Positions 1-33,595 of a stretch of 33,595 nucleotides of DNA are shown piece after piece. The stretch comes from a virus, in the IMG/VR virus record IMGVR_UViG_3300009104_000068, positions 1 to 33,595 of that record; one strand, written 5' to 3'. The position numbers were made by a program, and so were the translations under genes. The notes under the pieces are model-generated. The model saw only the letters and a list, made by a program, of their open reading frames with translations, had not been told where the DNA came from and searched no databases. Every line of letters begins with the position of its first letter. Positions within the stretch are counted from its first letter, which is position 1.

Positions 1-2468
1 GATGTGCTATCTCCGATATATTGTCCACCAGCATTAAGAGTTAAATGTCCTGCACCAGTTAATTGCATTCTTTCTACATAACTACCATTGCTCTCTAATC
101 TATATCCCCAAGAATGTTGTCCATCTGAAGCATTTGATGATGAGTGGAAATAAGATAATTCTCTACTTGTTCCTGACATATCTATGCCTAATCCATTTCT
201 TATAGATGCACCATTACAATATACATAAAATTTTTCTCCACCAGCAGAACCTAAGTCTAATGTTGCTAATGGGGAATTTGTGCTAATTCCAACTAATCCT
301 GCAGTAGTAATTGCTAATCTTGTTGCCCAACTATCGCTACCATCTCTTATACTAAAACTTTCATCAGTCATTACACCAAGACTATAAATTCTATCACCAT
401 TGTTAAAACTTAATGCTGGAACTGAACCACTTGTTTGGTCAGGAGTTTCAATTCTTACTTCTGCATGGCTTCCACTTGCACTCTTTACATGAAGATTATA
501 ACTTGGTGAATTTGTGCCTATTCCCACATATCCACCTTGATTAATTCTCATTCTTTCTAAATAAGTAGTTCCAAAAGTATTACCACTTGATGAGCTATGA
601 GTATAAAATGCTAAACCACTTCCCCAACCACTTATTCTAACTCCATATACACCTGCTGTTTGCACATCTGCATTTTTAAATTCTATTCCACCACCTCTAC
701 CATTAGTGTAGTCACTTGGATTAGTTTGAACTTGTATTCCTTGTGCAAAACCTAATGCAGCATTTCCAAATTGCACTTCTAACATACTATCAGGAGAATT
801 TGTGCCTATTCCTACTCTCCCTGCAGATATATGATTAGCAGTTCCATCAGTATAAAAAGCAATCTTTTCTGCTCCACCATCATACATATGGAATCTACCA
901 CCATCAGTAGATTTTTCTCCCATCTTGAATATAGCATTACTACCACCAGTTTGAGTTATAGTAATACCACTATCAGAAGAACTTGTGCTATTAGATTTTA
1001 CATTTAATGGACTACTTGGAGAACCAGTTCCTATACCAACTCTATTAGTTGATGCATCTACACGCAACATACTCGTATTGCCTTGACTTTCTACTCTAAA
1101 ATCTGAATCATTACCACCCTCATTAATTGTTGCACCATAATTAACAGTTAATGGCGAACTCATTGTTACATTGCCAGTCATTGATATTCCTGAAGATGAA
1201 AGTATCATTTGATTAGTCGTTGAAGCAGTAGATATTGCTATTTGTTCTATATGGTCAGTATCTCCAAATCTTAATATATCTCCTGTATCTAATGTCATAA
1301 GATTTGCTAAATTACCTGCTGCATCTCTTGCTTGTAATGGAGTATTATTAGTGCTTAATCTAATTCCATAATTACTATAAAAATATCCATCTACATGAAA
1401 CATTCCAACAGTTGCACTCAATTCAGATGAATACCAAGCATATTGATTGTTCAGATTAATACCATTAATCCAAGATTGTGCATCATTCTTATATCTTATC
1501 TGAGCACCTGCATCAGCAGTTGTTTCAATTCTTACTTGTGTAGTGCCACTTGTTCCATATACATGAAGATGGTCTTGTGGGGAAGTAGTCATTATTCCGA
1601 CTCGTGATGAAGCAGAATTTAAAGTCATTAAGTTTGTTGTGCTACCACCATCGTTTACTGTAAATCTTATATCTTGGTTTGATAGAGTATTTCTTATAAA
1701 TAACATACCAGTTCCATTATCTATATAACTATTAGTGCCATCGTGTGTCATAGCTAAATCGTTACCTGCACCAACTGATATATATTGACTATCTACTGGA
1801 AGTCTAATATGTTTATAAAATTTATTGATTGAATTAGCACCATCTACAACATAATAATTAGCAACACCACCACTTCCATCATCACTTCTAAATACTAAAT
1901 TCTTATCATCGGCTTCTGTGGTAAAGTATATATGTCCAGTAGAATTATTTATATAAGAGTTTGTTCCATCGTGCCATAGTTGGAAATCATCTCCAGCACC
2001 TAAAGATAATTTTTGACTATCATTAGGTAGCATAACTTTACCAATGCCACTTGCATCAATTCGTAATGCGTTTATTGAAGAACCACCATCATTAACTTTA
2101 ATATAAAAATCTTGGTCAGAAATATTATTTTTTATAATATTATTCGTTCCATCGTGATACATTTGCAAGTCATCTCCTGCACCTGCAATGAATTTGCTAC
2201 TATCAGGAACTCTTAAATGTGTTCCATCAAAAGTAAGGTTGGATTCGCCATTAAGCGTGGTAGAGCCACTGGCAGTTACGAGTCTATTATCTGAAAAGTT
2301 TGCAACTGAAGTTACAGCACCTGAAGCAGAACCACCTATTGCTACTATATCGTTTGAATCTCTAATGTAGAGAATGTCTGCACTTGTATCAAATGCAAGT
2401 TCTCTATCTACGATATCGCTTGTAGTAGGTGTTCCACTACCAGCTTTAATTTTGATAGTGTTAGCCAT
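1..2468 (-). CDS. Tail fibre protein, C-terminus beyond window
   Basis: The frame is open from the ATG at 2468 to the window edge (822 codons), so the C-terminus is missing. The N-terminus (MANTIKIKAGSGTPTTSDI) resembles that of the neighbouring gene. Three early repeats read xGAGDDLQMYHDGTN-like (near 2150-2200, 1975-2010 and 1750-1785). Five later repeats read VGIGTxSPxxxLxV (near 1590, 1025, 805, 520 and 275). This repeat style is known from long trimeric tail or side fibres of marine phages, which often end in a self-cleaving S74 chaperone; that end is not visible here. The likely role is host recognition. It lies last in the capsid-fibre operon, 13 nt after the upstream gene. Confidence 0.85.
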   Translation of the reverse strand, partial: MANTIKIKAGSGTPTTSDIVDRELAFDTSADILYIRDSNDIVAIGGSASGAVTSVANFSDNRLVTASGSTTLNGESNLTFDGTHLRVPDSSKFIAGAGDDLQMYHDGTNNIIKNNISDQDFYIKVNDGGSSINALRIDASGIGKVMLPNDSQKLSLGAGDDFQLWHDGTNSYINNSTGHIYFTTEADDKNLVFRSDDGSGGVANYYVVDGANSINKFYKHIRLPVDSQYISVGAGNDLAMTHDGTNSYIDNGTGMLFIRNTLSNQDIRFTVNDGGSTTNLMTLNSASSRVGIMTTSPQDHLHVYGTSGTTQVRIETTADAGAQIRYKNDAQSWINGINLNNQYAWYSSELSATVGMFHVDGYFYSNYGIRLSTNNTPLQARDAAGNLANLMTLDTGDILRFGDTDHIEQIAISTASTTNQMILSSSGISMTGNVTMSSPLTVNYGATINEGGNDSDFRVESQGNTSMLRVDASTNRVGIGTGSPSSPLNVKSNSTSSSDSGITITQTGGSNAIFKMGEKSTDGGRFHMYDGGAEKIAFYTDGTANHISAGRVGIGTNSPDSMLEVQFGNAALGFAQGIQVQTNPSDYTNGRGGGIEFKNADVQTAGVYGVRISGWGSGLAFYTHSSSSGNTFGTTYLERMRINQGGYVGIGTNSPSYNLHVKSASGSHAEVRIETPDQTSGSVPALSFNNGDRIYSLGVMTDESFSIRDGSDSWATRLAITTAGLVGISTNSPLATLDLGSAGGEKFYVYCNGASIRNGLGIDMSGTSRELSYFHSSSNASDGQHSWGYRLESNGSYVERMQLTGAGHLTLNAGGQYIGDST

Positions 2469-2481
2469 TCTTTATTCCCTG

Positions 2482-3348
2482 TTAATATGTTCCACCGTCA
2501 ATGGTGCAACCGTCTAATGATGTTCCTGTAATAGCCCCAAATGCTACATTTCCTGCACTGCCACTAAAAACTTCACTTGAATTTGATGCGTCAGAAATGA
2601 AAGTAAATTTACTTGCACTATCATCCCATCCAAAGAAACCAACTTTTGCTGCACTTCCAGTGTGATACCTAAACTCAATACCTCTATCTTTGTTATCATC
2701 ACTTCCTGGAGCAGTATCTCCACCTAATGTGAAAATAGGGTCGTCTACTGTTACTACGGTTGAATTTACTGTGCTTGTTGTTCCATTGACTGTAAGGTTT
2801 CCACCTACTGTGAAAGTTCCTGTAGTGCTACAATTTCCTGGTAGTGCTACATTGTCTTCAATTTTTGCTGCTGTTACTTGGTTATCTCCAATGTGTGCAG
2901 TGTCTATAGAACCATCAGCATAATGCTCACTGTCTATAGCGTCATCTGCAATCTTTGCTCCTGTAATAGCGTCTGCTGCAATTTCTGCACCAACTACACC
3001 ACCAGTTTTAATGGTAACAACTCCACTTGATACTGCAAAGTTATCACTATGAAACTGAGCAATACCTTTAGCACTTGTAGTTCCAAAAATATTACTATCT
3101 GTAACATCAACTGCTATTGTAGATGAATTGTCATTAGAACCTGAAGCAACTGTTCCACTTATACCATTACCATAAGTTATATCTTGCAATGTTGGCAAGT
3201 GGAATACTTCTACGCTTGAATTATTATGTCTTCCAACATATAATTTTTTATCAGCTTGGTTTAATGCTAATTCTCCATTCGCTAAAGTTCCTGGAGCAGC
3301 AGTAGTCGTATTACTACTATGTCTTTTAATTTGAACTGTATTTGCCAT
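2482..3348 (-). CDS. Tail fibre-like structural protein
   Basis: 288 residues, Ser/Thr/Gly/Asp-rich and low in cysteine. The N-terminus (MANTVQIKRHSSNTTTAAPG...LANGELALNQADKKLYVGR) matches a common phage fibre head domain. The middle has short repeats of the form GAxIAxDAITGAKIADDAI, typical of beta-rich fibre shafts. A second beta-rich segment starts near GNLTVNGTTSTVNS, and GIEFRYHTGS lies in the C-terminal third. It is probably a virion fibre or head/tail appendage subunit. It lies between a small fibre-like gene and the long fibre, with an AGGAT ribosome site before the ATG. The exact location on the particle is unknown. Confidence 0.7.
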   Translation of the reverse strand: MANTVQIKRHSSNTTTAAPGTLANGELALNQADKKLYVGRHNNSSVEVFHLPTLQDITYGNGISGTVASGSNDNSSTIAVDVTDSNIFGTTSAKGIAQFHSDNFAVSSGVVTIKTGGVVGAEIAADAITGAKIADDAIDSEHYADGSIDTAHIGDNQVTAAKIEDNVALPGNCSTTGTFTVGGNLTVNGTTSTVNSTVVTVDDPIFTLGGDTAPGSDDNKDRGIEFRYHTGSAAKVGFFGWDDSASKFTFISDASNSSEVFSGSAGNVAFGAITGTSLDGCTIDGGTY

Positions 3349-3359
3349 ATTTTATCCTA

Positions 3360-3638
3360 TTATGTATATGTTCCACCCTCAAGGGTTTTGTTAATTAATG
3401 ATTGACTTGAACCTATATCCACTATATCGTCATTGTTTGTTCCACCTACGGTTTTATCATCCAACTGGTTTAATTCTGCAGTGGTTGTAGTAAGCCCATC
3501 GGTTATATTTAGTTCCGATGCACTTGCACTAACAGTATTTAATTTTGTTAAATCTGCCTGTGTGACTCCACTTGAATCAACCTTTGTAATACTATTATCA
3601 ATAGTAGCCCCCGTGTGTGACGAAGTATAATTTGCCAT
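3360..3638 (-). CDS. Small head-fibre or decoration-like protein
   Basis: 92 residues, first gene after the capsid gene. It contains the motifs VSASASELNITDG and TTTTAELNQLDDKTVGG, which are repeat units seen in phage head-fibre and tail-fibre proteins (ATAAELN-type repeats). It lacks hydrophobic segments and cysteines. Its position directly behind the major capsid gene suggests a capsid decoration or head-fibre protein, but a tail-fibre adaptor is equally possible. The start has a good GGGAGAG ribosome site immediately downstream of a strong hairpin. Function is inferred from motif and place only. Confidence 0.6.
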   Translation of the reverse strand: MANYTSSHTGATIDNSITKVDSSGVTQADLTKLNTVSASASELNITDGLTTTTAELNQLDDKTVGGTNNDDIVDIGSSQSLINKTLEGGTYT

Positions 3639-3655
3639 AAATCTCTCCCTTTAGT

Positions 3656-3681
3656 TTGAGGGGATATTTCTATCCCCTCAA
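3656..3681 (-). terminator. 11-bp hairpin with GAAA loop after capsid gene
   Basis: On the transcribed (minus) strand two perfectly complementary 11-nt arms (TTGAGGGGATA and TATCCCCTCAA) enclose the tetraloop GAAA, a GNRA loop. It sits 11 nt after the capsid stop codon. No U-run follows, so it is more likely a partial terminator, processing site or 3' stabiliser of capsid mRNA than a full intrinsic terminator. Confidence 0.7.
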
Positions 3682-3692
3682 GTTAACTATCC

Positions 3693-4559
3693 TTACGGAT
3701 TGTTAAAATTAACAATTCCACAAGCAGCATTACTTGCAGCGTGTGATAACGCAGCACCAAATAGAACATCAGCAACTACTGAAGTTGCAAGATGGTCTAA
3801 ACTATATTCTGATTGAACACGAGGTGCAATTTGCTGTGCGAAATAAACTGATTCTCTCTTAAATATAGAAGCAGATTCATCGCCAGTTCCACCATCGTCA
3901 TCCCAGTCGGTAGATGCGTAAATAGGCATACCATACGCCATCATTACTTGTCCACTAACATTTGGATTAACGCTATCTCCTCTCTTTTGAGCTTCTGTGA
4001 AGTCGCCTAAAGAAAGCATACTCATATAAGCAGCAGGAGAGCCATACCAAAAAGTATCTCCATCGGTATAGTCGTGGTTTGCATCAAGAAGTTTTTGTAA
4101 TCCACTTCTTAATAATGCAGTTGTGAAAGTATTGTCAGCACTTAAGGTAACATCATTACCTGTTGCAGACTGGATTACATCTACTGCTAAGTAGTTTTCA
4201 ACTTTCTTAGCAAGTCCGTATCCCATTGAACGAGCATACGCATTGAATAAATCGGCAGATTCTTGAACCTTGACAATATCTTCAATTCGTTTTGCTTCGT
4301 AGTGATGTTGATTTACGGTTAAATCAACTTTCCCGTCAGTATTTGCAGAATAAGTCACTGCAGTATCTGCTGATTTAGCAGCAGCAGCTTCTTCTGTTAC
4401 CTTAGGAATGTGTAATATGTCGCCACCACCTGATAACATAGATGAGAAGTCAGACACTTGGTTTTTTAACTGAAATTTTCTTTCAGCATAATCAAGAATC
4501 GCATCTCTCCACATCTCAGGAATAAAATTAGCAGCTGTTGTTACGGTTACATTAGCCAT
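3693..4559 (-). CDS. Major capsid protein
   Basis: 288 residues. The N-terminus (NFIPEMWRDAILDYAERKFQLKNQVSDF) and the central (KRIEDIVKVQESADLFNAYARSMGYGLAKK) pattern are typical of phage major capsid proteins that I infer to have the HK97 fold. No Cys-rich or membrane segments. The gene follows the scaffold gene by 36 nt, has a strong AAGGAG ribosome site, and is followed by a stable hairpin, all as expected for a highly expressed shell protein. No separate protease gene is seen, so maturation may not need cleavage. Family assignment is by sequence pattern and by its place next to the scaffold. Confidence 0.85.
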   Translation of the reverse strand: MANVTVTTAANFIPEMWRDAILDYAERKFQLKNQVSDFSSMLSGGGDILHIPKVTEEAAAAKSADTAVTYSANTDGKVDLTVNQHHYEAKRIEDIVKVQESADLFNAYARSMGYGLAKKVENYLAVDVIQSATGNDVTLSADNTFTTALLRSGLQKLLDANHDYTDGDTFWYGSPAAYMSMLSLGDFTEAQKRGDSVNPNVSGQVMMAYGMPIYASTDWDDDGGTGDESASIFKRESVYFAQQIAPRVQSEYSLDHLATSVVADVLFGAALSHAASNAACGIVNFNNP

Positions 4560-4595
4560 TTTTGACTCCTTAAAGGTTTATATTTTGTTTAAAAT

Positions 4596-5126
4596 CTATT
4601 TATAAGAGTCTAATATGTCGTTCCAGTTTTTCCTTTTTTCGTCTTTGTCCATTGTTTTAAAAGGGTTCTCAGGCAAGACTTTTCTTCCTGTTCCTGATTC
4701 TGCCTTTTTCAAATTTGACTTTTCTGTTGTAAAGTCATCAACCAAGTTTCTAAGAGTTAAAACATCAACGTTTTCATATCGTTCTCTCTTATCTTCGGGC
4801 AACTTCTCTAACAAACGATTTTTTTCGTCTGCTACATAACTGTTAAGGGTTTTTTCTGTTTCTCCAAGTTTTGAAGATAAAGACTTTCCCTTTTCTCGTT
4901 CCTCAGTAAGCAAAGTTTCAAACTTGCCTTGTTCCTCAAGTGTCTTTGCTCTTGCCTGTTCATCGCTTGCTTTACTTTTAGATATTGCATCACGCAAATC
5001 ATTGCGTTCTTTAATAACTTCGTTAAGCCTATGTAACGGAACTGTTGGTTCTTTTTTATCGTCTTTATTGACTTGAGAGTCTACTACGCCACTCTCTATT
5101 GCTTCGCTTTTTACATCTTCTGACAT
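4596..5126 (-). CDS. Scaffolding protein
   Basis: 176 residues, very charged, with a central coiled coil (about residues 30-100, for example LNEVIKERNDLRDAISKSKA and the following LTEEREKGKSLSSKLGETEKTL) and a basic C-terminal tip (KDEKRKNWNDILDSYK). Length, heptad character and position just upstream of the capsid gene fit a phage capsid scaffold that is lost or degraded on DNA packaging. An AAGGAG ribosome site precedes the ATG. It is the first gene of the leftward capsid operon and is divergent from the terminase gene. Confidence 0.8.
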   Translation of the reverse strand: MSEDVKSEAIESGVVDSQVNKDDKKEPTVPLHRLNEVIKERNDLRDAISKSKASDEQARAKTLEEQGKFETLLTEEREKGKSLSSKLGETEKTLNSYVADEKNRLLEKLPEDKRERYENVDVLTLRNLVDDFTTEKSNLKKAESGTGRKVLPENPFKTMDKDEKRKNWNDILDSYK

Positions 5127-5162
5127 TTTTACTCCTTTTGTGGATGTTTTTTTATAGTTAAA

Positions 5163-5188
5163 TGTAAAATTAATTATGTAATTTTACA
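5163..5188. promoter_or_regulatory. Inverted repeat in divergent scaffold/terminase promoter region
   Basis: Perfect 8-bp arms TGTAAAAT and ATTTTACA are separated by 10 nt in the 68-nt gap between the divergent scaffold and terminase genes. The right arm ends 6 nt before the terminase ATG, where a ribosome site would be expected but none is seen. It could be a two-way operator or an RNA hairpin limiting terminase translation. Confidence 0.45.
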
Positions 5189-5194
5189 AACTAT

Positions 5195-6514
5195 ATGAGT
5201 AAAGTTCCAAAAGAATATATTTTTAAGAAGAACTGGTTTAAATTTATGGGATATGAACCTCACGATGGGCAGTGCAAGATGCACTATCCTGATAATCCTG
5301 ATGCTTCATTTTTCGTAAATATTTGTGGTAGAAGATATGGAAAGACTACTGCTGCATATCGTGAAGCTCAATTTTATGCTGCTCAACCAAATAAAAAAAT
5401 ATGGTTAGTTGGATTGTCATATAAGAAATCAAGATTAATGTTCAGGGAAGTTTTTAAAGATATGGTTAAAGGGCATAGAAACGATATAGTAGCTGCTTCT
5501 GAGAAAGAACAGTATATTCGTTTTGCTTGGGGAAGCACAGTTGAAGGAATGTCAGCAGATAATCCTTCTTCATTGCTTGGGGAAGGATTAGATTTGTTGA
5601 TTATTGATGAAGCAAGTCGTATGTCAAGAAAGATTTGGGATATGTATTTATCTCCAACACTTTCAGATAAAAAGGGAAAAGCAATTTTTATTACAACTCC
5701 TAATGGATATAATTGGATTTATGATTTATATTTGTTAGGTAAAAAAGACCCTAAGTGGTATTCAACGCAATCTCCAAGCTGGGAAAATCATCACGCATTT
5801 CCCGAAGGAGAGAATGATGAGTTCCTTTTAGAAAGAAAACGAAATTTATCCAAAGAGATATATGACCAAGAATATGGAGCTCAATTTGCTTCGTTCTCAG
5901 GAAGGGTTTATCCTTTTGATAGGAAATTAGATGTTAAGAAGGTTAAATATCAACCACATCTACCAACTTATTGCACGATTGATTTTGGATATAGAATGCC
6001 TTGTGCTTTGTTTATACAAACTTATAGGAATAATGGATTGTGGTATATTAATATTATAGACGAAATAATACACGAAAAAAATATGTCCACAGATGTCTTT
6101 GCAAAAAGGATTTTGGCAAAGGGTTATCCTATATTACATTACTACGGCGACCCTGCTGGATATAATGTTCAAGGACAAACTGGAATGGGAGATATAGAAA
6201 TCTTTAAAAATTCAGGAATTAATGTTAGATTTAGAACTGATAAAGCAAGTAGAAATATTGCTTCTTCTGTAAATTATGTTCGTGGATTCTTTGAATCTGC
6301 GTCAGGAGAAAGGAAAATTACTGTTTCTGATACCTGCAAAGGAATCATTGAAGATTTTGAAAATTATAGGTATCCTGAGGAAGTAGAAGGGAAATCTTTA
6401 TCAAACGACCCAATAAAAGACGGATATTATGAACACGGATGCGATGCGTTTAGATATTTTATTACAAATCGTTTTCCAATGATAGATAACCAATTAATTA
6501 GGATAGCAAGATGA
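5195..6514 (+). CDS. terL: Terminase large subunit
   Basis: 439 residues. ATPase domain: Walker A GRRYGKTT (residues 45-52), Walker B LLIIDE (134-139) and a coupling motif ITTP (166-169). Nuclease domain: acidic motifs in CTIDFGYRMP (about 263), YYGDPAGYN (about 318) and HGCDAFRYF (about 415), giving the RNase H-like Asp triad. It cuts and pumps DNA into proheads through the portal encoded next, with which it overlaps by 4 nt (ATGA). The ATG lacks a clear Shine-Dalgarno and sits beside an inverted repeat. Unusually, the small subunit gene is on the opposite strand about 2.2 kb away. Confidence 0.95.
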   Translation: MSKVPKEYIFKKNWFKFMGYEPHDGQCKMHYPDNPDASFFVNICGRRYGKTTAAYREAQFYAAQPNKKIWLVGLSYKKSRLMFREVFKDMVKGHRNDIVAASEKEQYIRFAWGSTVEGMSADNPSSLLGEGLDLLIIDEASRMSRKIWDMYLSPTLSDKKGKAIFITTPNGYNWIYDLYLLGKKDPKWYSTQSPSWENHHAFPEGENDEFLLERKRNLSKEIYDQEYGAQFASFSGRVYPFDRKLDVKKVKYQPHLPTYCTIDFGYRMPCALFIQTYRNNGLWYINIIDEIIHEKNMSTDVFAKRILAKGYPILHYYGDPAGYNVQGQTGMGDIEIFKNSGINVRFRTDKASRNIASSVNYVRGFFESASGERKITVSDTCKGIIEDFENYRYPEEVEGKSLSNDPIKDGYYEHGCDAFRYFITNRFPMIDNQLIRIAR

Positions 6515-7887
6515 TTTTAACACCAAATGAGATTATAAAACAATCTTTAAAAGAATACAAATTAGGCACATCAAAAGGAAAGAGAAATGAAGTAATTAAA
6601 TATCTTGATTACTATTCAGGCACAGAAACTGAAAAATATATCAACAAATATTTTAATTCTGATGCTTTTCAGGAAATTCCACAATATCAAGCCAATATAA
6701 CCAAAAAATTTATAAACAAGATGTCAAGACTATATACTGTAGGGGCAAAACGAAGCCCTAAGGGTATTTATCAAAAAATGACAAAAGATAAGAACTTTAA
6801 AATGAAACATATTGAAAAAATGACAAAATTGCTTGGAACAATAGCAGTTGGAGTGTTTTTTGAAGAAAAAGACGAAAAAAAGGTCTTTAATTATGTTCCA
6901 GTCTATTATTTTATGCCTTTTTTTGACGATGATATGTTTTCGCCTTATGCAATTACATATCCTAACTTTATGCCAGTAAACGACCCTTACAGTGTGCAGA
7001 AAATGACTTATTCTTACTATGATAGCGAAAAATATATCAAATATGACCAAGATGGCGTTATTTTAGAAGAAACAACTAACCCTTCAGGCGTTTTTCCTTT
7101 TGTTTTCTTCCATAGAGAAGAACAAATTGATTCTTTCTTTGTTGAAGGGGCAAATGATATTATTTCTGCTAACGAACATATCAATATCACTATGACTGAA
7201 ATGCAATTAGGATTACGATACCAAATGTTTGGACAACCTGTTGCTTCAGGGGTAATGGCAGACCAAAACTTAGCAAGAGCAGGTTCTAATGAGATATTAA
7301 TGCTTGGAGATAATGGAAAATTTGAAATTGTATCTCCTTCAGGTAATATTGATGCTGTTATTGAGAATATTAAGCTACAATTAGAACTTGTAGCACTAAA
7401 TAACCACCTATATATCACTTTTTCTGATACAGGTGGAGAAGTTCCTTCAGGAATTGCTTTAAAAATCAAAGATGTAGAAAGAATGGAAGATTATCAAGAC
7501 GATAAAGAGATGTTTAGGCTTTTTGAGTCAAAATTATATGAAAAAGAACATCAAATTGCACAGTTCAATACTATTTCGTTCCCTTCTATAGAACAATTTA
7601 AAATTGACTTCTATGATGTTGAATATCCTATGACAATTCAAGACTCTATCTTGCAAGATGAGTTTGGATTGAAACATAATCTTATAACTGAACCTGATAT
7701 ACTAATGAGAAACAATAAAGACCTCTCATTTGATGGTGCAGTCAAAAAAATCAAAGAAAACAAGGAAATTAACAAGGAATTGAGAAATTTGCCCCCAATG
7801 ATGCTTCAAAACGGAGAAGAAAACGAAGAAAGCGATAAAAACGAAGAAAATCCGTTAGAAAACAATGAAAAAGAAGAAAAAGTATAA
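6511..7887 (+). CDS. Portal protein (SPP1 gp6-like)
   Basis: 458 residues, overlapping the terminase stop by 4 nt. The start (EIIKQSLKEYKLG...EVIKYLDYYSGTET), the YQANITKKFINKMSRLY segment and the long acidic C-terminal tail fit the SPP1-type portal family. It forms the dodecameric ring at the DNA entry vertex and is the docking site for the terminase and later the head-tail connector. The last 30 residues are Glu/Asn/Lys-rich and probably disordered. The following gene begins at the stop codon (TAATG). Confidence 0.88.
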   Translation: MILTPNEIIKQSLKEYKLGTSKGKRNEVIKYLDYYSGTETEKYINKYFNSDAFQEIPQYQANITKKFINKMSRLYTVGAKRSPKGIYQKMTKDKNFKMKHIEKMTKLLGTIAVGVFFEEKDEKKVFNYVPVYYFMPFFDDDMFSPYAITYPNFMPVNDPYSVQKMTYSYYDSEKYIKYDQDGVILEETTNPSGVFPFVFFHREEQIDSFFVEGANDIISANEHINITMTEMQLGLRYQMFGQPVASGVMADQNLARAGSNEILMLGDNGKFEIVSPSGNIDAVIENIKLQLELVALNNHLYITFSDTGGEVPSGIALKIKDVERMEDYQDDKEMFRLFESKLYEKEHQIAQFNTISFPSIEQFKIDFYDVEYPMTIQDSILQDEFGLKHNLITEPDILMRNNKDLSFDGAVKKIKENKEINKELRNLPPMMLQNGEENEESDKNEENPLENNEKEEKV

Positions 7888-8504
7888 TGGAAATGTTTTT
7901 AACAGTGGATTTTGATTTTAAACCCTTAAGAAAAAAACTTCCTTCATTAATGTCTAAAAGAATCAATAAAGATGTTAAATTTGTCAAAAAAAAGATAGAC
8001 GAAGGTATTGATAAAGGTGTTAGTCCTATTACTGGAGAACCTTTTAAACCAATATCTGAAGTAACAAAATATGTAAGAAAGGCAAGAAGAAAAAATACAA
8101 AATCTGATGACAAACCACTTTTTGGAACTGGACAAATGACTAAACTAAAAGTCAAAAAATCGTCAAAGACAAAACTATCTGCGTCTTTAACAATGGGTAG
8201 AGAATATGGTGCTTATCACTTAACGCCTTATATTATTACTAATAATTTTTCCTTAAAAAGAAAAGGGCAAAAAAGAGTTGTTGGAAGAAGGGCGTCAGGT
8301 GGAAGAAGAATAAAAACAACTGGAAAAACAAAAGAATTTATAAAAGCAAAAGGGAAGAAAGTTCCTGCAAGAGTTTGGTTTGGAATACCACAAGACTATA
8401 TAGAAGAAACAAGTTTTAATTGGTTTTTAGATGAAATGAAAATAAGTTTAAAGCAAGGAAAACCGATTATAAGACAGAAAATAGGAAACCTAAGGCTATC
8501 GTAA
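7887..8504 (+). CDS. Virion morphogenesis protein (gpG/HK97 gp10-like)
   Basis: 205 residues, strongly basic. The segment SPITGEPFKPISEVTKYVRKAR followed by KPLFGTGQMTKLKV is the signature of phage virion morphogenesis or tail completion proteins (Mu gpG/HK97 gp10 type), in which a Pro-rich loop precedes a P-L-x-x-T-G motif. A late VPARVWFGIPQDYIEE stretch also matches this family (PxRxFxG). The likely role is head-to-tail joining. Start and stop overlap both neighbours by 1 nt, indicating translational coupling with the portal. Confidence 0.7.
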   Translation: MEMFLTVDFDFKPLRKKLPSLMSKRINKDVKFVKKKIDEGIDKGVSPITGEPFKPISEVTKYVRKARRKNTKSDDKPLFGTGQMTKLKVKKSSKTKLSASLTMGREYGAYHLTPYIITNNFSLKRKGQKRVVGRRASGGRRIKTTGKTKEFIKAKGKKVPARVWFGIPQDYIEETSFNWFLDEMKISLKQGKPIIRQKIGNLRLS

Positions 8505-8731
8505 TGAAGAAAGACATAGAACAGATACTAAAAGAAATAGCTACCTCTTTAAAGCAAATCAAAAAAATTGTTATTGACAACAATCAAATATCGGGATTCA
8601 TAGCATCGCAACAAACACCTCGTTCTCCACATCTCAATAAAGAAGATATAAAATCTATTATGATTACAAGTGAGCAATTAGACTATATGGCAAAAGAAAA
8701 AATTTCTATGAATGTTTGGGGAGATGCTTAG
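8504..8731 (+). CDS. Small helical protein, unknown function
   Basis: 75 residues, last gene of the terminase-portal operon, coupled by a 1-nt overlap. The first 25 residues are predicted helical and Lys-rich (IEQILKEIATSLKQIKKIV). No cysteines or membrane segment. I do not recognise the family. Its 3' end runs 26 nt into the convergent small-terminase gene. The position suggests a minor structural or packaging role, but nothing in the sequence proves it. Confidence 0.65.
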   Translation: MKKDIEQILKEIATSLKQIKKIVIDNNQISGFIASQQTPRSPHLNKEDIKSIMITSEQLDYMAKEKISMNVWGDA

Positions 8732-9275
8732 CCTCAAGTGATTCAAGGTTCTCAAGCCATTTCTTCCTTGAAGTCTTTGTATGCCTTCCTCTACCTAAGG
8801 GCTTTAGACCTACTTTTTTTGCTCTTTTTATTAAGTTTTTTGAGTCTTTCTTTTGTTGGTTTAATTTTTCTTGCTTCTGTGTTTGTGGCTCTTGTAATTC
8901 TTGCGTTTCCATTTGTGGTTCTATTACTATTGCTTCCTTTATCTGATTCTTCTGAGAAAGAAACCTCTCATAAGGACTCTCTACTTTAACTTCAACATTT
9001 CTAATTAACTTTCCTGAGTGTTCTAAAATCAATCTACCTGCCTGAACATTTCCATTAATAGCTTCTTTATACATTGCTTGTAATACGGAAGGAAGTTTTG
9101 CACCAAAGGATTGCATATATGCTTCATAGACGCTTTCTACAAACTCTTTATCGTGCATCCAATTTGAAATGGTATTTCTATGAACATCTATTTCAGTAGC
9201 AATGTCGCCAAGCGTCATTTCAGGGTTATTAATATATACAACAACAAATTCTGCCTGTTTCTTATTTAGGTTCAT
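8706..9275 (-). CDS. Putative terminase small subunit (HTH protein)
   Basis: 189 residues. The N-terminal domain NKKQAEFVVVYINNPEMTLG...DVHRNTISNWMHDKEFVESV is a helix-turn-helix like that of phage small terminases (phBC6A51-type HTH). The middle contains a helical segment, LPSVLQAMYKEAINGNVQAGRL, that fits the oligomerisation part of these proteins. The C-terminal third is Gln/Lys-rich and basic (GRGRHTKTSRKKW). It would recognise the packaging site and load the large subunit. It is convergent with the portal operon, overlapping it by 26 nt, and coupled upstream to a 48-residue basic protein. Confidence 0.7.
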   Translation of the reverse strand: MNLNKKQAEFVVVYINNPEMTLGDIATEIDVHRNTISNWMHDKEFVESVYEAYMQSFGAKLPSVLQAMYKEAINGNVQAGRLILEHSGKLIRNVEVKVESPYERFLSQKNQIKEAIVIEPQMETQELQEPQTQKQEKLNQQKKDSKNLIKRAKKVGLKPLGRGRHTKTSRKKWLENLESLEAKHLPKHS

Positions 9276-9418
9276 CGTCTTTTCCCCTGTCCTCTATATT
9301 TCTTTTTGTAGTATTTTTTTGAAACCTTTGTGCCACGCTTGGTATTCTTACTATTTCCTTGTCGTGTTTTCTTTGGTCCGTTTGTTTTGCGTGTTTGTCT
9401 TTTAAACAGTCTTCTCAT
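9272..9418 (-). CDS. 48-residue highly basic protein
   Basis: ATG at 9418, stop TGA at 9272-9274. The start overlaps the stop of the zinc-ribbon gene (ATGA), and its stop overlaps the ATG of the small terminase gene (ATGA), so it is coupled on both sides. The product has about 24 Lys/Arg and almost no acidic residues (for example KKYYKKKYRGQGKRR at the C-terminus), with no cysteine. This composition suggests nucleic-acid binding, perhaps with the terminase. No family recognised. The perfect fit between the two neighbours is the main support. Confidence 0.65.
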   Translation of the reverse strand: MRRLFKRQTRKTNGPKKTRQGNSKNTKRGTKVSKKYYKKKYRGQGKRR

Positions 9419-9621
9419 TCGTCTAACTCTTTATATAGTTTCCTATCAGTCATTCGCTTTACTCCTCTACCAACATCATCAGAAATAATCATTGGTTTTG
9501 AAATCAATCGTTTTACCTTTTTCTTTTTTTCGCAAAAGCACTTGGTTAGTTTTTTATCGTTAAACCCTTGATGGCAGTCAAAGTGTTCTCCACAAGAACA
9601 CAGGTATTCGTATGTAGGCAT
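9415..9621 (-). CDS. FmdB-type zinc ribbon protein
   Basis: 68 residues. The start MPTYEYLCSCGEHFDCHQGF is the classic FmdB-family (Zn_ribbon_8) opening, with C-x-C and a later C-x-C (KCFCEKKKK). In the typical family the knuckles are CxxC; here both are CxC, so metal binding may differ. The C-terminal half is basic. The gene starts directly after the holin stop codon (TAAATG) and overlaps the next basic gene. The function in phages is unknown; a small regulatory or DNA-binding role is usually assumed. Confidence 0.75.
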   Translation of the reverse strand: MPTYEYLCSCGEHFDCHQGFNDKKLTKCFCEKKKKVKRLISKPMIISDDVGRGVKRMTDRKLYKELDE

Positions 9622-9990
9622 TTACGCACGACCCTTAACCTTTTCAAAACTACGCATTCCTGCCATTCCGAGCATACCAAATAATACAGTCGTCATTGTA
9701 TTCATATCAAATGTCGGTAAATCAACAGTGTTACCGTTCGCAGCGAAAATGAAAATTAAGAATGGTTGTATTAGATAATGATACCCAAATGCAAAGGACA
9801 ATACCCATCCTAAGAATGGTCGCCAACGCACTAATAAGCCCGTTTGCCCTGCCTCTATTTTATTGACTTCTAATTGGGCTTTATTGATTTCCTGTAATAG
9901 TTCTGCTTTCTCTTGTTTGTCTAAGGTAAAGTCATCTACTCTACCTGCGACCTTATCTATCAGGTTTCCTACGATTTTTAATTTTGACAT
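9622..9990 (-). CDS. Holin (GTA/3TM holin family)
   Basis: 122 residues. An N-terminal amphipathic helical part (KQEKAELLQEINKAQLEVNKIEAGQ) is followed by LLVRWRPFLGWVLSFAFGYHYL, QPFLIFIFAAN and a third hydrophobic stretch MTTVLFGMLGMAGMRSFEK. The RWRPFLGW signature and three hydrophobic segments match the 3-TM holin family found in gene transfer agents and marine phages. It would make the inner-membrane lesions that release the endolysin, whose gene lies 22 kb away in the tail block. A good AGGAGA ribosome site is seen 7 nt before the ATG. Confidence 0.8.
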   Translation of the reverse strand: MSKLKIVGNLIDKVAGRVDDFTLDKQEKAELLQEINKAQLEVNKIEAGQTGLLVRWRPFLGWVLSFAFGYHYLIQPFLIFIFAANGNTVDLPTFDMNTMTTVLFGMLGMAGMRSFEKVKGRA

Positions 9991-10093
9991 TATTTCTCCT
10001 ATTTTTTGTTTTAAATAATGACGAATTTCGCCACAATCTATTCATCTGTTTCTGCAAAACACTTAATGTCTTGCGTTTATCTTTTTCTGCCAT
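9953..10093 (-). CDS. Possible 46-residue basic protein overlapping holin start
   Basis: ATG at 10093, stop at 9953-9955, ending 38 nt inside the holin gene. The product starts MAEKDKRKTLSVLQKQMNRL and ends in a run of Arg/Asn/Lys. It would be the first gene of the leftward holin-terminase operon, and the holin ribosome site lies inside it, allowing coupling. The ribosome site is weak (AGGT, 16 nt upstream). It has no recognised family and is short, so it may be spurious. The first 28 residues look protein-like. Confidence 0.4.
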   Translation of the reverse strand: MAEKDKRKTLSVLQKQMNRLWRNSSLFKTKNRRNNVKIKNRRKPDR

Positions 10094-10243
10094 TTATATC
10101 GCAAATTTACCTATGCGAATTAAATTGTGCAACCTTCTGAATTTTAAATTCCCTTTTGAGGGGTATATACTACCTCTCCTTAGATGCCTGTTTTATACGC
10201 CTTATGCCTTTCCAAATCGCTAATCCTAAGCAATTTGAAACTT

Positions 10244-10262
10244 TGTTTTGTATTTCAAAACA
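10244..10262. repeat. Inverted repeat, copy 1 (TGTTTTG-N5-CAAAACA)
   Basis: Perfect 7-bp arms with a 5-nt spacer. The identical arms and spacing occur again at 14012-14030. It is directly followed by CACTTTGTTTTA, related to a sequence at 14152-14162. Likely a dimeric protein operator. Confidence 0.7.
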
Positions 10263-10314
10263 CACTTTGTTTTATAGAGATAGAAAGCAACAAAATATAA
10301 CTGATGATATTGAG

Positions 10315-10323
10315 TTATCCACA
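10315..10323 (+). promoter_or_regulatory. DnaA box, copy 1
   Basis: TTATCCACA is a perfect match to the bacterial DnaA box consensus TTATNCACA. It lies 52 nt after the inverted repeat; a second perfect box follows the second inverted repeat. A chance match is possible for a 9-mer, but the paired context supports function. Confidence 0.5.
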
Positions 10324-10410
10324 ATTTGAAAAGTGAATTAATTGCCAAGAAAGAGAGGGTAAATCAGGTGTTTAAAATCACAATTTATCACAATTAAAAT
10401 AATGCCTTTC

Positions 10411-10441
10411 CTGACATAGAATCTTTACTACTCTTTATATA
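10411..10441 (+). promoter_or_regulatory. Promoter for the amidoligase island
   Basis: A -35-like CTGACA (10411-10416) and a -10-like TTATAT (10435-10440), 18 nt apart, lie about 80 nt before the first island gene. The downstream palindrome GCAAC-ATAA-GTTGC (10455-10468) would sit near the transcription start and may be an operator. Confidence 0.4.
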
Positions 10442-10521
10442 GGTATATTGATAGGCAACATAAGTTGCAATAGTAGATGTTGTATATTCAAGCGATGATT
10501 AATTAAACACAAGGATACAAA

Positions 10522-10809
10522 ATGAAAGAAACAATGAGAGTAATCAACAAACAAAGCAAGACTGAAAAATATTTATTAAACCTAATCTTTTTAGGAATGA
10601 TTTTCAGTTGTGCTTCTATTATTGGAATGGCTTTAAATATGGATATGTCAAATACTTTGCCATTTCCATTTACCTACAATGAGGAATTGATGTTTAGATA
10701 TGCAATGCGATTTTGTGCGTCTGCTTATCCTACATTCTTTTTAATATTGGTTGTAAGTAGACTGCGTATTAAAAGAATAAGAAAACAAAGAATGAATGAG
10801 GTGGCATAA
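10522..10809 (+). CDS. Small membrane protein, two predicted TM segments
   Basis: 95 residues, first gene of the island. Two hydrophobic segments (about residues 18-40, LLNLIFLGMIFSCASIIGMA, and 68-85, ASAYPTFFLILVVSRL) are joined by a loop containing PFPFTYNEE. The C-terminus is basic (RLRIKRIRKQR), suggesting both ends are cytoplasmic. Ribosome site AAGGA. It overlaps the next start by 1 nt (TAATG). I do not recognise the family; it might anchor the amidoligase system at the inner membrane, but this is only inferred from co-transcription. Confidence 0.7.
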   Translation: MKETMRVINKQSKTEKYLLNLIFLGMIFSCASIIGMALNMDMSNTLPFPFTYNEELMFRYAMRFCASAYPTFFLILVVSRLRIKRIRKQRMNEVA

Positions 10810-11066
10810 TGAAAAAGAAATCTTTGGAATATGCTAAAAAAAGTTGGATGGATAATAGTTTAAAAAATACAATGTTAATCAACATAATTAAAAAGAGTTG
10901 TGAAACAACTATTAAAGTAAACCAACAAATAATGGATAGAGAGTTTAAAGACTACGACGGCAGATATTTTGATGAGGAAAGAGAGGAATATACCATTCTT
11001 GAAACTGAAATCCAACAAAGTGAAACGATATTAAATATCATAAAAGAAAATGAGGTGTTAAGATGA
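10809..11066 (+). CDS. Small helical protein of the amidoligase island
   Basis: 85 residues, charged and probably all helical, with a central acidic part (FKDYDGRYFDEEREEY) and a possible coiled coil at the end (TEIQQSETILNIIKENE). No family recognised. It is coupled to both neighbours: a 1-nt overlap upstream and a 4-nt ATGA overlap with the amidoligase. This tight coupling suggests a partner protein, but a catalytic role cannot be shown. Confidence 0.65.
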   Translation: MKKKSLEYAKKSWMDNSLKNTMLINIIKKSCETTIKVNQQIMDREFKDYDGRYFDEEREEYTILETEIQQSETILNIIKENEVLR

Positions 11067-13018
11067 GTAAAAAAGTAGTGGTAAAAAGAAAGAAAAAGTT
11101 AATAGATAATCCATCACATAACTACACTGAATCAGTAGTAGAAATGGCAGTAAAACCACTAATGAGTGTAGTGGGCAGTGAAGTTGGATTTGATAACTTA
11201 ATGAACGATGGTAAAAGGGCAGTTGTTTTGTATGGGCAGTTTAAAAGTGCAAAACTAAAAGATGGTAAAAATGCCTTTCTATTTCCAAATAAATATGAGT
11301 TCAATGCAGTAAATTTAAAAGATGAAACTGATTCACTATTTAAAATCAAATTTGATGAATTATTCAGATGGATGATTAGTGATGATTTTGATTTTGGTAT
11401 GCAAAGATTCAAAAGGAACAAAGCATACTTAAACACTGCAATAGACAATGAATATTCAAGTGAGGGTTTTTCATACGATTCAGACAATACATTAAGAGGA
11501 TTTAACCTTACTAATACAAAAGTAATGGAACTTTCCAAGTCTGAATATGTTGAAAAGTGGTTTCAGTTGGCTAATGTTGAAAAGAATGCTTTTATCTATT
11601 GTTTTAAATCTGATTTTCCAATGATTTATGATTATAGAAATCTTAGTGTGCCTTTTCATATAACCAAGTTGAGAAAAGTTCATTTTTGTAAGCATTGTAA
11701 TTGGTATTATAGAAGTGGGTGCAGATGTGTTAAAAATCATACATTAAAAGGATATGAAAGAACCAATGTTAATGAGATTTTTGATATATCAAACAAGGGC
11801 AAAGTGCATACATTGAATCAAAGAATCGCCAAAAAAGGTGTAGCGACTTTTGGTATTGAATATGAAGTAAATATGCCTAATGAAAATAAAAGTAGAAATG
11901 AACATTCATTAAGCGTCTTTAACTTTATGAAAAACAATAAAATGTATGATTTTTGCCACTTGTTTCAAGATGTAAAAGATGATAGCAGTATTGGTAGAGG
12001 TGCAGAATTTGTTTCATTGCCTTTTACATCTACTTACTATCAGGCAAGGAAAAAGGATTTTGCAAAGTTGTCTAATGCCTTTTTCAATCTTGGAATGCGT
12101 GGTGGCACTAATTGTGGGTTGCACATTCATATTGGTAGAAGTTCTTTCAAGAATGTCTACCACATATATAGATGGTTGAAACTGATGGTTTCAAGCAGTG
12201 AGCAACTAAGGTTGCTAAGTGGTAGAGGTAGAACGCTTAATTATTGTCGCTTTCAAATACCTACTGAATTTAAAAGCAGTAGAATGGAAAGAGTCGCAGA
12301 CAATCTTGGCTATGCTTCAACCTACACTTCATATACTACTGATAAGCAGTTGTTAAGACTTGCTAAGGAAGTATTACTTGGATATCAGGGTGGTGGTAGA
12401 GATTGGATTAATTTCCAAAATGAACGCACTATTGAACTGCGTTTTCCTACTTCAACTACGGATTCAAAGTTGCGTGGCAAAAAACAAGATAATTATGATG
12501 ATTGGAATGAAAAGAAGTATTACAAATTGAATCGTCATATTGAAATGGCAATTGCTATGGTGGAATATTCAAAGGTGTGTGGCATTAATGAAACTGATTT
12601 TCAATCGTTTTTAAATTGGTTGAAAAACGATTGCCACACTTACAACAATCTATTCTATGGAATCTTAGACAAAGATGAAATCTTAGAAATTACTTTTAAG
12701 AACTCTAAGAAAGTGAAATTGTTTATGCGTGGAATAGGGCAGATTAACGATGTGGATATTACCAACATTAACGCAATTAGGGATATGAGCCAAAGAGCAA
12801 TGATTTTTGCAGACTCTATTGAATCTTTAAGTAAAGAATCAAGTGAGGATATTTCAAAAGAAATTGCAGATTTCAAAAAGCCAAAAACAAAGAAAAAAGC
12901 AGTGAAAAAAAAGTTGAGCAGCGTGGATCTTGTGGGCTTGACGACAAAAACCAAAAAAAACGACAAAAAAAACGCAGAATGTGTGTTAAGTCAAAACCAA
13001 GAAAGTGAGGTGGAATAA
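11063..13018 (+). CDS. Putative amidoligase (glutamine synthetase-like COOH-NH2 ligase)
   Basis: 651 residues. The catalytic core, about 260-480, shows FGIEYEVNMP (263-272), DDSSIGRGAEFVSLPF (306-320), NCGLHIHIGRSSF (350-362) and HIYRWLKL (about 367), the order and spacing of acidic and His motifs known from the Amidoligase_2 family. These glutamine-synthetase-fold enzymes are predicted to join an amine or ammonia to a carboxyl group using ATP. Before the core lies a zinc-ribbon-like C-x2-C-x7-C-x-C (209-222). The first 200 residues are unrecognised, and the last 50 are a Lys-rich tail. A class II glutaminase follows by a TAATG overlap and would supply ammonia. The substrate is unknown: envelope peptide, host protein and phage protein are all possible. 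Confidence 0.8.
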   Translation: MSKKVVVKRKKKLIDNPSHNYTESVVEMAVKPLMSVVGSEVGFDNLMNDGKRAVVLYGQFKSAKLKDGKNAFLFPNKYEFNAVNLKDETDSLFKIKFDELFRWMISDDFDFGMQRFKRNKAYLNTAIDNEYSSEGFSYDSDNTLRGFNLTNTKVMELSKSEYVEKWFQLANVEKNAFIYCFKSDFPMIYDYRNLSVPFHITKLRKVHFCKHCNWYYRSGCRCVKNHTLKGYERTNVNEIFDISNKGKVHTLNQRIAKKGVATFGIEYEVNMPNENKSRNEHSLSVFNFMKNNKMYDFCHLFQDVKDDSSIGRGAEFVSLPFTSTYYQARKKDFAKLSNAFFNLGMRGGTNCGLHIHIGRSSFKNVYHIYRWLKLMVSSSEQLRLLSGRGRTLNYCRFQIPTEFKSSRMERVADNLGYASTYTSYTTDKQLLRLAKEVLLGYQGGGRDWINFQNERTIELRFPTSTTDSKLRGKKQDNYDDWNEKKYYKLNRHIEMAIAMVEYSKVCGINETDFQSFLNWLKNDCHTYNNLFYGILDKDEILEITFKNSKKVKLFMRGIGQINDVDITNINAIRDMSQRAMIFADSIESLSKESSEDISKEIADFKKPKTKKKAVKKKLSSVDLVGLTTKTKKNDKKNAECVLSQNQESEVE

Positions 13019-13659
13019 TGTGTGTAGCAGTATTAAAACCAAAAGGAAAAAGAATATCTAAAAAAATGCTTACTAATATGGTTGATTCAAATCAAGATGG
13101 CAATGGGATTGCCTATGCTTTGAAAGGCAAGTTGTATGTGCATAAAGAAATGCGTAAAACTGCATTTATCAAATTAGTGATGAAGTTGCAAAGGGTGTTG
13201 CCTGATGTCAATATGATGATTCATTGTAGGATTGCCACAAGTGGCACTAATCCTGACAAGATGATTGATAATTGCCATCCTTTTGCAGTAAGCAAAGATG
13301 TTGTGTTTTGTCATAATGGGATTTTATCCAATGTAAGACAAGATAACGACATCTCAGACACAAGGTATTTCAATATGGATATACTTCAAGAACTTCCATT
13401 TAAGTTTGGCAACAAAGCACAATTAAAACTGATTGAGGATTTCATTGGAAGTAGCAAGATGATATTTCTTAAATCTGATGGAAGTTATTCAATAGTGAAT
13501 GAGAGGTTAGGCAGTTGGAATAAAGGAAGTTGGTTTTCTAATCTACATCACTGCACAATGAGTCAAGGCATTGTATATCACAATGTCAGTTCTTATGGGC
13601 AGTTGTATCAATGGGATTCACAACAAGATGAAAAAGATGAAAAGAAAGGTGGTTTGTAA
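13018..13659 (+). CDS. Class II glutamine amidotransferase
   Basis: 213 residues starting Met-Cys, so Cys2 would become the N-terminal nucleophile of an Ntn hydrolase after Met removal. Other family motifs: GNGIAYA (28-34), HCRIATSG (69-76), NCHPF (85-89) and HNGIL (99-103), which hold and orient glutamine. This matches glutaminase domains of the GATase_6/Gn-AT_II type, without any synthetase domain of its own. It should hydrolyse glutamine to release ammonia, for the amidoligase encoded immediately upstream (1-nt overlap). The gene ends in an Asp/Lys-rich tail and is followed by a strong terminator. Confidence 0.88.
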   Translation: MCVAVLKPKGKRISKKMLTNMVDSNQDGNGIAYALKGKLYVHKEMRKTAFIKLVMKLQRVLPDVNMMIHCRIATSGTNPDKMIDNCHPFAVSKDVVFCHNGILSNVRQDNDISDTRYFNMDILQELPFKFGNKAQLKLIEDFIGSSKMIFLKSDGSYSIVNERLGSWNKGSWFSNLHHCTMSQGIVYHNVSSYGQLYQWDSQQDEKDEKKGGL

Positions 13660-13702
13660 GTTGTAGCAGTGGTGGGCAGAAATTTTGCCTTTCATAAAAA
13701 AG

Positions 13703-13735
13703 AGAGTGCCATTAATTTGGCACTCTTTTTTTTTT
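13703..13735 (+). terminator. Intrinsic terminator of the amidoligase island
   Basis: Perfect 8-bp stem AGAGTGCC/GGCACTCT with an 8-nt AT loop, followed by a ten-T run. An A-run precedes the stem, so it could also act on leftward transcripts. It lies 43 nt after the amidotransferase stop and closes the island as a self-contained transcription unit. Confidence 0.9.
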
Positions 13736-14011
13736 GCCTATACTTTGTATGCCTAATCAAAAGAAAGTGCGTTTAAGGGCTATTTTAGGGCTTTTAAATG
13801 GCATAAATCGTTCATATTCTATCACAATATATCATAAATCGCTTAAAATGGTGCTTAATCAGGGTTTTTTTTGTATGTGCAAAATGTAGTGAGTAGCAGT
13901 AAGAGTGGCGTATTTTTGCCTTTCAGTAGTTTTAAAGTGTATAACCAAAACAAAATAAAGAAAACATCTAAAAAGATGAAAGGTAAAACGCACTTTTGAT
14001 TTTTTAAAGTG

Positions 14012-14030
14012 TGTTTTGAGTTTCAAAACA
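14012..14030. repeat. Inverted repeat, copy 2 (TGTTTTG-N5-CAAAACA)
   Basis: Identical arms and spacing to 10244-10262. Here the DnaA box follows after only 8 nt rather than 52. The two copies bracket the amidoligase island. Confidence 0.7.
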
Positions 14031-14038
14031 TAGTTTAG

Positions 14039-14047
14039 TTATCCACA
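14039..14047 (+). promoter_or_regulatory. DnaA box, copy 2
   Basis: Second perfect TTATCCACA, same strand and same flank (GTTATCCACA) as the box at 10315-10323. Confidence 0.5.
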
Positions 14048-14065
14048 TTGAAAAATCTATATTTG

Positions 14066-14109
14066 TTTTTTTAGACTACTCAGTCGGTTTTTTTAGACTA
14101 CTCAGTCGG
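14066..14109 (+). repeat. Two tandem 22-bp repeats with small hairpin
   Basis: Two exact head-to-tail units, each seven T then AGACTACTCAGTCGG, followed by another T7. Each unit can form a 4-bp hairpin GACT-ACTC-AGTC followed by GG and a T-run, so the pair could act as weak tandem terminators. Alternatively it is a duplicated protein site. Confidence 0.75.
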
Positions 14110-14216
14110 TTTTTTTGTCGTCAATAAACTTTGGTTTCAATTTCAAAGACACACTTTGATTTAAGATTTTGTCGTCAATGGAAAGGCAAAATCCAATTTT
14201 GAGGCAGTTTTTTTCC

Positions 14217-14276
14217 AAAAAAATGCTACAATTTTTTCTCAAAAATTTGAAAAAAATTTTCACTTTCTAAAAAATT
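14217..14276. other. Phased A/T tracts, probable curved DNA
   Basis: Runs of five to seven A or T start near 14217, 14232, 14241, 14250 and 14271, roughly one or two helical turns apart. This suggests intrinsic curvature, as seen at promoters and origins. It lies upstream of the first early gene. Confidence 0.45.
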
Positions 14277-14377
14277 ATAATTACAACCTTTAAACTTTTT
14301 CAAATATTTATAATATGAAATCCTATGACTATAAAATGAAAAAAAATATACTTTTATGAAAAAAAGTGTTGCTTTAT

Positions 14378-14386
14378 CCCCCCCCC
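14378..14386 (+). repeat. C9 tract in TTTAT-C9-TATG
   Basis: A nine-base C homopolymer in a very AT-rich background, 43 nt before the preferred ATG of the zinc-protein gene. Same context (C7-9 followed by TAYR) as the tracts at 16090, 20031 and 21864. Confidence 0.7.
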
Positions 14387-14429
14387 TATGCTAATTTGTT
14401 GCGTGGAAATTTTTAAAAAGAGGTTCAAA

Positions 14430-14645
14430 ATGAAATCAAAAACTATCAAATGTAGTATCTGTAAAGGAAAAATAGACGAACAAGTTATCGGATATGATGT
14501 ATCAGGTGCTAAGCCTAAATCAGTTGTATGGTATGATGGGCATAATGCTCAACCTATTAACAATGGTAGGTGTTGCACACATTGTAATTGGGATGTGGTT
14601 ATGCCTGCAAGGGTAGTATTAATCAAAAAAGGTGGGGTAGTATAA
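14430..14645 (+). CDS. Small zinc-binding protein (CCxxCN family)
   Basis: 71 residues, first early gene. A C-x2-C knuckle (KCSICKGKI) and a second CCTHCNW flank the conserved core GHNAQPINNGRCC. This pattern is common in marine phage early regions; function unknown, possibly DNA or RNA binding. I chose the ATG at 14430 because AGAGG precedes it by 6 nt. An in-frame ATG at 14388, just after the C9 tract, would add MLICCVEIFKKRFK and has no ribosome site. It is followed without gap by the next gene (TAATG). Confidence 0.75.
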   Translation: MKSKTIKCSICKGKIDEQVIGYDVSGAKPKSVVWYDGHNAQPINNGRCCTHCNWDVVMPARVVLIKKGGVV

Positions 14646-14890
14646 TGGATTATTATACAATAGAAATGATTAATAAAATGATACGCCATTTAAAAATTAA
14701 TCGCATAGCAGAAATACAATACTATGATTGTGGTGTAGGTGGGGAAAAGTGGATTAATGACAATAAAGATTTTAATGAGTTCTATGATTATATAAGTGGC
14801 TCACACATAAATTTATTTCAGATTATATCTGCGTATAAATCATCCACTTCACTACACAAAGATTTATTAAAAAACAAAGAGGTAGAATAA
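14645..14890 (+). CDS. Hypothetical early protein
   Basis: 81 residues from the ATG at 14645, coupled to the previous stop and to the next start by 1-nt overlaps. It contains IEMINKMIRHLKINRIAEIQYYDCGVGGEKW-like helical then strand segments; no recognised domain. A longer frame from 14588 would overlap the upstream gene heavily and has no good start, so I rejected it. Confidence 0.65.
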   Translation: MDYYTIEMINKMIRHLKINRIAEIQYYDCGVGGEKWINDNKDFNEFYDYISGSHINLFQIISAYKSSTSLHKDLLKNKEVE

Positions 14891-15132
14891 TGTCAATGAT
14901 AATAGATGGAAGTAGAAAAAGAAGTAAGAAAAGTAAGACTTATAGAGTGTTAAGACACTTGCAAACGAAAGGCTCTATTAATACTTGGGATAGTATAATG
15001 CTTTATAGGGCGACTCGTCTGAGTGCAATTATATACAACCTTAGAGAACAAGGACATACGATTAAAAGCAAGGAAGTGTATAATAGCAAAGGCAGTCCTT
15101 TTGTTGAATATTATTATTATGGGAAAGGCTAA
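14890..15132 (+). CDS. HTH protein, phage winged-helix type
   Basis: 80 residues. The basic start (GSRKRSKKSKTYRVLRHLQ) leads into KGSINTWDSIMLYRATRLSAIIYNLREQGHTI, a helix-turn-helix pattern (SI..W-S...YxATRLS-IIYxLRxxG) seen in many small phage regulators of the HTH_39 type. It ends with a beta-hairpin-like tail. Likely a DNA-binding regulator of early or middle genes. Coupled to the upstream gene by TAATG. Confidence 0.75.
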   Translation: MSMIIDGSRKRSKKSKTYRVLRHLQTKGSINTWDSIMLYRATRLSAIIYNLREQGHTIKSKEVYNSKGSPFVEYYYYGKG

Positions 15133-15214
15133 AAGAGTGGGATTTGATGAAATATTTGTTTTGGTTAGTATGGCTACTATCACAATAGCCTTTGTAAAAG
15201 ACTATCTGTTATGA
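15119..15214 (+). CDS. Possible 31-residue membrane peptide
   Basis: ATG at 15119 inside the end of the HTH gene, with the sequence MGKAKRVGFDEIFVLVSMAT followed by ITIAFVKDYLL. One hydrophobic segment with a basic N-terminus. No clear ribosome site; translation could be coupled to the upstream gene. Its end enters the start of the structured RNA region. Low support. Confidence 0.3.
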   Translation: MGKAKRVGFDEIFVLVSMATITIAFVKDYLL

Positions 15215-15336
15215 TTATATCGCGTATATCTACAAAGTCTTTTATAAGGGAAGTTATAAGGTGTGGGTTGTTTGGCACGATAATAAAAAGGACTCCTATA
15301 ACCTTTTCGTGCATTTTGTTGCTCACATCTTATAAC
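15196..15336 (+). ncRNA. Structured RNA element upstream of an early gene
   Basis: Three complementary sets appear in a stretch almost without coding. Stem A: AAAAGACT (15196-15203) with AGTCTTTT (15236-15243). Stem B: 15253-15268 with 15321-15336, 16 uninterrupted pairs of which three are G-U. Stem C, nested in B: GCACGA plus AAAGG (15275-15280, 15287-15291) with CCTTTTCGTGC (15302-15312), an 11-bp helix with a 6-nt bulge and a 10-nt loop. The G-U pairs suggest that selection acts on RNA. It ends 30 nt before the next ATG, so it may be a leader, a small RNA or a riboregulator. No known family recognised. Confidence 0.65.
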
Positions 15337-15366
15337 ATAAGATTAAATTAATCAAGAGGTAAAACA

Positions 15367-15663
15367 ATGATAACTATTAATAACTTAGATATAGAGAAAT
15401 TAAAAGAAATATTGCTTGGAACGAATGGCAAGGTTTTTAGAGTTTCTTTTATTAAGAAAAATGGGGAACTAAGAAATATGACTTGCAGACTCGGGGTTAA
15501 AAGCAGGGCGAAGGGAAGTGGGAAGCCTTCTTATGCCTTGCAAAAAGACAATCCCTATCAATTAGTATTTGATTTTCAAAAAGATGGGTATAGAGTGGTT
15601 AATTTAGATACTATTCAAGAAATTAAATTTCAAGACACATTATATAAGAAAGGAAATCAATAA
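15367..15663 (+). CDS. Phage SH3-barrel-like early protein
   Basis: 98 residues. The core NGKVFRVSFIKKNGELRNMTCRLGVK and the late GYRVVNLDTIQEIKF match a family frequent in marine phages and annotated as having an SH3-like beta-barrel (V-x-F-x-K-K-x-G-x-x-R-x-M-x-C-R). Role unknown, presumed nucleic-acid contact. The ribosome site AAGAGG lies 7 nt upstream, shortly after the structured RNA, so its translation could be controlled by that element. Confidence 0.7.
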   Translation: MITINNLDIEKLKEILLGTNGKVFRVSFIKKNGELRNMTCRLGVKSRAKGSGKPSYALQKDNPYQLVFDFQKDGYRVVNLDTIQEIKFQDTLYKKGNQ

Positions 15664-15938
15664 TGCCTTATCCAAATTTAGAAGCAGTTATTCAAACATT
15701 AGAGAGATACAACGATTGTTATGATGAAAATGAATCTTTTACACCTAATGAAAATATGTTAAATGGATATGGGGAAGTCGTTTTAGAAAGAGGAACTAAT
15801 TATAATGTTATTCAGTATGGCTCGGATGATATTGCAATAGTTAGAAATGAAAGGCAATCCAGCGAAAGAAAAACAAACAAACAAACTCCTGTTGAGTTTA
15901 AAGAGGTAAAGGTTTATGGAAAAGATAAAATTAGATAA
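15663..15938 (+). CDS. Hypothetical early protein
   Basis: 91 residues, coupled by TAATG to the gene before and overlapping the gene after by 23 nt. Acidic N-terminal half, then an ERQSSERKTNKQ linker. A near-identical linker (EERQSSDS) occurs in the next protein. No domain recognised. Confidence 0.6.
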   Translation: MPYPNLEAVIQTLERYNDCYDENESFTPNENMLNGYGEVVLERGTNYNVIQYGSDDIAIVRNERQSSERKTNKQTPVEFKEVKVYGKDKIR

Positions 15939-16404
15939 ACTACAATCCGAGATTAAGGAAAGAGTATCAGAATTATATTCTATGGGTTATAAATTCCACC
16001 TTGAATATTTAGATGGTGGTAAAAGTGGTTTTATATTTGGGGTAAGGGCAATAGAGGAAAGGCAGTCGTCAGATTCACCTGTAAACAATCCCCCCCTACG
16101 ATTACAATTAAAAGAGGAACAAGAGAGTGAACATCTAATCAATCCTAATATTCCTTTCAATGTTGATGATTCTTTGAGAGAGGAACAAGAATATGTTAGT
16201 AGTTGTTGCACATCAAATGCGTATGGCAATATACACGAGCTTGATGGAGAACATTATGGTTTATGTGGAAAATGCAAAGAACATACAGACTTTGTAGATA
16301 TTAATGAGGACTATAACCTTGAACAAGAGGAACTGAAACACAAAGTTCCTGATAATTTAAAAGATGTAATTAAGGGAAAGTGGAGAGAAAAAAATGATAG
16401 TTAA
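15916..16404 (+). CDS. Hypothetical protein with C-terminal zinc ribbon
   Basis: 162 residues. A helical N-terminus, an ERQSS linker at about 48-52, then a Pro-rich stretch encoded by a C7 tract. A zinc ribbon follows, YVSSCCTSN...HYGLCGKCKEHTDFVDI, in which CC and C-x2-C would hold a metal. This ribbon type is common at the C-termini of small marine phage proteins. Function unknown. A slip in the C7 run would frameshift the protein before its zinc ribbon. Confidence 0.7.
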   Translation: MEKIKLDKLQSEIKERVSELYSMGYKFHLEYLDGGKSGFIFGVRAIEERQSSDSPVNNPPLRLQLKEEQESEHLINPNIPFNVDDSLREEQEYVSSCCTSNAYGNIHELDGEHYGLCGKCKEHTDFVDINEDYNLEQEELKHKVPDNLKDVIKGKWREKNDS

Positions 16405-16660
16405 GATACACAAAGAAAGCATTAAAGATTGTGATAATAAAATGATAGATGTTGCAAAAAAGTATGATGATATTTTCACAAGAAAAGAATTGTTATGTGT
16501 TTATGCACTTGGAATATCAAGAGGGCTAAGCACTTCAAGGTTAATATATTCTGATAGCGATTATAAATCGTCTGAAAAATTTGATAATGAAATGGATGAT
16601 TTATGTGAATCGTTAGGAATACCTACTGATATAATAAAATCAACAAGAGAGAGGTTTTAA
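16394..16660 (+). CDS. Hypothetical early protein
   Basis: 88 residues, overlapping the previous gene by 11 nt and followed after 1 nt by the next start. Mostly helical, with RKELLCVYALGISRGLSTSRLIY as the most protein-like segment. No recognised domain. Confidence 0.55.
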   Translation: MIVKIHKESIKDCDNKMIDVAKKYDDIFTRKELLCVYALGISRGLSTSRLIYSDSDYKSSEKFDNEMDDLCESLGIPTDIIKSTRERF

Positions 16661-16661
16661 A

Positions 16662-16904
16662 ATGAGTAGAAAAACAATAGAAATGAAAGTAGATGTAGAG
16701 GTAAAGGTTGTAGAGGAGTTTTGTTCTGTTCCATTGGAGTATGATGTTGATAGTTATGCACAAGAACTTTGTGATAAATGGGAAAAGAAAGAGCCAAACA
16801 AAGAATTTACCTACTATGTAGAGTGGGATAAAGTAGACGATATGAATGGAGATACTATTTGTTATATTTACGAGAACGATAGAGTGCATTTCCATATTAA
16901 CTAA
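16662..16904 (+). CDS. Hypothetical early protein
   Basis: 80 residues, acidic. Predicted strand-rich start (KTIEMKVDVEVKVVEEF), then helix and strands. No known motif. The ribosome site is AGAGAGG in the previous gene's last codons. Confidence 0.55.
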   Translation: MSRKTIEMKVDVEVKVVEEFCSVPLEYDVDSYAQELCDKWEKKEPNKEFTYYVEWDKVDDMNGDTICYIYENDRVHFHIN

Positions 16905-16905
16905 A

Positions 16906-17091
16906 ATGATATATAAATTAATAGCAAAAGGTAGTTATGTATTAGAAAAAGTAATTAATACGAATGATTATGAAACTAAATGTGTTGATACAATAATTGA
17001 GGGAGAGGATAACTATTTAAGAAAAGAATATGGAAAAAAATATGATGAAACTTGTAATACTATAATAGTTGAGGAGAATGAAAATGAGTAA
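16906..17091 (+). CDS. Hypothetical early protein
   Basis: 61 residues from the ATG at 16906, 1 nt after the preceding stop. Strand-rich, with acidic C-terminus (TIIVEENENE). A frame extension back to 16846 lies wholly inside the upstream gene and lacks a better start. No domain recognised. Confidence 0.5.
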   Translation: MIYKLIAKGSYVLEKVINTNDYETKCVDTIIEGEDNYLRKEYGKKYDETCNTIIVEENENE

Positions 17092-17365
17092 AATGTCAGA
17101 ACTACACGCAACAAAAGAAGTAATTGATAATATAGATAAACATTATGATAAAATAGAAATAAACATATACTATTCTGATGACGAGGAAACAGGTATGAGG
17201 AATTACGACTTTGAGAATATGCAGAAAGACTTTGATGAAAAGATGAAAGAGTTAGAAGTTGACGCAGAAATGCGACAAGAGGGTTGGAACGACAAGCAAC
17301 GAGATTATGCTATGGATAATATGACAAATGAAAATTTATCTTTGAATGATGAGGAATGTGGGTAA
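17084..17365 (+). CDS. Acidic hypothetical protein
   Basis: 93 residues from the ATG at 17084, chosen because GAGGAG precedes it by 7 nt. It overlaps the previous gene by 8 nt. Very acidic and Met-rich (MQKDFDEKMKELEVDAEM). Small acidic early proteins can be DNA mimics or host takeover factors, but nothing specific is seen. It is the last gene before a terminator. Confidence 0.6.
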   Translation: MSKMSELHATKEVIDNIDKHYDKIEINIYYSDDEETGMRNYDFENMQKDFDEKMKELEVDAEMRQEGWNDKQRDYAMDNMTNENLSLNDEECG

Positions 17366-17380
17366 GTAGAGTGGGGTTGA

Positions 17381-17437
17381 TGAAAGGCAGAAGCAAACTT
17401 GAACAACGCAAGTATTCATTTTGCCTTTCATTTTTTT
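17381..17437 (+). terminator. Intrinsic terminator with compound hairpin
   Basis: A 9-bp stem TGAAAGGCA/TGCCTTTCA encloses a second 5-bp stem (ACTTG/CAAGT), and seven T follow. It ends the first early operon. Confidence 0.8.
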
Positions 17438-17444
17438 CTTAAAG

Positions 17445-17479
17445 TTTGCATAATACGAATTTTTTATATAATTTCGTAT
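17445..17479 (+). promoter_or_regulatory. Early promoter with overlapping operator
   Basis: TTTGCA (17445-17450), 16-nt spacer, TATAAT (17467-17472). An inverted repeat ATACGAA-N13-TTCGTAT (17453-17479) covers the spacer and the -10 box, so a dimeric repressor bound here would block RNA polymerase. The ribbon-helix-helix protein encoded 300 nt downstream is a good candidate. The gene starts only about 14 nt after the expected start site, without a clear ribosome site. Confidence 0.6.
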
Positions 17480-17492
17480 CAAAAGCAACACT

Positions 17493-17675
17493 ATGGAAAA
17501 CAAGAACGACACCGAAAACTTGGTTTTAAGATTAAAGGACAAAGAGGAGTGCGATTATATTTTGGTTAGTTTAAAAAAATTGCCTGAATGGACAAACAAT
17601 GTTAATTCTATTAAGTTGCAAAATCTAATAAGCACAATCGCAGTTATAAAAGAGGGGTTATCAAAAAGATTTTAA
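17493..17675 (+). CDS. Small hypothetical protein
   Basis: 60 residues, first gene after the promoter at 17445. Charged helical protein (DKEECDYILVSLKKLPEWT). No ribosome site is visible, so translation may be near-leaderless. No family recognised. Confidence 0.55.
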   Translation: MENKNDTENLVLRLKDKEECDYILVSLKKLPEWTNNVNSIKLQNLISTIAVIKEGLSKRF

Positions 17676-17745
17676 TGGTGCATAACGCTTTCATATTTAC
17701 CTCTTACCCACACCTTAGTTAGTTAATCAATATGGTTATGCACCA
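17676..17745. repeat. 11-bp inverted repeat upstream of repressor gene
   Basis: Perfect arms TGGTGCATAAC (17676-17686) and GTTATGCACCA (17735-17745), 48 nt apart, between a stop codon and the ribbon-helix-helix gene. It could be two operator half-sites bridged by the repressor or an RNA stem in the leader. No T-run follows, so it is not a usual terminator. Confidence 0.65.
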
Positions 17746-17777
17746 AAATTTATAAAATATGAGAAAAGGAGAGAGCA

Positions 17778-17942
17778 ATGAAGTTTAAGGATACTAATGA
17801 GTTAATGGATAAAAAGGTTGGAATACAAATCCAACAATCTGTCTATACCAATCTTGGTAAAGAGGCAAAAAAACAATATCGCAGTATATCTGCACTTGTT
17901 AGAAAGGTGTTAAGTGAATACCTTGTTGAAAAGGGGTATTAA
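17778..17942 (+). CDS. Ribbon-helix-helix repressor (Arc/CopG type)
   Basis: 54 residues. The strand KVGIQIQQSVYTN, then helix LGKEAKKQYR, a turn with S-I-S, and helix ALVRKVLSEYLVEKG give the ribbon-helix-helix layout of Arc, Mnt and CopG. Such proteins dimerise through the strand, which enters the major groove. Strong ribosome site GGAGAG. Two inverted repeats lie within 330 nt upstream and are likely targets. It probably controls early transcription or its own gene. Confidence 0.75.
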   Translation: MKFKDTNELMDKKVGIQIQQSVYTNLGKEAKKQYRSISALVRKVLSEYLVEKGY

Positions 17943-17978
17943 TAGTTAATCCACAGGTGTTGTGGGAAAGAGGGTAAA

Positions 17979-18401
17979 ATGACTAAATCTGAATTGTGTG
18001 AAAAATATGGCTTAAATCCAAAACTTACTAATGTAGATAAAGAGGGGCATTTTTGGTTGCACAAACAAAGTGGCAAAGAGTGTATCGCTTTTGAGGGCGT
18101 TGAAATAATGATAGACAAAGAAAACATTATTTTTCAAAAGCCTGATAAAAACTATTCAAGCAATCCAAATGAAGTTGCATTGCTTGTATCAGGACACATA
18201 CAAGACGATAGCATTCCACATAAGGTTGTTTGGAGTTTTGGCGAGGCAAGAAAAGAAAATTGCGTTGGTAATTATTTTTGGGCAATGGCAGAAAAGAGAG
18301 GCAAAGCGAGAGTGTGCTTAAAACTGCTTGGTATTTATGGTGGTGTTAGTGGGTTTTATTCAGATGTTGAAATGGATATAACAAACGACTATGAATTATA
18401 A
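17979..18401 (+). CDS. Hypothetical protein, possible recombination or DNA-annealing relative
   Basis: 140 residues. The most conserved-looking part is NYFWAMAEKRGKARVCLKLLGIYGGVSGFYSDVEMD, which resembles a motif (MAEKRAxxRxxLKLxGxxGxVYS) seen in phage proteins near replication genes, some of which relate to single-strand annealing proteins. The N-terminal half (GLNPKLTNVDKEGHFWLHKQ) may be a start domain of beta type. The link to annealing is a weak inference. GGGAAAGAGG provides a ribosome site. Confidence 0.55.
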   Translation: MTKSELCEKYGLNPKLTNVDKEGHFWLHKQSGKECIAFEGVEIMIDKENIIFQKPDKNYSSNPNEVALLVSGHIQDDSIPHKVVWSFGEARKENCVGNYFWAMAEKRGKARVCLKLLGIYGGVSGFYSDVEMDITNDYEL

Positions 18402-18425
18402 AACCGAAAGGCAGTAAAGTCGGTT
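18402..18425 (+). other. Hairpin AACCGA/TCGGTT
   Basis: 6-bp stem with a 12-nt loop containing AAGGCAG, starting 1 nt after the preceding stop. It lacks a T-run, so it may be a processing site or attenuator. Confidence 0.4.
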
Positions 18426-18455
18426 CGGGCTAATTAATAATTTTGGAAAGATGTT

Positions 18456-18626
18456 ATGAGGGGATTAATAGAAACTCAAAGGTTTCAGATTTTCAATAAG
18501 AAACTTCGTAGAGTATGCTATATATCAGGTGTTAAGTTTTATAAAATATCAGACTCAATATATCAAAGACATAAGTCTTTTGTTCCAACAGAAAAATATA
18601 TGAAAGAACTAAACGAGAAGTTTTAA
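18456..18626 (+). CDS. Small basic hypothetical protein
   Basis: 56 residues, ATG at 18456 with GGAAAG 7 nt upstream. Basic (FNKKLRRVCYISGVKFYKIS), with a C-terminal helical part. No family recognised. It fills most of the space between the previous hairpin and the next. Confidence 0.5.
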   Translation: MRGLIETQRFQIFNKKLRRVCYISGVKFYKISDSIYQRHKSFVPTEKYMKELNEKF

Positions 18627-18628
18627 AT

Positions 18629-18657
18629 ATAGCACACCTCAATAAAAGATGTGCTAT
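18629..18657 (+). other. Hairpin ATAGCACA/TGTGCTAT before a ribosome site
   Basis: Perfect 8-bp stem, 13-nt loop, directly after a stop codon and immediately before AAGGAG of the next gene. It may protect mRNA or expose the ribosome site. No T-run. Confidence 0.5.
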
Positions 18658-18671
18658 GAAAGGAGTGAACA

Positions 18672-18941
18672 ATGAAGTTCAAGATACTTGAAGTTAATGA
18701 TTACGACTATGACATTAAAGACAAAAATATGATTACCTATGATAAATGGTTAAAACTAAGGAGAATTGTAAGAGATAATCCTAAAAGAATGACTTTTAAT
18801 CCATTGGAAGTTGAACTGCAAAAGTGTTATGAAGTTTGGATGGCAGAAAGAAATCGTAAGTGTTTTTTGTTTTGGTATATTGTTTTTTCCATTCTTGCAA
18901 TTACACTTGTTATTTATTGTGGGGGAAAATATGAAGTTTGA
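18672..18941 (+). CDS. Small protein with C-terminal membrane anchor
   Basis: 89 residues. Soluble charged N-terminal 65 residues (ITYDKWLKLRRIVRDNPKRM) followed by one hydrophobic segment CFLFWYIVFSILAITLVIYC near the end. Tail-anchored small membrane protein of unknown function. Strong AAGGAG ribosome site. It overlaps the next gene by 11 nt. Confidence 0.65.
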   Translation: MKFKILEVNDYDYDIKDKNMITYDKWLKLRRIVRDNPKRMTFNPLEVELQKCYEVWMAERNRKCFLFWYIVFSILAITLVIYCGGKYEV

Positions 18942-19275
18942 AAAAGCAAAAGCATTAGATGTTGATTGGGGAAATAGAAAAGAATTTTTTGAAAAATCCG
19001 AAAAAGAGAGATATAAATATTTTAGTAATTGTATGTTTCATTACTTCGGACTACTACAAGAAATGAAAAGAGATAAGAACTACGACTTTGTAATTGAAAA
19101 GTTGTTTGAGATTTTTGCAAATGTTTCTTTCTTTCTTGTGTTCTTATTAACAACAGAACAAGAACAGAAAGATGAAATTGAGTTGGTGTGGATTAATCGT
19201 TTCCAAAAAGAAAATCAAAACCTTGAAAAAGACGATGGTGTATATATGGACTTTGAAGTGCAAGGCAAGGCGTAA
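18931..19275 (+). CDS. Hypothetical early protein
   Basis: 114 residues from the ATG at 18931, which has a GGGGG ribosome-site-like run. Rich in Phe, Lys and Glu; a moderately hydrophobic stretch near VSFFLVFLLTTEQEQ. An upstream extension to 18811 is a shadow of the preceding membrane protein. Likely a small host-interaction or replication accessory protein, but nothing specific is recognised. Confidence 0.6.
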   Translation: MKFEKAKALDVDWGNRKEFFEKSEKERYKYFSNCMFHYFGLLQEMKRDKNYDFVIEKLFEIFANVSFFLVFLLTTEQEQKDEIELVWINRFQKENQNLEKDDGVYMDFEVQGKA

Positions 19276-19278
19276 GTC

Positions 19279-20028
19279 GTGTATTCAAATGGGTGGATAA
19301 AACTTCATAGGGAAATCCAATCCCATTGGGTATTTCAAAGAGATGACTACTTCAAGGCTTGGATTCTATTGTTATTAAAAGCAAATCATCAAGACTATAA
19401 AACACTTGTTTCTGATAAAATACCTGAGGTTGTTCTTATAAAAAGAGGAGAGGTAGTGTCCTCTTTAAAGAAACTTGGATTAGAGTTGAAGTGGAGTCCA
19501 TCAAAGGTTAAAAGGTTTTTACAAAAATTAAAAAAAGATGAAATGATTGTTGTTGCAGACGAAAAAAGATGGACACACCTAACTATCTTAAACTACGAAA
19601 CTTACCAATATTCACGACACGACAACGAATCGGACACGAATCGGACACGACACGACAACGAACACAATATAATAAAGAATAAGAATGATAATAAGAAAAA
19701 GAAGTTATCAAAAAACGAGCAGTTGCAAGGCATTAAAGGGAACATCTTGGGTCTGCAAAAAAAATTCCCTCTCACAAATGTTAAATTAGAGTTTGAAAGA
19801 ATGTCTGATTGGCTACTATCAAGTGGAAAACAATACAAAAACTATGGTGCTTTCTTTAATAATTGGCTACGAAAAGCAAACGAGGAAAGGCAGTTGAAGG
19901 GAAAGGATGAGGAAATCATAACCTATTATTATAAATGTGAGGTGTGTAAAAAATTAAAAGATAAATCAACTTATAGAGATTTGTATTTAATTTGTTGCAA
20001 TACAGAAGTTAAACCAATAAAGGAGTAA
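19279..20028 (+). CDS. Replication initiator, DnaD/lambda-O-like
   Basis: 249 residues from a GTG start. Start YSNGWIKLHREIQSHWVFQRDDYFKAWILLL is the winged-helix opening of DnaD-like or O-like phage replication proteins, continuing with SPSKVKRFLQKLKKDEMI as recognition part. A linker follows, its DNA being an iteron-like array, then a basic stretch and a C-terminal helical region with FNNWLRKANEERQ, typical of DnaB- or loader-binding parts. A CxxC and CC near the end (CEVCKKL, CCNTE) may form a zinc site. It should bind the array inside its own gene and recruit host helicase. Confidence 0.75.
   Translation: MYSNGWIKLHREIQSHWVFQRDDYFKAWILLLLKANHQDYKTLVSDKIPEVVLIKRGEVVSSLKKLGLELKWSPSKVKRFLQKLKKDEMIVVADEKRWTHLTILNYETYQYSRHDNESDTNRTRHDNEHNIIKNKNDNKKKKLSKNEQLQGIKGNILGLQKKFPLTNVKLEFERMSDWLLSSGKQYKNYGAFFNNWLRKANEERQLKGKDEEIITYYYKCEVCKKLKDKSTYRDLYLICCNTEVKPIKE
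19613..19662 (+). repeat. Iteron array, candidate replication origin
   Basis: CACGACACGACAACGAA occurs twice (19613-19629, 19646-19662) with TCGGACACGA twice between (19630-19639, 19641-19650). The heptamer GACACGA occurs four times. An AT- and purine-rich stretch follows immediately (19663-19710), as in lambda ori inside O. The repeat codes for RHDNE-type residues in the linker. Confidence 0.65.
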
Positions 20029-20030
20029 TA

Positions 20031-20038
20031 CCCCCCCC
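20031..20038 (+). repeat. C8 tract directly before nuclease start
   Basis: C8 then TATG, where the ATG is the nuclease start. An AAGGAG overlaps the previous stop, leaving 14 nt to the ATG, so the tract occupies the spacer. Confidence 0.7.
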
Positions 20039-20039
20039 T

Positions 20040-20387
20040 ATGATAAATTCACAACAAAAAGGAAAGAGAGCAGAAAGAGAAGTCGCTAAAATTATAAACA
20101 AATACTTGGGAACAAATGTTAGGAGAACCCCCTCGTCAGGTGGACTTAGTATAAAGGGCGACATTATAGATATTAACCCTGATAGTGTTGCGTTTGATTT
20201 TCACTTTGAGATAAAAAATACAAAGAAATTATCTATTCCGAAATGGTGGAAACAAATTTATTCAGATTGTGGTAGAAAAATTCCTATTAATATATTTAAA
20301 ATGAATGCTAAATTCTATGCAACTATGGAACTTACTGATTGGTTAAACATATTAGCAGAAATGCAGGAACTAAAAGATGGAGTATGA
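20040..20387 (+). CDS. PD-(D/E)XK nuclease, Holliday-junction resolvase-like
   Basis: 115 residues. The start NSQQKGKRAEREVAKIINKY, the RRTPSSGG loop, Asp41 in KGDI and Glu57-x-Lys59 in FHFEIKNTKK form the catalytic pattern of Hjc/RecU-like junction resolvases and related restriction-fold nucleases. It would cut branched recombination or replication intermediates before packaging. Length is in the family range. Overlaps the next gene by 11 nt. Confidence 0.75.
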   Translation: MINSQQKGKRAEREVAKIINKYLGTNVRRTPSSGGLSIKGDIIDINPDSVAFDFHFEIKNTKKLSIPKWWKQIYSDCGRKIPINIFKMNAKFYATMELTDWLNILAEMQELKDGV

Positions 20388-21603
20388 CAATAGAGTTTTA
20401 GTTTGTCCAAGTTGTAATTCAAGCAAAGTAAGACGCAATGGATTTCATCGTGGACTCGCAGGAAAGAAACAAAGATACCTATGCACAGATTGTAATACAA
20501 AAACATCCTACCCTATTTTTTTAGATAGAGAAGTTATAGAGGAGAATGTTAGGCTTGAAACAAGAAGTCAGAAACTTCAAGACTTAAACAGAATAAAAAA
20601 CAAATCTTTTAGAGAACACGCAAGAATCAACAATGCTCTTTCTGAATACAATAAAGAACTAATAAAGATATTAAAAGAGTTTCCTATAAAAAGATATAAA
20701 CCTATTGATACAAGAGGCTCAAAAGGTGTCGGACTAATACAATTATCTGATTTACACTTCAACGAACTTGTTTCAATGGAATCAAACAAATATGATTTTG
20801 ATGTTGCGTCAAAGCGACTACGAACATTTATCAGAAAGGCAAAGAAATACTTTAAGGCGTTTGGTGTAAAAAAGGTTTTTGTTGGGATTACAGGCGACTT
20901 GTTAAATTCGGATAGGCGATTAGACGAGTTATTGTCTGAGGCAACAAATAGGGCAAGTGCAACATTTATAGCAGTTGAAATACTAAAACAAGTTTTAGAC
21001 GACATAAGACAAGACTTCCAAACAAGCGTTGGTTGTGTAAGTGGGAATGAAAGCAGAATACAAAAAGAAATAGGTTGGGCAGATGTTGTTGCGTCTGATA
21101 ATTATGACAACACAATATACAACATATTAAGATGTGTTTATAAAGAGAAGTCTGATGTAGAGTTTTATGAAATGGAAAATTCATTAGAGTTGGTTGTAGA
21201 AATTGCAAGGCAAAAGGTTCTTCTAATTCACGGGCATCAATTTAAGGGTAAGATAGAAAACTTTATCCAACTAACGAAAGGCAGATATTCTTCCGTTGGG
21301 GTAAACTTAGATTATATTATATTAGGACATATTCATTCTGCAAGAATAGGCGATACCTATGGTAGAAGTTCCTCGCTTGTTGGTGCTAATTCCTATTCTG
21401 AAAAAGCACTAAACTTAGAGGGGAGAGCAAGCCAAAACATTTATTTATTCTTTAACAATGGAACAAGGGATTCTGTTAAGATTGATTTACAAAATTATGA
21501 TGAAAAAGGGTATGACATTACAAAAGACTTAGAAGCATATAACTCTAAGTCGCATAACAAGGATATGAAAGGCAAAGAAATACTTAGAATCGTTACAATA
21601 TAA
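20377..21603 (+). CDS. Zinc ribbon-metallophosphoesterase fusion
   Basis: 408 residues. Residues 9-45 are an InsA-like zinc ribbon (CPSCNSSKVRRNG...YLCTDCNTKTS). A helical linker follows to about 105. A calcineurin-type phosphoesterase occupies about 118-370: LSDLHF (122-127), GITGDLLNS (about 169-177), GNES (about 221-224, in place of GNHE), LIHGHQF (about 283) and LGHIHS (about 316). These residues bind two metal ions. It may be a DNA repair or exonuclease enzyme of the SbcD/Mre11 general type, targeted to DNA by the ribbon. No SbcC-like partner is seen. Confidence 0.8.
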   Translation: MEYDNRVLVCPSCNSSKVRRNGFHRGLAGKKQRYLCTDCNTKTSYPIFLDREVIEENVRLETRSQKLQDLNRIKNKSFREHARINNALSEYNKELIKILKEFPIKRYKPIDTRGSKGVGLIQLSDLHFNELVSMESNKYDFDVASKRLRTFIRKAKKYFKAFGVKKVFVGITGDLLNSDRRLDELLSEATNRASATFIAVEILKQVLDDIRQDFQTSVGCVSGNESRIQKEIGWADVVASDNYDNTIYNILRCVYKEKSDVEFYEMENSLELVVEIARQKVLLIHGHQFKGKIENFIQLTKGRYSSVGVNLDYIILGHIHSARIGDTYGRSSSLVGANSYSEKALNLEGRASQNIYLFFNNGTRDSVKIDLQNYDEKGYDITKDLEAYNSKSHNKDMKGKEILRIVTI

Positions 21604-21752
21604 TGTTTGCCTATTGTTCTATGGTTGGAAAGAAGTGTCCTTTTGCTACAAAGGAAAAGGGATATACTCATTGTGGAATACAAAAAGGAAATTATGAGCA
21701 AACGAAAGTTATGTATATGAGAAAATGTCCAAGAAAAGAGGGAAAAAAATAA
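21603..21752 (+). CDS. Small Cys-rich protein
   Basis: 49 residues, starting at the previous stop codon (TAATG). Four cysteines at positions 5, 12, 24 and 42 (AYCSMVGKKCPF, THCG, RKCPR) and a basic end suggest a small metal-binding fold. The family is not recognised with confidence, although similar four-Cys proteins occur in marine phages. Confidence 0.6.
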   Translation: MFAYCSMVGKKCPFATKEKGYTHCGIQKGNYEQTKVMYMRKCPRKEGKK

Positions 21753-21773
21753 AAACGACTATTATAAATTAGA

Positions 21774-21871
21774 GGGGGGTAATTTTATATTTTAAAATTT
21801 AAACAAAGGATTTAATACCCAAAGTTTTTATTTAAACAAATATAAAAAGGTTGGCTACTTTATCCCCCCCC
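21774..21871 (+). promoter_or_regulatory. Leader with G6 tract and C8 tract
   Basis: The 140-nt gap before the SSB-like gene contains G6 (21774-21779) and C8 (21864-21871) in TTTAT-C8-TACA, with an AT-rich stretch between. The two tracts could pair into a GC clamp or act separately. The C tract matches the motif at 14378 and 20031. Confidence 0.5.
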
Positions 21872-21892
21872 TACAATAAAAAAGGAACAGAT

Positions 21893-22126
21893 ATGTCAGA
21901 AAAGAAAAAGAAAGAGTTTACGATTGATGAAGGTAGAGGGTTTTTGTTTAAAAATTCTTATAAAAAGAAACCTACTCAACCTGATTATACTGGGAATGCA
22001 AACATTGGTGGCGAAACTTATAAAGTGAGTCTTTGGAAAAAGACAACAAAGAAGGGCGACCCAATGTTATCTTTATCTATCCAAGAAAAGGCTACAACTA
22101 TGGATGAGGATAATTTACCGTTTTAA
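21893..22126 (+). CDS. SSB-like protein
   Basis: 77 residues from the ATG at 21893 (AAAAGGAAC ribosome site; an earlier TTG frame was rejected). The core GFLFKNSYKKKPTQPDYTGNANIGGETYKVSLWKKTTKKGDPMLSLSIQ is the small OB-fold-like family (DUF736-like) in phages, with alternating strands. The acidic C-terminus MDEDNLPF closely mimics the tip of bacterial SSB (DDDIPF) that recruits repair and replication proteins. It may coat single-stranded DNA and capture host partners. Last gene of the rightward early block. Confidence 0.7.
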   Translation: MSEKKKKEFTIDEGRGFLFKNSYKKKPTQPDYTGNANIGGETYKVSLWKKTTKKGDPMLSLSIQEKATTMDEDNLPF

Positions 22127-22165
22127 TAAAGAAAGTGGATTTTAGGGCTATTCTCGTGCCTTATT

Positions 22166-22549
22166 CTATATCTCTTGGGTTATAGTAAAGCCAACAGAAT
22201 AGATATTATAAGATGTTTGAGAAAACTTTAAACTTTCATCGTCAAATCTTACAGTATAAGAAGTTGAACCTGAATCGGGCGAAAAAGTAAAGGTTTCTTT
22301 CCTTCCTTTCACTGCGTTAAACAACGCTTCTAATTTTGTTCTGTCTGCTGCAATAAGGTTGGTATAGTTCATTTCCCACTGTAATTGTTTACTATATCGT
22401 TCATTGGTATAAATTTTTCCACCGTAAGCCTTGCTAACCGTAATCCCCTCATATCCTGTGTTATAAGATACATCCATATCAGGATTTCTTGATGGGGTAT
22501 AATTGGCATAGTTGCCACCGTATGTGAATCTAACTCCTGTAAATGCCAT
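22166..22549 (-). CDS. Minor tail protein
   Basis: 127 residues, beta-rich (GVRFTYGGNYANYTPSRNPD, KETFTFSPDSGSTSYTVRFDDESLKFSQ). The final part resembles distal tail or lambda gpM-like minor tail proteins (FTFSPDSG...VRFDDESLKF). It is the last gene of the tail operon and convergent with the early genes, with a 39-nt gap lacking a clear terminator. Likely at the tail tip or tube end. Confidence 0.6.
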   Translation of the reverse strand: MAFTGVRFTYGGNYANYTPSRNPDMDVSYNTGYEGITVSKAYGGKIYTNERYSKQLQWEMNYTNLIAADRTKLEALFNAVKGRKETFTFSPDSGSTSYTVRFDDESLKFSQTSYNIYSVGFTITQEI

Positions 22550-22557
22550 AATTCTCC

Positions 22558-25110
22558 TTAATAAATTTCGTATGCACTCACGCTTAATTTACCAATAGTT
22601 CGTGAGGTTTGTGTAATTATAAAATAGGTTTTATACCAATTTTTTCCAAATGGACTTTTCTTTGTTGTAACAATTCTTATAATATCGCCTACTTCTAAAC
22701 TATAAAAAGACGGATTTACTATGTCCATACTTATTTTTAGTTTTGGTTCTCCTATTAGATTGTTATAATAAGTATAATAATTGCTGCTCAATGTTCCAAG
22801 CGTGTCAAAAGGATGTTTAACCTCTTTAATGTCTTCCGTAAATACATTATAGTTTGTTCTTGTTGTTGCGTTTGTATAGTCTGCTGTTTCTAAATATTCT
22901 CCACTTTTTGCAGGGTTTTTATGATAGTTCATTCTCCACTTTGTAACCATATCGCTAAAAGATGTATGCGATACCTGAAGGTTTGCAAAATCTTCTTCGT
23001 CTATGTTTCCGTGTGGAAAAATTACTTTAAAAACCTTTACTCCTGCTGCATAACTTCCACCTACAAGGGTTGTTATAGGTTGAAGGTTTCTTTCAACAAA
23101 AACTGCCTGTGTTGTGGTGTAAGGTCCAAGTGCATCTGTTACCTTCATATATTCAAAAGCATCATCACTTGCAACGGTGTGTGCTATACATAAAATATCT
23201 CCAACGCTAACACCAACGCCCGAATTTTCAAGGGTTATGGTAAAGCTGGTGTCTGTAGAAGAAGTAATTGGGCTTGATGCATTAATCGTTCCCCACTCAG
23301 AAAGATATGGAGATGTTGTAGAAACCGTTTCACTTCTTGCTAAATCGTGTGGACTAAGATATTGATAGTTTCCATCTGCCTTAATTCTTCCTATAAAGAA
23401 ACCATAGTGTTGTAGTTCGCTTAATACATCTTCTAATTTTTTAACACTGTTTAGCCAGTAGTTCATTTTGCCTTGTGCAGTATTTAGTTCAAAATATGTT
23501 TTTAAAACAGTATAGTCTGCTGGTGCACTTGAAGTAAAAAGCGATGAATCTGCAAAGGTTTCACACAAATATCTATGTGCTTGTAGTGGGCGTGTAATGG
23601 TTTCGCTATCTAACTGTAGTCCGTTATCAGAAGAATATAATTCCTTAATTTCGTTTTTTAGTTCTGTGTCTGACTGAACCGTAGAGTTGTCCAAGACAAG
23701 TTTTGTTGTTGCCTCTACTATACAACCCGTTGTTGCAACTGTTGCACTTCCACTTAGGGCGTTGTTATTTCCACCACCTACTTCAGGTGGGTCAGGACCA
23801 TCAAACTTTACCTCAAAAGTAATATCTATCTTTTGTGGCATATTGCCCGTGTTGTCGCTATCGCTTGATGTTTGTAGTTCTTGTGTAAGATATGTATTGC
23901 TTAAAGAAGCAGAAAGTCCATTTACTGTTGCAGTATGTATAGTAAATGTTTCATCTACTGCAGCATCTTCTTTCCAATAAACACCTGCCATTACTTTGAC
24001 AGTATTAATATTTCCAGTTGTTGTTCCGTTTTGGGCAAGGGTAAGACTGTAGGCAAACGGAATTTTTAACACAATAGACGAAGGGGTGTGTCTTAGTGTT
24101 CCAAAGTTTTCTAATGTAAACACTTTAGAATATGTTTCTTCCTCAGCAGACGCTTCAGACGCAGAAACTGATATTGTTGCTGAGTGGTTATTGCTTACCG
24201 TAAAGTGTGAACTTGTTAAAAACAATAATTGTTTTATATCTCTCTCTAAGTCTATATCAGTTGTTCGTGCATAAACTGTTCCCTCTTGTGCTTTAATTGG
24301 GGAATTGCTACCCGATGTTACCACTCCCTCAAGAGAGTTTAGTTGAGCCATTCTTTCAGATGTTTGAATTGAGCTTGAAATAGTATCATAAGCAAACCGT
24401 TCTAATTGTTCTTCGTAATAATGTAATAATGTATTGTTTGTGTCCGTTACAGCAGCACCGTTGTCTGCGTGTAAAGCATATACTTTTCCATTGGCAACCT
24501 TTTCAACCTGAACAGGATAGGTTTCTGTAAAAAAGCTGTGTGCATATAAAGGCTTCCCACTTGCACTTGCTGTGTTTGTGTATTCTCCAAACACAATAGG
24601 AGAATAAAGTCCATTTTCTGATATTGCTTGTGGAATGGTAATGTCTTTAAAAGGGTTGTGTCCACTTATTTGTAGTGTAACTTTGTTCTCAGAAGTTTGA
24701 ACTGCTCTTAACCTTCCTTTAAACAATAACAACATATTCCCTTCCGTGCTATCATTTGCTAACTGTGAATATACACGAACTTCCCTATTGATATAATAGT
24801 TAGTTCCAAAAAGTATTTCTTCTTCAAGTGGAGTGCTGCTTCCCAATGTAACATTTCCACAAGTAGTAAAAGAAAAGTTTGCAACCGAAACAGAAATGTT
24901 AGACAAAGATGCTTTTCCAGCAACCAGGTCAATGCTTTCTCTAATTGTAGGAACATTGGTTATTGCCCCCTTATAAGCAATAGAATTAACGGTAGTATCA
25001 GATACGGATAAGGCTAAAAAGTTTCCATCTTCATTATAAACTCTTACAAGGTAATTTTCTTGTATGTGTTGTCCTAAATTAGAATTGTATGTGCTTGGAA
25101 ACGATAACAT
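22558..25110 (-). CDS. Tail tip / central tail protein
   Basis: 850 residues, second largest complete gene. The N-terminal part (LVRVYNEDGNFLALSVSD then IRESIDLVAGKASLSNISVSVANFSF) resembles the hub start of tail-tip proteins. A middle part is Thr/Ser-rich with beta repeats. The C-terminal region (VSHTSFSDMVTKWRMNYHKNPA...LEVGDIIRIVTTKKSPFGKNWY) resembles baseplate hub modules. It overlaps the tape measure stop codon by 1 nt and probably forms the tail tip structure contacting the host. No protease or hydrolase motif is seen. Confidence 0.65.
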   Translation of the reverse strand: MLSFPSTYNSNLGQHIQENYLVRVYNEDGNFLALSVSDTTVNSIAYKGAITNVPTIRESIDLVAGKASLSNISVSVANFSFTTCGNVTLGSSTPLEEEILFGTNYYINREVRVYSQLANDSTEGNMLLLFKGRLRAVQTSENKVTLQISGHNPFKDITIPQAISENGLYSPIVFGEYTNTASASGKPLYAHSFFTETYPVQVEKVANGKVYALHADNGAAVTDTNNTLLHYYEEQLERFAYDTISSSIQTSERMAQLNSLEGVVTSGSNSPIKAQEGTVYARTTDIDLERDIKQLLFLTSSHFTVSNNHSATISVSASEASAEEETYSKVFTLENFGTLRHTPSSIVLKIPFAYSLTLAQNGTTTGNINTVKVMAGVYWKEDAAVDETFTIHTATVNGLSASLSNTYLTQELQTSSDSDNTGNMPQKIDITFEVKFDGPDPPEVGGGNNNALSGSATVATTGCIVEATTKLVLDNSTVQSDTELKNEIKELYSSDNGLQLDSETITRPLQAHRYLCETFADSSLFTSSAPADYTVLKTYFELNTAQGKMNYWLNSVKKLEDVLSELQHYGFFIGRIKADGNYQYLSPHDLARSETVSTTSPYLSEWGTINASSPITSSTDTSFTITLENSGVGVSVGDILCIAHTVASDDAFEYMKVTDALGPYTTTQAVFVERNLQPITTLVGGSYAAGVKVFKVIFPHGNIDEEDFANLQVSHTSFSDMVTKWRMNYHKNPAKSGEYLETADYTNATTRTNYNVFTEDIKEVKHPFDTLGTLSSNYYTYYNNLIGEPKLKISMDIVNPSFYSLEVGDIIRIVTTKKSPFGKNWYKTYFIITQTSRTIGKLSVSAYEIY

Positions 25111-27581
25111 TATGCAAGGTTAAGTTTCCCTGCCTCTTTAATCTTTGGAATAATAACATCTAATATGGTATCATCAACCAGTGGGGCAGATATGTTAATG
25201 TTTATTGTTTGTGATGGGCTACCAACGCTTGTTCTTTGTTTTCCACTAAGGGGTTGGACAGTTACTCTTTCTGCACCACTTTCTCCAACAAGCATTGGTG
25301 TTGCACCTGAAGTAATAAAGCTACCACCTACTGCAAACTTTGGTGCAGGTTGTTGTCTTATTAGATTAACTTGAGCAGTTCCTAACGCAGCAACCATAGC
25401 AGCATAAATAGGATTAACGTCTAATGCTGCAGTATAAGCTTTAGCAGTATTCATTATGGCGTTTGCAATATTAGAGAGTTTATTAATCTTAAAGTTTTTT
25501 AATCTTTCACTTCTGAATTTTTGAGAAATTTTGTTTTCCATTACTTCTCGTTTTTCCTGCGTTGCGTTTTCATAGTCTGACGTTGCCTTTAATGCTTCCA
25601 TTTCTCTTTGCATTTTTTCCTGTGTAAGCTGTTCTCTCGCACTGGCAAAGTTTTGGAACGAACCCATCACAGAATCAAGAGCCTGTTGCCACATAGGGAG
25701 TGCTTCGTCTGCACCCTCTTTCATACCTTCCATCCACTTATCAAATTCTTCTTTGGTCATTCTTGTTTGTATACCAAGCTGTTTCATAAGTTCTGCATAT
25801 AAAGTTCCATCTCCTGTAACAAAAATCTGTTCTAATGTAAAACCTTTTGTGATTGCAGTAATAAGGTCAAATTCTGCACCAATACCACGCATTGCCTTAG
25901 CAAACTCTTGTAAGTCATCAATCCTATCTAATTCTTTTTGTATAGCATCATTAGACATTCCCTTGTTTGTTAGGGCATAATATTTTGCAACTTCAATAGT
26001 AAGTTGTTCGTGAGCATCAAGCGTTTTTTCTGTCAAGGTTTTATTGTAGTCTTCTTGAGCTTTCTTTGCTGACTTAATTGCCTTAACATTTTCTTTTAAC
26101 TTTCTTATATAGCTGTCATATTTAAGTTCCATTGTAACAAGGGCTCTTATTGCAGAATACATAGCAGGTGTTTTTTCTTCTTCTGATAATTTTACCCATT
26201 CTTGTTCTATCATTAGGGATTTTTTTCTTCGTTCAAGTTCTCTTTGTTCTATTCTTGACAAACCAGCAAGTTCAGCAGATTCTAACTTTATAGCATTGAT
26301 TTTTAATTCTGAACTAATCTTCATTGCGAGTGTTTGGTCATCATACTTGTCAACAAGGTCTTGGATTGCTTGTGCTTGTTTATCAATTTCTTCTGTGAGT
26401 GATTTAGTAGCACCAACTCCATCTCTTGTTGTTTGCCAAAGCTTTGCTTCTCTTATGTTTGCAGTTACCATAATTGTTGATAACAAAGCTACAACACCAG
26501 CAAGAGGATTTAGAGCAGCTTTTAATGTTATTGTAGCAGTAGTCCAAATCCTTGTCCAATTAACTGCTATTTTATATGCAACTACAACTCCACCAACAAC
26601 AATAATCAAATCTCTCAATGTTTTCATAACAACTTGAACAACTAACTCATTGTTGTTTAACCACCTAAACATATCTGTAAGAGCTTCTATTATTGGAAGA
26701 AGGTTTTTTATTAATTCTTCTCCCATTAGTTCTGCAACATCTCCTGCTTCCATACCGAGAGCATTAAAACCACCTTCTGCTGTTTCTCTCATCACTTCCA
26801 TCAGCTTATCATATTGTGTTTCTGCTGCTTCTAAGATAACATTCTGAGCAGTCATTATGTCGTTTTGTTCTCCTGCTTGTTTCATCATCTCTACTTGTGC
26901 TTCACTAAAAGTAAATCCTGATTTTGCTAATGCAGTATACATCTTTACAGGGTCTTGAAGTGCTTTCCCTAATTGAATTGTAACGCTTCTCATTTGTTCG
27001 TAGGTAGGAATGCCTTGTGCCTGTGCAATAGACATATTTTGAATAGCTACCATAGTTCTTTCAAACACTGGTTCTCCAACATTGGTAAAGGTTAATAGTA
27101 GGGCAGCAACCTTATTGTTTACCTCATCTGAAACAACACCTACTCCTTGTAGTCGTTTTGTTAATTCTAAAACCGTTTCAGACGACACTCCTGCTGCACC
27201 ACCAGTAGAACGAATTGCAGCTTCTACCCTTCTTTCAGAACTTTCCTGTTCAAAAGCAGCTTTTGTTAGTCTTCCTATGGTTTGTGAATATAAGCCTATT
27301 GCAAAAACAGTCAATAGTAATTTAGAACGGAAAACTGAGAAACTACTCGCACCTTCAAGAATTGCACTGTTCATATTTCTTTGGTTTCTCATCGCCATCA
27401 CACCAGTAGAGATTTGTTTCTTTTGTTCTACAGTAGTTAGCTTTAGAGCCTTTCCAAGTTTTGAATGAGCTTGTGTAAGCCCTGTTGCTGCTCTTGATAG
27501 GTTCTCAATAGCAACCTTTAATTCATTCTCCCCAACTGCCTTAAAATGAATCTTTATATTATTTGATGTTGGTTTTGGCAT
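25110..27581 (-). CDS. Tape measure protein
   Basis: 823 residues, the length-setting tail protein. N-terminal alpha-helical part, hydrophobic segments near residues 85-105 (SKLLLTVFAIGLYSQ), 325-350 (LRDLIIVVGGVVVAYKIAV) and about 365-380 (LAGVVALLSTIMVTA), then a long coiled-coil (RIEQRELERRKKSLMIEQEW). The C-terminus has the characteristic ATPMLVGESGAERVTVQPL. By the usual relation of about 1.5 angstrom per residue, the tail would be about 120 nm, an inference only. Follows the frameshifted chaperone gene as in lambda. Confidence 0.88.
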   Translation of the reverse strand: MPKPTSNNIKIHFKAVGENELKVAIENLSRAATGLTQAHSKLGKALKLTTVEQKKQISTGVMAMRNQRNMNSAILEGASSFSVFRSKLLLTVFAIGLYSQTIGRLTKAAFEQESSERRVEAAIRSTGGAAGVSSETVLELTKRLQGVGVVSDEVNNKVAALLLTFTNVGEPVFERTMVAIQNMSIAQAQGIPTYEQMRSVTIQLGKALQDPVKMYTALAKSGFTFSEAQVEMMKQAGEQNDIMTAQNVILEAAETQYDKLMEVMRETAEGGFNALGMEAGDVAELMGEELIKNLLPIIEALTDMFRWLNNNELVVQVVMKTLRDLIIVVGGVVVAYKIAVNWTRIWTTATITLKAALNPLAGVVALLSTIMVTANIREAKLWQTTRDGVGATKSLTEEIDKQAQAIQDLVDKYDDQTLAMKISSELKINAIKLESAELAGLSRIEQRELERRKKSLMIEQEWVKLSEEEKTPAMYSAIRALVTMELKYDSYIRKLKENVKAIKSAKKAQEDYNKTLTEKTLDAHEQLTIEVAKYYALTNKGMSNDAIQKELDRIDDLQEFAKAMRGIGAEFDLITAITKGFTLEQIFVTGDGTLYAELMKQLGIQTRMTKEEFDKWMEGMKEGADEALPMWQQALDSVMGSFQNFASAREQLTQEKMQREMEALKATSDYENATQEKREVMENKISQKFRSERLKNFKINKLSNIANAIMNTAKAYTAALDVNPIYAAMVAALGTAQVNLIRQQPAPKFAVGGSFITSGATPMLVGESGAERVTVQPLSGKQRTSVGSPSQTININISAPLVDDTILDVIIPKIKEAGKLNLA

Positions 27582-28029
27582 CTCTTTCCTGTTGTCTACT
27601 TATAATATTTTTAATAAAAAAACTTTTATCTATCCACTTTCTTGGATGATTCCCATAGTGCCCTTCATAAGCAGGAACACTAAATTCGCTACAATACGAA
27701 TACTTATTTATATCTTTCTGTGCATCATTAGAATATAGAAATCTTTTACAAGCAAAAAAAGGCAGTTGTCCAAAAACAGCTTCTGCTACATTGAACTTCT
27801 TGCCTTTTTCTTTATTGACTTGCAATACTTCTGAAATTATGTCATCAACAACCTCTTGAACATCGCCATCTTTGGTAAATTCCTTCATAGGATATTTACC
27901 ATTCTTTTTTATAGGGCTTTGTGCTTCGTAAGGGTATTTGTTGTATCTACACCCTTCACAACCACCTATACACTCAGGGCTTCTATAAGAAAGCAATACA
28001 TTATACTCAAGGGTATAGGCTTCTACTCC
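27559..28029 (-). CDS. Tail chaperone T extension, reached by -1 frameshift
   Basis: This frame has no ATG; its first possible initiator is a TTG at 27996. It stays open back through the end of the G-like gene, so a -1 slip at CTG-GGG-GAG would give a fusion of 88 residues from G plus 156 from here (about 244 in all). This matches the universal G/G-T tail chaperone plan before the tape measure gene. The T part contains a Cys motif SPECIGGCEGCRYNKYP and ends KTNIK, overlapping the tape measure start by 23 nt. The Cys cluster is unlike usual T domains. Confidence 0.75.
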   Translation of the reverse strand, partial: GVEAYTLEYNVLLSYRSPECIGGCEGCRYNKYPYEAQSPIKKNGKYPMKEFTKDGDVQEVVDDIISEVLQVNKEKGKKFNVAEAVFGQLPFFACKRFLYSNDAQKDINKYSYCSEFSVPAYEGHYGNHPRKWIDKSFFIKNIISRQQERDAKTNIK

Positions 28030-28292
28030 CCCAGCGTTTGATGTTCCCTAATTTTTAAAGCAAGTTCGTTTTTTTCTTCTTCAGTTAAACCTTTTATAAA
28101 TTTATCTGTTGAACCTTTAACGCCTTTTCTAATCCAAGCAGTTCGTGCTGCAGACATATTCTTTACTGTTGATAAACCATCTCCGTCAGTATGAATGGTT
28201 GTAACATCATTACATAAATCAATTTCGTCTACAGACATTTCTAATAATACGACTTCTTTTCCTGAAGCCAACTTAAACTTCTTATTTGCCAT
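28023..28292 (-). CDS. Tail assembly chaperone (G-like)
   Basis: 89 residues: KFKLASGKEVVLLEMSVDEIDL is the usual start of G-type tail chaperones (a short beta part followed by an Asp/Glu-rich helix). It sits between tail tube and tape measure genes. It binds the tape measure during assembly and is not part of the virion. A -1 slip at its last codons yields the longer G-T product. Confidence 0.7.
   Translation of the reverse strand: MANKKFKLASGKEVVLLEMSVDEIDLCNDVTTIHTDGDGLSTVKNMSAARTAWIRKGVKGSTDKFIKGLTEEEKNELALKIREHQTLGE
28026..28034 (-). promoter_or_regulatory. Programmed -1 frameshift site (CTG GGG GAG)
   Basis: Five G in a row just before the G stop codon TAG. A P-site tRNA on GGG can slip one base back onto GGG. 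It is not the usual XXXYYYZ heptamer, so slippage may act on one tRNA only. Confidence 0.6.
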
Positions 28293-28307
28293 TATTTCTC
28301 CTTACTA

Positions 28308-29354
28308 TTAAGATGCAGGTCGGCATCTAATTAAATAACCACTACCAGCATCAATCATTTTAATTGTAGCACTCAACTTTAAATAATCTCCTTCGTCAAA
28401 AGAAACTTCTTGTATAATTCCTGCTGGAATATCAAATCCCAAATCAGTTGCACTTGCAAAAGTTCCGTTATTTGCCAATGTTAAAGCACCTGATGAAACA
28501 TCAGTTAGCAATCTGCTATCATTAAACCAAGTATCTACATTGGTATCATATTTAACTGTAACTGCTGATGTGATGTTTAGATTAGGAACTCCTCTAAGAT
28601 ATTTCTCAGGTGTTCCTTCAAAGCCACCGTCTGATTTGTTTCCTAAAAATGCAACAGGGTTTTCAATATTCAATTCCCAGCTATCAACAATCACATCTTG
28701 GTTATACACTTTTTTGTCTTGTGTGAAATTTGCAAGATATTTAAAGTTTGTTGAAAAGTCAGAAAACCCTGAAAGCTTTGCTGCTCCAACTGAACTTAAA
28801 CTGTTTCTTGATTGAGCAGTGAACTCAAAATTAATTCTTCCACCGTTTTCTTGTGAGTTAGCACTAAGTTTTAAGTTCGTGATAATTGCACCACTGAATC
28901 TATATGAAGAATTGAAGTCTGCCAATCCATTGATAGCAATAGACACTGTGTTGTGTGAGCCACCAGCTACTCCGTGAGCAAAGGCTTCGTGTTCATATCC
29001 CGACACAAGTGTTATGAAGTTTGCCACATCGTTTCCTGCTGTAGAAGAAGCAACTTCTACTCCAAGAGCATTTTCTAAAAGTATTTGAGCTAAATCATTA
29101 GTCCAAACACCTGACACTGATATTTCGTGGACTGCACCTTCTTCGTGTCTTAAAAGGTCTTCTGAGTTTACTACACGCCCAGTCGTTCCACTTCTTTGTT
29201 CCATAACTCTCAAGTCATTCCAAGTAGGCATACTTATTCCTTCTACTTCTATTGCTTTAAAAGTGTTTGCTGCAGGGAAATCTCCAGCAGCAGTTTCCTG
29301 AGCAATTAATACCTGAAACTCTTTAGGATTATGGGCTTTGTTTTGTAACGCCAT
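28308..29354 (-). CDS. Major tail (tube) protein
   Basis: 348 residues, beta-rich, with EFQVLIAQETAAGDFPAANTFKAIEVEGISMPTW at the start and tail-tube-like FEGTPEKYLRG. Two repeating parts (VSGVWTNDLAQILL; YLANFTQDKKVY) and a final KLSATIKMIDAGSGYLIRCR. The gene order (terminators, tube, chaperone, tape measure) supports the tube assignment, and its length allows an extra surface domain. Strong AAGGAG ribosome site lies in the preceding gene. Confidence 0.75.
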   Translation of the reverse strand: MALQNKAHNPKEFQVLIAQETAAGDFPAANTFKAIEVEGISMPTWNDLRVMEQRSGTTGRVVNSEDLLRHEEGAVHEISVSGVWTNDLAQILLENALGVEVASSTAGNDVANFITLVSGYEHEAFAHGVAGGSHNTVSIAINGLADFNSSYRFSGAIITNLKLSANSQENGGRINFEFTAQSRNSLSSVGAAKLSGFSDFSTNFKYLANFTQDKKVYNQDVIVDSWELNIENPVAFLGNKSDGGFEGTPEKYLRGVPNLNITSAVTVKYDTNVDTWFNDSRLLTDVSSGALTLANNGTFASATDLGFDIPAGIIQEVSFDEGDYLKLSATIKMIDAGSGYLIRCRPAS

Positions 29355-29355
29355 A

Positions 29356-29535
29356 TTACTTTATCTCCTTCTTAGGTTTCTTTTCTTTTCCTTTAACTAA
29401 TTCCACTTTACCTATTAAGCTTCTTGGAACTACATCTAATTCTACTTCTTTGCCTTTCATAAGCTTATCATACACATCTTTATTTATTGCAGATAGTTTG
29501 TTGATTGGCAAATCTTCTTTTAATTTATATTTCAT
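29356..29535 (-). CDS. 59-residue small protein
   Basis: ATG at 29535, stop at 29356-29358, filling the gap between the second terminator-like gene and the tail tube gene. It starts MKYKLKEDLPINKLSAINKD and ends in a Lys-rich run. Its last codons carry the AAGGAG ribosome site of the tube gene. Unknown family, perhaps a tail assembly accessory protein. Confidence 0.65.
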   Translation of the reverse strand: MKYKLKEDLPINKLSAINKDVYDKLMKGKEVELDVVPRSLIGKVELVKGKEKKPKKEIK

Positions 29536-29543
29536 AGTCTATC

Positions 29544-30062
29544 CTAATTTAAAATTACAAAATTTTCATTGTTGCTTGTTATCAAATAGTTTCCATTGCT
29601 ATCTAAAAAGTATCCAAACACTTGATAAGATAATGGTATTTTAACGCTATAATTTATCCTTGAAACAAGCAAATTATCAACAAATACTTCTTCGTTTTCT
29701 TTTATATTAAATTCTATGTCTTCTACTCGCCCATCAAAATAGTTGTTTCCATCCCTTCTGTTCTCAAATAAAACCTGTTCTATTCTGTTGGTTATGTCTG
29801 TAAGCAGGTTTTGAGCATTTACATTTCTGTTCCTTGTATTGACATAAACATTTACAGAAAGTTCAACCTCATTTAACAGGCTTTTCATTTTTGAACCAAC
29901 ATCTCTAATAGAGTTGATAAAAATTCTTATATGAGAACTACGGTGTTTTTTATATTCTTCCCCTATATAAACAGGTAAAGCACCACCATATTCTGTTCTT
30001 AAATCAGTTCTAATTTTACTCAAAACTCTATCGTATGTGTAGTTTGTTGGACTATAAGCCAT
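29544..30062 (-). CDS. Tail terminator-like protein, second copy
   Basis: 172 residues. Shares with the upstream protein a VYIGEEYKKHRSSHIRI element (VYVSEEYKRKGNQSIRV there), a hydrophobic strand in the middle and a RIEQVL helix. It has a C-terminal extension (FGYFLDSNGNYLITSNNENFV). Both copies fit the small ring proteins that cap the tail tube or join it to the head. Tandem duplication with divergence is likely. Confidence 0.6.
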   Translation of the reverse strand: MAYSPTNYTYDRVLSKIRTDLRTEYGGALPVYIGEEYKKHRSSHIRIFINSIRDVGSKMKSLLNEVELSVNVYVNTRNRNVNAQNLLTDITNRIEQVLFENRRDGNNYFDGRVEDIEFNIKENEEVFVDNLLVSRINYSVKIPLSYQVFGYFLDSNGNYLITSNNENFVILN

Positions 30063-30063
30063 A

Positions 30064-30498
30064 TTATCCTTTTAACAATGAAAGAGAAATAAAGAGGGTA
30101 GCTGTTTGCAACCCATTTACATTTTCTTCTTTTCCTTCTAATTGATTCAAATTAATTGAATTTATTTTAAAATCTAAAAAATCTCTTGTTCCATCATAAG
30201 CAAGAAGCACTTGTTCAAGCCTGTGAAGGTTATAAAAAAAATCTTTATAAGACAAGTCGGTCATTGCACCAACAATACAATACATCTTTATTTCTACATT
30301 ATAACTATTAAGGAACTTGTTGTCATTTATTTCATTAAAGCTTTGACCAACAATCCCAACTCTTATAGACTGATTTCCTTTTCGCTTATATTCTTCTGAA
30401 ACATAAACATTAAACGAAGGGGAAAACTCATCCCGAATATTATCTGCAAGAACACCTACAACATCTTCATTCCAAACCTTTGTATATGCAGTAGCCAT
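30064..30498 (-). CDS. Tail terminator-like protein, first copy
   Basis: 144 residues, mixed alpha/beta (VWNEDVVGVLADNIRDEF, then VYVSEEYKRKGNQSIRV, YNVEIKMYCIVG, LHRLEQVLLAYDG). Size and position between head-tail adaptor and tail tube genes fit the tail terminator (lambda gpU/HK97 type). One nucleotide separates it from its paralogue. Confidence 0.6.
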   Translation of the reverse strand: MATAYTKVWNEDVVGVLADNIRDEFSPSFNVYVSEEYKRKGNQSIRVGIVGQSFNEINDNKFLNSYNVEIKMYCIVGAMTDLSYKDFFYNLHRLEQVLLAYDGTRDFLDFKINSINLNQLEGKEENVNGLQTATLFISLSLLKG

Positions 30499-30500
30499 TT

Positions 30501-31469
30501 CTACTTAAAGATATTGTATCTTACTCTCCTGCTTCCGTGTCTTGTCATAGATACGGTTCGTATTCCTGCATTGTCGGTATGTTCGTGCCTTCCCATTACT
30601 TCAACTTCCCATTCATCGTTTTGGGTCGCAGTAGAATTATCTGCAGAACCTTGAAAACGAATTTGTAAGCCACCAGCAAGGGATTGGTAATCTCCATTAA
30701 CAGTTTGGTTTTCTATAACTAATTTATTTTTTAATCCATCGCTATCTTTTGCATACACAGAATACTTTGCAGTGCCAATCGCACCTGCAGTCGTGATTAT
30801 AACTTTTACCCTGTCATAAGTTCCTGAATACTCTCCCCTTGTATCAACAAGGTTTAAAGCACCACTTACAGAAACCTTAGAAACATTGCCTTGCGACATA
30901 TCCCCCGATGTTTGATAATCAAGCTTTACCCTACCTTCGTTTAAGTCTTCTATGTTTAAGTCTGCTTCTTCTGACATAGCAATAGCGATTTCGCTATCAG
31001 GTTCGTGTGCCTTTACCATAAAAGACGCAGCAAGTAAAGCTACAGTTCTTTTTACAAAATAATCATAAGAGCCATCAGGCTTAATAAACATTTCTTTTGG
31101 AAGGGTAGAATCTACCTTAGAGTTAAAATACGCAGTTGCGTTTCCAATCATTCTTGTTTTGAATGTGCTACTATCTTCTCCTGCTTCCATTAATAGGTTT
31201 TTAGGGTTTGACGCACTGTTATAATAATAAACAGTGTCTGTTGTAGAATTATAATACCACTCTCCGTTGGTATCTACTGCTGAAGCAGAACTTTGTGCAG
31301 CACCTAAGTTTGCACCATCTGCAAACAGTTGAGTTACTAACCCTGAATTTTCTGCTTTATATCTGCTTCCTGAATCTTGCACCCATCCATATATGATGCT
31401 CTTGCTGTCAAATTCATCAATATTTGGATAAATGTCGTATAAATCTCTTTCTGTTATATAATTAGCCAT
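30501..31469 (-). CDS. Head-tail connector/adaptor (gp36-like start)
   Basis: 322 residues. The first 30 residues (NYITERDLYDIYPNIDEFD) resemble the DUF1320/gp36-like or gp6-type adaptor start. There is an inserted beta domain (about 45-95), a helical part with KRTVALLAASFMVKAHEPDSE (about 140-160), typical of adaptors, and a long beta-rich C-terminal domain (195-310) not usual for these short proteins. It is probably an extended adaptor with surface domains. It overlaps the endolysin gene by 8 nt. Confidence 0.6.
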   Translation of the reverse strand: MANYITERDLYDIYPNIDEFDSKSIIYGWVQDSGSRYKAENSGLVTQLFADGANLGAAQSSASAVDTNGEWYYNSTTDTVYYYNSASNPKNLLMEAGEDSSTFKTRMIGNATAYFNSKVDSTLPKEMFIKPDGSYDYFVKRTVALLAASFMVKAHEPDSEIAIAMSEEADLNIEDLNEGRVKLDYQTSGDMSQGNVSKVSVSGALNLVDTRGEYSGTYDRVKVIITTAGAIGTAKYSVYAKDSDGLKNKLVIENQTVNGDYQSLAGGLQIRFQGSADNSTATQNDEWEVEVMGRHEHTDNAGIRTVSMTRHGSRRVRYNIFK

Positions 31470-32007
31470 CTAATGTTTCCAATGTTCGTAGCCACCAACC
31501 ATAGTAGAACTTCTTTTGTTCAGGTTTGTGTGCTACTAATTTACTATAAAAATCAACCCTAAATGCTGTAAATCTTTTAGGGCTTACGCCTTTTGCAGCT
31601 TTTAAAGTCTTTGGTCCAATAACTCCATCAACTTCTAATGGAACTACTGATTGAGAGTTAATTGCTTCTTGAAGAATCTTAGTCGCCCTACGCTGACCAG
31701 TATTAACGACACAATCAAAGAAAGGGTATCTTAGGCTGTAGGGCAACTTATGTATTTTTGCTGGTATCCAGTAATCTTCATAATATATCTCTTTTGCTTG
31801 CTCTAAAGAGAGATACTCAATATTGATATGGGGATATTGTCTTTTACTAATCCCATATTTTGTTTCTCCACCTAAGTCAAGGGCGTCATTATTATATCCA
31901 CCCTCGTTGTGAAGAACTTTATCTATTATTTTATCTGCTTCTTTATCCATATTATTAAGAAATACAAAAGATAACAATAACATCAAAACAATAAAAAATT
32001 GTTTCAT
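31462..32007 (-). CDS. Endolysin, GH108 N-acetylmuramidase with N-terminal anchor
   Basis: 181 residues. An N-terminal hydrophobic segment (FFIVLMLLLSFVFL, residues 4-17) is followed by the GH108 motif VLHNEGGY with the catalytic Glu35, then LDLGGETKYGISKRQYP and FFDCVVNTGQRRATKILQEA. The C-terminal part EVDGVIGPKTLKAAKG matches the PG_binding_3 companion domain. It cleaves the peptidoglycan glycan chain. The hydrophobic start could be a Sec signal or signal-anchor that lets the enzyme cross without a pore. It works with the holin encoded at 9622. Confidence 0.85.
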   Translation of the reverse strand: MKQFFIVLMLLLSFVFLNNMDKEADKIIDKVLHNEGGYNNDALDLGGETKYGISKRQYPHINIEYLSLEQAKEIYYEDYWIPAKIHKLPYSLRYPFFDCVVNTGQRRATKILQEAINSQSVVPLEVDGVIGPKTLKAAKGVSPKRFTAFRVDFYSKLVAHKPEQKKFYYGWWLRTLETLDG

Positions 32008-32024
32008 TTATAACGACAGTTATT

Positions 32025-32213
32025 TTATTGCTTTTCTACATCCTCAAGAGCTTTCATATATCCACCTTTTTCAATAATCATTGATTTTAGTTCTGATAAA
32101 CGACTTTGTTGTTCCTGAATTGTTTTTATCAACTCATTGTGTTGTTCAACTAAGGTTTCCATCTCTTTGGCTGCTTCTTCTCTTAAATTAACTTTCTTAT
32201 CCTTGTCTGACAT
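32025..32213 (-). CDS. Coiled-coil small protein
   Basis: 62 residues, charged, with a helical coiled-coil core (EEAAKEMETLVEQHNELIKTI...QSRLSELKSMI) and a GGYMKALEDVEKQ end. Frequent between lysis genes in marine phages. Function unknown; no signal or membrane segment. Ribosome site GGAGA. Confidence 0.65.
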   Translation of the reverse strand: MSDKDKKVNLREEAAKEMETLVEQHNELIKTIQEQQSRLSELKSMIIEKGGYMKALEDVEKQ

Positions 32214-32227
32214 TGAATCTCCTTATT

Positions 32228-32371
32228 CTATTTTTTCTTTTTAGGCATTTTGCACATCTTACATACTGGGCAAAAATTTCCTAAATATTTATTGCAAAAT
32301 TTACAAAATCTTTCACAATTAACAACGCCTAATAAAAATCCTAATACTAATCCTATAAAAAATTCTAACAT
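32228..32371 (-). CDS. 47-residue membrane microprotein with Cys cluster
   Basis: ATG at 32371 with AAGGAG 8 nt upstream; stop TAG at 32228-32230. Residues 2-17 are a membrane segment (FFIGLVLGFLLGVV). A tail of Cys residues follows: NCERFCKFC and FCPVCKMC, in all seven cysteines in about 22 residues, then a Lys end (MPKKKK). It could bind zinc or iron-sulfur on the cytoplasmic side. Location beside endolysin and envelope genes hints at a lysis or membrane role. No family recognised. Confidence 0.7.
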   Translation of the reverse strand: MLEFFIGLVLGFLLGVVNCERFCKFCNKYLGNFCPVCKMCKMPKKKK

Positions 32372-32381
32372 AATAATCTCC

Positions 32382-33455
32382 TTAAAAAATTAACCAATTA
32401 AATCCTAATTTTGAATTATATGATTTAATATCATACATATTCAAATATCTTGCTTCTACAAATACTCCAAACTTGTTTGATAGCTTCCAACCAAATACAA
32501 AGCCCGTATCAAAGTCTATGCTATTCTTTGCATTATCATAATTGAAAGAATCATCACTCATTCCCTTGTTAAAAGGGTAGGCAGTAGCCCACAAGTGAAA
32601 CCAGTTGTTTGGTGTATATTTATAATAATCTGCACCAACACTTAAAGATGCTTCGTGTTGATACCCCAAGTCTTTTGCATACTGTTCATTGTATTCTTCT
32701 ACAATTTCTCCATAGACTGTTTGATAAAATTCTTCATCAGTTTTTGCAACCAAATTTCCTTCTTCATCAAACCAATACCAATCCCAAAACTCATATCCAT
32801 ATTGTGTCCATTGTTGAGTCCATTCGTCTTTATAGCTATATTCCCAAGCAAGTTCCCAAAACGGAACAAACTCAGAAGTATCAAAACCTCGTTCTTCCCA
32901 ATATAAATCAATCGGTAAGAAATCTAAATAAGCTGGATGGCTTCTTCCTGCTATCCCAACCGATAAATCAAGATTGCCAAGATTTTTTCTATATCTAAAA
33001 TCAATCCCTGCAAATTCTAAATCCTCTAATCCACGATAATCATAATTTACTTTTGCAATAAAGTTAGGTGCTAAATAACGCAGCATAACTTCCTGCTCAG
33101 TAAATTCTTCTCCAAAAGCTTTGTGGTCTGCATATTCAATTACATACTCCCAACCCTTTGCCATACCGTTTCCTATAGCCACAGATTCGTTGATAGCAGC
33201 TTCTTCTCCACTATACCATACCTCAGGCTTATTTTCGTAGTCAAACCTCGCTAATTTGCGTATTCCAAAGGTTAGAGTAGTATGGTCGTCTAATTCCTCT
33301 TGTAAGGTTTGAAGTTGTCCACCTGAAACTGAGAATGTTTGTTCTTTAGTTAATGGACTTGTTAAACTATATGCACCATAAATTGTGCTAAACTTTAGAA
33401 AGTCTTGTGCATAAAGACTTCCTGATAATAATAATCCTAAAAATAATTTTTTCAT
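32382..33455 (-). CDS. Secreted beta-barrel-like envelope protein
   Basis: 357 residues. Sec signal peptide MKKLFLGLLLSGSLYA, cleaved after residue 16. Amphipathic strands with many Tyr, Trp and Phe alternate through the protein (for example LDLSVGIAGRSHPAY, LSVGADYYKYTPN, FGVFVEARYLNM) and it ends in FNWLIF with a terminal Phe, the hallmark of outer-membrane barrels. A Trp/Tyr/Glu-rich insertion lies near 180-260. Such proteins recur in marine phages. A role in outer-membrane change, superinfection exclusion or lysis is inferred, not shown. Start overlaps the upstream stop (TAATG). Confidence 0.7.
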   Translation of the reverse strand: MKKLFLGLLLSGSLYAQDFLKFSTIYGAYSLTSPLTKEQTFSVSGGQLQTLQEELDDHTTLTFGIRKLARFDYENKPEVWYSGEEAAINESVAIGNGMAKGWEYVIEYADHKAFGEEFTEQEVMLRYLAPNFIAKVNYDYRGLEDLEFAGIDFRYRKNLGNLDLSVGIAGRSHPAYLDFLPIDLYWEERGFDTSEFVPFWELAWEYSYKDEWTQQWTQYGYEFWDWYWFDEEGNLVAKTDEEFYQTVYGEIVEEYNEQYAKDLGYQHEASLSVGADYYKYTPNNWFHLWATAYPFNKGMSDDSFNYDNAKNSIDFDTGFVFGWKLSNKFGVFVEARYLNMYDIKSYNSKLGFNWLIF

Positions 33456-33595
33456 TATTGAAATCTCCTCAATATAATATTATCAATTTCTTGTTTTATT
33501 TTACGCAAAATTTCTGATTCGTCTAAACGAAAACTTAATCCTGCTTCAAATCTTTGTAATTCTTTTCCATATTCAAAGACAATAATGGTAGGAAC
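33455..33595 (-). CDS. Thioredoxin-like small protein, 5' end beyond window
   Basis: Frame open from the window end; 46 C-terminal residues are visible, ending at TAA 33455-33457. They read VPTIIVFEYGKELQRFEAGL, then a helix SEILRKIKQEIDNI. The VPT-x-I-x-F-x-x-G-x-E pattern is the cis-Pro loop and last strands of thioredoxin folds; a short family with VVVPTIIIFxDGEE is common in marine phages. The active-site part is not visible. It is coupled to the barrel gene by TAATG. Confidence 0.65.
   Translation of the reverse strand, partial: VPTIIVFEYGKELQRFEAGLSFRLDESEILRKIKQEIDNIILRRFQ

What the first reader, a model, noticed from the sequence alone, without database searches (positions are those of the whole stretch)
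10522..13659. Self-contained amidoligase + class II glutaminase island
Seen: four tightly coupled genes (two-TM protein, helical protein, amidoligase with zinc ribbon, Cys2 glutaminase) with their own promoter and strong terminator. Known: Amidoligase_2 enzymes are glutamine-synthetase-like COOH-NH2 ligases, and class II glutaminases release ammonia; MurT/GatD is a two-protein analogue that amidates peptidoglycan precursors. Inference: the pair amidates a carboxyl on an envelope peptide or host protein, perhaps for exclusion of other phages or resistance to lysis. The two small genes may be partners. I know of no described system with this exact gene set.
Basis: partly seen in the sequence, partly recalled or inferred. 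Interest (0 to 1): 0.85.

Follow-up and report, generated by a model that had tools for sequence, protein, structure and literature searches.

The report
Phage amide-making enzyme pair
A phage carries two neighbouring genes for enzymes that would take ammonia from glutamine and attach it to an acid group on some peptide; this pair is already known from many phages, and what is new here is mainly its extreme diversity at one fixed genome position and a small membrane protein that often accompanies it.

Summary
Four tightly coupled + strand ORFs lie at 10522-13659 and end in a very strong hairpin terminator; "own promoter" is not supported above chance.

ORF3 is a divergent glutamine-synthetase-like amidoligase with its active-site residues and a conserved Cys4 ribbon. 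ORF4 is an intact class II glutaminase.

The two enzymes form a real unit. In IMG/VR, 49 of 53 glutaminase clusters have the amidoligase immediately upstream, 43 of them within 30 bp.

The pair is not new. It was proposed for phages by Iyer 2009 and is annotated in OM43 phages, LUZ24-like phages, mycobacteriophage Marvin and Pseudoalteromonas phages ("peptidoglycan modification cassette"), with the same superinfection-exclusion idea.

The gene set must be cut. ORF2 has close homologues in phage loci without the enzymes and looks like a hitchhiker. ORF1, a two-TM protein, is a recurrent but optional partner, found at the same position in 8 of 13 related phages.

The new point: phages sharing 85-98% terminase identity carry the pair in one fixed slot with mostly 22-55% identical amidoligases. 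Low dN/dS and raised synonymous divergence suggest exchange of divergent alleles. The substrate is undetermined; an envelope peptide is the best guess.

The parts
10522..10809 (+). ORF1, 95-aa protein with two predicted transmembrane segments and a basic C-terminal tail; optional membrane partner
   Evidence: positional analogues of about 78-100 aa with 2 or more TM segments directly upstream of the amidoligase in 8 of 13 related phages; sequence very divergent (10-23% identity to ORF1); dN/dS 0.18 and 0.32 between close pairs
10809..11066 (+). ORF2, 85-aa charged protein, probably an unrelated gene that landed in the operon
   Evidence: 65-72% identical homologues in 5 viral contigs without amidoligase or glutaminase in the held DNA; absent from the relatives' operons
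11063..13018 (+). ORF3, 651-aa GS-like amidoligase: variable N-terminal domain, Cys4 ribbon (residues 209-222), catalytic core (about 262-505), helical C-terminus and basic tail
   Evidence: Pfam Amidoligase_2; invariant E266, E268, D307, E315, G352, H354, R388, E458, R460; Foldseek: viral amidoligases E 6e-15, YbdK 1r8g E 5.8e-4, then glutamine synthetases
13018..13659 (+). ORF4, 213-aa class II (Ntn) glutaminase with Cys2 nucleophile
   Evidence: GATase_4; C2, H69, R71, T74, G76, H99, N100, G101, D114 present in every relative that covers the position; Foldseek GlmS glutaminase domain E 6e-5
13703..13735 (+). intrinsic terminator closing the operon (hairpin flanked by A and T runs)
   Evidence: stretch 13690-13740: -23 kcal/mol, z -7.2
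10103..10214 (.). conserved non-coding stretch upstream of the operon; DNA similarity between relatives ends here and the variable enzyme slot begins
   Evidence: window matches at 10103-10166 and 10104-10214; L011 relatives break at 10367-10374

Best explanation
ORF3 and ORF4 are a two-subunit, glutamine-dependent amide ligase. ORF4 hydrolyses glutamine and hands the ammonia to ORF3, which uses ATP to activate a carboxylate and form an amide. It is probably made early in infection. Its most likely target is an acidic group on an envelope peptide, such as a peptidoglycan stem peptide or its membrane-bound precursor, changing the surface so that competing phages or lysins act less well. In this lineage the small two-TM protein (ORF1) probably holds the pair at the membrane or presents the substrate. 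ORF2 is not part of the machine. Shown here: the gene pair, conserved active-site residues, coupling, low dN/dS and extreme allelic diversity in a fixed slot. Inferred from families: the chemistry. Inferred more weakly: timing, envelope target, exclusion role and the ORF1 role.
For: Family and fold matches for both enzymes. Active-site residues invariant among relatives mostly only 22-55% identical. 49 of 53 glutaminase clusters have the amidoligase immediately upstream, 43 with a gap of 30 bp or less. Purifying selection: amidoligase dN/dS 0.07-0.32 in three pairs. The operon is the first one on the + strand after the divergent holin and terS genes and lies ahead of a DnaD-like helicase loader and an exonuclease; in MEP401 the pair also precedes primase, helicase and polymerase. 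A two-TM gene sits directly upstream in 8 of 13 related phages. Published predictions for homologous cassettes: PMC5498523, PMC10580990, PMC11318856.
Against: I found no substrate reported for any phage member. Five related phages lack the two-TM gene. No peptidoglycan-specific enzyme lies beside the pair, and it has no ATP-grasp or gamma-glutamyl cyclotransferase partner as in phiM6 or LUZ24-like phages. The structure models have low mean confidence (pLDDT 61 and 54). No physical interaction between the two enzymes was tested and no fused form was seen.
Confidence: 0.45

Rival explanations
1. Same chemistry, but the target is a host or phage protein (for example a side-chain or C-terminal carboxyl) and the purpose is host takeover or evasion of defence.
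For: Related GS-fold and ATP-grasp ligases modify proteins (own knowledge; ATP-grasp predictions in PMC7824862). The Cys4 ribbon and the variable N-terminal domain look like parts for recognising a macromolecular substrate. Strong allelic diversity fits an arms race.
Against: No protein target is suggested by the neighbours; the two-TM partner points to the membrane; PADLOC finds nothing.
Confidence: 0.22
2. The pair serves nitrogen or amino-acid metabolism during infection (an auxiliary metabolic gene set).
For: Proposed for Phage-ZRK32, whose genes for amidoligase, glutamine amidotransferase, glutathione synthase and GGCT were said to aid nitrogen use (PMC10945688).
Against: A metabolic enzyme would be expected to be conserved; here the amidoligase drops to 22-55% identity in phages with 72-94% identical portals. 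No GGCT or glutathione-synthase-like gene was recognised next to the operon.
Confidence: 0.1
3. A peptide-maturation system in which the two-TM protein or another small peptide is itself the substrate that is amidated or ligated.
For: A small hypervariable gene directly precedes the ligase in 8 of 13 phages.
Against: It is missing in five phages that keep both enzymes; it has membrane-hairpin features and no conserved acidic core position.
Confidence: 0.07
4. A DNA-base hypermodification step.
For: Some phage base modifications attach amino compounds (own knowledge), and the genes lie in the presumed early, replication-linked region.
Against: No base-modifying or nucleotide hydroxymethylation gene was recognised among the window proteins scanned.
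Confidence: 0.04

Closest known systems
Amidoligase + GATase pair of OM43 phages MEP401/MEP402 (PF12224 + PF13522; PMC10580990)
   Same: Same gene order and tight overlap; amidoligase 24% identical by BLAST with Cys pairs before the core, glutaminase 40-41% identical
   Different: No two-TM gene upstream (a 58-aa gene with no predicted TM instead); longer glutaminase (289-291 aa); unrelated phage type (Zobellviridae)
Mycobacteriophage Marvin group gp105-gp106
   Same: Adjacent amidoligase and class II glutaminase (24% identity for the best amidoligase segments in group members, 27-29% for the glutaminase)
   Different: No two-TM hairpin protein directly upstream; different genome position
Peptidoglycan modification cassette of Pseudoalteromonas phage PSA-HP1, RIO-1, phiEco32 and LUZ24-like phages (PMC5498523, PMC3890496; Iyer 2009)
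   Same: GS-like amidoligase and glutamine amidotransferase in the early/replication region; predicted superinfection exclusion
   Different: Larger sets with ATP-grasp ligase, gamma-glutamyl cyclotransferase and a second ligase; here only the two enzymes
MurT/GatD (own knowledge)
   Same: Two-protein glutamine-dependent amidation, possible envelope target
   Different: Mur ligase fold with class I glutaminase; not homologous to either enzyme here
YbdK (PDB 1r8g) and glutamine synthetase
   Same: Fold of the catalytic core
   Different: YbdK is a stand-alone ligase; GS uses free ammonia (own knowledge)

Membership tests
Amidoligase_2 (GS-like COOH-NH2 ligases) | profile match | tested here: met
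   E=0.0012 on the whole protein, below cut-off; over the cut-off with its neighbours in the frame; 7 of 10 relatives match, best 2.8e-10
Amidoligase_2 (GS-like COOH-NH2 ligases) | catalytic acidic pair, H and ExR motifs | tested here: met
   E266/E268, D307, E315, H354, E458, R460 invariant in A1 and A3
Amidoligase_2 (GS-like COOH-NH2 ligases) | GS-like fold | tested here: met
   Foldseek YbdK E 5.8e-4 and glutamine synthetases at 2e-3 or weaker, from a modest-confidence model with low TM-scores
Amidoligase_2 (GS-like COOH-NH2 ligases) | ATP-dependent amide formation | not testable with these tools
   needs biochemistry
Class II glutamine amidotransferase | N-terminal Cys after Met removal, R71/N100/G101/D114 equivalents | tested here: met
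   C2 in 51 of 51 aligned representatives; the others invariant where aligned
Class II glutamine amidotransferase | Ntn fold | tested here: met
   GlmS glutaminase domain, Foldseek E 6e-5; mean model confidence 54
Phage amidoligase-GATase cassette | both genes adjacent and co-occurring | tested here: met
   49 of 53 clusters paired; all closely related phages that reach the locus
Phage amidoligase-GATase cassette (phiEco32/LUZ24/PSA-HP1 large form) | ATP-grasp ligase and GGCT in the same block | tested here: not met
   Not found in or next to the operon; present in phiM6 and LUZ24-like phages
MurT/GatD | Mur ligase fold plus class I glutaminase | tested here: not met
   GS-like ligase and class II glutaminase

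The most novel reading that the evidence does not exclude
The pair is a membrane-associated system built around the two-TM protein, kept in a fixed slot whose alleles are exchanged so that each phage makes a different amide mark on its host envelope, giving type-specific superinfection exclusion comparable to serotype-converting cassettes.
Probability: 0.15. Interest if true: 0.75.

Novelty: new member of a known kind. Interest (0 to 1): 0.38.

Why it matters
The amidoligase-glutaminase pair has been reported in many phage genomes for over 15 years with no demonstrated substrate that I could find. This lineage offers a minimal version, two enzymes plus an optional membrane protein, with a natural panel of highly divergent alleles that keep their active sites in otherwise similar phages. 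That makes the substrate and exclusion question testable by allele comparison and muropeptide analysis in laboratory strains.

Tried and rejected
A single-sequence scan of viral contigs with the amidoligase found nothing; terminase relatives and family alignments worked. The eight-sequence alignment A2 had no stretch conserved enough to scan with. ORF1 has no detectable sequence homologues, so its recurrence rests on position, size and hydropathy. Mantel test: the amidoligase-glutaminase correlation (r 0.73) is not clearly above portal-amidoligase (0.66), so I do not claim that the pair moves independently of the backbone. Positive selection across the whole gene is not supported as the cause of divergence: dN/dS is well below 1 and dS is raised. 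Promoter claim rejected. No fused forms. Two genome-search runs failed by rule: relatives of a virus record, and a locus id as centre. Iyer 2009 itself is not held, so it is cited through later papers. In one search the L060/L062 amidoligase comparison used a wrong frame and is disregarded.

Full report
What is there. The window is a linear 33,595-base virus record from IMG/VR. Between the holin gene (9622-9990, - strand; phrog_3427 E 1e-20) and the next + strand gene lie four coupled ORFs: ORF1 10522-10809, ORF2 10809-11066, ORF3 11063-13018 and ORF4 13018-13659. A hairpin with A/T runs follows (13690-13740: -23 kcal/mol, z -7.2). Promoter-like matches are no more common than in shuffled sequence. 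The operon is the first on the + strand after the divergent terS and holin genes, and is followed by a DnaD-like helicase loader and an exonuclease. From this order I infer early expression.

The enzymes. ORF3 matches Amidoligase_2. In alignments with relatives the GxExE, DxS, GxE, GxH and ExR positions are kept, and so is the Cys4 ribbon within the lineage. A modest-confidence model (mean pLDDT 61, better in the core) finds viral amidoligases (E 6e-15) and YbdK/glutamine synthetase. ORF4 matches GATase_4; the nucleophile Cys2 and the R, N, G and D active-site residues are kept in every relative that covers them, and its model matches the GlmS glutaminase domain.

Relatives. A terminase scan gave 46 loci. 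Every close relative (terminase 85% or more) that reaches the locus has the two enzymes in the same place. A scan with the glutaminase alignment gave 70 viral loci; after clustering at 95%, 49 of 53 glutaminases (window included) have the amidoligase directly upstream, most overlapping or within 30 bp. So the two enzymes are a unit. Two of the four exceptions are extra glutaminase copies beside a paired one, and the other two may have amidoligases too divergent for the profile. A limitation is that the scan was seeded with glutaminases from this family.

The small genes. ORF1 has no sequence homologues, but a protein of about 78-100 aa with at least two predicted TM segments sits directly upstream of the amidoligase in 8 of 13 related phages (window, L011, L014, L023, L062, L024/L051, L049/L053, L052) and not in five (L010, L012, L013, L054/L064, L009). 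Close pairs show dN/dS of 0.18 and 0.32, so it is probably a real gene. It is not seen with the pair in MEP401, Marvin or other distant phages. ORF2 has 65-72% identical homologues over about 52 residues in five viral contigs that show no amidoligase or glutaminase in the DNA held, and it is not in the relatives' operons. I therefore remove ORF2 from the system and treat ORF1 as an optional partner.

Diversity in a fixed slot. Across related phages, portal identity is 72-94% while amidoligase identity is 22-55% and glutaminase identity mostly 37-69% (closer pairs exist: L024/L051 at 98%, L049/L052 at 75%, and the L060/L062 glutaminases at 98%). L011 and L023 align at 88% DNA identity over about 7 kb up to position 10369, after which the enzyme region no longer aligns. 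For L011/L014 and L049/L052, amidoligase dS is 1.4-1.6 against 0.3-0.7 for backbone genes; amidoligase dN/dS is 0.07 (L024/L051), 0.11 (L049/L052) and 0.32 (L011/L014, near saturation). Raised synonymous divergence with purifying selection points to exchange of old alleles rather than rapid adaptive change. Saturation limits this, and amidoligase distance still correlates with portal distance, so the point is suggestive only. Other genes (the 822-aa, 205-aa and 75-aa genes) are variable too.

What is known. Glutamine amidotransferase plus amidoligase genes are reported in OM43 phages (PMC10580990), LUZ24-like phages (PMC3890496), Pseudomonas phage tf (PMC3517423), PSA-HP1 and other podoviruses as a "peptidoglycan modification cassette" proposed to block superinfection (PMC5498523), and Phage-ZRK32 with a nitrogen-metabolism reading (PMC10945688). 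The functional predictions trace mainly to Iyer et al. 2009, which is not held. I found no paper in the searches made that identifies a substrate. The finding is therefore a new member of a known kind, in its minimal two-enzyme form, with a lineage-specific membrane partner.

Mechanism and confidence. Glutamine hydrolysis by ORF4 feeding an ATP-dependent amidation by ORF3 is about 0.8 likely on family grounds. That the target is an envelope peptide is about 0.45 overall, and that the purpose is exclusion is lower. No step has been shown biochemically.

Noticed in passing
L145 8001-8582 (Helicobacter saguini contig NZ_JRMP02000004.1): A homologous class II glutaminase (37% identical) with no recognisable amidoligase next to it; it directly follows a 235-aa gene and a 78-aa winged-helix-like (HARE-HTH-like, from memory) gene. 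Possibly a stand-alone or defence-linked use of the glutaminase.
   Followed up: partly
window 7887-8731: Two genes between portal and terS (205 and 75 aa) are also unusually divergent among relatives (about 43-51% and 26-40%) while the flanking portal and terS are 68-85% identical.
   Followed up: no
window 10103-10214; L011 9955-10374: A conserved non-coding stretch in the divergent region upstream of the operon (81-88% between L011 and several relatives), the last conserved DNA before the variable enzyme slot; possible regulatory region or recombination anchor.
   Followed up: no
window 9415-9621: Small 68-aa protein that looks like an FmdB-type zinc ribbon (from memory) next to the holin; matched in several relatives.
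   Followed up: no
window 20377-21603: Phage exonuclease (phrog_284) carrying an N-terminal stretch that resembles the InsA zinc ribbon of transposition proteins (E 1.2e-4, below the Pfam cut-off).
   Followed up: no
L119, L121, L122: Phage contigs with two class II glutaminase genes flanking one amidoligase on both sides.
   Followed up: no
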